Source: Rhizobium sp. Q54
Lineage (GTDB): Bacteria; Pseudomonadota; Alphaproteobacteria; Micropepsales; Micropepsaceae
Direction of reading: 5' to 3'
Assembly: GCA_945882615.1 (NCBI GenBank)
Contig: CAMCWK010000003.1
Coordinates: 94,208-158,207, forward strand
DNA: 64,000 nt
Made by a program: the position numbers and the translations under genes. Each line of letters opens with the position of its first letter. The stretch's first letter is position 1. This document shows, piece after piece, positions 1 through 64,000 of this stretch. The notes beneath the pieces are model-generated. The model saw only the letters and a list, made by a program, of their open reading frames with translations. It made no database searches and was not told the DNA's origin.

Positions 1-146
1 AAATGACGCTGTGAAGGGAGGGAAACCCCGCAAATTCAAGGTACTGCGCCGGGAACTGGCGACAAGACCGCTGCGGAACTGGGATTTGGCCAGCGTCGTT
101 ACTATATTAACCGGACGAACCGCGAGGGGCGCGGACAGGAGTTTGT

Positions 147-719
147 ATGATCATTCGACATTCCGTTTCCCGCCCCCTCCTGAAGGGGCCGGTTTTGGCG
201 CTCGGCCTCGCTTTGGCGCTGGCGGGCTGCATGACCCCCACCCCCTATGCGCCGCGGCTGCAAGGCCAGGCCACCGGCTATACCGACCGGGCGCTGGCGC
301 AGAATCGCTACCGCATCACTTTTACCGGCAACACCGCCACGCCGCGCGAAACGGTGGAAACCTATCTGCTGCTGCGGGCCGCCGAAGTGGCGCGTGCCGG
401 CGGTGCAACCCACTTCATGTTCGACACCCGCAACACCCGCGCCAATACCACGGTGCAGACCGTGCCCTATGGCCCGCCGCCGCCGGATCCCTATTGGTGG
501 GGACGCCCGCGCTACGGTTATTGGGGTGGTTGGGGCGGCTGGGGTTTCCCCTACGAGCCCATGCACGATGTCGTGGTGCGCACCAACTATGAGGCCTATG
601 CCGAGATCGTGCTGCTGACGGCGGATCAGGCGGCCAAGGAGCCGCGCGCGCTGGCGGCGGCCGATGTGATTTCGCGCCTGGGACCGGATGCGGCGCCGCC
701 GAACCCTAACCGCCCCTGA
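147..719 (+). CDS. CC0125/CC1285-type envelope lipoprotein
   Basis: This is a predicted 190-residue lipoprotein of unknown function. The N-terminus has a basic n-region, a Leu/Ala-rich hydrophobic core and a lipobox ending AGC, with the acylated Cys at about residue 28. The middle contains a Trp/Tyr/Gly/Pro-rich stretch around residues 110-132. The layout matches the alphaproteobacterial CC0125/CC1285 lipoprotein family from memory. The protein should be anchored in the periplasm or outer membrane. Its 3' end overlaps the end of the convergent TusA-like gene by 14 bp. The family assignment is an inference; the signal peptide is seen directly. Confidence 0.72.
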   Translation: MIIRHSVSRPLLKGPVLALGLALALAGCMTPTPYAPRLQGQATGYTDRALAQNRYRITFTGNTATPRETVETYLLLRAAEVARAGGATHFMFDTRNTRANTTVQTVPYGPPPPDPYWWGRPRYGYWGGWGGWGFPYEPMHDVVVRTNYEAYAEIVLLTADQAAKEPRALAAADVISRLGPDAAPPNPNRP

Positions 720-939
720 CCCGCAGCACGAATTCGCTATAGCCATTGCGCGAGGCCACGCTTTCCACGGCGTGGCCTTCGCCGTGGCACATATGCGGAA
801 TGTCCACCACCGCCATGGGATCGTCGGCCAGTACCGTCAACACGGCGCCGGTCGGCAGTTGCATCAGTTTTTTCTTCGCCAGCAGCGCGGGCAGCGGACA
901 TTTCAGGCCGCGAAGGTCCAGTGCCTCATCCATGCCCAT
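706..939 (-). CDS. TusA-family sulfurtransferase-like protein
   Basis: This 77-residue protein has the TusA/SirA/YeeD fold signature: an N-terminal strand followed by LRGLKCPLP, with the conserved Cys at residue 14 in the CPxP motif. TusA proteins carry a persulfide on this Cys and relay sulfur for tRNA thiolation or other sulfur transfer. The full family length of about 75-80 residues is present. No sulfur-relay partner gene is adjacent, so the exact pathway cannot be assigned. An alternative in-frame ATG lies two codons downstream. Confidence 0.82.
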   Translation of the reverse strand: MGMDEALDLRGLKCPLPALLAKKKLMQLPTGAVLTVLADDPMAVVDIPHMCHGEGHAVESVASRNGYSEFVLRVRGG

Positions 940-971
940 ATCTTGATTAGAACCGGTGCCGGGCTCAAGCT

Positions 972-2776
<1,805 letters not shown>

Positions 2777-2780
<4 letters not shown>

Positions 2781-3370
2781 GCGAAGTCTTTCGCCAGCGC
2801 CGCGCGTGTCTCGGCACCCAGCACCGCCATATGGCCGTAATTCTTGTGGCTGAGGCCCAGCACCACACGCTCGCTGCCGCTTTTGAAGCGCGCGATCTGG
2901 TCCTTGGTCAGTTTGAAGCGCAGCCAGTGCACCGATGACGTCTTGCCGTCGGGTGTGGTGCGGTCATCATACTCGGTGGGCGTGGCATGGATGGTATCGC
3001 CACCGATTTCCAGGAACACGCTTTCCTCGATGCCGCCCAGGGTCAGCAAGGTGGCGCTGCGGCGCTTTTCGTCCTCGATCTCCAGCATCAGGGTGGCGAT
3101 CAGTTCGTCGCCCTGCGGGATCAGGGGATTATAGGCCGCCAGTTCACCCGGAATCTGTTCCGCGCCGCCTTTTTCAATGCGCAGCATCTCCTGCACCTGC
3201 AGCCACATGGTGGCGTAATTCTCGAAATAGAAAGTCGCGAAGGGGCCGACTTCGATCCGCCGCAGCTTCTTTATCGGGATCAGGTTGGATTTCAGCGCCT
3301 TGCGTTGCTGGTCATATTCCGACGCCGACAGAATGTCGGCGGGTGTGATCTGGCGCGTCGCTTCAGGCAT
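2777..3370 (-). CDS. DUF3501 family protein
   Basis: This 197-residue soluble protein matches DUF3501: an N-terminal ITPADILSASEY segment, a central VGPFATFYFENYATMWLQVQEML region and a conserved C-terminal SVHWLRFKL/ERVVLGLSH segment. Its function is not established. It lies downstream of the Fe-S oxidoreductase and rubrerythrin genes on the same strand. That three-gene order recurs in proteobacteria and suggests a shared role in peroxide or iron-sulfur chemistry. I prefer the ATG at 3370, which has GAGG upstream, over an in-frame ATG at 3391. Confidence 0.82.
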
Positions 3371-3386
3371 TTGCTTCAACCTCGGC

Positions 3387-3454
3387 CTCATGCTTCGACG
3401 GGCTCAGCATGAGAATCTATCCAATCTCCTCACCCTGAGCTTGTCGAAGGGCGA
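3387..3454. repeat. short palindromic interspersed repeat, copy 1
   Basis: Two near-palindromic arms are separated by a spacer of about 14 nt. The left arm is a CATGCTTCGAC...GCTCAGCATGAG hairpin and the right arm is CTCACCCTGAGCTTGTCGAAGGGCGAG. The same arms recur at 6601-6671 and 19249-19310. All copies are intergenic, sitting just outside coding ends. This looks like a REP/MITE-like element; no transposase is encoded. Confidence 0.75.
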
Positions 3455-3464
3455 GAATACAAAC

Positions 3465-4799
3465 TCAGTCTTTCTTCAATCCAAAGGCACGGGCCATGAT
3501 CTGGATGGGATGTTCGGGTTCGCGCGCCGGCGTTTCGGTATGCGCCACGATATGCTGCGCCGCCAGCGGGCAGTCCGACACGATATGACCGCGCCCCTGC
3601 GTGTTGGCGGCGCGGAACACCGGACGGCCCACCTTGACGGCGACATCATGGGTCGGCTTGACCACGCCGAAGGTGCCGCCATGGCCCGAGCAGCGCTCGA
3701 TCACATCCACCGGCGTTTCGGGGACCATCTTCAGCATCTCGGCTGCCTTGGGGCCCATATTCTGGGCCCGGGCGTGGCAGGCCAGATGCACGGTGACGCC
3801 TTCGGGCAGCGGCGTCATTCCGCCCGGCAGGCCGTCCTTCTTGGCGACATCGACGACATACTCGTCGATGTCATAAGTGTGTTCGGCGACCTTTTTCACA
3901 TTCTCGTCGTCGGGCACGATCAGCGCCCATTCGAATTTCAGCATCAGCCCGCAGGACGCGGTCAGCGCCACGATGTCGTAGCCGTCATCGATCAGCTTCA
4001 CCAATTCCTTGGAGACCTTGGTGGCGTTGGACGCGACCCGCGCCAGCTCGGCCTGTTCCAGGAACGGCATGCCGCAGCAGCCGGGATAGGCGACTTTGGT
4101 TTCCACGCCGATATGGTTGAGCACGGCGCGCGCATCCATCCCGGTTTCCGGCTTGTTGTAATTGACGAAGCAGGTGGCATAGAGCGCCGCCTTGCGCCTG
4201 CCGAAGGCGGGCGCGGCGCTGTTGACCGTGCCTTCTTCATGCTTGTCGGCGGATACAAAAGTGCGGCTGTGGAATTTGGGCAGGGGCGCCTTGGCGTCGA
4301 TGCCGGTGACTTTTTCCATCACGGGGCGGGTCAGCTTGTTGTCCACATTGCTGGCCCAGTTGACCAGCGGCGCCACGGGCCGCGCCATCGCGCCGTTGCG
4401 GTCCATCTCGGCCAGCTGCTTCTGGATGAACTCGCCCTTGTTCTTTCCCGCATTGGCAAAGCGGTGGCGCAGCATCAGGTGCGGGAAATCCAGCATGAAG
4501 GGATGCGGCGGCACGTAGGGGCACTTGGTCATGAAGCACATGTCGCAAAGCGTGCAGGCTTCGACCACCGGCTTGAAGTCTTCGGATTTCAGGCTTTCAA
4601 CATCTTCGGCCGGGCTGTTGTCGATCAGGTCGAACAGGCGCGGGAAGGAATCGCAGAGATTGAAGCAGCGGCGGCAGCCATGACAGATGTCGAAGACGCG
4701 GCGCATCTCCGCATCCAGCTTCACCGGATCGGCGAAATCCGGGTCCTGCCACTTGATGATTTCGCGGGTGGGGGCCTCGAGGCTGCCTTCGCCGGTCAT
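3465..4799 (-). CDS. heterodisulfide-reductase-like Fe-S oxidoreductase (CCG domains)
   Basis: This 444-residue protein resembles GlpC/HdrB-type electron-transfer subunits. Two classical 4Fe-4S motifs are visible in the first 115 residues (CHGCRRCFNLC and CTLCDMCFMTKCP). They are followed by a cysteine-rich CCG module (PGCCGMPFLEQ) and a later CSGHGG segment. Such proteins pass electrons between iron-sulfur clusters and a partner. The gene sits between rubrerythrin and DUF3501, so it may supply reductant for peroxide removal by rubrerythrin; that is an inference from context. An intrinsic terminator separates it from rubrerythrin, implying reduced read-through. Confidence 0.85.
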   Translation of the reverse strand: MTGEGSLEAPTREIIKWQDPDFADPVKLDAEMRRVFDICHGCRRCFNLCDSFPRLFDLIDNSPAEDVESLKSEDFKPVVEACTLCDMCFMTKCPYVPPHPFMLDFPHLMLRHRFANAGKNKGEFIQKQLAEMDRNGAMARPVAPLVNWASNVDNKLTRPVMEKVTGIDAKAPLPKFHSRTFVSADKHEEGTVNSAAPAFGRRKAALYATCFVNYNKPETGMDARAVLNHIGVETKVAYPGCCGMPFLEQAELARVASNATKVSKELVKLIDDGYDIVALTASCGLMLKFEWALIVPDDENVKKVAEHTYDIDEYVVDVAKKDGLPGGMTPLPEGVTVHLACHARAQNMGPKAAEMLKMVPETPVDVIERCSGHGGTFGVVKPTHDVAVKVGRPVFRAANTQGRGHIVSDCPLAAQHIVAHTETPAREPEHPIQIMARAFGLKKD

Positions 4800-4825
4800 G
4801 AAGTATCCGCTGCTGGAATGCCTGA

Positions 4826-4864
4826 AAGAAAAACAGCCGCGCGAAGTTTTCGTTCGCGCGGCTG
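4826..4864 (-). terminator. intrinsic terminator after rubrerythrin
   Basis: On the minus strand a perfect 12-bp GC-rich stem (4834-4845 with 4853-4864) closes a 7-nt loop and is followed by a T tract (complement of AAGAAAAA at 4826-4833). It lies 20 bp after the rubrerythrin stop and upstream of the Fe-S gene. It should therefore attenuate transcription into the rest of the operon. Confidence 0.85.
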
Positions 4865-4884
4865 GGTCAACTTAAAACGTCAAA

Positions 4885-5307
4885 TTACTTGCCCAGCGTA
4901 TCGAGGGCCTTCTGGAAACGGCCGGCATGGCTCTTCTCGGCTTTCGCCAGGGTCTCGAACCAGTCGGCGATTTCGTCAAAGCCTTCGGTGCGCGCGGTCT
5001 TGGCCATGCCCGGATACATGTCGGTATATTCGTGGGTCTCGCCCGCGATCGACGCCTTCAGGTTGGCGTCGGTGGCGCCGATCGGCTCGCCGGTGGCCGG
5101 ATCGCCGACTTCTTCCAGATATTCCAGATGGCCGTGGGCGTGGCCGGTTTCGCCTTCCGCGGTGGAGCGGAACACGGCGGCGACATCGTTATGGCCTTCG
5201 ACGTCGGCCTTCTGCGCGAAATAGAGATAGCGGCGGTTCGCCTGGCTTTCGCCCGCGAAGGCCTCTTTGAGATTTTCCCAGGTCTTGGTGTCTTTCAGTG
5301 CGGGCAT
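4885..5307 (-). CDS. rubrerythrin-family di-iron protein lacking rubredoxin domain
   Basis: This 140-residue ferritin-like protein carries the di-iron four-helix bundle signature. [16 protein letters not shown] is followed by GETGHAHGH and, in the second half, EKSHAGRF. Rubrerythrins reduce hydrogen peroxide at a di-iron site. The protein contains no cysteine, so the C-terminal rubredoxin domain of classical rubrerythrin is absent and an external electron donor is needed. The neighbouring Fe-S oxidoreductase is a candidate. The ATG at 5307 has a well-placed GGAGAG. A perfect Irr-type ICE palindrome lies about 60 bp upstream, suggesting iron-dependent control. Confidence 0.88.
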
Positions 5308-5368
5308 GCGCCTCTCCATAAAACTTTCGGCGCAACACTGTTCCTGCCGCGGCCAGCTGTCAACGGGA

Positions 5369-5383
5369 TTAGAACGATTCTAA
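5369..5383. promoter_or_regulatory. ICE (Irr-binding) palindrome upstream of rubrerythrin
   Basis: The sequence TTAGAA-CGA-TTCTAA is a perfect 6+6 inverted repeat with a 3-nt spacer. It matches the alphaproteobacterial iron control element (TTTAGAAnnnTTCTAAA). It sits between rubrerythrin (starts 5307) and irr (ends 5420). Irr occupancy near a start usually represses under low iron, which would save iron by reducing an iron protein. The mode of action is inferred. Confidence 0.78.
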
Positions 5384-5419
5384 ACTATGAGAATGACTCG
5401 CAGGACGCGGTCTGCGGCG

Positions 5420-5854
5420 CTAGCTGCGCCGCACGCGCACGACAACGTCCACGCGGTCGACGGCAAGACCCGGCGGCGGCGCGGGAACGCCCGCCACCGC
5501 GATGGTTTCGCCCGGAATGTCGATCAGCATGCCTTCGCTCTCCAGGAAGAAATGCTGATGATCGCCGGTATTGGTATCGAAATAGCTGCGCGAGGAATCC
5601 ACGATCACCTGGCGCAAAAGGCCCGCCTGGGTGAACTGATGCAGGGTGTTGTAGACCGTGGCCAGCGACACTTTCACGCCCGCGTCCGACACTTCATCAT
5701 GCAGGCTTTCCGCCGTCACATGCCGGTCACAGGTCTTGAACAACAGGCTGGCCAGTTCGACCCGCTGGCGGGTTGGACGCAGGCCGGCATGGCGCAGCCG
5801 GGCCGTCGCGGCGGCGGTCATCTCCTTGGCGGATTCACGCAAAGTCTTGACCAT
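5420..5854 (-). CDS. irr: iron response regulator Irr (Fur family)
   Basis: This 144-residue Fur-superfamily repressor has an N-terminal winged helix (GLRPTRQRVELASLLF and SLATVYNTLHQFTQAGLL). A dimerisation domain contains the FDTNTGDHQHFF histidine-rich segment. The Irr-type tail follows, with DIPGETI and then PPGLAVDRVDVVVRV. Irr senses haem/iron status and controls iron and haem genes through ICE motifs. Adjacency to fabA is a conserved alphaproteobacterial arrangement. I choose ATG 5854, preceded by AAAGG, over a TTG at 5881. Two ICE palindromes flank the gene, one of them immediately upstream, so autoregulation is plausible. Confidence 0.92.
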   Translation of the reverse strand: MVKTLRESAKEMTAAATARLRHAGLRPTRQRVELASLLFKTCDRHVTAESLHDEVSDAGVKVSLATVYNTLHQFTQAGLLRQVIVDSSRSYFDTNTGDHQHFFLESEGMLIDIPGETIAVAGVPAPPPGLAVDRVDVVVRVRRS

Positions 5855-5927
5855 GGGCCTTTGATCCTTTGGGGTTCGCAACCTGTGCGATTGTGGGCAA
5901 CCCTGCTAAACTAGGCCACAATATATG

Positions 5928-5942
5928 TTAGAACGTTTCTAA
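5928..5942. promoter_or_regulatory. ICE (Irr-binding) palindrome between irr and fabA
   Basis: TTAGAA-CGT-TTCTAA is a perfect 6+6 inverted repeat in the irr-fabA divergent intergenic region, 74 bp upstream of irr and 92 bp upstream of fabA. It has the same half-sites and spacing as the site at 5369-5383. It could mediate irr autoregulation, iron control of the fab genes, or both. Confidence 0.78.
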
Positions 5943-6033
5943 GCAACAAGGGACGGGTTGGCGGTAGCCCATCTGCCGCTTTTGGGGTAGGGAACCCCGA
6001 GGGAAACTCCAGAGTTTTCAAGGGATAGGAAAA

Positions 6034-6594
6034 GTGGACCAGCCGTTGCGGAAATCCAGTTTCGACCTTCAGGGCCTGTTGGCCTGCGCCCGCGGCGACC
6101 TGTTCGGTCCGGGCAACGCCCAGTTGCCCATGCCGCCCATGCTGATGTTCGACCGCATCACCACCATCACCGCCGATGGCGGCGAGGACGGCAAGGGTCA
6201 GGTGATCGCCGAATTCGATATCAACCCGGATCTGTGGTTCTTCAAATGCCATTTCGAAGGCGATCCGGTGATGCCCGGCTGCCTGGGTCTGGATGCCTTG
6301 TGGCAGATGGTCGGATTCTTCCTGGGCTGGATGGGCGGGCAGGGACGCGGCCGCGCGCTGGGCGTGGACGAGGTCAAGTTCACCGGCATGGTGCTGCCCA
6401 CCGCCAAGAAGATCACCTATATCGTCAATCTCAAGCGCGTGATCATGCGCAAGCTGGTGCTGGGCATTGCCGATGGCATCATGAAGGTGGACGGCAAAGT
6501 CATCTATGAAGCCAAGGGTCTGCGTGTCGGCCTGTTCACCGATGCGGCCGCGGCCCTGGCGGCACAGGGCAGCAAGGCGCCAGCCTCCGCCTGA
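6034..6594 (+). CDS. fabA: 3-hydroxydecanoyl-ACP dehydratase/isomerase FabA
   Basis: This 186-residue hot-dog-fold enzyme dehydrates beta-hydroxyacyl-ACP and isomerises trans-2- to cis-3-decenoyl-ACP. It is the entry to anaerobic-type unsaturated fatty acid synthesis. The catalytic His lies in [20 protein letters not shown] and the catalytic Asp in the following LDALWQM segment, both typical of FabA. Length matches the family (about 170-190). Initiation is at GTG 6034, preceded by AGGGATAGGA. It heads a fabA-fabB-fabI set, so the window encodes the committed unsaturated branch together with elongation and reduction steps. Confidence 0.95.
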
Positions 6595-6600
6595 AAAAAT

Positions 6601-6671
6601 TCCTCACCCCTTCGACAAGCTCAGGGTGAGGACAAACTCCAATCCTCATGCTGAGCTTGTCGAAGCATGAG
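6601..6671. repeat. short palindromic interspersed repeat, copy 2
   Basis: The fabA-fabB intergenic space contains CTCACCCCTTCGACAAGCTC...GGTGAG followed by CTCATGCTGAGCTTGTCGAAGCATGAG. These are the same two arms as copies 1 and 3, separated by about 14 nt. Being inside the fab operon, the hairpins could affect mRNA processing or stability between the two genes. Confidence 0.78.
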
Positions 6672-6688
6672 CGCGTAAAAAGGTTCTT

Positions 6689-7909
6689 ATGAGAAGAGTG
6701 GTCGTTACCGGCCTCGGCATCGTGTCCTCCATTGGCAACAACGCCGATGAAGTCACGCAGTCCCTGCGCCTGGCGCGTTCCGGCATTGTCGCGGCGGAAG
6801 ATTATATTCGCCTGGGTTTTCGCTCCCAGGTGCATGGCAGCCTGAAGATAAACCTGGATGAAGTGGTGGACCGCCGCGCCCGGCGCTTCCAGGGCGACGG
6901 CGCCGGCTATTGCTGGGTGGCGATGAACCAGGCCATCGCCGATGCGGGTCTCGGCGAAGATCTGGTTTCCAATCCGCGCACCGGCCTCATTGCGGGGTCC
7001 GGTGGCCCCAGCACCAAGGCCATCGTCCAGGCCGCCGACATTACCCGCCAGAACAATTCTCCCAAGCGCGTCGGGCCTTTCGCGGTGCCCAAGGCGATGT
7101 CTTCGACCGTCAGCGCCAATCTTTCCACCTGGTTCAAGACCAAGGGCTACAATTATTCCATCTCCTCGGCCTGCTCGACCTCGGCCAACTGTATCGGCAA
7201 TGCCTTTGAACTGATCCAGTGGGGCAAGCAGGACGTAATGTTCGCGGGCGGCGGCGAGGAACTGGATTGGACGCTCAGCGAATTGTTCGACGCGATGGGC
7301 GCCATGTCGTCCAAGTTTAATGCCTCGCCCGAAAGCGCCAGCCGCGCCTATGACCTGGGCCGCGACGGCTTTGTGATTTCCGGCGGCGGTGGCATTCTGG
7401 TGTTGGAAGAGCTGGAACACGCCAAGGCGCGCGGCGCGAAAATCTATGCCGAGCTGGTGGGCTATGGCGCCACCGCCGATGGCGCCGACATGGTCGCCCC
7501 GTCGGGCGAGGGCGCGGTGCGCTGCATGCAGATGGCGCTGGAAGGCGTGAAAGCGCCGGTGGACTACATCAATCCGCACGCCACCTCGACACCGGTTGGC
7601 GACATTCCCGAAATCAACGCCATCAAGACGGTGTTTGGCGCCAAGACCCCGCCGATCAGCGCCACCAAGTCGCTGACCGGTCACAGCCCGGGCGCGGCCG
7701 GCGTGCATGAGGCGATCTACACGCTGCTGATGATGAAGAACAACTTCATCTGCGAAAGCGCCAATATCCAGATCCTCGATCCGGCCGTCGAAGGCGCCAA
7801 TATCGTGCGCCAGCGCATCGACAACGCCCAGATCAATGTCGCTTTGTCCAACAGCTTCGGCTTTGGCGGCACCAACGCCTCGCTGGTCTTCCAGCGTTTT
7901 GAGAACTGA
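6689..7909 (+). CDS. fabB: beta-ketoacyl-ACP synthase I FabB
   Basis: This 406-residue thiolase-fold condensing enzyme elongates acyl-ACP with malonyl-ACP and is needed for unsaturated acyl chains. The Cys-His-His triad is visible: [12 protein letters not shown] (nucleophile Cys), [11 protein letters not shown] (first His) and [12 protein letters not shown] (second His). The [12 protein letters not shown]-terminal motif is intact. It lies 94 bp after fabA, with a palindromic repeat in the gap. The start ATG at 6689 leads directly into [13 protein letters not shown], typical of the family. Confidence 0.95.
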
Positions 7910-7948
7910 TGTCCCAGAATGGAACAGAAAACCCCGCGGGATCACATC

Positions 7949-8806
7949 ATGGCTGAGGCCAAAACGGGACTGATGGCCGGCAAGCGCGGCCTGATCATGG
8001 GGGTGGCGAACGACCATTCCATCGCCTGGGGCATCGCCCAGATGCTGGCCTCGCAGGGTGCGGAGATCGCCTTTACCTATCAGGGTGACGCCCAGGCCAA
8101 GCGGTTAAAGCCGCTGGCGGCCTCGATCGGCTCGTCCATCGTGCTGCACGCCGATGTCGAAAGCGACGAACAGCTCGACGCCGTCTTCGCCGCCCTGAAG
8201 AAGGAATGGGGCACTATCGACTTCCTGGTTCACTCCCTGGCCTTTTCCGATCGTGACGAACTCAAGGGCCGCTACGTCGATACCAGCCGCGTCAACTTCG
8301 CCAAAACCCTCGATATTTCCTGCTATTCCTTCACCGCCGTCGCCAACCGCGCCGCCAAGATGATGACCAGGGGCGGCAGCCTGGTAACCTTGTCCTATCT
8401 CGGCGCCCAGCGCGTCATGCCCAACTACAACGTCATGGGAATTGCAAAGGCGGCGCTGGAAGCCAGTGTCCGCTATCTCGCGGCCGATCTGGGCCGCGAC
8501 AATATCCGCGTCAATGCCATCTCCGCCGGGCCAATGCGCACCCTGGCGGGCGCGGCCGTGGGTGATGCCCGCACCGTGTTCAAATGGAACAAGGCGCATG
8601 CCCCGCTCAAGCGAACCGTGGAACTTAACCATGTCGGCGGCGCGGCATTGTACTTGCTTAGTGACCTGGCAGGTGGTGTCACCGGCGAAATTCATTTCGT
8701 CGACTCCGGCTTCAACGTGATCGGCATGCCGCCGACCGCGGATCTGAACGGATGGACTCCGCCCGAGAATGGCCAGGAGCATCCCGATGGGCGTGCGGAT
8801 TCATGA
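7949..8806 (+). CDS. fabI: enoyl-ACP reductase (NADH) FabI
   Basis: This short-chain dehydrogenase-fold enzyme performs the last reduction of each fatty acid elongation cycle. The FabI-specific cofactor motif KRGLIMGVANDHSIAWGIA is near the N-terminus. The Y-x6-K catalytic pair appears as YNVMGIAK. The SLAFSDR and AGPMRTLA segments are also typical. I use ATG 7949 (about 285 residues), which gives a normal family N-terminus; an in-frame ATG at 7919 would add ten residues. It follows fabB closely and overlaps the next gene by 20 nt. Confidence 0.93.
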   Translation: MAEAKTGLMAGKRGLIMGVANDHSIAWGIAQMLASQGAEIAFTYQGDAQAKRLKPLAASIGSSIVLHADVESDEQLDAVFAALKKEWGTIDFLVHSLAFSDRDELKGRYVDTSRVNFAKTLDISCYSFTAVANRAAKMMTRGGSLVTLSYLGAQRVMPNYNVMGIAKAALEASVRYLAADLGRDNIRVNAISAGPMRTLAGAAVGDARTVFKWNKAHAPLKRTVELNHVGGAALYLLSDLAGGVTGEIHFVDSGFNVIGMPPTADLNGWTPPENGQEHPDGRADS

Positions 8807-9389
8807 CGTATTTTTGGCGACAGCGCTGACGCTGGCTGTCGCAACACCTGTGCTCGCCAATTGGCAGGACAGGGCTTCCTCCCCCGATACCGACCGTTTG
8901 GTGCAGCTGCCGCAGACCCGCGCCCGCGCGCTGGAAGACGCCCGCACCGGCGAAGGCCGTGGCGACTGGCGTGCTATCCCGCGCGTGATGCAGGCCGAGG
9001 GCCGCGCCATTCCCGCCCGCGCCATGATTGGCAACTGGCGCTGCCGCCAGATCAAGCTGGGCGGCGTGTCGGCCTATATGGTCTATAACCAGTGGTTCAA
9101 CTGCCGCATTCGTCCCCACAATGGCGGCCTGGTATTCGAGAAATTGAATGGCAGCCAGCGCATGGCCGGCTTCCTTTATCCGGAAAATGGCGCCTGGGTG
9201 TATCTGGGCTCATCGGCGGTGCGGGGCGAGCGCATCGACCCCTATTCCGGCCGCACGCCGTCCATCGGCGCGGCGGTGACGCCCGACGATCAGATCGGTC
9301 TGTTGACGGGTATCGGCAACAATCACCTGCGGCTGGAAATTCCGGCGGTACAGGAGTCCTTGCTGGATGTGGTGGAATTGGTGCGCTAG
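8787..9389 (+). CDS. DUF4893 domain secreted protein
   Basis: A 200-residue exported protein of unknown function with a cleavable signal peptide (hydrophobic stretch VFLATALTLAVATPVLA). The mature part fits DUF4893: a RVMQAEGRAIPARAMIGNWRCRQIK region followed by YMVYNQWFNCRI and a C-terminal half rich in beta structure. The two Cys residues could form a disulfide in the periplasm. The ATG at 8787 has AGGAG ten bases upstream and overlaps the end of fabI, so it is probably co-transcribed with the fab genes. No functional link to fatty acid synthesis is known to me. Confidence 0.75.
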   Translation: MGVRIHDVFLATALTLAVATPVLANWQDRASSPDTDRLVQLPQTRARALEDARTGEGRGDWRAIPRVMQAEGRAIPARAMIGNWRCRQIKLGGVSAYMVYNQWFNCRIRPHNGGLVFEKLNGSQRMAGFLYPENGAWVYLGSSAVRGERIDPYSGRTPSIGAAVTPDDQIGLLTGIGNNHLRLEIPAVQESLLDVVELVR

Positions 9390-9399
9390 CGAAAACTAG

Positions 9400-9605
9400 T
9401 CATCCCCGGCGAGTGGCGGCGATAGCCGCCGCGAGGGAAGGGGATCCATCTATCCAGCCGCGCGATACTCCGCATGGATTCCCGTTCCAGCCGCTCGCGT
9501 TGCTCGCGGCGTTCGTTGCTCGAATGGCCTGCCGGCCATTCGTTCGCTACGCGAACCGCTCCTCACCCCCTCGCATTGCTACGCAACGCGAGGCCGGGAA
9601 TGACA
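9400..9605. repeat. structured ~200-bp interspersed repeat, copy 1
   Basis: This intergenic block is bounded by GTCATCCCCGGCGAG and GCCGGGAATGACAG. It contains several nested inverted repeats: GGCGGCGATAGCCGCC, AATGGCCTGCCGGCCATT, GTTCGCTACGCGAAC and CGCATTGCTACGCAACGCG. An inverted copy lies at 32236-32450 with the same internal hairpins. No reading frame is supported. It behaves like a non-autonomous palindromic element at a convergent gene junction (DUF4893 and carA). Confidence 0.8.
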
Positions 9606-9611
9606 GAAAAG

Positions 9612-10805
9612 CTAAGCGCGCTTCTTGGCGGCCTCAGCGAAACGCTCGAACAGGTAATGCGAATCCATCGGGCCGGGTGAGGCTTCGGGATGGTACTGGA
9701 CGCTGAACACGTCCTTGCCGTCCAGCGCGATGCCGCAATTGGTGTCGTCGAACAGCGAGACATGGGTTTCCTTGACGCCCTTGGGCAGGCTGTCGCGATC
9801 CACCGTGAAGCCGTGGTTCATCGACACGATTTCCACCTTGCCGGTGGTCAGGTCCTTGACCGGGTGATTGGCGCCGTGATGGCCCTGCGCCATCTTTCTG
9901 GTTTTCGCGCCGAGCGCCAGGCCCAGCATCTGATGGCCCAGGCAGATGCCGAACACCGGCACGTCCGCCTTGATCACGCCCTGGATGGTGGGAATGGAAT
10001 AGGCGCCGGTCGCCGCCGGATCGCCCGGACCGTTGGACAACAGCACGCCATGCGGCTTGTGCTTGAGGACTTCTTCGGCGGTGGAATTGGCGGGCACCAC
10101 GGTGATGTCGGCGCCCATCCCGGCCAAGAGGCGCAGGATGTTGCGCTTGACGCCATAGTCGATGACGGTGACGCGGAAGCTCGGCTTGCCTTCGGTCGCA
10201 TAACCTTCGTTCCAGGCCCAGGGCATCTCGTCCCACTTATAGGTCTGGGTCGAGGAGACATCCTTGGCCAGGTCCAGGCCTTCCAGGCCCGCGAATGACT
10301 TGGCCTGTTTGATCAGCGCCTCGCGGTCCAGTTCGGCGTCACCCAGATTGACCACCACGCCATGCGGCATGCCCTTTTCGCGGATCAGGCTGGTCAGGGC
10401 GCGGGTGTCGATGCCGGCGATGGCGGGAATGTTGTGCTTCTTCAGCCAGCCGTCCAGCGCCAGCAGGCTGCGATAGTTGGACGGGTGGGCCGCGTCGGCG
10501 CGCACCACCAGGCCGCGCACCACCGGCGTCACGGTCTCGATGTCTTCGTCATTGGTGCCGACAATGCCGATATGGGGAAAGGTGAAGGCCACGATCTGCC
10601 CGGCATAGGAGGGATCGGACAGGATCTCCTGATAGCCGGTCATGGCGGTGTTGAAGCAGACTTCACCGATGGCGCTGCCCACCGCGCCGAAGCCAGTGCC
10701 TTCGAAAAAGGTGCCGTCCGCCAGCATCAAGCCTCCTTTGCTGAAGGGGGCGCGCGAAAACACGTCCCCCGCGACGGCGGAGTGGGCTTTTGATGCATCG
10801 GTCAT
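9612..10805 (-). CDS. carA: carbamoyl-phosphate synthase small subunit
   Basis: The 397-residue glutaminase subunit releases ammonia from glutamine for carbamoyl phosphate synthesis (arginine and pyrimidines). The N-terminal CPSase small-chain domain (MLADGTFFEGTGFG and the GEVCFNTAMTGYQEIL motif) is followed by a class I glutamine amidotransferase domain. The nucleophile Cys is in VFGICLGHQMLGLALG and the catalytic His-Pro-Glu in VQYHPEASPGP. Length matches the family. ATG 10805 has GAGG upstream. The large subunit gene carB is not in this window. Confidence 0.95.
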   Translation of the reverse strand: MTDASKAHSAVAGDVFSRAPFSKGGLMLADGTFFEGTGFGAVGSAIGEVCFNTAMTGYQEILSDPSYAGQIVAFTFPHIGIVGTNDEDIETVTPVVRGLVVRADAAHPSNYRSLLALDGWLKKHNIPAIAGIDTRALTSLIREKGMPHGVVVNLGDAELDREALIKQAKSFAGLEGLDLAKDVSSTQTYKWDEMPWAWNEGYATEGKPSFRVTVIDYGVKRNILRLLAGMGADITVVPANSTAEEVLKHKPHGVLLSNGPGDPAATGAYSIPTIQGVIKADVPVFGICLGHQMLGLALGAKTRKMAQGHHGANHPVKDLTTGKVEIVSMNHGFTVDRDSLPKGVKETHVSLFDDTNCGIALDGKDVFSVQYHPEASPGPMDSHYLFERFAEAAKKRA

Positions 10806-10942
10806 GGGAGGCCTCGAATTTGCGCGAAAATAGGGAGCGCGCGCCCAACCGTCAACCCAAACTTATCCAGCGATTTCAAGGCGTTGGAATTATCCACCGA
10901 TTCCCGTTAGGTTCCGCAGCCCAAGAAATGAAAGAGATTCCC

Positions 10943-11407
10943 ATGTCCCTGCGCGCCCAGCTCAACGATGCCATGAAGGAAGCCATGAAGGCCAAGGACG
11001 CCAAGCGCCTGGCCACGGTGCGCCTGATCCTGGCGGCGCTGAAGGATCGCGACATCGCCGCGCGCAGCGAAACCAACAAGGAACTGGTGGGGGATGATGA
11101 CATCCTCACCTTGCTGGCCAAGATGATCAAGCAGCGCGAGGAATCGGCCACCGCCTTCGATGCCGGCAACCGCCCGGAAATGGCCGCTGGCGAGCGCGAG
11201 GAGATCGCGGTGATCCGCACCTTCATGCCCGCCCAGATGGACGATGCCGCGCTGAAAGACGCCGTGACGAAAACCATTGCCGAAGTGGGCGCCGCGTCGG
11301 TCAAGGACATGGGCAAGGTGATGGCGGTATTGAAGGAACGCTTCGCCGGCCAGATGGACTTCTCGAAAGCCAGCGCCGCCACCAAAGACGCACTTTCGGG
11401 AAAGTGA
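10943..11407 (+). CDS. GatB/YqeY domain protein
   Basis: This 154-residue protein is a stand-alone YqeY domain: N-terminal MSLRAQLNDAMKEAMKAKD, the RLATVRLILAALKDRDIAARSE segment and a C-terminal GKVMAVLKERFAGQMDFSKAS tail. The domain is found at the C-terminus of the GatB amidotransferase subunit and binds tRNA there. The free-standing form is of uncertain function. ATG 10943 follows AAAGAGA. The position between carA and dnaG-rpoD is a common alphaproteobacterial order. It overlaps the GNAT gene by 4 nt (GTGA). Confidence 0.85.
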   Translation: MSLRAQLNDAMKEAMKAKDAKRLATVRLILAALKDRDIAARSETNKELVGDDDILTLLAKMIKQREESATAFDAGNRPEMAAGEREEIAVIRTFMPAQMDDAALKDAVTKTIAEVGAASVKDMGKVMAVLKERFAGQMDFSKASAATKDALSGK

Positions 11408-11826
11408 GCATCAAGCTCGCCGTCAGCGATGCCGACATCCGCCGCTGCGCCGGGGTTATGCAGCAACTGCGCCCGGCGATCGGCGAAGACGAGTTCGTTG
11501 CGCGCGCCAAGCGTCAGCAGGCGGAAGAAAAATGGCAGCTCGCCTATCTGGAAGAGGGCGGCGAAGTGGTCGCGGTCACCGGCTTTCGCATCCTGGACTG
11601 CATGGCCACTGGCAAGACCCTGTATGTCGATGATCTGGTGACGCGCGAGGACCGGCGTTCAAAAGGCTTCGGCGAAAAACTGCTGACCTGGATGGAACAG
11701 TTGGCGCGCGAGGAAGGCTGCGCTGTGCTGCGGCTGGATTCCGGTACGCATCGCACTGGGGCGCACAAATTCTACTTCCGGATGGGCATGCCCATCGTCA
11801 GCTTCCATTTCATGAAGACGCTATAG
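11404..11826 (+). CDS. GNAT-family N-acetyltransferase
   Basis: A 140-residue acetyltransferase with the GNAT core. The central strand DLVTREDRRSKGFGEKLLTWM carries the acetyl-CoA pyrophosphate-binding R/Q-x-x-G-x-G/A-like motif (RRSKGFGEKL). The C-terminal HKFYFRMGMPIVSFHF matches the family end. The substrate cannot be predicted. The GTG start overlaps the yqeY stop, indicating translational coupling. Confidence 0.82.
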   Translation: MSIKLAVSDADIRRCAGVMQQLRPAIGEDEFVARAKRQQAEEKWQLAYLEEGGEVVAVTGFRILDCMATGKTLYVDDLVTREDRRSKGFGEKLLTWMEQLAREEGCAVLRLDSGTHRTGAHKFYFRMGMPIVSFHFMKTL

Positions 11827-11831
11827 ACGCG

Positions 11832-12341
11832 TCAGGCGGCCGCGCGCGTGCGTTGCATCGCTTCGCCCACCATGGCCGCCAAGGTCTCTACCGCCGCCAC
11901 TTCCCGCGGGCTGATCACCGGCTTGTCGCGCCAATAGGCGCCGATCGCCGCCACCGGCGCATCAAGGCCAACCGGCGCCATCACCAGGCTGCGCACAAAG
12001 GTCTTGCGGTAGACTTCGTGGGGAATGCGCGCATCAGCGAAAATGTCGGGAACCACGGCGGTCTGGCGGTTCATCATCGCCCAGCCCGAAATGCAGCTGG
12101 TCATCGGGAACCTCTGCCCCTTCCATAACGGGCCGATGGCGTCTTCCTCGACATAGTGACAGCGGTTGTCGTCGCGCAGCACGAAGGTGACCCCGTCGGC
12201 GGAAATCACGTTGCGCGCCGCGGACCGCACCACCTCGATAACCTGGTCCTGGCTGGTGGCCCCTGCCAGCCGGTCGCGCGCCGCGTCCAGCAGTTTCCAG
12301 CGGGGATCGTCCTTGGAATCAAAGGGTAACTGATAGGTCAT
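11832..12341 (-). CDS. GAF domain protein
   Basis: A GAF-domain protein of about 169 residues. GAF signatures include the SAARNVISADGVTFVLRDD strand-helix region, the central CISGWAMMNRQTAVVPDI and the final GAYWRDKPVISPREVAAVETLA. GAF domains bind small ligands and often sit in signalling proteins, but no output domain is present here. In-frame starts exist at 12398 and 12479. I use 12341 because the codons between 12342 and 12398 (ATT, TTT, TTA) are unlike this genome, and that stretch lies close to the divergent dnaG start. The ligand is unknown. Confidence 0.7.
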   Translation of the reverse strand: MTYQLPFDSKDDPRWKLLDAARDRLAGATSQDQVIEVVRSAARNVISADGVTFVLRDDNRCHYVEEDAIGPLWKGQRFPMTSCISGWAMMNRQTAVVPDIFADARIPHEVYRKTFVRSLVMAPVGLDAPVAAIGAYWRDKPVISPREVAAVETLAAMVGEAMQRTRAAA

Positions 12342-12477
12342 GCCCGGCCCCGACTCGCTCTCCCAGACTAAAATATCGCCGTTTTCCGAAAAAATCATGC
12401 ACAGGCGGCGGGGCTGCCGCGCGCCGGAAACCCGGTTTGACCCGCGCAAAACCGCGCTTTTGTGCCTAAACTGGGCC

Positions 12478-14307
12478 ATGCGCTATGGCGAAGGATTGCT
12501 GGAGGAAATCCGGCGGCGGACCGATCTGGTCGCGCTGGTGGGTCGCCGCGTCAAGCTGGTCCGCAAGGGCCGGGTGATGTGGGGCTGCTGCCCCTTCCAT
12601 GCCGAAAAATCCCCAAGCTTCAAGGTCGAGAATGAGCGCCGGCTCTACAAATGTTTCGGCTGCGGCAAGGGCGGCGATGCTTTCAAATGGCTGACCGAAA
12701 CCGAAGGCCTGAGTTTTCCGGAGGCCGTGGAAAAACTGGCGGCGGAAGTCGGCGTCGAACTGCCCAAATGGTCGCCCGAGGACGAAGAGCGCGAGCAGAA
12801 GAAGAAGTCGCTTTATGACGTGGTCGAACTGGCGGCGAAATTCTACGAAGCCCAGCTGTTCGAACCGGCGGGCCGCGAAGCACGCGAGTATTTAAAAGGT
12901 CGCGGGTTGGACAGCGCAGCGGCCAAGCAGTTCCGCCTGGGCTATTCGCCCTCCGGCAACAACGCGCTGATCAGTCATCTCACGGCGCAGAACGTCACCC
13001 AGGACGATATTATCGCCGCCGGCCTGGCGCGGCCCGCCGAAGACGGCAGGGCGATGCGCGACTTTTTCTACAACCGGCTGATGTTTCCCATCGGCGACGG
13101 ACGCAGCCGCATTGTGGCGTTTGGCGCGCGCGCGCTGGAAGCCGATGCCAAGCCCAAATACATCAATACCGGCGAAACCTCGCTGTTTTCCAAGGGGTCC
13201 CAGCTTTACAATTTCGCGAACGCCCGCGCCGCCGCCATCAAGGCCGGCACCATCATCGTCGCCGAAGGCTATATGGATGTGATCGCACTGGCGCGCGCCG
13301 GCTTCACCCATGCCGTGGCGCCCCTGGGCACCGCGATGACCGAAGACCAGCTGCATCTGCTCTGGCGCACCGCGCCCGAACCGATCCTGGCTTTCGACGG
13401 TGACGCCGCCGGTTTGAAAGCGGCGCACCGGGCCGCCCATCTGGCGCTGCCGCATCTGAAGGCCGGTTACAGTCTGCGTTTCGTCTTCCTGCCCGATGGC
13501 GAAGACCCCGACAGTTTCATCGCCCATAACGGCGCCGGCGCCATGTCGGTGCAGCTGGAAACCGCTTTGCCTTTGTCCCAGCTTTTGTGGCGCACCGAGA
13601 CGGAAGGGCGGGACCTCTCCACCCCCGAGCGCCGCGCCGGGTTGGAGCACAATCTGAAAGAGATCGTGGACCGGATCACCGACTCCAAGGTGGCCGACTA
13701 TTACCGCCGCGGGTTCGACCAGCTGGTGTTCGAGAATTTCAAAAAACGTGCACCTGCACCGGGCGGGGCCCGGGGACCTGCCCGCCAGGTCTTCCGCCCC
13801 GGCGGCAAGTTTCGGGGCGACTTCAAACCCCGCCCTCTACCGGGTTCCCCGGAGGCGGTATCCTCCAGCGTCCAGTCCAGCGCCCTGGTCCGGGCCGGGC
13901 AGGCCGGCCCCCGCCAGGCCAATGAAGCCGTTCGGGCGGCCAAAGAGACGGAACTTGGACGTCTTCTGGTTGAATCACCAGAAATCGCACTCGCGGAGGC
14001 TGAATCCCTGGCCGTTTTGGACCTCCAGGACCCTTCGCTTGACAGGCTGCGCCACGAACTTCTAAACCTCGCCGCCTCCGGCTCCAGCCTTGAAAAAGCT
14101 GGGGTTCAAGCCCATTTCACGCGTAAGGGAATGGCCGAACTGCTCGTGCGTTTTGCGGGTCATCCGGTCGAAGACCCTCTTGCCAGTTTTCAGCGTGCCG
14201 TCTCGGATTTGCGCGAGCTGGCGGGGCACCCGACCGATGCGCGGCGCCTGCTGGAACGCCGCAAGGCGCTTTCAGACCGGCCAAACGATGGGCGCGGCAA
14301 CATTTAG
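12478..14307 (+). CDS. dnaG: DNA primase DnaG
   Basis: This 609-residue protein synthesises RNA primers at the replication fork. The N-terminal CHC2 zinc ribbon is seen as CPFHAEKSPSF followed by YKCFGCGKGGD. The catalytic TOPRIM domain has IIVAEGYMDVIALARAG and the metal-binding LAFDGDAAG. The C-terminal helicase-interacting part is divergent with a Pro/Gly/Arg-rich linker around residues 420-470. The ATG at 12478 is chosen because family members start with a similar short segment before the zinc motif. It is 12 bp upstream of rpoD, the classical macromolecular synthesis pair. Confidence 0.95.
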   Translation: MRYGEGLLEEIRRRTDLVALVGRRVKLVRKGRVMWGCCPFHAEKSPSFKVENERRLYKCFGCGKGGDAFKWLTETEGLSFPEAVEKLAAEVGVELPKWSPEDEEREQKKKSLYDVVELAAKFYEAQLFEPAGREAREYLKGRGLDSAAAKQFRLGYSPSGNNALISHLTAQNVTQDDIIAAGLARPAEDGRAMRDFFYNRLMFPIGDGRSRIVAFGARALEADAKPKYINTGETSLFSKGSQLYNFANARAAAIKAGTIIVAEGYMDVIALARAGFTHAVAPLGTAMTEDQLHLLWRTAPEPILAFDGDAAGLKAAHRAAHLALPHLKAGYSLRFVFLPDGEDPDSFIAHNGAGAMSVQLETALPLSQLLWRTETEGRDLSTPERRAGLEHNLKEIVDRITDSKVADYYRRGFDQLVFENFKKRAPAPGGARGPARQVFRPGGKFRGDFKPRPLPGSPEAVSSSVQSSALVRAGQAGPRQANEAVRAAKETELGRLLVESPEIALAEAESLAVLDLQDPSLDRLRHELLNLAASGSSLEKAGVQAHFTRKGMAELLVRFAGHPVEDPLASFQRAVSDLRELAGHPTDARRLLERRKALSDRPNDGRGNI

Positions 14308-14319
14308 GGTAGTTCAAGC

Positions 14320-16706
<2,387 letters not shown>

Positions 16707-16707
<1 letters not shown>

Positions 16708-17081
16708 TGCAACTCACGCTGCTCAAAGGCAAGATTCACCGCGCCACGGTGACCCAGTGCGACCTTCACTATGAAGGCTCCATCAGCGTGGACAGCGCGC
16801 TCCTGGAACGCGCCGGCATCTTAGCCCACGAGCAGGTGGATGTGCTGAACATCAACAATGGCAACCGCTTTACCACCTATGCCATCCCTGCGCCGTCCGG
16901 CTCGGGCGTGATCGGCATCAATGGCGCCGCCGCCCGCCTCGCCCAGAAGGATGATCTGGTGATCATCATCGCCTATGCCCGCATGGAAGAGGCCGAGGCC
17001 AAGAGCTGGCAGCCTCGTATCGTGCTGGTGGACAGCGCCAATCGCCCGATGGCACCCAATCTTCGTATCCTGGAAACCTGA
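16707..17081 (+). CDS. panD: aspartate 1-decarboxylase PanD
   Basis: This 124-residue pyruvoyl enzyme makes beta-alanine from aspartate for pantothenate and CoA. The self-cleavage Gly-Ser pair is visible in [10 protein letters not shown] (Gly24-Ser25), which generates the pyruvoyl group. Conserved [15 protein letters not shown] and GINGAAARL segments complete the double-psi barrel. Length matches the family. The start codon overlaps the rpoD stop, so it is probably read from the dnaG-rpoD transcript. No other pan gene is near. Confidence 0.94.
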
Positions 17082-17096
17082 GAGAAACCGTAACGT

Positions 17097-17489
17097 ATGG
17101 CCGGCTTTAAAGAGACCAAGTTCAACGATCGCATGGATACGGCCGCCAAGGCGCGCGCCGAAATGCTGGCCAAGGCCAAGGTCCGGGCCGAAGCCGCCAA
17201 GGTCAATTTCGAATCCAAGACCGAAGAACGCAAGAAGATCGCCGCCGCGCGCGAGGACCGCGCCGCCAAGCGCGCCGAGGAAAAGCGCCTGGCCGCCATC
17301 GAGGCCGAAAAGCGCCGCAAGGAAGAAGAAGAACGCCGCAAGCAGGCCGAGATAGACGCCAAGGCCCAGGCCGAGCGCGAGCATGTCGAGCGCGTCGCCG
17401 CCATGGAAGCGCTGGAACTTGAGCAGAAGGCCAAGCGCGATGCGCGTTATGCCGCCCGCAAGGCCCAGAAAAAGAAGGGCGGCCGGTAA
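17097..17489 (+). CDS. DUF6481 family coiled-coil protein
   Basis: A 130-residue, highly charged Lys/Glu/Ala/Arg-rich protein, predicted to be a long alpha-helix or coiled coil. The N-terminal FKETKFNDRMDTAAKARAEML motif recalls DUF6481. The function is unknown. It starts 15 bp after panD on the same strand and is followed by a hairpin with a T tract, so it is probably the last gene of that transcript. Confidence 0.75.
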   Translation: MAGFKETKFNDRMDTAAKARAEMLAKAKVRAEAAKVNFESKTEERKKIAAAREDRAAKRAEEKRLAAIEAEKRRKEEEERRKQAEIDAKAQAEREHVERVAAMEALELEQKAKRDARYAARKAQKKKGGR

Positions 17490-17495
17490 GGCCTC

Positions 17496-17520
17496 TCGCG
17501 CAAAGTTCCCGCGCGTTTTT
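17496..17520 (+). terminator. probable intrinsic terminator after the panD operon
   Basis: A short TCGCGC...GCGCG stem with an 8-9 nt loop is followed directly by TTTTT, seven bases after the DUF6481 stop. The stem is only 5-6 bp, but position and T tract support termination. Confidence 0.55.
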
Positions 17521-17654
17521 CTGTTCCACTCAGCACCGGACCTGTTCTAGGCTTTTGAACCGGTTGAGCTTTGCTCCCTTTTTAACGCCGTCGCGCGAGG
17601 TTCCCCGCCTCGCCCCGGTTCGATAATTGTTCAAACACGAAAGGACGAGGTCGC

Positions 17655-17870
17655 ATGGCGATCGGAGAAGACAAGGTTTTCAAATATCCGGCGGAGGACG
17701 AGTGCCTGGTGCGCCGTCTGGGTTCCGGCGTGATGGCGGCCTGGCCGCATCTGCCGCCCGAAGCGCGGGAGAAAATCCTCAGCGAAGCCAAGCTGGCCTG
17801 GGACCGGGAGCATTTCGTCTCCAAGCTGCCCGACAAGCTGGCCGCCATCATCAAGCGGCGGCAGAGCTAG
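17655..17870 (+). CDS. small conserved hypothetical protein
   Basis: A 71-residue soluble protein without recognised domains. It has normal codon use for this genome and AGGACGAGG upstream of the ATG. The sequence is acidic/basic mixed with a Pro-containing HLPPEAREKIL turn and a basic C-terminus (IIKRRQS). A GC palindrome (CCGCTTCGCG/CGAAGCGG) lies directly after the stop and may terminate it. I cannot name its function. Confidence 0.6.
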   Translation: MAIGEDKVFKYPAEDECLVRRLGSGVMAAWPHLPPEAREKILSEAKLAWDREHFVSKLPDKLAAIIKRRQS

Positions 17871-17892
17871 GCCCCCGCTTCGCGCGAAGCGG

Positions 17893-18300
17893 CTAAGCCA
17901 ACAGCGACAACAAGATCAGCACAATGCCCAGCAGCGACACCGTCCAGATCGCGCTGCGCAGGCCCGGGATGCCGGCGGCATAGACCGGCACATAAAACAG
18001 GCGCGCCCAGAAATACAGATGCGCCCCCCAGGCGCTGAGTTCGCTTTCCCTGGCCAGGGCGGTGACCAGCAGCACGGCGACGACGAAGAAGCCGAAGGTC
18101 TCCTGGAAATTGGCGAAGGCGCGCTGCAGGCGCCCGGTCAGCACCGACACCGGCGCGCCCTCGCTGTCTCGCGGCGACAGGTTATGGGCGACGCCCTTGT
18201 CGCGGGTGGACAGGGCGGCGGCGATCAAGAGCTGCGCCAGCCCGAGAATAACGCTCCAGAAGAGCAGCTGAAGTTCGATCGAACCGCTGAAAACTTCCAT
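17893..18300 (-). CDS. MAPEG family membrane protein
   Basis: A 135-residue integral membrane protein with four hydrophobic segments. It has the MAPEG-type RLQRAFANFQETFGFFVVAVLL motif around residues 57-78 and a YFWARLFYVPVYAAGI motif in the third segment. MAPEG proteins are glutathione-dependent transferases or leukotriene-type enzymes; the bacterial members' substrates are mostly unknown. ATG 18300 follows GAGGGAGA, preferred over the adjacent GTG. Confidence 0.87.
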   Translation of the reverse strand: MEVFSGSIELQLLFWSVILGLAQLLIAAALSTRDKGVAHNLSPRDSEGAPVSVLTGRLQRAFANFQETFGFFVVAVLLVTALARESELSAWGAHLYFWARLFYVPVYAAGIPGLRSAIWTVSLLGIVLILLSLLA

Positions 18301-18355
18301 CACGATCTCCCTCTTGGAATGGCGCGATCATAGCGCCAAAACACTCCAGCGAAAA

Positions 18356-18952
18356 TCAGCCCATTCGATAGTTGAAACTCACCGAAATGCGTCGGCCCCG
18401 CGCCGCATTGGGCTCGACGCCATGGCGCAGCCAGCTTTCCCATAACAGCAACATGCCGGGCTTGGGCGTGACATCGACGAAGCTGCGATTCTCGGGCCGG
18501 GCATTCTTCTTTTTGGGCGGCGCGGCCATCAGCATGGGCAGGCGCGGGTCCTCGAAGCGGATGGCGCCGGATCTGGGCGGCACCGTCACATAATAGGTGC
18601 CACTGATCACCGAATGGGGATGGATGTGCGGGGCATGGATGGCGCCCTTTTCCATCACATTGATCCAGAGACTGTCGAGGCGGAGCTTGCGCTCGCCCAG
18701 ATCGAACTGCAGCTCGCGGGCGAAGGCACCGACCTGTTTTGCGATAGCCTTTTCGAGGGTCGCAAACACGCTGGCGCGGGTGGGAAGGTCGTTCAGCGAG
18801 GCGTAAGAGGTGTAACCGCCATAGCCGTGCTCCCTGGCCCAGCGCTGGCCCGCGCGGTCCTCGGCGGCGATGCCCAGACAGGTCTTTTCCAGCTCCTGTG
18901 CCACGCTGATACGGCCCCGGTGCAGTCTGGTCACGAAAAGCGCGTCGGACAT
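18356..18952 (-). CDS. TIGR02466-family putative 2OG-Fe(II) oxygenase
   Basis: A 198-residue protein of the TIGR02466 type. The iron-binding motif HIHPHSVISGTYYV precedes a conserved beta region, and the distal His is in LLWESWLRHGVEPN. An Arg in RRISVSFNYR is positioned to bind 2-oxoglutarate. This suggests a double-stranded beta-helix dioxygenase. Substrate unknown. The ATG at 18952 is preceded by GGGGAAA. Confidence 0.8.
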   Translation of the reverse strand: MSDALFVTRLHRGRISVAQELEKTCLGIAAEDRAGQRWAREHGYGGYTSYASLNDLPTRASVFATLEKAIAKQVGAFARELQFDLGERKLRLDSLWINVMEKGAIHAPHIHPHSVISGTYYVTVPPRSGAIRFEDPRLPMLMAAPPKKKNARPENRSFVDVTPKPGMLLLWESWLRHGVEPNAARGRRISVSFNYRMG

Positions 18953-19026
18953 GGTTTCCCCGTTAGGGCTTATTTGAGTCTTGGACGCTAAGCTGGCGTC
19001 AAATAACAAGGCAAGTGGGGCACGTC

Positions 19027-19239
19027 ATGGATTCCGAAATTCCCGTTCCGGTCACCGCCGCGGTCTTTGCCGTGCTGGCCGTCCTGTTGTCGGGCTGCAT
19101 GGCCTATGATGCCGTCTCGACCGTGGCCAGCGTTGGCGGCTCTGTGGTGCGCACCGGCGTCTCGGCGGTTTCGACCACCGGCGACATCGTCACATCGCCG
19201 TTCGACAGTGACGAGTCCGAAAAATCTGACCGAGACTAA
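19027..19239 (+). CDS. small putative lipoprotein
   Basis: A 70-residue protein with a hydrophobic N-terminus and a lipobox (LLSGCMAY; Cys near residue 24). A short Ser/Val/Thr-rich region and an acidic tail (DSDESEKSDRD) follow. It is probably an anchored envelope lipoprotein of unknown function. The ATG at 19027 has GTGGGG upstream; an in-frame GTG lies at 19015. It is divergent from the oxygenase-like gene. Confidence 0.62.
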   Translation: MDSEIPVPVTAAVFAVLAVLLSGCMAYDAVSTVASVGGSVVRTGVSAVSTTGDIVTSPFDSDESEKSDRD

Positions 19240-19248
19240 TTTGTCCGC

Positions 19249-19310
19249 CTCACCCTTCGACAAGCTCAGGGTGAGGACTGTACAAAATCCTCATGCTCGT
19301 CGAAGCATGA
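19249..19310. repeat. short palindromic interspersed repeat, copy 3
   Basis: TCACCCTTCGACAAGCTC with AGGGTGAGGA is followed by CTCATGCTCGTCGAAGCATGA. The two arms match copies 1 and 2, although the second arm lacks the central GAGCTT of copy 2. It lies between the small lipoprotein and gloB, a convergent junction. Confidence 0.75.
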
Positions 19311-19323
19311 AGCCGCGGGCTCC

Positions 19324-20088
19324 CTAGAAGTTATTCTTCCGTTCGCGGATTTCGTGAAACACCGTGACGGTGTCCTCCTTCTCCATGCCCAGGCTTTTGC
19401 GGATTTCCGGCGAGTCCGGCCTGAGGAACGGGTTGGTCTGCTTTTCCAGCCCTAGCGTCGCAGGCACTGTCGGTTTTCCGGCCGCGCGCAAGGCGTTGAC
19501 CTCCTCCATGCGCGCCTTCAGCGCCTGGTTGCCGGGCTCGATACTGAGGGCGAAGCGGCCATTGCTCTGGGTATATTCATGGCCGCACCAGATTTTGGTG
19601 TCGTCCGGCAGTTTCATCAGTTTGGACAGGCTCTGCCACATCATCGCCGCATCGCCTTCGAACAGCCGCCCGCAGCCCAGGGTGAACAGCGTGTCGCCGG
19701 TAAAGGCATGGCCGTCGATCACAAAGGTGATGGCGCCCCTGGTATGGGCCGGCACTTCCAGCACCTTTACCTTATGGCCGCCCAATTCCCAGTCCGAACC
19801 TTCCTCCACCCCGCTGTCGATACCGGGAATGCGGGCCGCGTCCTTGCCGGGCCCGACCACCACCGCGCCGGTTTCCGCTTTCAACGCCAGATTGCCGCCG
19901 GTGTGGTCCAGGTGATGATGGGTGTTGAGAATATGGGTCAGCTTCCAGCCGCGCCGCGCCAGCGCCGCCCGTACCGGCTCGGGCTCCGACGGGTCCACCA
20001 CCGCGCACACATCACCGGTCTTCACCAGATAGGCGTAATTGTCGGACAGGCAGGGGACAATTTCGATTTCAATCGGATCGGAAGGCAT
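19324..20088 (-). CDS. gloB: hydroxyacylglutathione hydrolase (glyoxalase II)
   Basis: A 254-residue metallo-beta-lactamase-fold enzyme that hydrolyses S-lactoylglutathione in methylglyoxal detoxification. The metal-binding motif THHHLDHTGG is near residue 60. Further ligands appear in VPAHTRGAI, FTGDTLF and WCGHEYT. The C-terminal glyoxalase II domain (TNPFLRPD) that binds glutathione is present. ATG 20088 follows AAGGAG; an upstream in-frame start has no such site. It is divergent from a methyltransferase, a frequent alphaproteobacterial pairing. Confidence 0.94.
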   Translation of the reverse strand: MPSDPIEIEIVPCLSDNYAYLVKTGDVCAVVDPSEPEPVRAALARRGWKLTHILNTHHHLDHTGGNLALKAETGAVVVGPGKDAARIPGIDSGVEEGSDWELGGHKVKVLEVPAHTRGAITFVIDGHAFTGDTLFTLGCGRLFEGDAAMMWQSLSKLMKLPDDTKIWCGHEYTQSNGRFALSIEPGNQALKARMEEVNALRAAGKPTVPATLGLEKQTNPFLRPDSPEIRKSLGMEKEDTVTVFHEIRERKNNF

Positions 20089-20163
20089 GGCGGCTCCTTG
20101 GGCCGCGAAGACTAGCAGAGACGCGTCTATGAACAACCGCCGGGAAAGGGTTTAATCCGCGCC

Positions 20164-20892
20164 ATGCCGCAGGATGTGCGCGAACTGACCAATTTCTACC
20201 ATGCCCGGCTGGGCCAGCTGGCGCGGCGCATCATCGCGCGCCGGATCAAGAATTTCTGGCCCGAGATGCGGGGCCGCCGCATGCTGGGCTATGGCTTCGC
20301 GGTTCCCTATCTGGCGGCGTATCCCGATGCCGAACGCGCCATCGCCGCCATGCCGTCGCATCTGGGCGTCATCAGCTGGCCGCACGGCAAGAATGCTGCC
20401 GTGCTGTGCGAGGAAGACTGCCTGCCCTTTCCCGATGTGTTTTTCGACCGCATCCTGATCGTGCATGGATTGGAGGGCGCGGAGAGCCTGCGGCCATTGC
20501 TGCGCCAACTGTGGCGGGTGCTGGCGCCGGAGGGGCGCATTCTCTTGATCGCGCCCAACCGCGCCAGCCTGTGGGCGCAGGTGGATAGCTCGCCCTTCGG
20601 CCATGGGCGTCCCTTCTCGAAAATGGAACTGGACGGAATTCTGAAAGGCGCGCTGTTTCATCCTTCGCGCTGGGAGCGCGCGCTGTATGCCCCGCCGCTC
20701 ACCACCATCACCCGCAGCGGCGCCGGCTGGGAGCGCGTCGGTGCGCGGCTGTTTCCCGGCCTCGGCGGGGTGCATATGGTGGAGGCGACCAAGTCGCTCT
20801 ATGCCGCCGCCACGCCGGGCGGGCTGGCCCAGACCGCCAAGGCCGAACTGAAAGCGGCTTCCGATTTCAGCTTTTCTTCAAAAGAAAAATAG
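20164..20892 (+). CDS. class I SAM-dependent methyltransferase-like protein
   Basis: A 242-residue protein with a degenerate Rossmann methyltransferase fold. RRMLGYGFAVPYL is in the position of motif I, EEDCLPFPDVFFDRILIVHGLE gives the motif II/III region, and RVLAPEGRILLIAPN is the typical post-III segment. The glycine-rich SAM loop is weak. The family is usually found beside gloB in alphaproteobacteria. The 3' end overlaps the convergent metW gene by 26 bp. The substrate is unknown. Confidence 0.8.
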   Translation: MPQDVRELTNFYHARLGQLARRIIARRIKNFWPEMRGRRMLGYGFAVPYLAAYPDAERAIAAMPSHLGVISWPHGKNAAVLCEEDCLPFPDVFFDRILIVHGLEGAESLRPLLRQLWRVLAPEGRILLIAPNRASLWAQVDSSPFGHGRPFSKMELDGILKGALFHPSRWERALYAPPLTTITRSGAGWERVGARLFPGLGGVHMVEATKSLYAAATPGGLAQTAKAELKAASDFSFSSKEK

Positions 20893-21496
20893 CGCCCTGG
20901 GCGAAAACGTTGGGGCCCATGTAATTGTCGGTCAGCTTGGCCGGGCTGATGCGGCTGGTGGTGCCGCCCGGATTGAGGGCATGGGCCTCGACAATTGACG
21001 CACCGCATTCGCGCGTCAGGTCGACGAAATCGGCCAGGGTGCACAGATGGATGTTGGGTGTTTCCGACCAGGAGTAATCCAGCGCCGAGGTGCGCGGCAT
21101 CCGTCCGCCGGTCAGAAGCGACAGCCGCACCTTCCAATAGCCGAAATTGGGCAGCGACACGGCGGTGCGCCGGCCGATGCGCAGCAAATGGTTCAGAACC
21201 GCGCGGGGCTTTTCCGTCGCCTGGATGGTCTGGGACAGGATTACCGCATCGAACACCTGCGCCGGATAGTCCACCAGATCGCTGTCGGCGTCGCCTTGCA
21301 CCACGGCCAGGCCGCGCGCCACGCAGGCATTCACATTGGCCTGGGAAATCTCGATGCCGCGCCCGTCGACATTCTTGGTGCGCACCAGATGCTCCAGCAG
21401 CGCGCCGTCGCCGCAGCCGACATCCAGCACCCGTGCACCGGGACGGATCATGTCGGCAATGGCGGCCAGATCGGGACGCAGACCGGAAGCGCTCAT
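20867..21496 (-). CDS. metW: methionine biosynthesis protein MetW
   Basis: A 209-residue methyltransferase-fold protein. Motif I is [37 protein letters not shown] and [13 protein letters not shown] follow. MetW acts with MetX in O-acylhomoserine formation in many proteobacteria. The ATG overlaps the metX stop by 4 nt (ATGA), so the pair is translationally coupled. The protein is of normal family length. Confidence 0.93.
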
Positions 21497-22650
21497 ATCA
21501 GATCGCTCGCCGCGTGATTGAGGAAGCCGCGCACGGTGGCGAACATTTCGGGTTCGTCCAGCAGGAAGGCGTCATGGCCCTTGTCGCTGCTTATTTCGAC
21601 AAAGCTGACCTGCGCCGCCACGGCGTTCAGGGCATGGGCGATGCGCTTGTTCTCAAACGGCGGGAACAGCCAGTCACTGCTGAATGACACGATGCAGAAG
21701 CGCGCGGCATTGACGCGGAAGACTTCCGACAACAGCCCGCCATGTTCCTCGGCCAGGTCAAAATAGTCCATGGCGCGGGTGATGTAGAGATAGGAGTTGG
21801 CGTCGAAGCGGTCGACAAAGCTGGCGCCCTGGTGATGCAGATAGGATTCGATCTGGAAATCGGGCGTGAACTGGAATGACTTGGCGTCGCGGTTCTGCAG
21901 GTTGCGGCCGAATTTGTTCTGCAACGCCATTTCCGAAACGTAAGTAATGTGCGCCGCCATGCGCGCCACCGCCAGACCCTTGGCGGGGCGGGTGCCGTGC
22001 AGCTGATACTCGCCGCCCCTCCAGTCGGGATCGGCCATGATCGCCTGGCGTCCCACTTCATGGAAGGCGATATTCTGCGCCGAATGGCGCGCGGCGCAGG
22101 CAATCGGCACCACGGCGCGCAGGCTTTCGGGATAGGACGCCGCCCATTGCAGCGCCTGCATCCCGCCCATCGAGCCGCCCACCACCGCCAGCAGTTTTTC
22201 GATTCCCAGATGATCGACCAGGCGCTTTTGCGCCCGCACCATGTCGCGGATGGTGACCAGCGGAAAATTCAACCCGAAAGGCTGGCCGGTGGCGGGATCG
22301 GTTTCCGCCGGGCCGGTCGAACCCATGCAGCCGCCAATGACATTGGCGCAGATCACGAAGAAGCGGTCGGTATCGATCGGCTTGCCGGGACCGACCATGG
22401 TGGTCCACCAGCCCGGCTTGCCGGTGATGGGATGATCGGACGCCACGAACTGGTCGCCGGTCAGGGCATGGCAGATCAGGACCGCGTTGCTCTTGTCGGC
22501 GTTCAGCGCGCCATAGGTCATATAGGCGACCGTGAAGGGCGCGAGGCTGCGGCCGCAATCCAGCGGCAAGGGCGTGTCGAAGGTGACCGCCTTGCCGACA
22601 TTGGCCGCGGGGGCCTTCACCGGACGCAGGAAGCGGGGAGCCTCGGTCAT
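21493..22650 (-). CDS. metX: homoserine O-acetyltransferase MetX
   Basis: A 385-residue alpha/beta-hydrolase acyltransferase that acylates homoserine at the first committed step of methionine synthesis. The nucleophile elbow is [12 protein letters not shown]. Catalytic Asp and His are in SSDWLFPP and [23 protein letters not shown] and the [10 protein letters not shown] segment match MetX. ATG 22650 follows GATGAGG. A long structured leader upstream (22731-22773) may control it. Whether succinyl or acetyl donor is used cannot be decided here. Confidence 0.93.
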
Positions 22651-22730
22651 TGCCTCATCCAAGTAGGGAAACGGTAGGTAAGGGACGGGGGCCAGCCAGT
22701 CAACGAATGCCAGCCCTGCTTTGCTTTTGT

Positions 22731-22773
22731 GACCGCCCGGCACTATCAATACGGCCCTTTTTGATGGGCGGTC
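22731..22773 (-). promoter_or_regulatory. structured metX leader, candidate SAM-II-like riboswitch
   Basis: On the minus strand an 8-bp GACCGCCC/GGGCGGTC helix encloses a loop with a 5-bp ATCAA/TTGAT helix and the element CCGTATTG. A purine-rich ACAAAAGCAAAGCAGGG follows. The helix, the CCGTATTG loop and the downstream A-rich GGG segment resemble the SAM-II (metA) riboswitch known upstream of alphaproteobacterial metX/metA. The canonical GCTAAA is not exact, so this is a candidate only. Confidence 0.35.
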
Positions 22774-22813
22774 CGGCTTTCGCCTAACGCCCTTTTGAGC
22801 CTTGTTTTACACG

Positions 22814-23914
22814 ATGAACCCGACGCCCAAGCCCGGCATTCTGGACATCTCGCCCTATGTCGGCGGGCGGGCTGGCGTGCCCGGCATGGCCAAGGTCGTC
22901 AAGCTTTCGTCCAATGAGTCCCCTATCGGGCCCAGCCCGGCGGCGCTGGCGGCGCTGGACCAGGCCAAGGCCAGTGTCGCGCTCTATCCGGAAGGCTCCG
23001 CGGCACTGCTGCGCGAGGCCATTGCCGAAGTCTACAAGCTGGATGCCGCGCGCATCATCACCACGGGCGAAGGCTCCGGCGCCCTGCTCACCATGCTGGC
23101 TGGCGCATATTTGCAGCCGGATGATGAATGCCTGTTCGGCCGTCACGCCTTTCTGCTTTACGAGATCGCCGCCCGGGCCAATAGCGCCCGTCCGGTGATG
23201 GTGCCGGAAAGAGAGACCAACAACGGCATAAAGCTGGATGTGGATGCGATGCTGGCGGCGGTGACGCCGAAAACCCGCCTGGTCTATGTCGCCAATCCGA
23301 ACAATCCCACCGGCTCCTACCTGAACCGGGAGGAGATGGCGCGGCTGCATGCCGGTCTGCCCAAGGACGTTCTGCTGGTGATCGACAGCGCCTATGCCGA
23401 GTATGTCACCGCCAAGGATTACGAAGCCGGCATCGCGCTGGCCTCGACGTTCGATAATGTGGTGATGACCCGCACTTTCTCGAAACTCTACGGGCTTGCG
23501 GGCCTGCGCATCGGATGGATGTACGCCTCCGCCGCCATCTGCGACGTGATCAACCGCATCCGCGGACCCTTCAACACCGCCCTGCTGCAGCAGCTTGCGG
23601 GAGCTGCGGCCGTGCGCGACCGCGAACATTTCTGGAAAAGCGTGGAGCATAACAACAAGTGGCTGCCCTGGATCACGGCGGAAATCCGCAAGGCCGGCCT
23701 CAGGGTCGATGACAGCGTTGCCAATTTCGTGCTGATCCATTTTCCATCTGGCGAAAAGAGCGCGGCCAATGCCGACGCCTTTCTGACCAAGAGCGGTGTT
23801 ATTCTGCGCGGGGTCGGCAGCTATGGCTTGCCCGATTGCCTGCGCATGACGGTGGGCACCGAGGACGAGAACCGGCTGGCGGTGTCGCTGCTTCAGCAAT
23901 TCATGGCGACGTAA
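22814..23914 (+). CDS. hisC: histidinol-phosphate aminotransferase HisC-like
   Basis: This 366-residue PLP enzyme belongs to the class I/II aminotransferase family. PLP-binding features include NPNNPTGSYL, the internal aldimine Lys in TRTFSKLYGLAGLRIGW, and VVIDSAYAEY-type Asp (VIDSAYAEYV). It would convert imidazole-acetol phosphate to histidinol phosphate. Its position directly upstream of tyrA suggests it may also act on aromatic 2-oxoacids. No obvious Shine-Dalgarno sequence precedes ATG 22814, and an in-frame TTG lies at 22802. Confidence 0.9.
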   Translation: MNPTPKPGILDISPYVGGRAGVPGMAKVVKLSSNESPIGPSPAALAALDQAKASVALYPEGSAALLREAIAEVYKLDAARIITTGEGSGALLTMLAGAYLQPDDECLFGRHAFLLYEIAARANSARPVMVPERETNNGIKLDVDAMLAAVTPKTRLVYVANPNNPTGSYLNREEMARLHAGLPKDVLLVIDSAYAEYVTAKDYEAGIALASTFDNVVMTRTFSKLYGLAGLRIGWMYASAAICDVINRIRGPFNTALLQQLAGAAAVRDREHFWKSVEHNNKWLPWITAEIRKAGLRVDDSVANFVLIHFPSGEKSAANADAFLTKSGVILRGVGSYGLPDCLRMTVGTEDENRLAVSLLQQFMAT

Positions 23915-23915
23915 G

Positions 23916-24833
23916 ATGGAAGCTTTCAGCAAGATCGTCATTATCGGATTGGGGCTGATTGGTTCGTCCATCGCCCATGCGGCGCGGCGCGGCAAGCTGG
24001 CGAAGGAGATCGCCGGTTTTGATATCAGCGCCGATGTGCGCGCCCGTGCCGCAAAGATCGGATTTTGTGACACGGTGCCCGATGACATCGCGGCGGCGGT
24101 CAAAGGCGCCAGGCTGGTGATCCTCTGCACGCCTGTGGGCGCCTACAAAAGCGTCGCCACCGCCATCGCGCCGCATCTGGCCAAGGGCGCGATCCTGTCG
24201 GATGTCGGCTCGGTCAAGGGCGCGGTGGTCCGCGATGTCGGGCCGTTGGTCCCGCCGGGGGTGCATTTCATTCCGGCGCATCCCATCGCCGGCACCGAAT
24301 TTTCCGGCCCCGAAGCGGGATTCGCCAGCCTGTTCGATGGCCGCTGGACGATCCTGACACCCCTGCCGGGCGCGGACGCCGGTGCAGTGGCGCGGCTGCG
24401 CGGCTTCTGGGAATGTCTGGGCAGCCAGGTGGATGAGATGGAGTCCGGTCATCACGACCTGGTGCTGGCCATCACCTCGCATCTGCCGCATCTGATCGCC
24501 TACAATATCGTCGGCACCGCCCATGACCTGGAAGCGGTGACCCAAGGCGAAGTGATCAAATATTCCGCCAGCGGTTTTCGCGATTTCACCCGCATCGCCG
24601 CCAGCGATCCCACCATGTGGCGCGACGTCTTCCTCAACAACCGCGACGCGGTGCTGGAAGTGCTGGGCCGCTTCAACGAAGACCTGGCCCGGCTGCAACA
24701 GGCGGTGCGCGACGGCGACGGCGATGTGCTGTTCGACACCTTCAGCCGCACCCGCGCCATCCGCAAGGCGATCATCGAAATCGGCCAGGAAAGCCCTGCG
24801 CCAAATTTCGGTCGAGACCAGAAGAAGCCTTAG
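23916..24833 (+). CDS. tyrA: prephenate/arogenate (cyclohexadienyl) dehydrogenase
   Basis: A 305-residue NAD(P)-dependent dehydrogenase of tyrosine biosynthesis. The Rossmann motif VIIGLGLIGSSIA is at residue 8. The conserved FIPAHPIAGTEFSG contains the catalytic His region, and SHHDLVLAITSHLPHLIAY is typical of TyrA. No chorismate mutase or ACT domain is present. It starts one base after the hisC stop, so the two are one operon. The last four bases overlap the convergent DUF2125 gene. Confidence 0.92.
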   Translation: MEAFSKIVIIGLGLIGSSIAHAARRGKLAKEIAGFDISADVRARAAKIGFCDTVPDDIAAAVKGARLVILCTPVGAYKSVATAIAPHLAKGAILSDVGSVKGAVVRDVGPLVPPGVHFIPAHPIAGTEFSGPEAGFASLFDGRWTILTPLPGADAGAVARLRGFWECLGSQVDEMESGHHDLVLAITSHLPHLIAYNIVGTAHDLEAVTQGEVIKYSASGFRDFTRIAASDPTMWRDVFLNNRDAVLEVLGRFNEDLARLQQAVRDGDGDVLFDTFSRTRAIRKAIIEIGQESPAPNFGRDQKKP

Positions 24834-25576
24834 TAAAGCGGCGACAAAGCCTGCGTCGCCAGTTCCGGCTCGACGGTTTGCGACAGCGTTGCCTTGCCGC
24901 CAAGGCCGCGCCACAGGCCCATCGCCATGGTCCAGGGGATTTCACCGCGCAGGAAGGGTGCCACGACATCGGCCTTGTTCAGGCTGGCATAGGCCTGGAC
25001 CAGCTTGCGCGGTTTGCCGAAGCCGGTCACGGCATCGGCGCGGACCATCAGGTTGAGATTGTCGCCGTCACGCTGCAGGTGGAACTGGAAGCGCCGGGCG
25101 GTGAATTGCTTATTGCCGGCATTGATCAGGTCGAGGTCGAACCGCGTCAGGCCGTTCGCGCGGGCGATGCTGCTGCCATGGATGCTGCCGGCCTGGAACC
25201 CGATAGCATGGCTGGCGCCGTTCGCGCTCGTCCAGGCCAGGCTCTGGCGGCCCGCTGCTTCATACACCGTCTTGCTGCGGCCATAGGTCAGGGCATGCAG
25301 GGCGAATTTTTCCGTCGACCAGGCAAAAGGTCCATAAGCGGCTTCGCCCTTGATCTGGAAGTTGGTGAAGTTGGCGTCCACCCGGAAGGGGAAGCCGCCC
25401 ACCATCACCCCAGTCCAGTCCAGGGTGATGCCGGGCACCACCGGCCGGCCCTTGATCTCGGCCAGCTTCTTCTCGAAAGCGCTGGCCGCCTGCCACCAAT
25501 GGAAGATCACCCAGGCGGCGAGAATCAGAACCACCAGGAAGGGCGCGTATAACCAGAAGCGGCTGGAATATTGCAT
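24830..25576 (-). CDS. DUF2125 domain protein
   Basis: A 248-residue envelope protein with one N-terminal membrane anchor (FLVVLILAAWVIFHWW) followed by a periplasmic, beta-rich DUF2125 domain. DWTGVMVGGFPFRVDANFTNF is the recognisable region. The function is unknown. A location next to tyrA is recurrent in alphaproteobacteria. A perfect ATGGGCGG/CCGCCCAT hairpin (25584-25605) lies just upstream, between it and nrdJ. Confidence 0.82.
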   Translation of the reverse strand: MQYSSRFWLYAPFLVVLILAAWVIFHWWQAASAFEKKLAEIKGRPVVPGITLDWTGVMVGGFPFRVDANFTNFQIKGEAAYGPFAWSTEKFALHALTYGRSKTVYEAAGRQSLAWTSANGASHAIGFQAGSIHGSSIARANGLTRFDLDLINAGNKQFTARRFQFHLQRDGDNLNLMVRADAVTGFGKPRKLVQAYASLNKADVVAPFLRGEIPWTMAMGLWRGLGGKATLSQTVEPELATQALSPLY

Positions 25577-25622
25577 TTCTCACCATGGGCGGGCCTGACC
25601 GCCCATTCAAATAAATACGCTG

Positions 25623-27938
25623 CTAGCTACACTTGGAATAGCCGCAAGACAAACAGGAATCGCACCCCTCCAGCTTGACGAAGCTGGCATCGCCGCAGCG
25701 CGGGCAGAAGCGCGCGCGTGCGCCCTCCACCGGGACCTGGGCATCGGGAAAGATGGACGGACCGCGCTGGCCCAGGAATCCGATCTCGACCAGATGGCGT
25801 TCGATCACTTCGCCGATCGCCGCCAGCAGCGAGGGCACGTAGCGTCCGCTCATCCATTGGCCACCGCGCGGATCGAAGATTGCCTTGAGTTCATCCACCA
25901 CAAAGGACACGTCGCCGCCGCGGCGGAACACCGCCGAGATCATGCGGGTGAGGGCCAGCGCCCAGGCATAGGCTTCCATATTCTTGGAGTTGATGAAGAT
26001 CTCGAAGGGCCGCCGCCGCCCGTCTTTCTCGATGTCATTGATGGTGATGTAGAAGGCGTGATCGCTGTCCAGCCATTTGATCTTGTAGGTGCGGCCCAGC
26101 AATTCCTCCGGCCGGTCCAGCGGCCTGGTCATGTAGACCACCCCACCACGCGGTTCTGGCCCCCTGGGTTCGGGTAAGGGCAGCGGCAATTCCGGCTCGC
26201 GTGTTTCGCGCGCTATCACCGCCTCGGCGGAAATGGCGTGCTGGGGTTCATCCACCGACAGGACCGAGCCCGTCACGTCATTGGGCCGATAGGTGGTGCA
26301 GCCCTTGCAGCCTGAGTCATAGGCTTCGAGATAGACATGGGCGAACTCGTCGAACGGGATCGCCGCCGGCACATTGATGGTCTTGGAAATGGCGCTGTCG
26401 ATAAAGGGCTGGGCGGCGGCCTGTACCGCCAGATGGTCCGACGGGGCGAGAGTCTGGGCGGTGACGAAATAGGCCGGCAGCGCCGCATCCGCGCCGAAAC
26501 GGGCATGGAAGGCGCGCACCGCATAGTCGCTGACGGTTTCCTCGCGCTTGCTGCCATCGGGCTGGATCACCTTGCGCTTGTAGCTGAAGGCGAAGACCGG
26601 CTCGATGCCGCTGGAGACATTGTCGGCGAACAGCGAAATGGTGCCGGTCGGGGCGATGGAGGTGAGCAGCGCGTTGCGAATGCCGAACTTTGCAATGCCG
26701 TCTCGGATATCGGCGGGCAGGCCAGCGATATGCGGGCGGACGAGATATTGGCGCGCGTCGAACAGCGGGAAGGCGCCCTTCTCCCGCGCCAGTTCCATGC
26801 TGGCGCGATAGGCGGCCAGGCTGATCGCCGCCAGCCAGGTTCGGATCAGGCTTAGGCTTTCCGGCGAGCCATAGCGCACCCGGCAGAAGATCAGCGCATC
26901 GGCCAGGCCGGTGACGCCCAGGCCGATGCGGCGCTTGGCCTTGGCTTCGGCCTGCTGCTGCGGCAGCGCGAAACGCGACACGTCGATGGCATTGTCCATC
27001 ATCCGGACAGCGGTGGCGACCAGCCGTTCCAGCTCGGCCATGTCCAGCGCGGCATCGTCTTCGAACGGATGGCGCACCAGCTTGGCCAGATTGATCGAAC
27101 CCAGCAGGCAAGCGCCATAGGGCGGCAGGGGCTGCTCGCCGCAGGGATTGGTGGCGGCGATGCTTTCGCAATAGGCCAGGTTGTTCTGGCCATTGATGCG
27201 GTCGATGAAGATCACGCCCGGCTCGGCATAGTCATAGGTCGAGCGCATGATGCGCTCCCACAGGGCTTTGGCCTTCACCGTGCGATAGATCTTGCCGGCG
27301 AAGGTCAGATCCCAGTCGGCATCGGCCTTCACCGCCGCCATGAAGGCGTCGCTCACCAGCACCGAGAGATTGAAATTGGACAGCCGGCCCGGTGTGCGCT
27401 TGGCGGTGATGAAATCTTCAATGTCGGGATGATCGACCCGCAAGGTCGCCATCATGGCGCCGCGGCGGCTGCCTGCGCTCATGATGGTGCGGCACATCGC
27501 GTCCCACACTTCCATGAAGGAGACGGGACCGGACGCGTCCGCGCCCACGCCCTTCACCAGCGCGCCCTTTGGCCGGAGCGTGGAAAAGTCATAACCGATG
27601 CCGCCGCCCTGCTGCAGCGTCAGGGCTGCTTCGCGCAAGGCGCCGAAAATCCCGTCCATGGAATCGGTGATGGTGCCCATCACAAAACAGTTGAACAGCG
27701 TCACGGCGCGGCCCGTGCCGGCGCCCGCCAGGATGCGTCCGGCCGGGAGGAACTTGTGGCCCGCCAGCGCATGGGCGAATTCCTGCGCCCGGGTGGTGCG
27801 CTGCTCGGCAGGCTCGGCCCGCGCCAGTGCGAGGGCGACGCGCGCCCAGCTGTCGGCCACGTCACGGTCCAGCGGGGTGCCGTCCGGCGATTTCAGCCGG
27901 TATTTCAGGTCCCAGATGCTGGCGGAAATATCGCTCAT
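25623..27938 (-). CDS. nrdJ: adenosylcobalamin-dependent ribonucleotide reductase (class II)
   Basis: A 771-residue class II ribonucleotide reductase that makes deoxyribonucleotides by a B12-derived thiyl radical, independent of oxygen. The family shows LFNCFVMGTITDSMDGIF, the active-site NPCGEQPLPPYGACLLGSIN and the substrate loop SIAPTGTISLFADNVSSG. The C-terminal tail carries a Cys-rich zinc-like module (CPRCGDASF...GCDSCLSCGYSKCS). That module is expected to re-reduce the active site. No cobalamin riboswitch is evident in the 90 bp upstream. Confidence 0.93.
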   Translation of the reverse strand: MSDISASIWDLKYRLKSPDGTPLDRDVADSWARVALALARAEPAEQRTTRAQEFAHALAGHKFLPAGRILAGAGTGRAVTLFNCFVMGTITDSMDGIFGALREAALTLQQGGGIGYDFSTLRPKGALVKGVGADASGPVSFMEVWDAMCRTIMSAGSRRGAMMATLRVDHPDIEDFITAKRTPGRLSNFNLSVLVSDAFMAAVKADADWDLTFAGKIYRTVKAKALWERIMRSTYDYAEPGVIFIDRINGQNNLAYCESIAATNPCGEQPLPPYGACLLGSINLAKLVRHPFEDDAALDMAELERLVATAVRMMDNAIDVSRFALPQQQAEAKAKRRIGLGVTGLADALIFCRVRYGSPESLSLIRTWLAAISLAAYRASMELAREKGAFPLFDARQYLVRPHIAGLPADIRDGIAKFGIRNALLTSIAPTGTISLFADNVSSGIEPVFAFSYKRKVIQPDGSKREETVSDYAVRAFHARFGADAALPAYFVTAQTLAPSDHLAVQAAAQPFIDSAISKTINVPAAIPFDEFAHVYLEAYDSGCKGCTTYRPNDVTGSVLSVDEPQHAISAEAVIARETREPELPLPLPEPRGPEPRGGVVYMTRPLDRPEELLGRTYKIKWLDSDHAFYITINDIEKDGRRRPFEIFINSKNMEAYAWALALTRMISAVFRRGGDVSFVVDELKAIFDPRGGQWMSGRYVPSLLAAIGEVIERHLVEIGFLGQRGPSIFPDAQVPVEGARARFCPRCGDASFVKLEGCDSCLSCGYSKCS

Positions 27939-28029
27939 GGTCCTGTAACAACCATATCAGGCGGGGGTTCGCCACAGCTATAGATAGGCATGGTTGCCTA
28001 ACGCACAAGACGCGCAAAGGTTTGAAATA

Positions 28030-28722
28030 TTAGGGTAAAAGTGCGGTGCTGGCGGTCTCGATACGACTTTGCAACAGCGTCATGAATGCGTCCCGCTTCA
28101 GGCCGGGCGGGATGACCTCCAGAAATTCCAGGGTGATGGTGCCCGGATGCTTGAGAAAGCTGGTCCAGTAGACGCCGGAATTCAGCGCCACCGGCACGCA
28201 GGGTACCGCCAGCATCCCGTAAAGCCCCGCCACGCCCGGCTTGTAGTCGGGAGCTGCGCCGGGCTGTTTGCGGGTGCCTTCCGGGAAGATCAGCACCGGG
28301 CGGCCTTCCTCCAAAACCTGTTTCGCCGCCTGGCTCATCTTGCGCAGCGCGCTGGCGCGGGCGCTGCGGTCGATCGGAATCGCCGCCGCCTTCCAGACGA
28401 ACCAGCCGAAGAAGGGCACGAACAGCAGTTCGCGTTTCAGCACGATGCCGGGCCTGTCCAGCACCAGATACAGCGCCAGCGTGTCCCACATGCTCATATG
28501 CTTGGAGGCGACCAGAACCGGGCCGCGCGGCGGGGTGCCGCGAACTTCAAACCCGATTCCGGCAAAGACCTTCAGGCCCCACAGGATCGCGCGCGCCCAT
28601 GTCCGCGCCAGCCAGATGGTGGCGCCGCGCGGCAACAGCAGCACCGGCCAGAAGAGCAGCGACAGGATGGTGGAAAGCGCGGCGAACCACAGCAGGAACA
28701 GCAACGAGCGGAAGGCTGTCAT
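28030..28722 (-). CDS. plsC: 1-acyl-sn-glycerol-3-phosphate acyltransferase (PlsC family)
   Basis: A 230-residue membrane-associated acyltransferase that makes phosphatidic acid. The H-x4-D motif is KHMSMWDTLAL; the FPEGTRKQPG motif and the PVALNSGVYW motif follow in the usual order. Two N-terminal hydrophobic segments anchor it. The ATG at 28722 overlaps the ydcF stop by 4 nt. It lies downstream of ftsE-ftsX-ydcF in one operon, linking membrane lipid supply with division genes by position only. Confidence 0.92.
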   Translation of the reverse strand: MTAFRSLLFLLWFAALSTILSLLFWPVLLLPRGATIWLARTWARAILWGLKVFAGIGFEVRGTPPRGPVLVASKHMSMWDTLALYLVLDRPGIVLKRELLFVPFFGWFVWKAAAIPIDRSARASALRKMSQAAKQVLEEGRPVLIFPEGTRKQPGAAPDYKPGVAGLYGMLAVPCVPVALNSGVYWTSFLKHPGTITLEFLEVIPPGLKRDAFMTLLQSRIETASTALLP

Positions 28723-29288
28723 CCGCCCGCCAGCCGCGTCGTCACCATGCTGGCGAGATACTTGAAATACTCCCGGTGCAGGAATTGCGCCGTGCGCGGC
28801 CGTTGCCACCACTGGCCCAGCGCGACACCGCTCTGCTCGACCGGATAGGCGATCAGTGTGATGTCGGGCATCCGGGTTGAAAATTCCTTCAGGGTGCGCG
28901 GCATGTGATGGCGGCCGGTGACAAGGATCAGGCTGCTGAATTTGTGTTCGCGCGCCCAGCTCGCGGCTTCCTCGGCATTGCCATGGGTGTCTTCGGCGGC
29001 ATAGCCGATATCGGCGCAGCAATCGAAACGCGGACCACCGCCGGAAATCTTGCCCACCGTTTCCTTGGTGACGGACAGCGCCGCGCCACTGACCAGCAGT
29101 CGCTGGGCGACGCCGCTCTCCAGCATGAACACAGCGGTCTCCAGCCGCTCATCGCCGCCAGTCAGCACCACGATGCCATCGGCCTTGGGGCTGGCGGCGG
29201 GCGCGATCGGAAGGTTGCTCACGAACAGCACAAAACCGATCGCATAGGCGAGCAAGGTCAGAACAATAACCGCCAGGAAAACGCGCAA
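28719..29288 (-). CDS. YdcF/DUF218 family membrane protein
   Basis: A protein of about 189 residues with one N-terminal transmembrane helix and a DUF218 domain. The domain shows KADGIVVLTGGDERLETAVFML, HGNAEEAASWAREH and SLILVTGRHHMPRT. Relatives (YdcF, SanA, ElyC) act in envelope or peptidoglycan processes. I choose the TTG at 29288 because AAGGAG lies exactly 7 nt upstream. A longer in-frame TTG (29363) would overlap ftsX by 20 nt and lacks such a site. Confidence 0.82.
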   Translation of the reverse strand: MRVFLAVIVLTLLAYAIGFVLFVSNLPIAPAASPKADGIVVLTGGDERLETAVFMLESGVAQRLLVSGAALSVTKETVGKISGGGPRFDCCADIGYAAEDTHGNAEEAASWAREHKFSSLILVTGRHHMPRTLKEFSTRMPDITLIAYPVEQSGVALGQWWQRPRTAQFLHREYFKYLASMVTTRLAGG

Positions 29289-29343
29289 AACAAAGCTCCT
29301 TGGGCCTGAGGATAGCAAACCGCCTTTGCCGCGCTCAAGCAGG

Positions 29344-30240
29344 CTAATAAATGGCTTTAACAACCGACAGGACGGAAAAACGCGCCGTGGCCCAGGCGAT
29401 AGCCGAGGTGACGACGGGCACCGTCGCCAACCAGGGGATTTCCGTCCATTTCAGCGACAAAGGCGGCAGGAAGGGGACCGCTTCCAGGCCGAATATCTCC
29501 AGCCCGCCCGCGGCCAGGAAGAACATTGCGGCGAAAGCCGTGCCCAATGCTGCGGCAAACAGGGCGGAGATGAAATAATGCCACTCCACGGCGCGGGCGA
29601 TAAAGCTGGGTAGCGCCCCCATCTGGTGCAGCAACGCCACCATTTCGTGATGCGCGTCGAGGCCCGCGCGGGTGGCGAAGGACACCGCCGCCGCCGTGGC
29701 GCCGGCGATCAGGAGCAAAATGCCGTAAGCCGACCAGCGCACCGCATCGGTCAGCCCGCGCAACCGCGCGATCCAGCGCCGGTGATCATCGACCATGGCA
29801 TGTGGCGCGGCACGTTCCAGATCGGCGGTGAGCCTGACGATATCGACCTGGGCGCCCGGCGTCACCGCGGCATCGACCAGCCGGGGCAGCGGAATGCCCG
29901 CCACCACGCCATCCTTGCCGATCCAGGGTTCGACCAGGGCGTTGAGCTGTGCATCTGACAGGCGACTGGCGCGAGCGATACCGGGCGTGGCGTTCAGCAC
30001 GCGCAGCACCGCTTGGGTTTCGGCTTCCAGGACTGCGGCCGGATCGGCGCCAACTTCCGGCGGCATCACCTGCACGGTGATGCGATCAGAGAGTCCGCTC
30101 TGCCAGCCTTGCGCGGCGCGGGTGGCGACCAGCGATGCGCCCAGGGCGAGCGCCGCCAGGAACGCCATCACCGCGATGACAAAATCCAAAGGCGCGGCGC
30201 CCTTGTCTCTTGGAAGAATGTAGGTTGCGCGTTCGCTCAT
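29344..30240 (-). CDS. ftsX: cell division ABC transporter permease FtsX
   Basis: A 298-residue membrane protein with the FtsX topology: a cytoplasmic N-terminus, TM1 ([18 protein letters not shown]), a large extracytoplasmic loop and three C-terminal TM helices. FtsEX recruits and activates peptidoglycan hydrolases at the septum. Its start overlaps the ftsE stop by 4 nt. Sequence identity to E. coli FtsX is low, as is common in alphaproteobacteria; the gene order supports the call. Confidence 0.88.
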
Positions 30241-30917
30241 GGGTCGGTCCCCGTGGCGCTACGCAATTCCACCAGCCGGCCCTCGATCAGCCGCATCTCG
30301 CGCGCCCGTGTCGCTTCGATCAGGGCGCGGTCATGGGTCGCGATCAATACGGTGGTGCCCAGCCGGTTGAGTTCGGCGATCAGCCGGATCAGCCGCGCGC
30401 CCATTTCGGGATCGACATTGCCGGTGGGCTCGTCGGCAATCAGAAGGTCGGGCCGCGCCACCACGGCGCGGGCGATGGCGACGCGCTGCTGCTCGCCGCC
30501 CGACAAAGTGGCAGGCCGCGCCTGCATGCGGTCGCCCAGGCCCACCCAGGACAGAAGCTCGCGCACGTCATGGGAAAAATCGCTCACCTTCTTGCCTGCC
30601 AGCCTGAGCGGCAGCGCGACATTGTCGAAGGCGGACAGGTGATCGAGCAGGCGGAAATCCTGAAACACCACCCCGATGCGGCGGCGGATGGCCGGCAGAT
30701 CGCGGCGCCGCGCGGTGGCCAGTTCGGTGCCGAACAGGGTGATGAGGCCCCGGCTGGGCGGCTCGGCGACATAGATCAGCTTGAGCAGCGTGGTCTTGCC
30801 CGCGCCCGACAGGCCGGTGAGGAAGGTGAAAGAGCCCGGTTCCAGCGCGAAGTTGACATCGCGCAGAACTTCGGGCCCCGAGCCGTAGCGCATCCCCACA
30901 TTTTCAAAACGAACCAT
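30237..30917 (-). CDS. ftsE: cell division ATP-binding protein FtsE
   Basis: A 226-residue ABC ATPase. Walker A is [12 protein letters not shown], the signature is [15 protein letters not shown], and Walker B is [13 protein letters not shown], with H-loop LIATHDRAL. The FtsE-typical [22 protein letters not shown] begins at ATG 30917. An upstream in-frame extension to 31025 overlaps the divergent zinc-ribbon gene and is unlikely. Confidence 0.93.
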
Positions 30918-30996
30918 GGGCGGACCATAAACATCACGCGCCTTGCGGTCATGGCCCCCGACCCCTATTTTCTTCATGTTTTTCAACAGGCCGGAC

Positions 30997-31725
30997 ATGA
31001 TTCTCACCTGTCCTTCGTGCGACACGCGCTATGCCGTGGACGGGTCCAAATTCCCCGCGGCGGGGCGTACCGTGCGCTGCGCCAAATGCGGCCATAGCTG
31101 GCATCAGGCAGCCGAGGCCCCGGAGGAGATCACCCCCGATAGCGTGACGCCGCCCGAAGCGGTGGCACAAAGCCCTGCCGTCCCGGCGGAGGCGCCTGCC
31201 GCCGATCCCTATCCGGTGAACCCGTCGCCCACCCGCGCCTATGCGCCCATATCGGCCGCGCCGGAGCCGCGCAGGCCCCTGGGTCCCAAGCTGGCGGTGG
31301 TGGCCGGTTGGGTCGGGCTGATCGTGGTGGTGCTGCTGATCGCGGTTTCGGCGGTGCGCTATCGCCAGGATATCGCGGTTATCTGGCCACAATCGGCGGG
31401 TGTCTATTCCAGCCTGGGCCTGCCGGTGAATGCCAGCGGCATCGATTTTCGCCAAGTGCGCTATCAGCGCGAGAATGAAGACGGGCAGATCGTGCTGGCG
31501 GTGGCCGGCATGATCGTCAATGCCGGGTCGCGCGAACTGCCGGTGCCCCAGACAGTGCGCGTCACGCTCAGCGATGCCGACAAGCGCGAACTCTATCACT
31601 GGAATTTCAAGCCGGGCGCCACGGTGCTGAAGCCGGGCCAGTCGATACCCTTCACAACCCGGCTTTCCAGCCCGCCTGCCGGGGCGCGGCACCTGGAAGT
31701 GCGCTTCGCCAAAGACGGTCCATGA
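30997..31725 (+). CDS. MJ0042-type zinc-ribbon / DUF3426 membrane protein
   Basis: A 242-residue protein. The N-terminus is an MJ0042 zinc ribbon ([11 protein letters not shown] and [11 protein letters not shown]). A Pro/Ala-rich linker and one transmembrane helix around residues 102-122 ([20 protein letters not shown]) follow. The C-terminal periplasmic domain, with a [14 protein letters not shown] motif, resembles DUF3426. The function is unknown. It overlaps the phosphoribosyltransferase gene by 4 nt. Confidence 0.82.
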
Positions 31726-32234
31726 ACCCACCCGCGATCCTGTTTTCCGCGCAGCAGATTCAGGAACGGGTCGGCGTGATGGCCCGCACCATCGCCAGCG
31801 CCCCGCTGCGTCCCGACATCGCCATGCCGGTTCTGGTCGGCGGTTTTGTCTTTGCCGCCGATCTCTTGCGTGCCCTGGCGTGGGAAGGCGTGCCGCTGGA
31901 TGTCGAAATGATCTGGCTGCGTTCCTATGGTGACAAGCGGGTGGCCAGCGCCATCTCCATGGTGGCCGGTCCCTCCGAACAGATCGCGGGCCGCCATGTG
32001 CTGGTGATCGACGGCGTGCTGGATGCCGGACGCACCATCGCCAAGGCGGTGTCGCTGATCGAAGCGGCGGGCGCGGCCAGCGTGCAGGTGGCGGTGATGC
32101 TGGACAAGCAGCGCCGCGATGCGGTGGCAAGGGCAGACTATGTCGGCTTCACGGTGGGCGATGATTTCGTCATCGGCTACGGCATGGATGACGCGGGCAA
32201 GTATCGCGGCCTGCCGTATATCGGCAAGATTTAG
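31722..32234 (+). CDS. phosphoribosyltransferase, hypoxanthine PRTase-like
   Basis: A 170-residue type I phosphoribosyltransferase. The flexible-loop region EMIWLRSYGDKRVAS and the PRPP loop HVLVIDGVLDAGRTI are visible, with the C-terminal VGFTVGDDFVIGYGMDD base-binding segment typical of hypoxanthine PRTases. In the PRPP loop the second acidic residue of the usual ED/DD pair is Gly (IDG). Substrate specificity or activity may therefore differ. It is translationally coupled to the zinc-ribbon gene. Confidence 0.85.
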   Translation: MNPPAILFSAQQIQERVGVMARTIASAPLRPDIAMPVLVGGFVFAADLLRALAWEGVPLDVEMIWLRSYGDKRVASAISMVAGPSEQIAGRHVLVIDGVLDAGRTIAKAVSLIEAAGAASVQVAVMLDKQRRDAVARADYVGFTVGDDFVIGYGMDDAGKYRGLPYIGKI

Positions 32235-32235
32235 C

Positions 32236-32450
32236 CCCGCTGTCATTCCCGGCCGAGCATTGCAAAGCAATGCGAGGGGGTGAGGAGTGGTTCGCGGTAG
32301 CGAACGAATGGCCGACCGGCCATTCGAGCGACGAACGCCGCGAGCACCGCGAGCGGCTGGAACGGGAATCCATGTGGAACATCTGTGCGGTGATAGATGG
32401 ATTCCCTCGCCACGCACTGCGCGCGTGGCTCGCCGGGAATGACAAGCTAG
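32236..32450. repeat. structured ~200-bp interspersed repeat, copy 2 (inverted)
   Basis: This block is in reverse orientation relative to 9400-9605. It contains TGTCATTCCCGGCCGAG, the GGTTCGCGGTAGCGAAC hairpin, AATGGCCGACCGGCCATT, the GAACGCCGCGAGCACCGCGAGCG region and a terminal CGCCGGGAATGACAAG. It differs in the central part, where AACATCTGTGCGGTG replaces the CGCGATACTCCG of copy 1. It lies at a convergent junction, as copy 1 does. Confidence 0.8.
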
Positions 32451-32456
32451 TTTGAC

Positions 32457-34790
32457 TCAGAACGCCTTGAGCAGCCGATCCAGATAATCGCGCTCGGCCT
32501 GCGGACGGTTCATCTGCGCGGCGCGGCGGCGCAGTTCCTGCAAAATCTCGCGTGACCGCGCCAGATCGCTGGCGCCGGGGATCTTCACCCCCGACTCGCC
32601 GAAGGGCGCCGCGCCGCGGCCCAGCGGATCGCGCCCGCCCTGCTTCTCGCCGGCCTGCTGCTGCTGTGCCAGCTGTTGCGCGCCCTGGCGCAGGGCTTCC
32701 AGCGCTTCATTCTGGGCGCTGCCGGCATTGTCCAGATCCTTGCGGCCCAGCGCGCCCTGGGCATCGCCCATCGCCTTGCCGGCTTCGCGCAGTTTCTGCG
32801 CTGACGGCCCGTCCATGCCCTTGAGCGATTCCTGCAACTCCCTTTCCAGCGCCTGCTGCTGGCGTTGCAGGCCTTGCGGACCTCCGTCTTTCGGGTCGCC
32901 CTGGCCCTGGCGCTGGCGGAAGGTCTTGTCCTGCAGCGAGCGCTGTTTGCCCATCAGCTCGCCGAATTTCTGCAGCCGCTCGTTGTTCTGCGCATTCTGG
33001 CCTTCACCCTGGCCCTGGCCGCCCTGGGTGAGCCGCAGATTTTCCAGCATGGATTGCAGCATCGCCAGGAGTTGCGCCGCCTGCTGCCGCTCGCCGGCTT
33101 CCGTCATTTTCTGGATGGCATCGAGCAGGGTCTGCAGATCCTGCTGGCCCAGCATCGTGGCGTCGGGCGAGGTCGGCGCCTGGCCCGGCGGCGGATTGGC
33201 GGCCAGGGCCTGGGTGTAGCGCTGCATCGCTTCCTTGTAGCGCTTGAGCAGTTCGTCGATGACTTCCTGCGGCGCGCCCGCAGCCATGGCGGCGGTCAGC
33301 ATCTGCTGCAGCTTGCGCAGCTCTTCGGCCGCCGACAGCAGCCCGCCGCGCTCCAGCTTCAGCGCGGTTTCCCAGAGCAGCCGTTGCACCCGCTCGATAT
33401 CGGCTTCGCTCTTGGCGTTGCGCACGCGGTAAAAGGCATTGCGCATCGCCAGATAGATATCGTGCTGGCCTTCATAGAAACGCTCCGGCTCGATCGCCAG
33501 GGCGTCGAGGGTCATCAGTACGGTCCGCCGCCCGTTCGCATCAAGGGTGGCAAGATTCTGACGCTGTTCAATCAGGGCGCGGGCCAAAGGATCGGTGAAG
33601 ACGCGCGCCGGCAAACGGAAGCTGACGGGCTGACTGACGCCTTTCTGGCCGATGGCGTCGCGCGCTTCCAGATGCGCCTGGACCATCATTCCGGCATAGG
33701 GATGGCTGGTCAGATCGACGAAGCTTTCCTGCGTCACCGATTTCTCCGCCGCGCTGGGCAGCGGCAGGTCTGCGACCAGTGGCTTGGCGCTTTTGCGATT
33801 CTGCGGAACGATGACCGCCTGAATGCTGGCGATGCCGTAATCGTCGCTGCCCTTGAACGAAAACCGGGTGGCGAGCTGTTCGGTTCGGCTGGGAGTGGCC
33901 GTCAGGGCGATGCTTGGCAGGGCGTCGGGGACAGCGCGAATTTGCCATTTGCCGATGGCGTGACCGCCCACCTGCACCCGCACCCGCGCATCGGCGGTCA
34001 GGATCACATTGCTGGAATAGTCCCCGTCCTCGCCGGCAAAGCGCGGCGCGGCGTTGGTGCCCGCGGTCAGGCCCGGGGTGCGCGGCGCGCCATGCACCCG
34101 CAAGTTCAGCACCGAGCCCTGCGGCGCGGTGATGATGTTGGTATCGCCAACCCGCAAGCTCGTCAGCGGCAGGCCGGTATAGGGCGGCGGATCGATCCAG
34201 GCATCGATGCTGGCGGCCGCGCCCGCGCCGCTGTCAAAGGCGCCAGCCAGCCGCGCCCCGGTGTCGCCGCGCGCCAGCACCAGGCCCGCTGCCAGCGCGA
34301 TCAGCAGATACCAGCGCAATCCGTGTGGATCGCGTTCGGCAATATCGGCGCGTGGCAGGGCCAGGCGAAACTTGTTGGGAAAGCCGCGCTGGCGGTGCAG
34401 TTGCCACAGGCTTTGCGCAAACGGGTCGCTGCCCACCAGAACGTCGTCGCGCTCCGACACCGGGCGATGCGGCAAGCCGCTGTCGCGCTCCAGCCGCCGT
34501 GCGCCGTCGATGGCGCGGGGCCAGACGAAATCCTCAAAGCTGTCAACCAGCGCCAGCGCGCTGGCGGTGATGGTGGCAGCCAGCAGCAGCGACTGCAGCG
34601 GCCAGGGGACGAAGGCAAAGATGCCGGTCAGCGCCAGCGCCAGATAGAAGCCGATGAAGCCCGCCGCCGGCCATAGCCGTGGCAGCACACGCTCAATGCC
34701 GACAATGATGCGCGCCAGCAGAACCCGGCGATCCAGAGGATCAGCCAGCCAGCCAGTCGGGAATGCGGTCTTTGGCGATAAGATCGGCAT
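32457..34790 (-). CDS. TIGR02302/DUF4175 family membrane protein
   Basis: A protein of about 777 residues. Two or three N-terminal TM helices are followed by a large, mainly beta extracytoplasmic region with WIDPPPYTGLP and SDDYGIASI. A long Gln/Glu/Leu-rich coiled-coil tail (residues about 500-760) includes a Gly/Gln-rich low-complexity stretch. This matches TIGR02302 (DUF4175), an alphaproteobacterial family of unknown function. The ATG at 34790 overlaps lysA by 50 nt. It is the last gene of the argH-lptM-lysA operon. Confidence 0.85.
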   Translation of the reverse strand: MPILSPKTAFPTGWLADPLDRRVLLARIIVGIERVLPRLWPAAGFIGFYLALALTGIFAFVPWPLQSLLLAATITASALALVDSFEDFVWPRAIDGARRLERDSGLPHRPVSERDDVLVGSDPFAQSLWQLHRQRGFPNKFRLALPRADIAERDPHGLRWYLLIALAAGLVLARGDTGARLAGAFDSGAGAAASIDAWIDPPPYTGLPLTSLRVGDTNIITAPQGSVLNLRVHGAPRTPGLTAGTNAAPRFAGEDGDYSSNVILTADARVRVQVGGHAIGKWQIRAVPDALPSIALTATPSRTEQLATRFSFKGSDDYGIASIQAVIVPQNRKSAKPLVADLPLPSAAEKSVTQESFVDLTSHPYAGMMVQAHLEARDAIGQKGVSQPVSFRLPARVFTDPLARALIEQRQNLATLDANGRRTVLMTLDALAIEPERFYEGQHDIYLAMRNAFYRVRNAKSEADIERVQRLLWETALKLERGGLLSAAEELRKLQQMLTAAMAAGAPQEVIDELLKRYKEAMQRYTQALAANPPPGQAPTSPDATMLGQQDLQTLLDAIQKMTEAGERQQAAQLLAMLQSMLENLRLTQGGQGQGEGQNAQNNERLQKFGELMGKQRSLQDKTFRQRQGQGDPKDGGPQGLQRQQQALERELQESLKGMDGPSAQKLREAGKAMGDAQGALGRKDLDNAGSAQNEALEALRQGAQQLAQQQQAGEKQGGRDPLGRGAAPFGESGVKIPGASDLARSREILQELRRRAAQMNRPQAERDYLDRLLKAF

Positions 34791-36009
34791 GGCTTTCTCT
34801 GGGGCGTACGATGCCCCATTGCTCGCCCGCCACCAAGACTTCCGGCGCGCGCGGACGGGCATTGTAGTCGCCCGCCATCACCGCGCCATAGGCGCCGGCC
34901 GAAAGGATTGCCACAAGATCGCCCGATTTGAGTTCCGGCAGCGCCCGGTCGGCGGCGAAAAGATCGCTGGTTTCGCACACCGGCCCCACCACATCGTATT
35001 TGGGACGCGGCGAACCGGCGGCGGGTTCCATCACCGCCGCGATCTCGTGATGGGCGTCATACATGGCCGGGCGGATCAGATCGTTCATACCGGCATCGAT
35101 GATCAGGAAGGTCTTGGCGTCGCCGCGCTTGACGTAGATCACGCTGGAAACAAGCACCCCCGCATTGGCGGCGATCAGCCGTCCGGGCTCGAAGGACAGC
35201 TGGCAGCCGAAATCCCTGGTCACCCGCGTGACCATGGCGCCATAGGCCGCCGGATCGGGCGGCGGGCTGTTGTCGTGCTGATAGGGCACACCCAGGCCCC
35301 CGCCCAGATCGAGGCGGGTGATGGCGTGGCCGTCGGCGCGCAGTTGGACAATCAATTCGCCGACGCGCTTGAAGGCGGTTTCGAAAGGCTCCAGGTCGGT
35401 GAGCTGGCTGCCGATATGCACATCGACGCCGACGATCTCGATGCCCTTGAGTGCGGCAGCGTGGGCGTAAACCTCGCGCGCATGGGCGAAGGGAATGCCG
35501 AACTTGGTCTCCGCCGTGCCGGTGGTGATCTTGGCGTGGGTCTTGGCATCGACATCGGGATTGACGCGCAGGGTGATGGGCGCGCGCGTTCCCGCCGCCA
35601 GCGCGACCTCGTTCAGCGCCACCAGCTCGGGTTCGCTTTCGACATTGAACTGGTGGATGCCGGCGTTCAGCGCGGCGCGCATCTCGTCGCGGGTCTTGCC
35701 GACTCCGGAGAATACAATCTTGCTTGCCGGTATGCCCGCCGCCAGCGCCTTGGCCAGCTCGCCGCCCGACACCACATCGGCGCCCGCGCCCAGACGGGCC
35801 AGCGTCTTGAGCACCGCGAGATTGCCATTGGCCTTGACCGAAAAAGCGATCAGCGAGCCGGCCGGGAGCGCGCCGGAAAATACCTTGTAATGCCGCTCCA
35901 GCGTGGCGCTGGAATAGCAATAGAAAGGCGTACCGACCTTTTGCGCCAGCACATCCAGCCGCACGCCTTCCGCGCACAGCACGCCATCCTTGTACTGGAA
36001 ATAATTCAC
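34741..36009 (-). CDS. lysA: diaminopimelate decarboxylase LysA
   Basis: A 422-residue PLP-dependent decarboxylase that makes lysine from meso-diaminopimelate. The PLP Lys is in LIAFSVKANGNLAVL. HIGSQL, the GGGLGVPY phosphate-binding glycine motif and the partner-subunit CETSDLFA active-site Cys are present. Length and domain order (TIM barrel, then beta domain) match the family. It lies 14 bp after the small lipoprotein gene downstream of argH. Confidence 0.95.
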   Translation of the reverse strand: MNYFQYKDGVLCAEGVRLDVLAQKVGTPFYCYSSATLERHYKVFSGALPAGSLIAFSVKANGNLAVLKTLARLGAGADVVSGGELAKALAAGIPASKIVFSGVGKTRDEMRAALNAGIHQFNVESEPELVALNEVALAAGTRAPITLRVNPDVDAKTHAKITTGTAETKFGIPFAHAREVYAHAAALKGIEIVGVDVHIGSQLTDLEPFETAFKRVGELIVQLRADGHAITRLDLGGGLGVPYQHDNSPPPDPAAYGAMVTRVTRDFGCQLSFEPGRLIAANAGVLVSSVIYVKRGDAKTFLIIDAGMNDLIRPAMYDAHHEIAAVMEPAAGSPRPKYDVVGPVCETSDLFAADRALPELKSGDLVAILSAGAYGAVMAGDYNARPRAPEVLVAGEQWGIVRPRESHADLIAKDRIPDWLAG

Positions 36010-36023
36010 GGGGCTCGCTTCTC

Positions 36024-36167
36024 TTACCGGCCCAGAGGAAAGGGCGGCTTGGATGGATCGCGCTCGTCACGCGTCGTGCTTTGACCGTTGGGCTTCACCA
36101 GGTCGTTCTTCACGCCGCAGGCGGTGACCAGCAGCAACAGCGCCACGACAATCAGGACTTGCCTCAT
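36024..36167 (-). CDS. LptM-like small lipoprotein
   Basis: A 47-residue lipoprotein. A short signal peptide ([15 protein letters not shown]; lipobox VTAC, Cys at residue 17) is followed by [11 protein letters not shown], which resembles the CGxKGxL..P start of LptM/YifL. The mature tail is short, polar and Pro-rich. LptM binds the LptD-LptE outer membrane translocon in E. coli. Here the gene lies between argH and lysA, as yifL lies next to dapF/lysA in enterobacteria. The ATG overlaps the argH stop by 4 nt (ATGA), strong support for a real gene. Confidence 0.75.
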
Positions 36168-37546
36168 TTGAACGCCGCCTTCCAGTAAGCCAGTTGTTCC
36201 TTGACCCGCGCCGGCGCGGTGCCGCCCAGGCTCATGCGCGCTTTCACGGAGGATTCCAGCGACAGGACCTTGAAGACCTCCTGGGTAATGTCGGGATCGA
36301 CCGCCTGCATATCGGACAGCGGCAATTGATCGAGCGTCACGCCCTTGTCCTCGGCGGCTTTAACAATAGAGCCGGCAATATGGTGAGCTTCCCGGAACGG
36401 CTTCTTCAGGACCCGCACCACCCAGTCCGCCAGATCGGTGGCGGTGGGATAGCCGGCTTCCGCCGCGCTGAGCATTTTTTGCGGGTTCGCCGTCATGTCG
36501 GCGATCATGCCTGCCATGGCGGCCAGCGAGATCTCCAGCGTATCGGCGGCGTCGAACACCCGTTCCTTGTCTTCCTGCAGGTCGGTGCCATAGGTCAGCA
36601 CCAGGCCCTTGACCACGGTGGCCAGCGCCACGAAGTCACCCAGCACACGCCCGGTCTTGCCGCGGATCAGCTCGGCGGCATCGGGATTTCTTTTCTGCGG
36701 CATGATGGACGAGCCGGTGGTGAAGGCATCGGACAGGCGCACAAAGCCGAAAGCTGGCGTTGACCACTGGACAAGTTCGCCCGCCAGCCGCGACAGGTTC
36801 ACCGCAGCGATGGTGCAGGCCGCCAGATATTCCAGCGCGAAGTCGCGCGCCGAGATCGCGTCCATCGAATTGCGCATCGGGCGCGCGAAGCCCAGCGCCT
36901 TGGCGGTGGCGTCGCGGTCGATGGGGAATGTTGTGCCCGCCAGCGCGGCGGCGCCCAGCGGCGATTCATTCAGGCGCTTGCGGGTATCCTCGAAGCGTCC
37001 GCGGTCGCGGCCGAACATCTCGACATAGGCCATCAGGTGATGGGCGAAGGTCACGGGCTGGGCCACCTGCATATGGGTGAAGCCCGGCATGATGGTGTCC
37101 AGATGCTGCTCGGCCTGGGCCAGCAGCGCCTTTTGCAGCACGATCAGGCCTTCTTCGGCTCTGGTGCAGGCGGCGCGCACCCAAAGGCGGAAATCGGTCA
37201 CCACCTGGTCGTTGCGCGAACGGGCGGTATGCAGCCGTCCGGCGGCAGGTCCGATCAGTTCGGCCAGCCGCGCCTCGATATTGAGATGAATGTCCTCCAG
37301 CTCGCGCTTGAAGACGAAAGTTCCCGCGGCGATTTCCTTCTCGATCGCATCCAGCCCGCCCAGGATCGCCTGGCCATCATCCTTGGAAATGATCCCTTCG
37401 GTTGCCAGCATGCGGCAATGGGCGCGGCTTCCGGCCAGGTCTTCGCCTGCCAGGCGCTTGTCGAAATCGATTGAGGGGGTAATCTCCCTCATGATGGCGG
37501 CGGGGCCGGACGCAAACCGTCCGCCCCACATTTTGTTGGTGCTCAT
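36164..37546 (-). CDS. argH: argininosuccinate lyase ArgH
   Basis: A 460-residue fumarase/aspartase-superfamily enzyme that makes arginine and fumarate from argininosuccinate. The superfamily signature [15 protein letters not shown] is intact, with the catalytic Ser region, [10 protein letters not shown] and [14 protein letters not shown]-terminus [10 protein letters not shown] is typical. I use ATG 37546, preceded by GGATGA. The gene is divergent from tlpA with 17 bp between starts and heads the lptM-like/lysA/DUF4175 operon. Confidence 0.95.
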
Positions 37547-37563
37547 CTTTTCATCCAAGGGCC

Positions 37564-38118
37564 ATGATCAAGAAAATCATCATCAGCCTGTCCGTGATTG
37601 CCGCGATCGCGTTCGGGTTTCTATATGGGAAAGGCCTGCTTTCTGTCCATCAGGGGCTGGAGCCGCCGCCCTCCCTGGCTGTGCTCAAGTTCGAGAAAGA
37701 GCCCAAAAACGCCCCTTCCGTGGGCTTTACCGACGGATCGGGCCGCCGCCATGCGCTGGAGTCATTCCGGGGCCGCTATGTGCTGCTCAACCTCTGGGCC
37801 ACCTGGTGCGCGCCGTGCGTCGCTGAGCTGCCGGCGCTGGTGCGCCTCCAGGCCCGCGCGACGGGCCTGCGGGTGCTGGCGGTCAACACCGACCGCGGCC
37901 ATGTCGATGCCGCCGCCTTCCTGAAGGCCAACAATGCGCGCGAGCTGGTGCCCTATCGCGACAGCGACGTCACCATGCTGAAGAGCTTCAAGGCCTATGG
38001 CCTGCCATTGACGGTGCTGATCGATCCGGAAGGCAAGATCGTCGCCCGCGCCGAAGGCCCCGCCGAATGGGACGACCCCGAAGCGATAAAATATTTTCGG
38101 CGGGTTACGGGGAGCTAA
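37564..38118 (+). CDS. TlpA-like thiol:disulfide oxidoreductase
   Basis: A 184-residue thioredoxin-fold protein with an N-terminal membrane anchor/signal ([18 protein letters not shown]) and the catalytic WCAPC motif in [17 protein letters not shown]. The cis-Pro loop is in [13 protein letters not shown]. It is expected to act in the periplasm, reducing or delivering electrons for example during cytochrome maturation. Divergence from argH is a common alphaproteobacterial layout. Confidence 0.88.
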
Positions 38119-38195
38119 TACACTTTCCTTGGCCGGGCCCATCTTCAATGGGAGGAGGGCCGGCCATCCATCTTCCTTGCACCGAACAAGACTGG

Positions 38196-38218
38196 ATGGG
38201 CGGCTCAAGGCCGCCCAT
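38196..38218. terminator. hairpin between tlpA and hbd (convergent)
   Basis: A perfect 9-bp ATGGGCGGC/GCCGCCCAT stem with a TCAAG loop lies about 80 bp after the tlpA stop, between convergent genes. There is no T tract, so intrinsic termination is uncertain. The rest of 38119-38299 shows only further short inverted repeats around GTTCCCCGCG. Confidence 0.4.
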
Positions 38219-38299
38219 GATGATTGAGTTTAGCGCGTCGGCACGGGGTGTTCCCCGCGCCCCGGAGCGAAGGCAAAGCCGAAGCGACAATCCAGTAAC

Positions 38300-39175
38300 T
38301 TATCGCGTGGGAACAGGATGTTCCCCGCGATAATCGTAGAAGCCGCGTCCGGTCTTGCGGCCCAGCCAGCCGGCTTCGACATACTTCACCAAGAGCGGGC
38401 AGGGACGGTATTTGGAATCCGCCAGGCCTTCATACAGGACCTGCATCACCGACAGGCAGGTATCCAGGCCGATGAAATCGGCCAGCTGCAACGGACCCAT
38501 CGGATGGTTGGCGCCCAGCCGCATCGCGGTGTCGATGGCATCGACATTGCCGACGCCCTCATACAGCGTATAGACCGCCTCGTTGATCATCGGCAGCAGG
38601 ATGCGGTTGACGATGAAGGCGGGAAAGTCTTCGGCATAGGCGGCGGTCTTGCCGACGCGCTTGACGATCTCCAGCGCCGCCTGGAAGGTCGAATCGTTGG
38701 TGGCGATGCCGCGGATCACTTCCACCAGCTGCATCAGCGGCACCGGATTCATGAAATGCAGGCCGATGAAATTCTCCGGCCGGTCGGTGACCGAGGCCAG
38801 CCGCGTCACGGAAATGGATGAGGTGTTGGTGGCGATCAGCGTCTTGTCGGAAATCCGCGTGCAGAGATCCTGAAATATTTTCTTCTTGATGGCTTCGTCT
38901 TCGGTCGCCGCTTCGATCACCAGGTCGCGGTCGCGAAGATCGTCCAGCGTCTGGGTGACGCGGATGCGCGCCAGCGCCGGCGCAATCTGGTCCTCGGTGA
39001 TGACGCCCTTCTGGGCCTGGCGCTGCATGTTCTTTTCAACGCGCTCGACCGCCTTGGACAGCGCATCCTTGTTGATGTCATCCAGCACCACGTCATAGCC
39101 GGCCAGCGCCAGCACATGGGCGATGCCGGTCCCCATCTGGCCCGCACCGATTACGCCAATTTTCTCAACCGCCAT
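38300..39175 (-). CDS. hbd: 3-hydroxybutyryl-CoA dehydrogenase
   Basis: A 291-residue NAD-dependent dehydrogenase interconverting 3-hydroxyacyl-CoA and 3-ketoacyl-CoA. The Rossmann motif [16 protein letters not shown] is at the N-terminus. The catalytic His-Glu region is in [19 protein letters not shown] and the C-terminal [18 protein letters not shown] is typical. It follows etfA by 12 bp, so beta-oxidation or butanoate metabolism is probably tied to ETF electron transfer here. Confidence 0.94.
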
Positions 39176-39187
39176 GTCGCTTTGCCT

Positions 39188-40135
39188 TTACTTGTACCCG
39201 CGCTTGCCGAGCTCTTCATCGATCTCGGGCAGCGCTTTGAACAGGTCCGCCACCAGGCCGTAATCGGCGACCGAGAAAATCGGCGCCTCTTCGTCCTTGT
39301 TGATGGCCACGATAACGCGGGAATCCTTCATGCCGGCCAGATGTTGGATGGCCCCGGAAATTCCCACCGCGATATACAGATCGGGGGCCACGACCTTGCC
39401 GGTCTGGCCCACCTGATAATCATTGGGGACATAGCCCGCATCCACCGCGGCGCGGCTGGCGCCCACGGCCGCATGCAGCTTGTCGGCAATGGAATCCAGC
39501 AATTTGAAGTTCTCGCCCGAACCCAGGCCGCGCCCGCCCGACACAATGATCTTGGCCGAGGTCAGTTCCGGGCGTTCGGACTTGGACAGGACTTCCCCCG
39601 CGAAAGTGGAAAGGCCGGGATCGGAAGCCGCCGCGATTTTCTCGACCGCAGCGCTGCCGCCTTCGCTTGCGGCCTTGAAGGCGGTGGTGCGCACGGTGAT
39701 GATTTTCTTCCCCGCCGGGGCCTGCAAGGTCTCGATGGCGTTGCCGGCATAGATCGGCCGCTCGAAGGTATCGGGCGAGATCACTTTGAGGATTTCCGAC
39801 ACTTGCGGCGTGTCCAGCTTGGCGGCGACGCGCGGCAGGATGTTCTTGCCGGTGGTGGTGGCGGGCGCGAGGATGGCGTCATACTTGTCGCTGAGCGACA
39901 GCAGCAGACTTTCCATCGGCTCGGCCAACTGCCGTGCGTAAGGCGCGCCCTCGGCCAGCAGAACTTTTTCCACGCCCGCAATCTTGGCGGCGGCCTCGGC
40001 CACGGCGGCGCAATTCTCGCCTGCCACCAGAATGTGTACCGGCGAGGAGACGGCGGCGGCGGCCGTCACCGTCTTGTGGGTGGCGTCTTTCAGAGACGCA
40101 TTGTCGTGTTCAGCGATCACCAGCGAAGCCATCAT
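39188..40135 (-). CDS. etfA: electron transfer flavoprotein alpha subunit
   Basis: A 315-residue ETF alpha subunit that binds FAD and passes electrons from acyl-CoA dehydrogenases to ETF-ubiquinone oxidoreductase. The C-terminal FAD-binding domain has [35 protein letters not shown] and [16 protein letters not shown]. It overlaps the etfB stop by 4 nt (ATGA). Length matches the family. Confidence 0.95.
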
Positions 40136-40878
40136 ATGACTCCATCGGCTTTGAGCTTGTCCAAAAGCTCGGGCACGCTGGAGACCTTGGCGCCCGCCGC
40201 GCGCTTGGCTGGCTCGGTCACTTTCAGAATCTTGAAGCGGGGCGTGACGTCGACGCCGAAGTCGGCGGGGGTCTTTTCCTCGATCGGCTTCTTCTTGGCC
40301 TTCATGATGTTGGGCAGCGAGGCATAGCGCGGCTCGTTCAGGCGCAGGTCGGTGGTCATCACCGCCGGCAGTTTCACCTCCACCGTCTGCAGCCCGCCAT
40401 CGATCTCGCGGGTGATCTTGGCGGTGGCATCACCCAGCTCCAGGCTGTGGGCGAAGGTGCCCTGGGGCCAGCCCAGCAGCGCGGCCAGCATCTGACCGAC
40501 CTGGTTGGCGTCATCATCGATCGCCTGCTTGCCGGTGATCACCAGCTGGGGCTGTTCGGCCTCGACAATGGCCTTGAGGATTTTGGCGACCGCCAGCGGC
40601 TCCACCGCCGTGTCATTCTTGACCAGGATGCCGCGGTCGGCGCCCATGGCCAGTGCGGTGCGGATGGTTTCGCTGGCTTGGGCGGGTCCGATGGACACCA
40701 CCACAACTTCGGTGGCCTTGCCCTTTTCCTTCAGGCGCACGGCTTCTTCGACCGCGATTTCATCGAACGGATTCATGGACATCTTGACGTTGGCCAAGTC
40801 CACGCCGCTCTGGTCCGCCTTGACGCGAACCTTGACGTTGAAGTCGATCACCCGCTTGACGGGCACCAGGACCTTCAT
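40132..40878 (-). CDS. etfB: electron transfer flavoprotein beta subunit
   Basis: A 248-residue ETF beta subunit that binds AMP and forms the heterodimer with Etf[38 protein letters not shown] and the [24 protein letters not shown] signature are all present. It is the first gene of the etfB-etfA-hbd operon. The 195 bp between it and cytochrome c (40879-41072) contain no gene that I can support. Confidence 0.95.
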
Positions 40879-41072
40879 GGTGTTTCTTTGATCCCAATGG
40901 ACGCGCTTTTGGCCGTTCGAAGAACGGCGCCCGTCCGGTTGTTGTGCGGTGCAAAAAGTATGGCCGCAGGCGCAAGCCTGTCAACGAAAGCGGACAGTTC
41001 TTGAACTAGTTCCGCTGCATTGCAGCAAAACTGGTTAAGCGCGGGGAAGATTATGCGTCAATCCGCCACAGG

Positions 41073-41459
41073 TTACTTCAAGGTTGCCAGATAGGCGGCC
41101 AGGTCGGCCTGCTGGTTCTTGGAGGTGATGCCGGCGAAGAACATCTTGTTGCCGGGTACCATTCTTTGGGGCGCGGCGGACCATTTGATCAGGTTGGCCT
41201 CGGTCCAGACGATGTTGGCGGCCTTCAGCGGCGCGGAATAGGCAAAGCCAGGGCGGGAGGCCGCCTTGCGGCCAACAACGCCGAACAGGTTGGGGCCCAG
41301 CGTATCGCTACCGCCCTTGTCGGCGGTGTGGCAGACGGCGCAGCGTTTGTAGACATTCATGCCTTTGACCGGGTCGCCAGCCGCGTTGGCCGCCAAGGTC
41401 GTGGCCGTCAGCGTGTTGGCCGCCAGCAACGTCATGGCGACGAAACTTTTCGCAAGCAT
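41073..41459 (-). CDS. class I cytochrome c (cytochrome c2-like)
   Basis: A 128-residue secreted monohaem cytochrome. A cleavable signal peptide ends near NAAGDP; the haem-binding CAVCH motif follows at about residue 40. The axial Met is in VPGNKMFFAG. GPNLFGVVGRKAAS is typical of mitochondrial-type cytochrome c2. It should carry electrons in the periplasm, for example between the bc1 complex and an oxidase. Confidence 0.92.
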   Translation of the reverse strand: MLAKSFVAMTLLAANTLTATTLAANAAGDPVKGMNVYKRCAVCHTADKGGSDTLGPNLFGVVGRKAASRPGFAYSAPLKAANIVWTEANLIKWSAAPQRMVPGNKMFFAGITSKNQQADLAAYLATLK

Positions 41460-41558
41460 AGAATGAGCCTTTTCTTAGGGTGCCCTTAGGGGCGTCTCCA
41501 TATCCGATCTTGACGGTGAAAACAGCCGATTTTTTGTCGGAAAGGTTTCTGGGGCTTT

Positions 41559-42725
41559 TCAGGCGTTGACGAGCTCGACCTGGACCACGTCGGTCCGGGC
41601 CACCTCAAAGGTGGCGGCACATATTCCCAGGTAAAACTCCCAGTTCCGCAGGAACTGCTGGTCATGGCCCAGGGCCTTGATAGCGCTCTCCTGGCTCTGC
41701 ATCCGCACCAGCCATTCGCGCAGGGTGCGGGCATAGTCCTTGCCGAAACCGAAGGCCCCCGCGAATTTGAGCCCCGCCTTCTCGGCTTCCTCACGGAAGC
41801 GCGCCAGAGAGGGCAGCATGCCGCCCGGGAAGACATAGTGGCGGACGAAGTCGCTGCGGGTGCGATAGCCGGCGAACAGTTCGTCGCGGATGGTGATGGT
41901 CTGGATGACGGCCCGTCCACCCCGTTTCAGCCGCTGCGCCACGGTGGCGAAATAAGCGGGCCAGTAATGCTCGCCCACCGCCTCGAACATCTCGATGGAA
42001 ACAATATTGTCGAAGGTGCCGGTGGAACGGCGGTAATCCTCCAGCCGGATGTCGGCCGCGCCGTTCAGCCGCGCGGTGGCGAACTTGTGCTGGGCCGGTG
42101 AAATGGTCAGGCCCGTGACATTGTGACTGTCGGCCGCCGCGCGTTCGGCGAAACCGCCCCAGCCGCAACCGATTTCCAGCACGCTGGCCTTGGGGGATTC
42201 GAATTTGGACAGGATGCGCTCATACTTGTTCTGCTGGGCGCGGTAGAGATCCGGCGCGCCGTTATAGAGCGCCGAGGAATAGGTCATGCTGGGATCCAGC
42301 CACAGCGAATAGAAGTCGTTGCCGACGTCGTAATGGTCCTTGATATTGCGGGCCGAGCCGGAAATGGAATTGCGCCGCACCAGGGCATTGTGGATCACAA
42401 AGCCAAGGCGGTTGATCCAGTTGCCATCCGAGAAATCATCGAAATTGTCCAGGTTGAGCAGGAACAGGGCGACCAGATTCTCGACACTGTCGGTATCCCA
42501 GCTGCCTGCGATATACTCCTCGCCCAGCCCGATATCGCCCCGCGCCATGATCCGGCGCAGCACATCCCATTCGTGGATGTGAAAGCGCGCTGAAGGGCCC
42601 GGATTGGCGCCCTGGCAGATGGTCACCTCGCCATTGGGGGCGATGAATTCCAGCGTGCCATATTCCAGCGCGCCGATCGCTTTGCGCCAGCTGTTCTCGA
42701 TATAGGAAGCGGGTATCAGGGCCAT
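41559..42725 (-). CDS. cfa: cyclopropane-fatty-acyl-phospholipid synthase
   Basis: A 388-residue SAM-dependent enzyme of the mycolic/cyclopropane synthase family. The SAM-binding motif is VLEIGCGWGGFAERAA. HYDVGNDFYSLWLDPSMTYSSALY and the VSIEMFEAVGEHYWPAYF region carry the bicarbonate/active-site residues. It would methylenate unsaturated acyl chains of membrane lipids. ATG 42725 is preferred because it opens a normal family N-terminus. It lies 51 bp downstream of an FAD oxidoreductase with which it is commonly clustered. Confidence 0.92.
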   Translation of the reverse strand: MALIPASYIENSWRKAIGALEYGTLEFIAPNGEVTICQGANPGPSARFHIHEWDVLRRIMARGDIGLGEEYIAGSWDTDSVENLVALFLLNLDNFDDFSDGNWINRLGFVIHNALVRRNSISGSARNIKDHYDVGNDFYSLWLDPSMTYSSALYNGAPDLYRAQQNKYERILSKFESPKASVLEIGCGWGGFAERAAADSHNVTGLTISPAQHKFATARLNGAADIRLEDYRRSTGTFDNIVSIEMFEAVGEHYWPAYFATVAQRLKRGGRAVIQTITIRDELFAGYRTRSDFVRHYVFPGGMLPSLARFREEAEKAGLKFAGAFGFGKDYARTLREWLVRMQSQESAIKALGHDQQFLRNWEFYLGICAATFEVARTDVVQVELVNA

Positions 42726-42776
42726 GGCGGCATCTCGGCAAAAATGACGGGACCAAAGATTAGGCGCCAACGGCGC

Positions 42777-44144
42777 TCAAAACAATTCTGCTGGGAGCGG
42801 ATCGGTGGGCGGGAAGGTCGGAAGGGTCCATTTTTGCTGCGCCGCATTGCCTCGGGGGGCTGCGGTTGTATTGGCCTCCCAGGGAATGACGGCGCCCAAT
42901 GCCCTGGCCACCGCGACCGCGCTGGCCAGTCCGTCTTCGTGAAAGCCATGACCCAGATGAGCCCCGGCGAACCAGGTGCCACGGCGGCCCTGCAATGCGG
43001 CTATCTTGGGCTGGGCGGCGATGGCGGCGGCATCGAATACCGGATGGTCGAACTGGGCGGCATCGAAGATCAGCTCTTGCGGAATTTCGCGCTTGGGATT
43101 GAGGCTGACAAAAAGCGGCCGGCTTTCGTCGATGCCCTGCAGCCGGTTCATCCAATAGGTCACGGTGATCCTGGGATGCAGGAATTCCCCATCGGAGGAG
43201 TAGACCCAGCTGGCCCAGCAGCGCCGGCGGCGCGGCATCACGCTTGTGTCGCGGTGCAAAATGGCGGTGTTCTTCTGATAGCGAAAGCAGGACAGAGCGG
43301 CGCGTTCGTCGGCATCGGCGTCCTTGAGCAGCGCCAGCGTTTCATCGCCATGGCTGGCCATCACCACCTGGTCATAGGTTTCGCTGCCGCCCTGACTGTC
43401 GCGAATCTGAACCTTGCCGCTGTCTTTTCCCGAAGTTGGGCGGGTGACGGAAACGGCGCCGCAACTGGTACGGATGCGATGGGAAAAATCCCTTGTCAGG
43501 CGTTTGACATACTCCTGTGACCCGCCGGTGACGGTGCGCCATTGCGGCTGGCCGGAATAGGACAGCAGATGATGATTGGCGAAAAAACGCACCAGCGTGC
43601 GCGCCGGGAAGTTCATCATTTCGCAGGGCGGACAGCTCCAGATCGCGCCCGACATCGGAAGCAGGTAATAGCGGCGAAACCAGTCGCCCAGTCCCAGCTT
43701 GGCGATCAGGCCTTCCAGAGTCAGGTCTGGATGACGGTCCACCACGGCCTGCGCGTCGGCATTGAACTTCATCACATCGCGCACCAGCAGGCCGAATTTC
43801 GGCCGCAGCAGATTGCGGCGCTGGCCCAGCACGGCGTTGAGGTCACGTGCACCCCATTCCAGCCAGCCGTCGCGGATCGAAGCGGCAAAGGTCATGTCGC
43901 TGGCATGGGTAGCGACGCCCAGATGGGCGAACAGGCCGCACAGGTTGGGATAGTTGGGACGGTTGAAAACGATGAAGCCGGTATCCACCGGGATGGCGGT
44001 CCCATCATAGTCAACCGTGACGGTGCGGCTGTGGCCGCCGATCCGGGCGGCCTTTTCATAGACCGTCACATCGTGATCGGGGTGCAGCAAAAAGGCGCTG
44101 CCCAGCCCTGAAATTCCCGTACCGACAATAGCGATTTTGCGCAT
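42777..44144 (-). CDS. FAD/NAD(P)-binding amine-oxidase-like protein of the cfa cluster
   Basis: A 455-residue flavoprotein. The dinucleotide-binding motif is IAIVGTGISGLGSAFLL, followed by YEKAARIGGHSRTV and PVDTGFIVFN. The C-terminal GAHLGHGFHEDGLASAV matches the family. Such proteins accompany Cfa-like enzymes in proteobacterial lipid-modification clusters. ATG 44144 follows AAAGGCGGG. The DUF1365 gene that often lies between the two is absent. Confidence 0.87.
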   Translation of the reverse strand: MRKIAIVGTGISGLGSAFLLHPDHDVTVYEKAARIGGHSRTVTVDYDGTAIPVDTGFIVFNRPNYPNLCGLFAHLGVATHASDMTFAASIRDGWLEWGARDLNAVLGQRRNLLRPKFGLLVRDVMKFNADAQAVVDRHPDLTLEGLIAKLGLGDWFRRYYLLPMSGAIWSCPPCEMMNFPARTLVRFFANHHLLSYSGQPQWRTVTGGSQEYVKRLTRDFSHRIRTSCGAVSVTRPTSGKDSGKVQIRDSQGGSETYDQVVMASHGDETLALLKDADADERAALSCFRYQKNTAILHRDTSVMPRRRRCWASWVYSSDGEFLHPRITVTYWMNRLQGIDESRPLFVSLNPKREIPQELIFDAAQFDHPVFDAAAIAAQPKIAALQGRRGTWFAGAHLGHGFHEDGLASAVAVARALGAVIPWEANTTAAPRGNAAQQKWTLPTFPPTDPLPAELF

Positions 44145-44253
44145 GATCCCGCCTTTGCTGGAAGGTACGCGACCATCACGGGGACGGATCACCCAAACCC
44201 GCACCGATCCAATCAGCAGGCCGGCACGTAGTATCAGCCAGGAGGACTGTCCG

Positions 44254-44655
44254 ATGAGCTATGTCGTCGCCTATATCACGGCCGCCTTGGTAATGGGCGG
44301 ACTGGATTATGTCTGGCTCACCAATGCGTCCGGGCCGATCTATCACCGCGCCCTGGGGGCGGTGATGGCGGAAAACCCCAACATGACCGCCGCGGTGGTT
44401 TTCTATCTCGTCTATATCGCCGGCATACTGATCTTTGCGGTGCGTCCGGCGCTGGGCAGCGGCGACTGGAAGACGGCGGCCTTGTTCGGCGCGCTGTTCG
44501 GCTTCTTTGCCTATGCGACCTACGACCTGACCAATCTGGCGACTCTGAAAGTCTGGTCACTGAAAGTGTCGATTATCGACATCGTGTGGGGCACGGTCCT
44601 GACCGGTGTGACCGCCAGTGCGGCGGCATTTGCCGCCATCCGCTTGGTAAAATAA
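44254..44655 (+). CDS. DUF2177 family membrane protein
   Basis: A 133-residue protein with four predicted TM segments and the DUF2177 hallmarks GGLDYVWLT, YDLTNLATLKVW and IDIVWGTVLTG. The function is unknown, although the family clusters with cfa and FAD oxidoreductase genes as seen here (divergent). ATG 44254 has AGGAGG eight bases upstream. Confidence 0.88.
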   Translation: MSYVVAYITAALVMGGLDYVWLTNASGPIYHRALGAVMAENPNMTAAVVFYLVYIAGILIFAVRPALGSGDWKTAALFGALFGFFAYATYDLTNLATLKVWSLKVSIIDIVWGTVLTGVTASAAAFAAIRLVK

Positions 44656-44684
44656 AGCCGCGCGCATCGTGCAGCGCGCGGCTT
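44649..44684 (-). terminator. intrinsic terminator shared by convergent genes
   Basis: A perfect 11-bp AAGCCGCGCGC/GCGCGCGGCTT stem (44655-44665 with 44674-44684) encloses an 8-nt loop. On the minus strand it is followed by TATTTTACC, giving a T-rich tail after the 44700-45155 gene. It overlaps the DUF2177 stop codon. Confidence 0.75.
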
Positions 44685-44699
44685 GGATTCACCGGCGGG

Positions 44700-45155
44700 T
44701 TAACCGTTCGAGGGAAGGCCGCTCAAGGCGGTGATCTCATTCTTGTGCGCGTCATAGTTCACGGACGCGGCGTCCAGCACCACGATCTGTTCCTTTGCAC
44801 CAATCATCGCGACGGACACTCTGGTGGGCTTGCCCTCCGGCGACACTTCAACCCTCTGCACCGCTCCTACCGTCTTGCCGCTGCTGTCCAGCACATTGGC
44901 GGTGGCGATCTTGGAGGGGGGATTGGTGATGGTCGAAAGCGTGCCGCTGGCCGCGGTGTCTGACGGCGTCGCTGTCACCATGGGTGCCGTGCTTGCGGCA
45001 TTGACGATCGGTTGCGCCGGCGCAGCATCCTTGGCTGCCTGGATATTCAGCTGGCGGGTGACCTCCCTTTCTGCCGACGAGGACTCGCCGGCCAGTGCGG
45101 GGGCGGCCAGAAGCAGAACAGCGGCTCCGGTCATGGCGATCATGCGGGTGTTCAT
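44700..45155 (-). CDS. secreted protein with PRC-barrel-like C-terminus
   Basis: A 151-residue protein with a signal peptide (MTGAAVLLLAAPALA). A low-complexity Ala/Thr/Ser-rich middle precedes a C-terminal region (ANVLDSSGKTVGAVQRVEV...IGAKEQIVVLDAASVNYD) that looks like a PRC barrel. The function is unknown. An exact EcfG-type promoter (45184-45208) lies 29 bp upstream, so general stress induction is likely. GGAGCAGCC precedes the ATG. Confidence 0.72.
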   Translation of the reverse strand: MNTRMIAMTGAAVLLLAAPALAGESSSAEREVTRQLNIQAAKDAAPAQPIVNAASTAPMVTATPSDTAASGTLSTITNPPSKIATANVLDSSGKTVGAVQRVEVSPEGKPTRVSVAMIGAKEQIVVLDAASVNYDAHKNEITALSGLPSNG

Positions 45156-45183
45156 GGCTGCTCCTGTATCGGCTCGATTGGAG

Positions 45184-45208
45184 AACGGTACGGCCAGCCG
45201 CTTGTTCC
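45184..45208 (-). promoter_or_regulatory. EcfG (general stress sigma factor) promoter
   Basis: On the minus strand GGAAC is separated by exactly 16 nt from CGTT, the alphaproteobacterial EcfG consensus. It lies 29 bp upstream of the PRC-like gene. Confidence 0.82.
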
Positions 45209-45250
45209 ACCCCGGCCCCTGGAACTTGCCGGAACCCCCTGATTTTTCTT

Positions 45251-45275
45251 GGAACCGCCCGGGTTCGCCGGTGTT
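45251..45275 (+). promoter_or_regulatory. EcfG-like promoter upstream of DUF3309 gene
   Basis: GGAAC-N16-TGTT, one base from the consensus CGTT, ends 31 bp upstream of the DUF3309 start. It is divergent from the promoter at 45184-45208. Confidence 0.55.
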
Positions 45276-45306
45276 CCTTCCTCATATATCTGAAAAGGAT
45301 TTCAAC

Positions 45307-45462
45307 ATGCTTGGAACAATTCTGATCGTCGTTCTGCTGCTTTTGCTGCTGGGCGCCTGGCCGTCCTGGCCCCACAGCCAAGCCTGGGGCTACTACCCGT
45401 CCGGCACCCTGGGCCTGGTTTTGGTGATCGTGCTGGTTCTGGCGCTGTTGGGACGGATTTGA
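45307..45462 (+). CDS. DUF3309 small membrane protein
   Basis: A 51-residue protein. A Leu/Val-rich helix (GTILIVVLLLLLLGAWP), a WPHSQAWGYYPSG turn and a second Leu/Val-rich helix match DUF3309. AAAGGA precedes the ATG. An EcfG-like promoter upstream suggests stress expression. The function is unknown. Confidence 0.82.
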   Translation: MLGTILIVVLLLLLLGAWPSWPHSQAWGYYPSGTLGLVLVIVLVLALLGRI

Positions 45463-45490
45463 CGCATCCGAGCATGTCCAGGAGGCATGC

Positions 45491-45718
45491 ATGACAAAGA
45501 AGAAACTGTTCGACGACATCAAGCAAAACCCGGCGCGTATCTATCGCGCCCCGGGAGATGTGCTGCGCGATCGCCGCTTTGACGATGCGGAGCGGTTGGA
45601 AATCTTACGGGCGTGGCGCGACAGCGCGGATGACGCGGCGGACCCCGCCGAGATCAAAGCCATGATCGCGGAAATCGAAGGCCGTCTCGACACCCCTAAC
45701 AACCATGCGGCGGAATAG
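45491..45718 (+). CDS. small hypothetical protein
   Basis: A 75-residue hydrophilic protein starting with a basic segment and containing ARIYRAPGDVLRDRRF and a helical ERLEILRAWRDSADDAADPAEIKAM region. AGGAGG lies directly upstream of the ATG. It follows the DUF3309 gene by 28 bp and may be co-expressed with it. No function is known to me. Confidence 0.72.
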   Translation: MTKKKLFDDIKQNPARIYRAPGDVLRDRRFDDAERLEILRAWRDSADDAADPAEIKAMIAEIEGRLDTPNNHAAE

Positions 45719-45757
45719 CGGATACGGATAATGGATACAAATACAAAGGATACGAAA

Positions 45758-45904
45758 ATGCATACCGAAGAAGGCCATGTGGTGTTGAATGCGCAGGAAG
45801 CCCGCCAGGGCAAGGAACTGGGCGTGATGCGCTATGTACTGCACATCAGCCTGGCCCTGTCTGTGATCGCCGGTATCGTGCTCTACGCGATCTTCTTCGC
45901 TTAA
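45758..45904 (+). CDS. small single-TM membrane protein
   Basis: A 48-residue protein with a hydrophilic N-terminal half and one C-terminal TM helix (YVLHISLALSVIAGIVLYAIFF). AAAGGA is correctly placed before the ATG. A second in-frame ATG at 45731 would add nine residues. It ends four bases before the end of the convergent response regulator gene. Confidence 0.65.
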   Translation: MHTEEGHVVLNAQEARQGKELGVMRYVLHISLALSVIAGIVLYAIFFA

Positions 45905-45908
45905 GGGA

Positions 45909-46343
45909 TCAATGCGTCGCGAGCGCTGACAGATCCATCAGGGCGCGTCGCAGCTCCACCGGCCCGAAGGGCTTTTGCAAGACCACATGGCCGCGGAATT
46001 CCTCCGGAACGCCGCGCGCGCCATAGGCGGTGGCGAACAGGAACGGAATCTCGCGCGCCTCCAGCTCGGCGGCGAAGGGAAAAACGGTCTTGCCGTTCAG
46101 ATGCACGTCCAGCATGGCGAGATCGAACGTGTCGGTGTCCAGGAAACGCATCGCGTCCTCCAGCCGGGGCACCACGGCGGCGACTTCGTATGCCAGCTCG
46201 CTGACCATATCCTCGATCAGCATCGCAATCGTCATTTCGTCCTCCACCACCAGCACCCGGGGCGCGGCCAGGCGCAGACTGCCGGGTAATCCCGGCACAG
46301 GGTCCAGAGGGGGGGAGGGTGCGCGCATCATAATGCAACGCAT
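45909..46343 (-). CDS. single-domain response regulator
   Basis: A 144-residue receiver domain without an output domain. The acidic pair is in VLVVEDEMTIAML, the phospho-acceptor Asp in FDLAMLDVHLNGK, and the conserved Thr and Lys in FATAYG and VVLQKPFG. Such stand-alone receivers relay phosphate or modulate kinases. Its position in the general stress region suggests a role there. The exact start (46343 or 46331) is uncertain. Confidence 0.87.
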   Translation of the reverse strand: MRCIMMRAPSPPLDPVPGLPGSLRLAAPRVLVVEDEMTIAMLIEDMVSELAYEVAAVVPRLEDAMRFLDTDTFDLAMLDVHLNGKTVFPFAAELEAREIPFLFATAYGARGVPEEFRGHVVLQKPFGPVELRRALMDLSALATH

Positions 46344-46412
46344 CCTAATGGCGGAAGTTTCCCGCGTCGTCCGGGCGCCTGCCTAAGTCGCTGATAGAGT
46401 TACTGATTTCTT

Positions 46413-47588
46413 ATGCCCAGCGTTCAACTTGACGGTTCCTCCCGCTCCCGTCACCAAGGGCCATCAATAATTCGCTTCGGGACTCTGGTGGCCATCCCTC
46501 AACTCTCCGTGATCGTTCCGACTTTCAAGGAACGCGGCAACGTGGCCGAGCTGGTGCGGCGGCTGGACCTGGCCCTGGCGGGGATCGCCTGGGAGGCGGT
46601 CTTTGTCGACGACAATTCCCCAGACGGCACAGCAGAAGAGGTGAAGGGGATCGCCGCCAGCGACCCCCGGATCCGCTGCCTGCGCCGCGTGGGCCGCCGT
46701 GGCCTGGCCGGGGCCTGCATCGAAGGCATGTCCTCCAGCGCCGCCCCCTTTGTGGCGGTGATCGATGCCGACCTGCAGCATGACGAGAAAGTGCTGCCGG
46801 CGATGCTGGCCAAGCTGCAGGGCGGGTCGGCGGATCTGGTGGCCGGCACCCGCTATGTCGAAGGCGGCAGTGCCGCCAGTTTCTCCGAAGGGCGCGGCGC
46901 CATCTCGCGGCTGGCCACCAAGCTGACCCATCGGCTGGTGGGCACCAATCTCAGCGATCCCATGTCGGGATTCTTCATGATGCGGCGCGACCGTTTCGAC
47001 GAGATCGCGCCGCGCCTGTCGCCGGTGGGGTTCAAGATTCTGCTCGACATCGCCGCTACCGGCGGCGGCAAGCTGCGCATCGCCGAGCAGCCTTACAGTT
47101 TTGGCGAACGGTTCGACGGCGAGAGCAAGTTCAACGCCCAGATCGGCGTCGAATTCCTTGGGCTGCTGCTGGCCAAGACCACCGGCGATCTGGTGGATCC
47201 GCGCTTTATTTTCTTCGCCATCGTCGGCACCATCGGTCTTTTTGTGCATCTTGTGGCGCTAAGACTGTCGCTATGGCTGCTCCCTTCCGACCTGCCCGAG
47301 CTGTTCCGCACCGCCCAGTTCATCGCCACCTTCATCGCCATGACCAGCAATTTCCTGCTCAACAATGAGCTGACCTACAAGGATCGCCGGTTGAAGGGCT
47401 GGGCGATGGCGCGCGGCTTTGTGCTGTTCTGCCTGATCGGGTCGGTGGGTGTCCTGGCCAATATCGATCTGGCCTCATGGCTGTATATTGATCGTTCGCG
47501 CTGGCTCTTGGCAGGCACGGCAGGAGCAATCATGAGCGCCTTGTGGAATTATGCCATGTCCACGCTCTTCGTTTGGCGCGCAAGGTGA
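46413..47588 (+). CDS. GT2 (DPM1-like) glycosyltransferase with C-terminal GtrA domain
   Basis: A protein of up to 391 residues. The N-terminal GT-A domain has LSVIVPTFKERGNVAEL, the VFVDDNSPDGTAEE motif and the metal-binding VIDADLQHDEKVL. FMMRRDRFDEIAPR and the polyprenyl-phosphate sugar synthase pattern follow. From about residue 265 there are four TM helices of the GtrA type (MTSNFLLNNELTYKDRR). It would make a polyprenyl-phosphate-linked sugar for the next enzyme. GTG 46488 is a plausible shorter start, since ATG 46413 has no Shine-Dalgarno sequence. Confidence 0.88.
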   Translation: MPSVQLDGSSRSRHQGPSIIRFGTLVAIPQLSVIVPTFKERGNVAELVRRLDLALAGIAWEAVFVDDNSPDGTAEEVKGIAASDPRIRCLRRVGRRGLAGACIEGMSSSAAPFVAVIDADLQHDEKVLPAMLAKLQGGSADLVAGTRYVEGGSAASFSEGRGAISRLATKLTHRLVGTNLSDPMSGFFMMRRDRFDEIAPRLSPVGFKILLDIAATGGGKLRIAEQPYSFGERFDGESKFNAQIGVEFLGLLLAKTTGDLVDPRFIFFAIVGTIGLFVHLVALRLSLWLLPSDLPELFRTAQFIATFIAMTSNFLLNNELTYKDRRLKGWAMARGFVLFCLIGSVGVLANIDLASWLYIDRSRWLLAGTAGAIMSALWNYAMSTLFVWRAR

Positions 47589-49021
47589 TTTCCGTTCGCG
47601 TCAGTCTGACGCTGATTGTGGTGCTCATCGCGTTGCGCGCCGTCATGGCTTTGGTGCTGCCGCTGACAGCGGACGAGGCCTATTACTGGCTATGGTCAAA
47701 GCGCCTGGCGTTTGGCTATTACGACCATCCCCCCATGATCGCCTGGCTGATACGCGTCGGCACAGCCTTGTTCGGTGATACGCCGCTGGGCGTGCGCTTC
47801 GCCGGCATTGTTCTGTCACTGCCCGCAAGCTGGCTGGTCTGGCAATCCGCAAGCCTGATCCTGAAAGACGCCAAACGCGCCGTGCTGGCAGCGCTGCTGT
47901 TCAATCTCACTTTGATGGTGTCGGCGGAAATGCTGGCGGCGACGCCTGACATGCCGTCGGTCGTCTTCGCAGCGGCCTTTATCTTTTTCCTCGCCAAGGT
48001 TCAGCAAAGCGGTGACGGCAGATGGTGGCTGGCGGTGGGCATTGCAGGCGGGCTGGGGCTGCTGTCGAAATATTCCGCGCTGTTCCTGGGCCTGGGCGCC
48101 CTGTTCTGGCTGATCGTCGATGCGCGTCACAGAAAATGGCTGATGACGGCCTGGCCGTATCTGGGCGCCGTCCTGGCCGTTCTGATCGTGACGCCGCATC
48201 TGATCTGGCAGGCGCAGCATCAGTGGATGACCTTTGCCTTCCAGTTCGGGCGGGTCGGCGGGGGCGCTTTCACCTTGCGCTTCATCGGAGAATTCCTCGC
48301 CGCGCAGGTCGGGCTGGCCACGCCGCTGATTTTCCTTCTGATGGTGATCGGCTTGTGGCGCGCCACAAAGCGCGGTGATGCCAAGACCGGTAATGACCGC
48401 CTGCTGCTGGCGGTGCTGGCCTGGACAGCTATCGCCTATTTTCTCCAGCACGCCCTGCACGACCGCATCCAGGGCAACTGGCCATGCTTTCTCTATCCGG
48501 CGCTGGCGATCCTGGCGGCGGATGCCTTCCGCACCGCGGGAAAATCGCGCTGGTTGTCCTTCGCCGCCGCGCCGGTGGCGGCGCTAATGCTGCTCATCAC
48601 CTACAACCAGGCGGCGCGCTGGTATCCGATACCGCTGAACAACGATCCGCTGGCGCGCCTGCTGGGCCGCAATTTCGCGCCCATCGGCGATGTGGTGAGC
48701 GCCATCAGCACAGCCCGGCTGGCCGACGCCATCCTGACGACCGACTACCAGACCACCGCCTGGCTGCGCTTCAACCAGCCGGACGTCAAAGTCATTCAGG
48801 TCACCGAACCGCAGCGTTACCCGGATGCGCCTGCGGCCCATGCGAAGTTGCTGCAAGGGCGGTTGTTTTACCTGGCGGAACTTCGCCGCGACCGGCACCG
48901 CGAGCCGCGGAAGTTTTTCGGCTATACCGGCTTTCCCACCCAGCTTCAGGGACCGGGCACCCTTTATGTGCTGTACCCGGTGGGCAAGCCCAGAAGCTCC
49001 CTGATCGGGCGCATGCCCTGA
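47585..49021 (+). CDS. GT39/ArnT-like membrane glycosyltransferase
   Basis: A protein of about 478 residues with roughly ten TM helices. The family's catalytic first loop is present: TADEAYYWLWSK with GYYDHPPMIAW. A C-terminal soluble segment follows. GT39 enzymes transfer a sugar from a polyprenyl-phosphate donor to lipid A, protein or another acceptor outside the membrane. The GTG start overlaps the GT2 stop (GTGA), so donor synthesis and transfer are coupled. Confidence 0.85.
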   Translation: MISVRVSLTLIVVLIALRAVMALVLPLTADEAYYWLWSKRLAFGYYDHPPMIAWLIRVGTALFGDTPLGVRFAGIVLSLPASWLVWQSASLILKDAKRAVLAALLFNLTLMVSAEMLAATPDMPSVVFAAAFIFFLAKVQQSGDGRWWLAVGIAGGLGLLSKYSALFLGLGALFWLIVDARHRKWLMTAWPYLGAVLAVLIVTPHLIWQAQHQWMTFAFQFGRVGGGAFTLRFIGEFLAAQVGLATPLIFLLMVIGLWRATKRGDAKTGNDRLLLAVLAWTAIAYFLQHALHDRIQGNWPCFLYPALAILAADAFRTAGKSRWLSFAAAPVAALMLLITYNQAARWYPIPLNNDPLARLLGRNFAPIGDVVSAISTARLADAILTTDYQTTAWLRFNQPDVKVIQVTEPQRYPDAPAAHAKLLQGRLFYLAELRRDRHREPRKFFGYTGFPTQLQGPGTLYVLYPVGKPRSSLIGRMP

Positions 49022-49032
49022 GCCCCAAAAGA

Positions 49033-49058
49033 AAAACCGCGCTTTCGCGCGGTTTTAG
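49033..49058 (+). terminator. intrinsic terminator after GT39 gene
   Basis: A perfect 10-bp AAAACCGCGC/GCGCGGTTTT stem with a TTTC loop lies 11 bp after the stop and ends in T residues. The 120 bp up to 49178 hold no gene that I can support. Confidence 0.82.
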
Positions 49059-49177
49059 TAAGAGAGCGGACACCCGAAGCGGGCTGTCGAAGGGGCTGGG
49101 GGCATTCCGGATCGGACGTCCGCTCGCATCAGGTAATGGCCAGCGGAAAAAAGCGTTCCTTGGGCTGAGAAAGATTT

Positions 49178-49327
49178 TTAGATCCTCTCCGCCACCGCCA
49201 CATGGGCGGCCGGATCGGACGCTTCCGCAGCCTGGCGGTCGGCCGAGCCGAACAGCACAACCGCCAGCAGCACGCCGGCGATCAAGCTCTCGACAGGATG
49301 TTCGTAGACAAAAGCGGGAATACGCAT
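49178..49327 (-). CDS. small single-TM protein
   Basis: A 49-residue protein. A short RIPAFVYEHPVESL segment, one TM helix (IAGVLLAVVLFGSA) and a polar tail are visible. GGGAGAG precedes the ATG with good spacing. It lies 46 bp after the DUF1328 gene on the same strand and probably shares its EcfG-type promoter. The function is unknown. Confidence 0.6.
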   Translation of the reverse strand: MRIPAFVYEHPVESLIAGVLLAVVLFGSADRQAAEASDPAAHVAVAERI

Positions 49328-49373
49328 CGGCACTCTCCCTTCGGCTCGAAAATGAAAATCAGACTGGAACCGG

Positions 49374-49547
49374 TCAGACTGGTGGACGGCCACGCAGGGC
49401 GCCGGAAAAGGCGCTGACAATCAGAAGGATCACAAAAACTACCAGCAGCAGCTTGGCGATGGTCGCCGCCATGCCTGCCAGTCCGAAGAAACCCATATAG
49501 CCCGCGATCAACGCGAGAATGAGGAAAGCAAGCGCCCAACCAAGCAT
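49374..49547 (-). CDS. DUF1328 family membrane protein
   Basis: A 57-residue protein with two hydrophobic helices and the DUF1328 pattern: [19 protein letters not shown], then [16 protein letters not shown] and FVILLIVSA. An exact EcfG promoter lies 34 bp upstream. Homologues are widespread small envelope proteins of unknown function, often stress-induced. Confidence 0.85.
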
Positions 49548-49580
49548 GACGGTTCGTTCCCAAAGAGTTTAGGTCACAAA

Positions 49581-49606
49581 AACGTCGCGGTCAGAGGTTG
49601 GGTTCC
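49581..49606 (-). promoter_or_regulatory. EcfG promoter upstream of DUF1328 gene
   Basis: On the minus strand GGAAC is separated by 17 nt from CGTT, matching the GGAAC-N16/17-CGTT consensus. It lies 34 bp upstream of the DUF1328 start. Confidence 0.78.
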
Positions 49607-49638
49607 CGCCTATCCACAGGCGGGGACGGGCAAGGCGC

Positions 49639-49992
49639 CTATTTTGCGCTCTTGTTGCGATTGAGGAACATGTTGACGGCTCCCACGATCCCGGCGCCGA
49701 TAATCGCAACCCAGGGTGTTTCCTTTGCAACCGCGGCGAGAAGGGCGCGCGTCAACTCGTTGTTGGCGGGCGGCGGCGGCGGCGGTTTGCGCGGCCGCGA
49801 AATAGTACCGGCCACCACCCAGATCAGCGGCGGCACCAGCAGGATCCCGCCGGCCAGGGCATAACCGCCGGCGACGCCAAGCGCCTGTACCAGCGCGGAT
49901 GCCAGTGCCAGGCCCAGCAGACCGATGCCGAAAAACGCCATGGCGATGGCGGCGGCTGCCAGAATGGCCTTGGCGGTCAGTCGCGCGAACAT
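49639..49992 (-). CDS. hypothetical membrane protein
   Basis: A 117-residue protein with two closely spaced TM segments (AAAAIAMAFFGIGLLGLALA and YALAGGILLVPPLIWVVAG). A cytoplasmic RPRKPPPPPP basic/proline stretch and a third hydrophobic segment near the C-terminus follow. I do not recognise a family; the layout resembles holin-superfamily-like proteins found near DUF883 genes. Confidence 0.65.
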   Translation of the reverse strand: MFARLTAKAILAAAAIAMAFFGIGLLGLALASALVQALGVAGGYALAGGILLVPPLIWVVAGTISRPRKPPPPPPANNELTRALLAAVAKETPWVAIIGAGIVGAVNMFLNRNKSAK

Positions 49993-50116
49993 GTCAAATC
50001 CCTATCCCTTGCGTCCCGTTTATACGACAGCGCTGGTTAACAGGGAAATGACCCTGAAGGCGTTTTAGCGCCGCCCCGCGGCGCGTCGCGCCGCAGTAAA
50101 ATAAACCGAAGGCGCG

Positions 50117-50485
50117 CTAGCGCCTGAGGAAAATCGCGCCGAGAAAGGCGCCAATGCCGCCTGCAATCAGCAACGACTGGATGGGCTGGGCGCGGACATA
50201 GCCGCGCAGCTCCTCGGCATTTTCTTCCGCCCACTCTTCCGCCTCATCCTTGTATTCCAGGGCGGTGGTCTTGGCTTCCTTGGCGGCTTCCTCGGCCAGC
50301 GCCACGGCGCGGTCGGCGATCTCCTCGGCCGAGCGCATGGCCAATGCGGCGCGTTCCGACGCCACTTCGCTGACATCGCCGTAAAGGCCCTTCATGTCAT
50401 TTTGCAAGGCGCCGAAATCGGCGCGCAGGGCGGCGAGGCGTGCTTCGATATTGCCGTTCGCCGCGGACTTTTTCTTGGTGGCCAT
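50117..50485 (-). CDS. DUF883 (ElaB/YqjD-like) membrane-anchored protein
   Basis: A 122-residue protein with a long amphipathic, Glu/Ala/Lys-rich helix and a C-terminal TM anchor with glycine pairs (SLLIAGGIGAFLGAIFLRR). This is the ElaB/YqjD/DUF883 pattern. E. coli YqjD binds ribosomes at the membrane in stationary phase. It starts 45 bp downstream of phyR on the same strand and is probably co-expressed with it. Confidence 0.85.
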   Translation of the reverse strand: MATKKKSAANGNIEARLAALRADFGALQNDMKGLYGDVSEVASERAALAMRSAEEIADRAVALAEEAAKEAKTTALEYKDEAEEWAEENAEELRGYVRAQPIQSLLIAGGIGAFLGAIFLRR

Positions 50486-50530
50486 GATTCAATCTCCAAT
50501 TCGACAAATGACACAACGCACCGCAATGCG

Positions 50531-51346
50531 TTAAGCGGCTTCCTTCGCCACGGGGTGGAAAAACAGCGCCTGGCCCACGGTCGCCTGCACGGTTTCGGGC
50601 AGGAAGGGTTTGGCAATCAGATAGGTAGGTTCGGGACGCTCGCCGGTCAAAAGCTTTTCCGGATAGGCGGTGATGAAAATCACCGGGATGTCGAATGAGG
50701 CCAGGATTTCGCTCACCGCGTCGATGCCGCTGCCGCCCTCGCCCAGATTGATGTCGGCCAGCACCAGGCCGGGGCGTTCGGACTTGGCCTTGGCGACCGC
50801 GTCGTCCTTGGTGGCGGCGATGGCCACGACCTTGTGGCCCAGTTCGGTGACCAGATTTTCCAGGTCCAGGGCGATGATCGGCTCGTCCTCGATGATCAGC
50901 ACCTTGCTGGCCAGCTGGCTGTCGATGGTCTTCTGGGCCCCCAGGATGGCGGCTTCGACCTCTTCGGGGCTTTCGTCGATGATGAAGACGGCTTCTTCCA
51001 GGCTGAAGGCTTCCACGGCGGTCAGGAGCAGGGCGGCCCGCTTGGAGGCGGAAAGCGATTTCAGCCGGCTTTCCGGGGTCTTGCCGCCGGAGGTCTGGCC
51101 CGAGGTCTGGCCCGTGGTCTGGGTGGTCTCGTCAAAGTGCTCGGCGGCCGACTGCCAGATGGCATGGAACAGGCGATAGAGGCCCACCCGGGGGGGGACC
51201 CCCTCCATAAGGCTTTGATCTCCCGCCAAAAGTGCCGTCAAGGCGGCGCGGACATGGGCATCCCCGCTGGCCTGCGACCCGGTCAAGGCCCGGGCGTAGC
51301 GGCGCAGATAGGGAAGGTGCGGCGCAAGGGTTTGCGACATGCTCAT
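50531..51346 (-). CDS. phyR: general stress response regulator PhyR
   Basis: A protein of about 271 residues with the diagnostic PhyR architecture. An N-terminal ECF sigma-like domain (LPYLRRYARALTGSQASGD...SLEEAVFIIDESPEEVEAAI) is followed by a receiver domain (KVLIIEDEPIIALDLENL). The phosphorylated Asp is in LVLADINLGEGG and the switch Lys in LIAKPF. Phosphorylated PhyR binds NepR and frees EcfG. ATG 51346 has AAGGAG upstream. A near-consensus EcfG promoter precedes it, implying positive feedback. Confidence 0.96.
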   Translation of the reverse strand: MSMSQTLAPHLPYLRRYARALTGSQASGDAHVRAALTALLAGDQSLMEGVPPRVGLYRLFHAIWQSAAEHFDETTQTTGQTSGQTSGGKTPESRLKSLSASKRAALLLTAVEAFSLEEAVFIIDESPEEVEAAILGAQKTIDSQLASKVLIIEDEPIIALDLENLVTELGHKVVAIAATKDDAVAKAKSERPGLVLADINLGEGGSGIDAVSEILASFDIPVIFITAYPEKLLTGERPEPTYLIAKPFLPETVQATVGQALFFHPVAKEAA

Positions 51347-51392
51347 GGGGTAGTTGGCTCCTTCGGCCTCAAATAGAAAAGCTCGGATCAGG

Positions 51393-51417
51393 AACTTACG
51401 CCAGCCCAAAAAGTTCC
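51393..51417 (-). promoter_or_regulatory. EcfG-like promoter of phyR
   Basis: On the minus strand GGAAC-N16-AGTT (one mismatch from CGTT) lies 47 bp upstream of the phyR start. Confidence 0.6.
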
Positions 51418-51427
51418 CTAGCTTGCC

Positions 51428-51452
51428 GGAACCATCGCGAAGGCCATTCGTT
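51428..51452 (+). promoter_or_regulatory. EcfG promoter of nepR-ecfG
   Basis: GGAAC-N16-CGTT is an exact EcfG consensus about 100 bp upstream of nepR. It lies back-to-back with the phyR promoter in the same divergent region. Confidence 0.8.
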
Positions 51453-51553
51453 TGGAACCTTGGGAAGGGAACTGGTTATGGGGCTTGAGGCAGGAATACC
51501 GCGCCACTTGATTGCCAGGTGTCCGCGAAAAGCAGGAAGTGGTTCGGCTCAAT

Positions 51554-51760
51554 ATGACGCAGCAATGGGATACCACCGTGTCTGAGGACAAGCCCAACGA
51601 GAAGGCGCGGGCGACCCGCGCGCGCCAGCGGGCCATCGGCCGCGAGCTTCGGCGCATGTATGACGATGTGGCGCAGGAGCCCGTCCCCGACGATTTCATG
51701 GACCTGCTGCGCCAGATTGACGAAGCCGGCGATAAAACAGGGAAGGGCAAGGTGTCGTGA
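51554..51760 (+). CDS. nepR: anti-sigma factor NepR
   Basis: A 68-residue protein whose core IGRELRRMYDDVAQEPVPDDFMDLLRQID matches the NepR helix pair that holds EcfG. The N- and C-termini are polar and probably disordered, as usual for NepR. It is encoded directly before ecfG, with a GTGA stop/start overlap, and opposite to phyR, the classical order. ATG 51554 is chosen; in-frame GTG and TTG codons lie upstream. Confidence 0.9.
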   Translation: MTQQWDTTVSEDKPNEKARATRARQRAIGRELRRMYDDVAQEPVPDDFMDLLRQIDEAGDKTGKGKVS

Positions 51761-52401
51761 TGCCCACCTCCACCCCGTCCATGCATGCCCAGAAGCCGGA
51801 GAATCCGGACTTCAAGACTGAGCTTCTCGGCCTGGTGCCGTTCCTGCGCGCCTTTGCGCGTTCGCTGACCGGCAACCAGGAAGCCGCCGACGATCTGGCG
51901 CAGGAAACCCTGGTCAAGGCCTGGCAGAGCCGCTCGAGCTTTATCCCGGGCACCAATCTGAAAGCCTGGCTGTTCACCATCCTGCGCAACCAGTTCTATT
52001 CCGATCGCCGCCGCGCCTGGCGTCAGGCGCCCTGGGATCAGGATGCGGCCGAGCGTATTCCGGGCGGCGGCGAGGATCAGGTCCACAGCGCCGAACTGTC
52101 CGACACGGTCCGTGCGCTGAAACATCTGTCCGACGAGCAGCGCGAAGCTCTGATTTTGGTGGGGGCGGGCGGCTTTTCGTATGAAGATGCCGCTGCCATC
52201 TGCAAATGCGCCGTAGGCACGGTCAAGAGCCGGGTTGCGAGAGCGCGCAAGACCTTGATAGAGATTCTGGACGGCGGCGAGGCATTGAGCGATGTGTCGC
52301 GGCCCGCCGGGGGAGATGCCGCTCGTGAGATTATGGCGCAGCTTGACCAGCTCAGCCCCGGGCGTGCCGAGCAGCTCACCGGAAAAAAGCGCACAAAATA
52401 A
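51757..52401 (+). CDS. ecfG: ECF sigma factor EcfG
   Basis: A 214-residue sigma factor of the ECF15/EcfG type. Region 2 is FLRAFARSLTGNQEAADDLAQETLVKAWQ with FTILRNQFYSDRRR. Region 4 is LSDEQREALILVGAGGFSYEDAAAICKCAVGTVKSRVARAR. It directs the general stress response from GGAAC-N16/17-CGTT promoters. Its start overlaps the nepR stop (GTG 51757 or ATG 51760). The C-terminus extends past region 4 by about 40 residues. Confidence 0.95.
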   Translation: MMPTSTPSMHAQKPENPDFKTELLGLVPFLRAFARSLTGNQEAADDLAQETLVKAWQSRSSFIPGTNLKAWLFTILRNQFYSDRRRAWRQAPWDQDAAERIPGGGEDQVHSAELSDTVRALKHLSDEQREALILVGAGGFSYEDAAAICKCAVGTVKSRVARARKTLIEILDGGEALSDVSRPAGGDAAREIMAQLDQLSPGRAEQLTGKKRTK

Positions 52402-52417
52402 TTCCCATCACGCCGCG

Positions 52418-54121
52418 ATGAACAATCCGGGCTCCGAGCCTGGCTGGACCTTGCGCCAGCGGCTGCAGGTGATCATCACCCTGGCGTTGATCCCGGTGAT
52501 CCTGGTCAGCATATTTCAGGGCGTGTCCCGGGCGCGGCTCGACATTGCCAATGTCCATGACAGCTTGATGCAGTCGGCGCGGACGGTGGCGGCGGGACAC
52601 CAGAATCTGCTCGCTGCTGCCGATCAGGTGCTGCGCGCCGTGGGCAGTCTTTCCGAAGTGCGCTCCATGAGCGGCAATTGCGACGGCGTCCTGGCCGACA
52701 CGCTGATCGGGGTGCGGTATTTCTCCAACCTGACCCGCATCGACGAGAATGGCCGCGTGGTCTGCTCGGCGATGGCGCTGGCCCGCGGCCAGAATGTCGC
52801 CGACTATGAAGTGTTCCAGGCGGCCAGAAAAAGCAATGACATGACGGTGTCAAACGCGATGACAAGCCGCGTCACCGGCCAGCCGGTGATCGGCGGCATG
52901 CTGGCGCTGCACAAGACCGATGGCAGTTTCGACGGTACCGTCGCGATCACGCTGGATGTGCACTGGATCGACTACATGATGCGCTCCAGCAAGCTGCCGC
53001 CGGGCGCGGTGGTGGCGGTGTTCGACCGCGCCGGCAAGGTCATCGCCACCAACAACAAGGATGTGGCGGCCGCCATCGCCCGTTCCGATCCCAAGACCGG
53101 CGCCTCGCAGGAAATCACCAGCACCGTGGATTCGCGCGGCGACACTTGGCGCTATGGCAATGCGGCGCTGATGGGCAACGCCATCTTCGTCGCCTTTGCG
53201 ATGGGCGAGAGCCAGTTGTTCGGTCCCACCTATCTGCATGTGGGCCTCGATTTCGCATTGCCCATCCTGATGATCGGCTTTGCCTGGGTCGCGATCTGGC
53301 TGGCCACCGACCGCCAGGTCACGCAATGGATCAGCTATCTGCGCCGCATCGCCCATGCCTATCGCAGCGGCCATTATGTCATCCGTCCCGACCTGGCCGA
53401 GGCCCCGGTGGAGTTCAAGCTTCTGGGCGACGCCATGAGCGAGATGGCGGAAGGGATTCAGGACCGCGACCGCCGCCTGCGCGAGGCGGTCAACATGAAG
53501 ACCACCCTGATCAAGGAAATCCATCACCGGGTGAAGAACAACCTGCAGATTGTGATGAGCCTGCTCTCCATTCAGGCCAATCAGGTGCAGGACATCGCCG
53601 CGCGTGACGCGCTGCTGCAGGCCCAGACCCGCATCAATGCGCTGGCGCTGGTGCACCGCATCCTCAACGAACTGGAAGACCAGTCCACGCTGGACATACG
53701 CGATCTGCTGGACCAGCTCGCCCACCAGATCGCCGGCGGCATGAGCAACGACCAGGTGAAGGTCGAAGTCGATGTGCCCAGCCGGGTGGTCACCGGCAGC
53801 GTGGCGGTGGCGCTGGCGCTGTTCACGGTCGAGGTGCTGACCAATATCTTCAAGCATGCTTTCCCGGAAGGGCGCGAAGGCGTCATCCGCGTCACGATGG
53901 AGCCGCTGGAAGGCGGCAAGCTGAAGCTGGCCATCGCCGACAACGGGCTGGGCTTTGCCATGGAGGGCAGCAAGAAGAGCGTCGGCTCCCGTCTGATCAA
54001 GACCTTCGGCCTGCAGCTGGGCGGGGTTTCCAGCGTCCATTCCGAGCCGGGCCGCGGCACGGTGGTGGATCTGGTCTTTCCCGACCCCGACCTGAAGGCT
54101 CAGGAAGGGCCGCAAGTCTAA
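52418..54121 (+). CDS. HisKA_2/HWE sensor histidine kinase of the general stress locus (PhyK-like)
   Basis: A protein of about 567 residues. TM1 is near residues 15-37 and a periplasmic sensor region of about 230 residues follows. TM2 is near residues 278-302 and an HAMP-like linker comes next. The phospho-acceptor His is in KEIHHRVKNNLQIVMSLLS at about residue 368. The ATPase has NIFKHAFPEG and ADNGLGF. The HRxxNNLQ box is characteristic of kinases that phosphorylate PhyR. It starts 16 bp after ecfG, so it is probably the cognate PhyR kinase of this locus. Confidence 0.9.
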   Translation: MNNPGSEPGWTLRQRLQVIITLALIPVILVSIFQGVSRARLDIANVHDSLMQSARTVAAGHQNLLAAADQVLRAVGSLSEVRSMSGNCDGVLADTLIGVRYFSNLTRIDENGRVVCSAMALARGQNVADYEVFQAARKSNDMTVSNAMTSRVTGQPVIGGMLALHKTDGSFDGTVAITLDVHWIDYMMRSSKLPPGAVVAVFDRAGKVIATNNKDVAAAIARSDPKTGASQEITSTVDSRGDTWRYGNAALMGNAIFVAFAMGESQLFGPTYLHVGLDFALPILMIGFAWVAIWLATDRQVTQWISYLRRIAHAYRSGHYVIRPDLAEAPVEFKLLGDAMSEMAEGIQDRDRRLREAVNMKTTLIKEIHHRVKNNLQIVMSLLSIQANQVQDIAARDALLQAQTRINALALVHRILNELEDQSTLDIRDLLDQLAHQIAGGMSNDQVKVEVDVPSRVVTGSVAVALALFTVEVLTNIFKHAFPEGREGVIRVTMEPLEGGKLKLAIADNGLGFAMEGSKKSVGSRLIKTFGLQLGGVSSVHSEPGRGTVVDLVFPDPDLKAQEGPQV

Positions 54122-54207
54122 ATTTCAGCGCTGTTATGCGTTTGGGGCTATTTCCGCACGCGCCCCAATGGTTATGTTCCGGCTCGCAAATTTAAGTGAG
54201 CAGGGCC

Positions 54208-55614
54208 ATGGCGGACAGTTTCGACGCAATCGTGATCGGGGGCGGCCCGGGCGGCTACAATGCGGCGATCCGGCTCGGCCAGCTGGGCCTGACCAGCGCC
54301 TGCATCGACAAGCGCGGCAGCTTCGGCGGCACCTGCCTGAATGTCGGCTGCATTCCCTCCAAGGCCCTGCTGCATGCTAGCGAGCGCTTTCACGAAGCCA
54401 AGGAAGATTTCGCCAAGCTGGGCATCAAGGCCAAGGTCGAACTCGACCTCACCGCCATGATGGCGCAGAAGACCAAGGTGGTCGGCGAGCTGACCAAGGG
54501 CGTCGAATTCCTGCTCAAGAAAGCCAAGTCCGAAGCTATTGTCGGCGAGGCGCGCATCACTGCCCCCGGCAAGGTCGAGGTGAAGGGCGCGGACGGCAAG
54601 GTCCGCAATCTCACGGCCAAGCACATCATAATCGCCACCGGCTCCGACGTCGCGCAGCTGCCCGGCGTCACCATCGATGAAAAACAGATCGTGTCTTCCA
54701 CCGGCGCGCTGACGCTGACCTCCGTGCCGCGCAAACTGCTGGTTGTCGGCGCGGGCGTGATCGGACTGGAGCTGGGTTCGGTGTGGAAGCGGCTGGGCGC
54801 CGAAGTGACGGTGGTGGAATTCCTCGACCGCGTCACGCCGGGCATCGACGGCGAAATCGGCAAGGCGTTCCAGCGCATCCTGACCAAACAGGGTTTCACC
54901 TTCCAGCTGTCCACCAAGGTCACGGGCGTGGAAAAGAAGGGCGGCGGCGGCCTGAAAGTCACGGTCGAACCGGCGGCGGGCGGCAACAAGTCGATCATCG
55001 ATTGCGACGTGATGCTGGTCGCCATCGGCCGCATTCCCTACACCGCGGGTCTCGGCCTGCAGGAAGCGGGCGTGGCGATGGACAAGCGCGGACGCATCGT
55101 CACCGACGCGCATTACAAGACGAATGTCGCGGGCATTTATGCCGTGGGCGATTGCCGCGAAGGCCCCATGCTGGCGCACAAGGCCGAAGACGAAGGGGTG
55201 GCCTGCGCCGAGATCATCGCCGGCAAGGCGGGGCATGTGAATTACGACGCGATCCCCTCGGTGGTCTACACCTTCCCGGAAGTCGCCACCGTCGGCAAAA
55301 CCGAAGAAGAGCTGAAGGCGGCGGGCATTCAGTACAAGGTCGGCAAGTTTCCCTTCACCGCCAATGCCCGCGCCAAGACCATCGCCGCCACCGACGGGAT
55401 GGTGAAGATCCTGGCCGATGCCAAGACCGACAAGGTGCTGGGCTGCGCCATCATCGGTCCGGAAGCCGGAAACCTGATCGCCGAAGTGGTGCTGGCGATG
55501 GAGTTCGGCGCCTCATCGGAAGACATCGCCCGCACCTGCCATTCGCATCCCACGCTGACTGAGGCTGTCAGACAAGCCGCGATGGGCGTCGAAGGCTGGA
55601 CGATGCAGATGTGA
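54208..55614 (+). CDS. lpdA: dihydrolipoyl dehydrogenase
   Basis: A 468-residue flavoprotein disulfide reductase (E3 of 2-oxoacid dehydrogenase complexes). The FAD motif is AIVIGGGPGGYNAAIRLGQ and the redox disulfide is GGTCLNVGCIPSK. The NAD motif is LVVGAGVIGLELG, and the C-terminal catalytic His-Glu is in CHSHPTLTEAV. All key residues are present. ATG 54208 follows GCAGGG. No E1/E2 genes are adjacent. Confidence 0.96.
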   Translation: MADSFDAIVIGGGPGGYNAAIRLGQLGLTSACIDKRGSFGGTCLNVGCIPSKALLHASERFHEAKEDFAKLGIKAKVELDLTAMMAQKTKVVGELTKGVEFLLKKAKSEAIVGEARITAPGKVEVKGADGKVRNLTAKHIIIATGSDVAQLPGVTIDEKQIVSSTGALTLTSVPRKLLVVGAGVIGLELGSVWKRLGAEVTVVEFLDRVTPGIDGEIGKAFQRILTKQGFTFQLSTKVTGVEKKGGGGLKVTVEPAAGGNKSIIDCDVMLVAIGRIPYTAGLGLQEAGVAMDKRGRIVTDAHYKTNVAGIYAVGDCREGPMLAHKAEDEGVACAEIIAGKAGHVNYDAIPSVVYTFPEVATVGKTEEELKAAGIQYKVGKFPFTANARAKTIAATDGMVKILADAKTDKVLGCAIIGPEAGNLIAEVVLAMEFGASSEDIARTCHSHPTLTEAVRQAAMGVEGWTMQM

Positions 55615-55637
55615 CATCGCGCAAAAGCGCGATGTCA
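55612..55637. terminator. palindromic terminator-like hairpin between convergent genes
   Basis: A perfect 11-bp TGACATCGCGC/GCGCGATGTCA stem with an AAAA loop begins at the lpd stop codon. It lies between lpd and the convergent monooxygenase gene. It lacks a clear T tract on either side. Confidence 0.5.
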
Positions 55638-55672
55638 TCCCGTCTGTAGCGGCAGCGTACGAACGATCCAAC

Positions 55673-56890
55673 TTACTTCTTCGCCGCCAACTTCACATGC
55701 TCCGGCCTCGGCCCGATGCCGATCAGCCGCGCCGGAAACTGCCGCAGCCAGGGCCAGGCATTCAGCAGCTTCACCACCCACGGCACCTTGCGCGTTTCCT
55801 TGGCGCGCAAGGTCGGTGCCAGCATCATGTCCTGCGCGAAAATCTGGAACCGCTGGATGACGCGGGTGGGCAATTCCCGCCGCTTCTGCACCCTCTTCAA
55901 ATCGGAAAATTTCGGCACGCCTTTTTGCAGCGCCGGCCCGACAATGTTGGCCGTCGCCACCGCATCCTGAATGGCCAGATTGATGCCCACCCCGCCCGCC
56001 GGTGACATGGCATGGGCGGCATCACCGATCATCAACAGGCCCGGCCGCGCCCATTGCTCCAGCCGGTTGACCGCCACAGTCAAGAGCTTGACCTGATCAA
56101 AGCCGGTGATGGTGTCCACCCGGCCGGCGGCAAAGCCCGCCACCTTGCGCAGGCGACCCCGGAAAGCAGTGATGCCTTCGGCTCTGATCGCGTCATGCCC
56201 GCCCTTGGGAATGCCATAGGCGCATTGCCAATAGTCGCCGCGATAGATCATCACAAAGAACACGCCGCCCTGGATGCGGCCCACCAGATCGACCGGATCG
56301 CCGGCGCGGTGCGGCAGGCTGAGCCACAAGACATCGAACGGCGCGCCCAGATCCTTGAGCTTCAGTCCCGATTTGTCGCGCAGGATGGAATGGCGGCCAT
56401 CGGCGCCGATGGTCAGCCCGGCGCGAATCTGAAGATTGCCATTCGGCCCTGTTGCCAGCACGCCGGCTATTCTATCGCCTTGCGCAATCAAGTCGCGTGC
56501 CTGGGTCTGCATCAGCAGATGGAAGTTGGGATAGGTCTTCGCTTCATCAGCGATGAAATCCAGAAAATCCCATTGCGGCATCAGGGCGATGAATTTGCTG
56601 ACCGTGGGCAGCCGGCTGAAATCGCCGATGGTGAAATGCGCCTCGCCGAAATCCAGCGTCACCTGGCGGATCTTGGCATGGGTCAATTGCAGGAAGCGCT
56701 CCAGCAGGCCCAGCTCATGCAGAATCTGCTGGGTGGAGGGATGCACCGTGTCGCCGCGAAAATCGCGCAGGAAGTCGGCGTGCTTTTCCAGCACCGTGAC
56801 ATCGACCCCGGCCCGGGCCAGCAGCAACCCGCACATCATGCCGGCGGGGCCGCCGCCGGCGATGACGCAACTGGTCGAAATGGTTTCCAT
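55673..56890 (-). CDS. FAD-dependent aromatic hydroxylase/monooxygenase (UbiH/PHBH fold)
   Basis: A protein of about 405 residues. The Rossmann motif is CVIAGGGPAGMMCGLLLARAG, GADGRHSILRDK is the DG motif, and the FAD-ribose motif is GLLMIGDAAHAMSPAGGVGIN. These define class A flavin monooxygenases. The substrate is unknown; the C-terminus carries a basic amphipathic region that could contact the membrane. ATG 56890 is chosen as the start. Confidence 0.88.
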   Translation of the reverse strand: METISTSCVIAGGGPAGMMCGLLLARAGVDVTVLEKHADFLRDFRGDTVHPSTQQILHELGLLERFLQLTHAKIRQVTLDFGEAHFTIGDFSRLPTVSKFIALMPQWDFLDFIADEAKTYPNFHLLMQTQARDLIAQGDRIAGVLATGPNGNLQIRAGLTIGADGRHSILRDKSGLKLKDLGAPFDVLWLSLPHRAGDPVDLVGRIQGGVFFVMIYRGDYWQCAYGIPKGGHDAIRAEGITAFRGRLRKVAGFAAGRVDTITGFDQVKLLTVAVNRLEQWARPGLLMIGDAAHAMSPAGGVGINLAIQDAVATANIVGPALQKGVPKFSDLKRVQKRRELPTRVIQRFQIFAQDMMLAPTLRAKETRKVPWVVKLLNAWPWLRQFPARLIGIGPRPEHVKLAAKK

Positions 56891-56967
56891 GCCCGCCCCG
56901 TGGAATGCCGGAAGTCTATTGTAAAACCGGGAGGCCGTACTACATTTGCACTGCAACAATTTATCAG

Positions 56968-56982
56968 AAGGAGGTGATCCAG
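56968..56982 (+). promoter_or_regulatory. extended Shine-Dalgarno sequence
   Basis: AAGGAGGTGATCCAG is complementary over 15 contiguous nt to the universal 3' end of 16S rRNA (CTGGATCACCTCCTT). Its last G is the first base of the GTG start at 56982. A normal site pairs over 4-8 nt. A possible sigma-70 promoter lies upstream: TTGTAA at 56919-56924, 16 nt, then TACATT at 56941-56946. Confidence 0.85.
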
Positions 56983-57056
56983 TGTCTCATTGTCACTATC
57001 TGCGGACGTCGAAACCCGCGAACTGGATTCTTCTTGCGAAGAACAGCGCCGCGTAA
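56982..57056 (+). CDS. 24-residue peptide gene with extended ribosome binding site (rreB/rreR-like)
   Basis: A GTG-initiated frame of 24 codons ends in TAA. The peptide begins MSHCHYLRTSK and contains two His and one Cys near its N-terminus, then NWILLAKNSAA. The ribosome binding site is an unusually long perfect complement of the 16S rRNA 3' end. A strong terminator follows at 57081, which would give an mRNA of about 165 nt if the candidate promoter is used. From memory, rreB (Bradyrhizobiaceae) and rreR (Rhodobacter group) share extended SD sequence, GTG start and tiny peptide, and are poorly translated, ribosome-regulated mRNAs. Sequence homology to them was not tested. Confidence 0.6.
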   Translation: MSHCHYLRTSKPANWILLAKNSAA

Positions 57057-57080
57057 GCGACGGTCACAGTAAGGCAATGC

Positions 57081-57119
57081 GAGGCCGTCTCCCGCCCGGG
57101 AGGCGGCCTCTCTTGTTTT
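57081..57119 (+). terminator. intrinsic terminator of the small gene
   Basis: A 13-bp GC-rich stem (57081-57093 with 57098-57110; one G-U wobble) with a GCCC loop is followed by TCTTGTTTT. It ends the short transcript before the ThDP enzyme gene. Confidence 0.85.
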
Positions 57120-57165
57120 GGAAGACTGGCTTGTTTTTAGCGCACAGGGTTGGTTATTGGAGCGC

Positions 57166-58713
57166 ATGAACGGCGCCGAAACCCTGGTCCATACCCTGGC
57201 CGACAGCGGCGTCGAGATATGCTTCGGCAATCCCGGCACCTCCGAAATGCATTTCGTCGCGGCGCTGGACCGCGAACCCCGGATGCGCGGCGTGCTCTGC
57301 CTGTTCGAGGCGGTGGCGGCGGGGGCGGCCGATGGCTATGCCCGCATGGCGGGAAAGCCGGCGGCGACCCTCCTGCATCTGGGCCCCGGTTTCGCCAATG
57401 CGATTTCCTTCCTGCACAATGCCCGCAAGGCCGGGCAGGGCATCGTCAATATCGTGGGCGATCACGCCGTCAGCCATTCCCAGTATGCCCAGGCGCCGCT
57501 GACCTCCGACATCATGGCGATCTGCGGCGGCGTGTCCGACTGGCTGCACCGGAGCAAATCACCCGCCGAGGTCGCCGCCGACGGCGCCCGCGCGGTGCAG
57601 GCCGCAAAGCGGGGCCAGATCGCCACCCTGGTGCTGCCTGCCAATTGCGCCTGGGAAAATGCGACGGCGCCCGCGCCCGCGCTGCCCGCCTTGATGCCGG
57701 GCATGGTGACGCCGGAAACAATCGAGAAAGTTGCCGCCGCGCTCAGGAACGGAAAGCGCAGCCTGCTGCTGATGCGCGGCCGCTGCCTGGAACGCGCCGG
57801 GATGGAGGCGGCAGGGCGCATCGCCCACGCCACCGGCGCGCGCATCGCCCATGATTATTTCACCCCGCGCATCACCCGCGGCGCCGGGCTGCCGGGAATC
57901 GAGCGCGTGCCCTATTTCTCCGAACAGATCGTGGAAGCCCTCATGGGGCTGGAACAGATCGTGCTGGTCGGCGCGCCGCCGCCGGTGACTTTCTTTGCCT
58001 ATCCCGACAAACCAAGCTGGGTGACGCCCGAGGGCTGCGAACTGTTGACCCTGGCCGCGCCCGAAGATGACGGCACAGCGGCATTGGTTGCGCTGGCCGA
58101 TACGCTGGATGCCAAAGCGCCCGGCAACATCGTCCAGCTGGTGCGGCCCGACCTGCCCGCAAGCGGCGCGCTGACCAGCGATGCGATGGGCGCGATCATC
58201 GCCCGTTTCATGCCCGAAGACGCCATCTGGTCGGACGATTCGCTCACCGCCGGGCCCGGCCTGCAGAAATATCTGGTCCATGCCCCGCGCCATGACGCGA
58301 TCTTCCTGACCGGCGGCGCCATCGGCGACGCCAAGCCGATGGCGATGGGCGCGGCGCTGGCCTGCCCGGGCCGCAAAGTGATCGCGGTATCGGGCGACGG
58401 GGCGGCGATGTATTCGCTCCCCACCCTGTGGAGCATGGCGCGCGAAAGACTGGACGTGGTCACCATCGTCTGCGCCAACCGCAGCTACAACATCCTCAAC
58501 ATCGAGCTGGGCCGCGTCGGCGCGATCAACCCCGGTCCCAAGACGCTGGCTATGCTCGACCTTCACGATCCGGTGCTGGATTTTGTGAAGATGGCGCAAG
58601 GCATGGGCGTCGAAGCCAGCCGCGCCGAAACCACTGAGGCTTTCGCCGTCCAATTCGCCGATGCCATGCAGCGCAAAGGCCCGCGCTTGATTGAAGCAGT
58701 GCTCAATGTCTGA
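57166..58713 (+). CDS. ThDP-dependent enzyme, acetolactate synthase/benzoylformate decarboxylase-like
   Basis: A 515-residue thiamine-diphosphate enzyme. The N-terminal PYR domain has the conserved Glu in CLFEAVAAGAADGYARM. The central TH3-like domain is short. The C-terminal PP domain has SGDGAAMYSLPTLWSMARERLDVVTIVCAN, the GDG...N metal-ThDP motif. It resembles 'acetolactate synthase large subunit' paralogs with unknown substrate rather than biosynthetic IlvB. ATG 57166 has TTGGAG upstream. The 3' end overlaps the island's first fragment by 8 nt. Confidence 0.87.
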   Translation: MNGAETLVHTLADSGVEICFGNPGTSEMHFVAALDREPRMRGVLCLFEAVAAGAADGYARMAGKPAATLLHLGPGFANAISFLHNARKAGQGIVNIVGDHAVSHSQYAQAPLTSDIMAICGGVSDWLHRSKSPAEVAADGARAVQAAKRGQIATLVLPANCAWENATAPAPALPALMPGMVTPETIEKVAAALRNGKRSLLLMRGRCLERAGMEAAGRIAHATGARIAHDYFTPRITRGAGLPGIERVPYFSEQIVEALMGLEQIVLVGAPPPVTFFAYPDKPSWVTPEGCELLTLAAPEDDGTAALVALADTLDAKAPGNIVQLVRPDLPASGALTSDAMGAIIARFMPEDAIWSDDSLTAGPGLQKYLVHAPRHDAIFLTGGAIGDAKPMAMGAALACPGRKVIAVSGDGAAMYSLPTLWSMARERLDVVTIVCANRSYNILNIELGRVGAINPGPKTLAMLDLHDPVLDFVKMAQGMGVEASRAETTEAFAVQFADAMQRKGPRLIEAVLNV

Positions 58714-59119
58714 GCGGTCGTTGGTAAGGCCCGCATATTACTACGCCGCTATCGCCGATTTTCTTCTTGCTGATCCTGATGCAGTTTATGGACAGCTCGG
58801 AAAGCATCACGGCCACAGCCAAGAGCTAACAGAGAAAACGGCTTGGCTGGAGCAAATTGAGCTGCTTCGCCAGGGCCTGCAATGCATTCCAGAAGGTTGG
58901 CTTGCTTTTGAATTTTCGATCCCTCGAATGGGAAAGCGCGCCGACGCTGTCGTGCTGCTCGGGGGCATCATTTTTGTGGTCGAGTTTAAGATCGGTGCCG
59001 ATCGTTTCACATCTGCCGCCATTGAGCAGGTTACCGATTATGCGCTTGATTTGAAGAATTTTCATTCCGCGAGCCATGACCGCTTTCCTGGAGTTCTTTG
59101 CTGCTACACGTATGCGTGA
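58706..59119 (+). pseudogene. truncated DUF2075-type helicase N-terminal fragment
   Basis: 137 residues correspond to the N-terminal nuclease-like segment seen in DUF2075 DNA/RNA helicases: YAAIADFLLADPDAVYGQL, then WLAFEFSIPRMGKRADAVVLL and VVEFKIGADRF, DYALDLKNFHSASHDR. The P-loop helicase part is entirely missing and the frame ends in an unrelated tail after about residue 128. It opens inside the end of the ThDP gene. It is probably a remnant at the left edge of the island. Confidence 0.65.
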
Positions 59120-59474
59120 AGATATTGAATTCCGAAACTTTGTGTTTTCGGAAGACAACTATCTCTGTTACCCCCACGAGATCAGTTTTTACTGTGCGCT
59201 TTCGATGCGCGACAAAGAGCGCTTCGACTGGGTATTTGACCGCTTTAAAGCGCTAACCGAAAAGCTGAGAAAAACTACTCCTGAGGGAGTACCATTTGAA
59301 CGCTATTTAGAACAATTCACCGAGCCGAACCCCAAGACGTCGGAGAGTGAACTCTTTGACATTCAGGCACAGGTTCTTTCTTCGTCGCAGATAAAATCAG
59401 ATCGGGAGCAATTACTGGAAGGTGCACGTGTGCAGAAAACAATTACCGCTCAAATTCGACCTGTAGCTGGCTGA
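59112..59474 (+). CDS. hypothetical protein or gene fragment in the island
   Basis: 120 residues starting MREDIEFRNFVFSEDNYL. A CYPHEISFYCALSMRDKERFDWVFDRF segment looks like a real folded protein and the frame ends normally. No family is recognised. Codon use is A/T-rich compared with the chromosome. It overlaps the fragment before it by a few bases, and its C-terminal 30 residues lie over a clamp-loader-like remnant on the opposite strand, so its end may be artificial. Confidence 0.45.
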   Translation: MREDIEFRNFVFSEDNYLCYPHEISFYCALSMRDKERFDWVFDRFKALTEKLRKTTPEGVPFERYLEQFTEPNPKTSESELFDIQAQVLSSSQIKSDREQLLEGARVQKTITAQIRPVAG

Positions 59475-59604
59475 TAATCTGACGAACGTCAGGGTAGTAA
59501 CGCTCGACCACGGCACGGACCTTTTCATCAGGTACCGGAAGTAGCCCCTCAGTCGCCAGTATCTGCTGGCAGCGTCTAACCAAGCCCACAACGTGGCGTG
59601 GCTG
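59443..59604 (-). pseudogene. clamp-loader/AAA-like C-terminal remnant
   Basis: Reading the minus strand gives about 50 residues ending in TAA: LVRRCQQILATEGLLPVPDE, then KVRAVVERYYPDVRQIISQL. This resembles the lid helices of phage clamp-loader (RFC-small/gp44-like) AAA proteins, with the characteristic YYPDVRxxxxxLQ. The upstream part is missing. The match is by eye only. Confidence 0.4.
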
Positions 59605-59913
59605 CTCACTACGGATAAGCCAGCAAAATCAGACGCCCCTCTTTTTCTTGCCTATCACCGCGACATGTTTAACGCAGTGCTTGAGAAGACCGGACTCAAA
59701 TTATCTAGAGAGCGACCGGCAAGAAAACGTGACCTTACGGTACTTCGCCACACATACATTTCCTTTAGGTTGCTGCACGGCGCATCTATTTACGAGGTAG
59801 CTACAAACTGTAGGACATCGCCGCAAATGATTTCAGAACACTATGTCAAATGGATTAGCCCACGCATGATGACGGGTCTAAATGTTTTAAAGCGCCGGCA
59901 GCCTGGCAGTTGA
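59593..59913 (+). pseudogene. tyrosine recombinase, C-terminal half only
   Basis: About 106 residues carry the end of the catalytic domain of a tyrosine recombinase. LTVLRHTYISFRLLHGASIYEVA holds the R-x-x-H pair and SPQMISEHYVKWI holds the nucleophile Tyr. FLAYHRDMFNAVLEKTG precedes it as in full integrases. The N-terminal arm, core-binding domain and first catalytic Arg are absent. The missing part corresponds to the frame at 61225-62049 on the opposite strand. Confidence 0.75.
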
Positions 59914-59959
59914 ATATTAGCGTTGTGAAAATCGGAGTAATTCAGATAAAAATGGCAAA

Positions 59960-60252
59960 CCCCTCTTGGCGGAATTGGTAGACGCACCAGACTTAAGAAA
60001 TTGAGTGCTAGGCGGGAAACCGCTTATGTAGAACTGCTCAAAGTCGGGGAAACCTTAGCTGGCAATCCCGAGCCAAGCCCCTAGCCGGGGAAGGTGTAGA
60101 GACTAGACGGGCAGCACCTAAAAGCAGCGATGCTTATGGTGAAGGGATAGTCCAGACCACGAACGCCTATTGGCGGCGGTGAAAACCGAAGTGGTATGAA
60201 AATCTGTTGTTCCGAAAGGGACGTCCCAGTTCAAGTCTGGGAGAGGGGACCA
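59960..60252 (+). tRNA. tRNA-Leu(UAA) interrupted by a group I intron
   Basis: Exons 59960-59994 and 60199-60252 give an 89-nt tRNA with encoded CCA. The acceptor stem is CCCCTCT/AGAGGGG (7 perfect pairs). The D arm is GCGGAATTGGTAGACGC, the T arm is CCCAG-TTCAAGT-CTGGG, and the long variable arm is GTTCC/GGGAC. The anticodon loop after splicing is CTTAAAA, anticodon UAA. The intron sits between U34 and A35, the standard site in tRNA-Leu(UAA). Pair 27-43 is C-U, a mismatch. Confidence 0.9.
59995..60198 (+). ncRNA. group I intron (subgroup IC3-like) in tRNA-Leu
   Basis: The 204-nt intron ends in G and has P1 formed by exon ACUU pairing with intron GAGU, giving the U-G splice-site pair. Core elements resemble the cyanobacterial tRNA-Leu intron: GGCAATCCCGAGCCAAGCC (P/Q), GGTGTAGAGACTAGACGGG (R) and GGATAGTCCAGAC (S). 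P7 pairs GACTA (60101-60105) with TAGTC (60148-60152) and P8 is CACC/GGTG. No homing endonuclease is encoded. Self-splicing is expected but not shown. Confidence 0.9.
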
Positions 60253-60484
60253 GCCGACAGCCGCTTAGGGGCTTTCTGAGCCCGCTTGGGGCTTTGGATG
60301 CATCTTTGACGGCACACCCCTGGATGACGGGTCCAACGGCTCCGTAGGGGGTTCTGGGTGTCTCCAGTGACGCTGTAGCCCGACCATTCAGTACGAGTTT
60401 TAGACGCCCCTGCTCCCCTCTAAAACGCTCTCACGGCAGATTGCGAGACGTTGATACTCGCCGGGACCGTTGGCGCCCTATCAA
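60253..60484. other. non-coding spacer in the island
   Basis: 232 bp without a supported gene. Just after the tRNA there are short hairpins (GGGGCTTTC/GAGCCC and AGCCCGCTTGGGGCTTT), the last followed by TTT and possibly ending the tRNA transcript. The rest is unremarkable. Confidence 0.5.
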
Positions 60485-61228
60485 TCACATCGGACCTGGG
60501 AACAGCCCCTTTCCGACATTCTCGATGATTGTTTCCGCTTGCTTAAGTTTTCTGGATACAGCCACGCTCATTGTGTTCTTCTTCTCGATGGCTGTCGGGG
60601 TCTGCTTACCTCGACTAGCTATCTCCTCGGCGTCCAGAGTAACCGTTAGCTTCAACTGCTGGGCAATTTCCCAAAGTTTCAGGTCGGGCTTTTGCCCTTT
60701 TAGATCATAGACCGCTAGTGCCCGCTGCAAGCTGTGAAAGCTAAACTGGTTAGTAATTGGGAACAACGCACGGCTTTCTTTATTCCGTCTGATACCGCGC
60801 TTGCCAGCATGATGAGCATCAAGAATCGTCTTCATTTTCTGTTCTATGAACCGCTTCGGCAGGTTAAGCGGAACAGCGATAATCAACATTGAACTGTCGT
60901 CCCAATACCGGCGCACCTGCTCCAAGTCATCCTGAGTTAGAGAGGCGACGGAAATCGGGACCGCTGGCTCAGCGAATAGCTGCGCCCCTCTACCGTTCTT
61001 GATCCACCAGCTATGAAAATCGATAGTGTGGACATCACCAAACGATTTGTAGAGCGCGGCATATCTGCCGCGCCCTTTCTTTTCACATGTCTGCTTATAA
61101 CCTTCGTGGCGTCGCAGATATTCCCACCAGAGATAATAGACGCTTTCCTGCCACGCGATGCCGGACCTTGTTTTGGTCTTCCTAAACAGCGGGTGAGGGT
61201 GAGCAAAATGTCTCAAAAAGACGGTCAT
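60485..61228 (-). CDS. hypothetical protein of integrative elements
   Basis: A 247-residue protein, basic, with FLRHFAHPHPLFRKTKTR at the N-terminus. WQESVYYLWWEYLRR, IIAVPLNLPKRFIEQKM and SFHSLQRALAVYDLKG follow, along with a C-terminal SRKLKQAETIIENVGKGLFP. I have the impression that similar proteins occur beside integrases in other proteobacterial elements, but I cannot name a family or function. The ATG overlaps the stop of the truncated integrase frame by 4 nt (ATGA). Low-GC codon use supports foreign origin. Confidence 0.6.
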   Translation of the reverse strand: MTVFLRHFAHPHPLFRKTKTRSGIAWQESVYYLWWEYLRRHEGYKQTCEKKGRGRYAALYKSFGDVHTIDFHSWWIKNGRGAQLFAEPAVPISVASLTQDDLEQVRRYWDDSSMLIIAVPLNLPKRFIEQKMKTILDAHHAGKRGIRRNKESRALFPITNQFSFHSLQRALAVYDLKGQKPDLKLWEIAQQLKLTVTLDAEEIASRGKQTPTAIEKKNTMSVAVSRKLKQAETIIENVGKGLFPGPM

Positions 61229-62049
61229 GTTCTTATCAACCTAATTGCGGCAATTACCTTCGCAAAAGATAATACCACAAAACTCGGGCATACTATGTGG
61301 GTAAGTTGAGATTGGTCGAGGCAATTGTGCCCAGAAATCGCAGTTAGCCCAGAGTTAGCTACGAAAACCACATAGTCATAGAGTTCATCGGCGTCCTTCT
61401 CCCAACGCGTTCCTTTAAGTGTTTTCTTATGGGAACGGATTGCTGCCAAAAGGCTCTGATATTCTTTAGGCTCGAACCACTGACGCGGAGTCTTAATTTT
61501 ATCGGTGTCATAAACGTCTTTCAGAACGGGGAGCGTTTTAATCCATCCTTGCCTGAAAGATTCATTAAGCACCGTCCTGAGCGCGCTCTTATGCTGATGT
61601 AGTGTGCCTCGGGATAAGTTCGGATTTTTCTTGTAGCAATGGGTCTTGTATTTCTCCCATGCAACGATGCTGATGCTGTCCACCGAGGTCACGCCAAAGT
61701 ATGGGATGAGATTAGCTTGTAGAATAAGCTTGATACCCCTGGCATAGGTATCGCTTCTCTCTTTTCGTTTGACCCGCCCCTCTAGAGTTTTGATTGCTGA
61801 CTTTGCTGCTGTTGTGAAAGACCTACCGCCAATCGAAGCATCACCCGTCAGGATTGCGGCTTGTTGAAGCGTGTACCAACTTTCAGCTACAGCGGTTGCC
61901 GCCGAGAATTTAGTTTCCTTGGTGCTTTTGCGAACGTATCTGCCTTTGTGATGAAATCCACACCAGACAAAGGGGGTAAGCGGTCGCTGGAAGATGTGCA
62001 GCCGTCCATCAAACCGAGTGATCTTCTTGAGCCCAACAGCCTCAACCAT
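61225..62049 (-). pseudogene. tyrosine recombinase, N-terminal part only
   Basis: The first about 235 residues are an arm-type/core-binding region of a phage-type integrase. FTTAAKSAIKTLEGRVKR is followed by YARGIKLILQANLIPYFG, SRGTLHQHKSALRTVLNESFRQGWI and the start of the catalytic domain DELYDYVVFVANSGL. There, where the first catalytic Arg should follow (NSGLR), the sequence changes to an unrelated 38-residue tail. The missing catalytic half is present at 59593-59913 in opposite orientation. Confidence 0.75.
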
Positions 62050-62161
62050 GCCGATTTATATAGCACAGAAAAGCGACATGTTCGCTGTGTAGTCACTGTG
62101 TAGTGATATAATGTCCAAAATATATCATTTATTACAGTAACTTAAGTGATAATAAACGAAC

Positions 62162-62201
62162 ATTTTAAGTCCGGTGCGTCTACCAGTTCCGCCACGGGGC
62201 C
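62162..62201 (-). pseudogene. 5' half of a tRNA-Leu (integration junction)
   Basis: The minus strand reads GGCCCCGTGGCGGAACTGG and continues TAGACGCACCGGACTTAAAAT, the first 39 positions of a tRNA-Leu with anticodon UAA. It then diverges (GTTCG instead of the expected CCGG stem). No matching 3' half was found in this window. It marks the right boundary of the element in the anticodon stem-loop, a common attB. The adjacent 62050-62161 is A/T-rich with no gene. Confidence 0.75.
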
Positions 62202-62334
62202 GATGACCGATCATGTACTGAGCGCGGTCCGTCGGCGCAAACCATAGCTGTCCGCAAGGCCTTCGCGCCAGCCGCGGCGCGATTGCGATAGGGGCGGCGA
62301 TTCTGCACAGTCGCCGCAAAAAGGGGGGCGAGGA

Positions 62335-63450
62335 ATGGGGCTGCACAGGCTGCTGTTTCAGGTGCATCTGTGGGTCGGGCTGACGCTGGGCATTGTGTTT
62401 GCCCTGATCGCGCTGTCCGGTTCGCTGCTGATGCTGGGGCCGGTGACGGGGCTGGACAGCGGCAAGCCCGCGGTGCGCGTTCCCGTGGCGGGGCCGCCGC
62501 TTTCGCTGGAAGCGCTTGTAGACCGCGCCCGCAGCGCCGCCGGCGCACCCGCCGGTTTGCAGGCGGAGGTGACGCTGCCCGAAGCACCCGACCGGCCCGT
62601 CACCGTGCATTTCGGCGGCTGGAATTCGCCCTATCCCAACATCCTGCTGGACCCCGCGACCGGGCGCGAGGTCGCGCGCTACCTGCAGCGGATGCATCCG
62701 GCGCTGGCGGTGATGAGCGACCTGCACAGCCACCTGTTCCTGGCGCGCGCGGGCCGCATCGCGGTCGGCTGGCTGGGCGTCCTGATGCTGGGGCTGGGCC
62801 TATCGGGTCTTTACCTGTGGTGGCCCAGGAGAGGCCGCTGGCGGCAGGCTCTCAAGGTCAGCGGCAAGGCGCGGGGCCTGCGGCTGCACCGCGAACTGCA
62901 CGGCGCGGTGGGCATCTGGTCGCTGCTGCTGTTCCTGACCCTCACGCTGACGGGCGTGGGCATGGTGTTTCACCAGACCACGCGCGCCGCGCTGGCGCTC
63001 GTCAGCGGATCACCCAACACGCCCGAACGGGTTTACGGCTTCATCGCCGAGGTGCCCGGTTCGGGCCGCAGGATGATCGGCGGCTGGCAGGCGGTGGCGC
63101 TGGCCGAAGCCGGTCAGGCCCGCATAAATCCCACCAGCGTGACGCTGCCGGTGCGGGACGGGCAGGCGATCAAGGTGCAACTGGGCGACTGGACGGGCAG
63201 AACCGTGTTCGTCGATCCCTATCGCGTGGCGCTGGTCGCAGATCCGCGGCCGCCCTCGCGCGTCGACGGGTTGGTCACGCTGATGACAAGGCTGCATGTC
63301 GGCACTGTGCTGGGCCCGCTCTATTGGCTGACGGCTTTCGTGACCGGCTTTGTGCCGCTGCTGTTCTTCGTCACTGGATTCTTCATGTGGCGCAGGAAGC
63401 GTCAGAACCGGTTGTCGATGACACGGCCCCTGAGCGATATTTCCCATTGA
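62335..63450 (+). CDS. PepSY-associated TM domain protein
   Basis: A 371-residue membrane protein with about four TM helices. An N-terminal RLLFQVHLWVGLTLGIVFALIALSGSLL segment and a periplasmic region with HFGGWNSPYPNILLDPATG are present. LHSHLFLARAGRIAVGWLGVLMLGLGLSGLYLWWPRRG and a second helix pair complete the PepSY-TM pattern. Relatives are linked to iron or siderophore reduction, but no such genes are adjacent. GGGGCGAGGA precedes the ATG. Confidence 0.88.
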   Translation: MGLHRLLFQVHLWVGLTLGIVFALIALSGSLLMLGPVTGLDSGKPAVRVPVAGPPLSLEALVDRARSAAGAPAGLQAEVTLPEAPDRPVTVHFGGWNSPYPNILLDPATGREVARYLQRMHPALAVMSDLHSHLFLARAGRIAVGWLGVLMLGLGLSGLYLWWPRRGRWRQALKVSGKARGLRLHRELHGAVGIWSLLLFLTLTLTGVGMVFHQTTRAALALVSGSPNTPERVYGFIAEVPGSGRRMIGGWQAVALAEAGQARINPTSVTLPVRDGQAIKVQLGDWTGRTVFVDPYRVALVADPRPPSRVDGLVTLMTRLHVGTVLGPLYWLTAFVTGFVPLLFFVTGFFMWRRKRQNRLSMTRPLSDISH

Positions 63451-63603
63451 GGGCCAAGCCTTGCTTTACCCATGCACCCGGCTTCCAGCCTGGAATCTGA
63501 GGTCCGCAAACCTGTACCAGTGCCAAGTGCGGGGACGTAATGGGTGTAACCCATTGAAAAGAAAGGGTTACGAATCACACACTAAACCAGAGGTTGCAGG
63601 CGT

Positions 63604-63631
63604 TTGACTTCGAAAGGTCGCTGCATATAGT
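63604..63631 (+). promoter_or_regulatory. sigma-70 promoter for rpsD
   Basis: TTGACT, 16 nt, TATAGT lies 71 bp upstream of the rpsD start and close to the canonical hexamers. The leader between contains a GGCGCG...CGCC inverted repeat (about 63658-63692) that could take part in S4 autogenous control; this is a guess. 63451-63603 holds only a small AATGGGT/ACCCATT palindrome. Confidence 0.7.
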
Positions 63632-63701
63632 GCGCGACCTTTCCGGCACCAGGCCCGGCGCGTGAGCGCCAAGCTGGTGCGCCAACGAGCCTCGAGGACC
63701 A

Positions 63702-64000
63702 ATGAGCAAGCGCCAAAATTCCAAGTACAAGATCGACCGCCGCATGGGCGAGAATATCTGGGGCCGCCCCAAGAGCCCGGTCAACAAGCGCTCCTATGGT
63801 CCGGGCCAGCACGGCCAGCGCCGCGCCAAGAAGCTGTCGGACTATGGCACCCAGCTGCAGGCCAAGCAGAAGCTCAAGGGCTATTACGGCAACATCACCG
63901 AGCGCCAGTTCCGCAAATATTACACCGATGCCGCCCGCCGTCCCGGCGACACCGGCGAGAACATGATCGGCCTGCTGGAAACCCGTCTCGACACCGTGGT
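63702..64000 (+). CDS. rpsD: 30S ribosomal protein S4 (partial, runs off the window)
   Basis: The first 99 residues of uS4 are present: [61 protein letters not shown] and [15 protein letters not shown]4 initiates 30S assembly on 16S rRNA. The [19 protein letters not shown]-terminus fits alphaproteobacterial S4. GAGGACC precedes the ATG. The C-terminal half is beyond the window edge. Confidence 0.96.

Follow-up and report, generated by a model that had tools for sequence, protein, structure and literature searches.

What is the purpose of a gene of 24 codons that is preceded by a Shine-Dalgarno sequence (SD) of 15 nt, and does the answer lie in its peptide or in its RNA? Such a gene is present in the 64,000-nt stretch of DNA analyzed here (the window). 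A sequence-only reading of this DNA had described an SD of about 15 nt pairing with the 3′ tail of 16S rRNA, a GTG start, 24 codons and a strong terminator, and all of these were located (Table 1).

Extended SD, start codon and terminator

All 15 nt of the SD, AAGGAGGTGATCCAG, are complementary to the 16S 3′ tail of the genus, and the last G of the SD doubles as the first base of the GTG start codon (56982-56984). The reference for this pairing was the 16S 3′ end of a same-genus genome (CCTGCGGCTGGATCACCTCCTTTCT; G016, the genome of locus L206), with which the window SD forms 15 Watson-Crick pairs and one G.U pair; a search of the assembly that holds the window gave no match to this G016 end. 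The SD of most relatives listed is GAAAGGAGGTGATCCAG, with 17 pairs to the 16S tail. The exact 15-mer occurs once in the 2.85 Mb genome, where about 0.005 occurrences are expected by arithmetic, and AGGAGGTGATC has two exact occurrences there. The terminator comprises a 13-bp stem with a 4-nt loop, followed by TCTTGTTTT.

The duplex of the window SD with the 16S tail is predicted at -29.2 kcal/mol, compared with about -10 for a 7-nt SD. Freeing the SD in the nested fold of the RNA costs 4.5 kcal/mol, a value that leaves a pseudoknot out of account; in the other elements tried the cost was 3.8-13.7. A 175-nt RNA including the terminator folded better than its shuffles (z -2.86; 2 of 200 were as stable).

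Table 1. Features of the element in the window
Feature	Coordinates	Strand	Basis or remark
Promoter, predicted	56919..56946	+	-35-like TTGTAA 56919-56924, -10-like TACATT 56941-56946
Transcript, predicted, ~166 nt	56954..57119	+	inferred from -10 position and terminator
Rfam RF01867 CC2171 match, model positions 1-159	56958..57109	+	69.9 bits, E 1e-14
Extended Shine-Dalgarno, 15 nt	56968..56982	+	complement of 16S 3′ tail
ORF, GTG start, 24 aa, TAA stop 57054-57056	56982..57056	+	frame kept in relatives
P2a 5′ strand CAUUGUC, codons 3-5	56988..56994	+	covariation, Rfam consensus, MFE fold
16S-tail mimic CUGGAUU, complementary to SD GAUCCAG (P1, predicted)	57023..57029	+	family-level tests
P2a 3′ strand GGCAAUG	57073..57079	+	covariation, Rfam consensus, MFE fold
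Intrinsic terminator, stem 57081-57110 and T-rich tail	57081..57119	+	

A separate feature lies further along the window. At 59960-60252 we read a tRNA-Leu(UAA)-like gene whose anticodon loop is split (exons ...CAGACTT / AAAATCTG...) by a group I intron (RF00028 match at 59984-60175, 54.5 bits); ARAGORN called no tRNA at 59960-60252. The ORFs at 59593 and 61225, near the split tRNA, are integrase-like by eye.

Relatives and the CC2171 family

The closest named family is CC2171 (RF01867), a relation that goes beyond the sequence-only reading. The window match extends over the full model but lies 5 bits under the gathering score of 75, so the curated threshold is missed. Common descent of the window element and RF01867 is nevertheless well supported, because genome G028 is over the cut-off and also has a blastn match to the window (82% over 110 nt, E 4.7e-23). 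Other elements scored 88.7 (L008) and 81.7 bits (L053) in the same genus, 88.5 in Bosea (L066) and 82.5 in Microvirga (L111).

Blastn with a 206-bp stretch gave matches in 25 of 61 genomes, the window's own counted. Within the genus, a block spanning SD and start codon was found with at most 3 mismatches in 41 of 69 genomes, and RF01867 matched 42 of the 69 at E<=0.001 (G025 weakly, at 28 bits), 14 of them over the gathering cut-off with scores of 76-89. The remaining 27 genomes gave no RF01867 match, several of them nearly complete (e.g. G419, G420, G031 and G007), which points to loss or strong divergence of the element. In the class, RF01867 matched 85 of 385 genomes (E<=0.001), 13 of them over the cut-off; among 14 control genomes only Caulobacter vibrioides matched. 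The Rfam model was built independently of the SD pattern by which our sets were gathered; in these sets SD conservation is by construction.

Exact GGAGGTGATCCANTG is present in 47 of 385 class genomes, in some cases upstream of ordinary genes. When up to one mismatch was allowed, AAAGGAGGTGATCCARTG was found in 77 of 398 phylum genomes; a family spread over the whole phylum was rejected, as only one of the 77 (G668) lies outside the class, and it carries GATGCAATG before a 69-aa ORF.

Among at least 119 stretches several types could be told apart by their peptides. The SHCH type (MSHCH...), to which the window element belongs, occurs in Rhizobiales, Acetobacteraceae, Caulobacterales and others; the 14-aa MSxxKRCHLAGIAR (rreB) type in Bradyrhizobium; the 18-aa MSRVILERGVGT... 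(rreR) type in Rhodobacteraceae; and the MSS type (MSSE/MSSD...) in Hyphomonadaceae, Rhizobiaceae and Phyllobacteriaceae. The architecture of the rreB/rreR class, which had been proposed for the window, was thus borne out, the same long SD and GTG standing before the 14-aa Bradyrhizobium and the 18-aa Rhodobacteraceae ORFs. Ten out of 12 rreB-, rreR-, MSS- and MSHGS-type elements aligned to RF01867 over its full length at E 1e-7 to 7e-4, below the cut-off (L186 1e-7, L181 9e-7, L278 6e-6, L183 2e-5); L287 (0.0065) and L185 (0.011) were weak. Homology of these outer types to CC2171 is likely but not proved, because the shared SD supplies part of the Rfam scores.

The analyses below used 179 elements, collapsed from 182 after leaving out the extra window copies (L001, L002), L024 (the same place as L050) and ORFs of at least 70 aa.

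Some further copies deserve mention. Among the matches listed, a tiny ORF behind the exact extended SD was seen in MAGs labelled Phycisphaerales (two), Nitrosomonadales, Burkholderiales and Deltaproteobacteria (L065, L123, L110, L175 and L134), where binning errors are possible. In Azospirillum, a Geminicoccaceae MAG and two other genomes the extended SD precedes ORFs of 56-59 aa with a signal-peptide-like start by eye (L028, L102, L130, L141, L044, L079). Genome G047 has two elements of different types (L026, MSHCHALN...; L292, MSHGSAKG...) and two RF01867 matches. In genome G390 the element (L037, L250) is located about 1.2 kb from a tmRNA match.

Reading frame and peptide

The sequence-only reading had made its case depend on conservation of the SD extension and of the frame in close relatives, and such conservation was found, though 27 of 69 genus genomes gave no match. 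The window peptide is MSHCHYLRTSKPANWILLAKNSAA (24 aa). In the 55 SHCH elements compared the ORFs are 20-26 aa long, and the frame is retained while the length shifts by whole codons. A 16S-tail mimic like that of the window copy (Table 1) lies in these elements, and its TGG is in frame in 52 of the 55, at positions varying from 18 to 42. In L021, L116 and L169 the mimic is out of frame; the frame change in L021 may be an assembly error. Synonymous substitution, which had been named as a check, pointed the same way: in 69 pairs of close genus-mates, 146 of 473 changed codons were synonymous in frame (31%), compared with 77 of 439 (18%) and 71 of 439 (16%) in the other frames. The constraint is modest, but it supports translation of the ORF. 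Met-Ser stands at the start in 162 of the 179 elements, and beyond it the peptides of other lineages have little in common by eye. According to a table in PMC7217052, a 14-aa Bradyrhizobium peptide and an 18-aa Dinoroseobacter peptide are unstructured; because length and organism fit, we take these to be the rreB and rreR products.

P2a and P2b helices

Pairing of start-proximal codons with a strand before the terminator is a further feature that the sequence-only reading did not contain. In this helix, P2a, codons 3-5 pair with the strand just 5′ of the terminator. Both P2a and the terminator are present in the cmscan alignment of the window and in its MFE fold, and P2a is already in the Rfam consensus. 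RNAalifold found it in a 23-row alignment; in a 63-row alignment it gave neither P2a nor the SD-mimic pairing (P1, below), only a 3-bp SD hairpin.

The helix was analyzed by swapping 3′ strands between the 140 of 179 elements with a terminator score of at least 28. For 98 distinct 5′ segments the mean with the own 3′ strand was -8.38, compared with -6.30 (sd 0.23) for swapped strands, and none of 5000 swaps did as well (none of 2000 within SHCH). Swaps within other single types were not clearly significant (MSS 102/2000, rreR 301/2000, rreB 145/2000, rest 403/2000). In the 63-row alignment 93.4% of P2a was paired and slid controls gave 21-44%; the 93.4% is inflated, since the rows were picked from 99 SHCH elements for a recognizable 3′ strand. 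All five whole-structure measures on these rows were reached by none of 500 shuffles. Among the unselected SHCH elements CAATG was found downstream in 70 of 99, and control words in 1-9 of 99. Helices of at least 5 bp in the P2a zone were counted in 149 of 179 elements (mean 121, at most 137, over 100 swaps); with one sequence type dominating, this test is weak.

Compensatory changes support the P2a helix. Besides CAUUGUC/GACAAUG we found CAAUGUC/GACAUUG (L112, L171), CAUGGU/ACCAUG (L278-L283, L285, L286), CAUAGU/ACUAUG (L253), CACCAAA/UUUGGUG (L252), CAUGAAU/AUUCAUG (L189) and AUGAGAUU/AAUCUCAU (L048). A second helix, P2b, joins CUGCGG to CCGCAG or one CCGCGG to another. A count over 4 of its pairs showed 74.8% of the cells paired and 20 double changes at one pair. 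The window copy keeps 3 of the 4 pairs.

Predicted pairing of the SD with an internal copy of the 16S tail

The window RNA also holds a partial copy of the 16S tail that is complementary to its own SD, likewise absent from the sequence-only reading. For the window copy alone this pairing (P1, predicted) was not significant (z -0.80, p 0.20; L003 and L004 were alike), and P1 was analyzed at the level of the family. Among 113 thinned elements, pairing of the SD with the downstream, pre-terminator sequence had a mean z of -1.70, compared with -0.30 for the reversed SD (difference p 5e-16). In a comparison of 110 of 139 thinned elements with 61 ordinary control genes, the latter had a mean z of -0.02. 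Enrichment over controls was seen in three of the four main types: SHCH (-1.78, reversed SD -0.43), rreR (-1.50, 0.18) and MSS (-1.55, 0.41); the other elements gave -1.37 and -0.51. The exception was rreB, where P1 did not differ from its reversed-SD control (-2.20 and -2.05). Taken one by one, 62 of the 177 elements scored reached p<=0.05.

The position of the mimic differs between types. SHCH elements have it within the ORF (CTGG in 91 of 99, CTGGRTY in 54 of 99), and in rreR elements CACCTCC, CGCCTCC or CATCTCC follows the stop codon in 35 of 37; those elements among L278-L292 that are of the MSHGS type showed no convincing mimic. In full matches the base opposite the start codon varies with it: a start G is opposite C in 54 of 56, a start A is opposite U in 6 of 8, and a start T is opposite C, without pairing, in 2 of 2. 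In L223, from a genome of the same genus, the SD has G in place of A before the start and the mimic has C in place of U, which turns Trp into Arg. Nine closely related MSS loci (L267-L275) also combine this G with C, and there a start A faces G. P1 mismatches were noted in L005, L006, L058 and L266. Because the Trp-Ile codons overlap P1, selection on the peptide could explain part of it.

The case for P1 is thus one of the family as a whole, and P1 is predicted to form in the cell. The linear order of SD, P2a 5′ strand, mimic and P2a 3′ strand is that of a pseudoknot, and P1 and P2a may form simultaneously.

Promoter zone and genomic neighbourhood

The RNA of near 165 nt that had been proposed stood as regards its length, the -10 position and the terminator predicting nearly the same size; its promoter was not called by an E. 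coli-type scan of the window as a single sequence. Counted from the start codon, the best -10-like hexamer has a position between -43 and -40 in 99 of the 178 elements surveyed, and that of the window sits at -41. T is found at -23 and -22 from this hexamer in 67% and 82% of 84 SHCH elements, and a CTT-type -35 is present in many elements. Several Rhodobacteraceae-type copies (L057, L061, L064, L081) have an inverted repeat, ACACAAAATCTGTG, in the promoter zone, possibly an operator of these rreR-type elements.

Flanking ORFs lie on either strand (upstream 83+/82-; downstream 74+/83- in the 157 elements with a downstream ORF). Clustering of 322 flanking ORFs, which were chosen by length so that some are wrong frames, revealed no generally conserved neighbour; the largest cluster held 17 of the 322, every one beside rreR-type elements. 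Because strands are random and there is no large neighbour cluster, the window gene looks free-standing, and the same analysis suggests that it is monocistronic.

A predicted switch operated by free 30S subunits

On balance we lean towards a self-closing small mRNA of the CC2171/rreB/rreR kind that is opened competitively by free 30S subunits. In the closed RNA the SD would be paired with the RNA's own mimic of the 16S tail. The tail of a free 30S subunit would displace the mimic from the SD by strand exchange and so capture the RNA; free tails should beat the fold, because -29.2 kcal/mol in trans stands against 4.5 in cis. A duplex of 15-17 nt would be slow to release, and together with the GTG start the over-long pairing would hold initiation back. 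Translation would be rare, weak and 30S-dependent, with decay to follow, so that RNA lifetime and peptide supply would be tied to the availability of 30S subunits. If the cis mimic does compete with the 16S tail, bacteria possess an RNA that gauges the supply of free small subunits without an intermediary; we know of no sensor for that quantity.

An alternative reading takes the RNA as the effector: a stable, poorly translated decoy parked on 30S subunits, shrinking the free pool, with an ORF that serves only for release. The strength of the SD:16S duplex would suit it, as would a single genomic copy with predicted promoter and terminator, the co-sedimentation with 30S that is reported for rreB, and an SD kept while the peptides of the lineages differ strongly (the SD partly by construction of the search). 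But the frame and stop are kept, which is superfluous for a pure decoy, and the abundance of the RNA would have to near that of free 30S. We regard the decoy as unlikely.

It is rather improbable, too, that the peptide is the point, a small protein (M-S-H-C-H ... W-I) made from a strong start signal, with the helices secondary to it. Codon-wise length changes, the synonymous excess in frame and the prevalence of Met-Ser are what such a protein would lead one to expect; beyond Met-Ser, however, other lineages share little by eye, L223 drops the Trp yet keeps the pairing, and L021 loses the frame around it. The two peptides of PMC7217052 are moreover unstructured.

An ordinary base-pairing sRNA with mRNA targets, its SD-like stretch a seed or an accident, would agree with the Rfam type of RF01867 ('Gene; sRNA'). 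We consider it very unlikely, as a complement of the 16S tail that ends on a start codon and is followed by a conserved frame is unexpected for a seed. A TPP-enzyme gene (ATG 57166) lies on the same strand 3′ of the terminator, as it does at 4 loci of the genus (a single cluster of 5), which would suit a leader or attenuator of that gene; with random downstream strands and no neighbour common to the elements, this reading is disfavoured and most improbable. A chance match, or a piece of an antisense 16S gene, has nothing in its favour beyond the complementarity itself and was rejected as scarcely credible, since the 15-mer is unique, the complementarity ends at the start codon and the conserved element recurs class-wide at unlinked loci.

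The switch opened by free 30S is thus the reading we retain, and the reported behaviour of rreB fits it. We would extend it only tentatively to CC2171, rreB, rreR and the Hyphomonas/Rhizobium- and sphingomonad-type elements as one alphaproteobacterial family of pseudoknotted switches (SD-P2-mimic-P2′) that hold a complement of the 16S 3′ tail together with a mimic of it, with free 30S as the ligand and the peptide or the RNA's own decay as the output.

Comparison with known systems

Longer-than-usual SD pairing at initiation is described for extended SD motifs of Staphylococcus aureus (PMC13009471). That is a genome-wide mode of initiation in another phylum, whereas the window has one dedicated tiny gene. 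Two ncRNAs that had been predicted earlier are reported in PMC4117421 to be translated.

The family nearest to the window element is CC2171. The consensus of the model, which the window matches over its full length, holds GAAAGGAGGUGAUCCAGUGUCUCAUuGuCaU, P2a and a terminator-like stem. It differs in its Rfam label, which is caulobacter sRNA, and in its structure line, which is without the SD-mimic pairing. We take the source of RF01867 to be Landt et al. 2008.

The extended-SD mRNAs rreB and rreR share the plan of the window gene, a tiny ORF directly after the SD and a terminator. Hahn et al. 2017 (RNA Biol 14:1353) reportedly describe rreB in Bradyrhizobiaceae with a 14-aa ORF and rreR in the Rhodobacter/Roseobacter lineage with an 18-aa ORF. 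The rreB RNA, of about 165 nt, reportedly co-sediments with 30S; its translation is said to be weak, impeded by the long SD and the GTG start, and a start-to-stop mutation reportedly stabilizes the transcript. Members of the class are said to have an SD whose complementarity to the 16S 3′ end spans 16 nt or more, beside which the window SD has its 15 Watson-Crick pairs and one G.U.

Similarity to rreB thus covers the SD complementary to the 16S tail, the GTG start, the tiny ORF, the terminator and the reported RNA length. The peptides differ, MSxxKRCHLAGIAR of 14 aa as against the 24-aa MSHCH...NWI of the window, and the sequence relation of rreB to CC2171 is limited to E 9e-7 for one copy (L181). 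The likeness of rreR lies in its 17-nt SD, mostly GTG start and 18-aa ORF, and in an anti-SD-like stretch, found 3′ of the stop in 35 of 37 rreR copies; this rreR mimic corresponds to the remaining half of the 16S tail and is located in the 3′ UTR, and the peptide is unrelated by eye. The window peptide is of neither the 14-aa rreB nor the 18-aa rreR type, so the window gene may work like rreB and rreR but is itself neither.

The architecture of rreB and rreR and the CC2171 family with its P2a helix were already known. Within the literature searched, four points may be new: the joining of CC2171 to the extended-SD mRNAs; a 16S-tail mimic that recurs in cis from type to type; the way this mimic covaries with the SD and the start codon; and the reading of the element as a free-30S switch. 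Because CC2171 matches share their architecture with the rreB 14-aa and rreR 18-aa genes, what Rfam lists as an 'sRNA' appears to form a single family of the Alphaproteobacteria with the extended-SD mRNAs already in print. An orphan 'non-coding' RNA of Rfam would in this way be linked to published extended-SD mRNAs, and the group would gain a testable structure.
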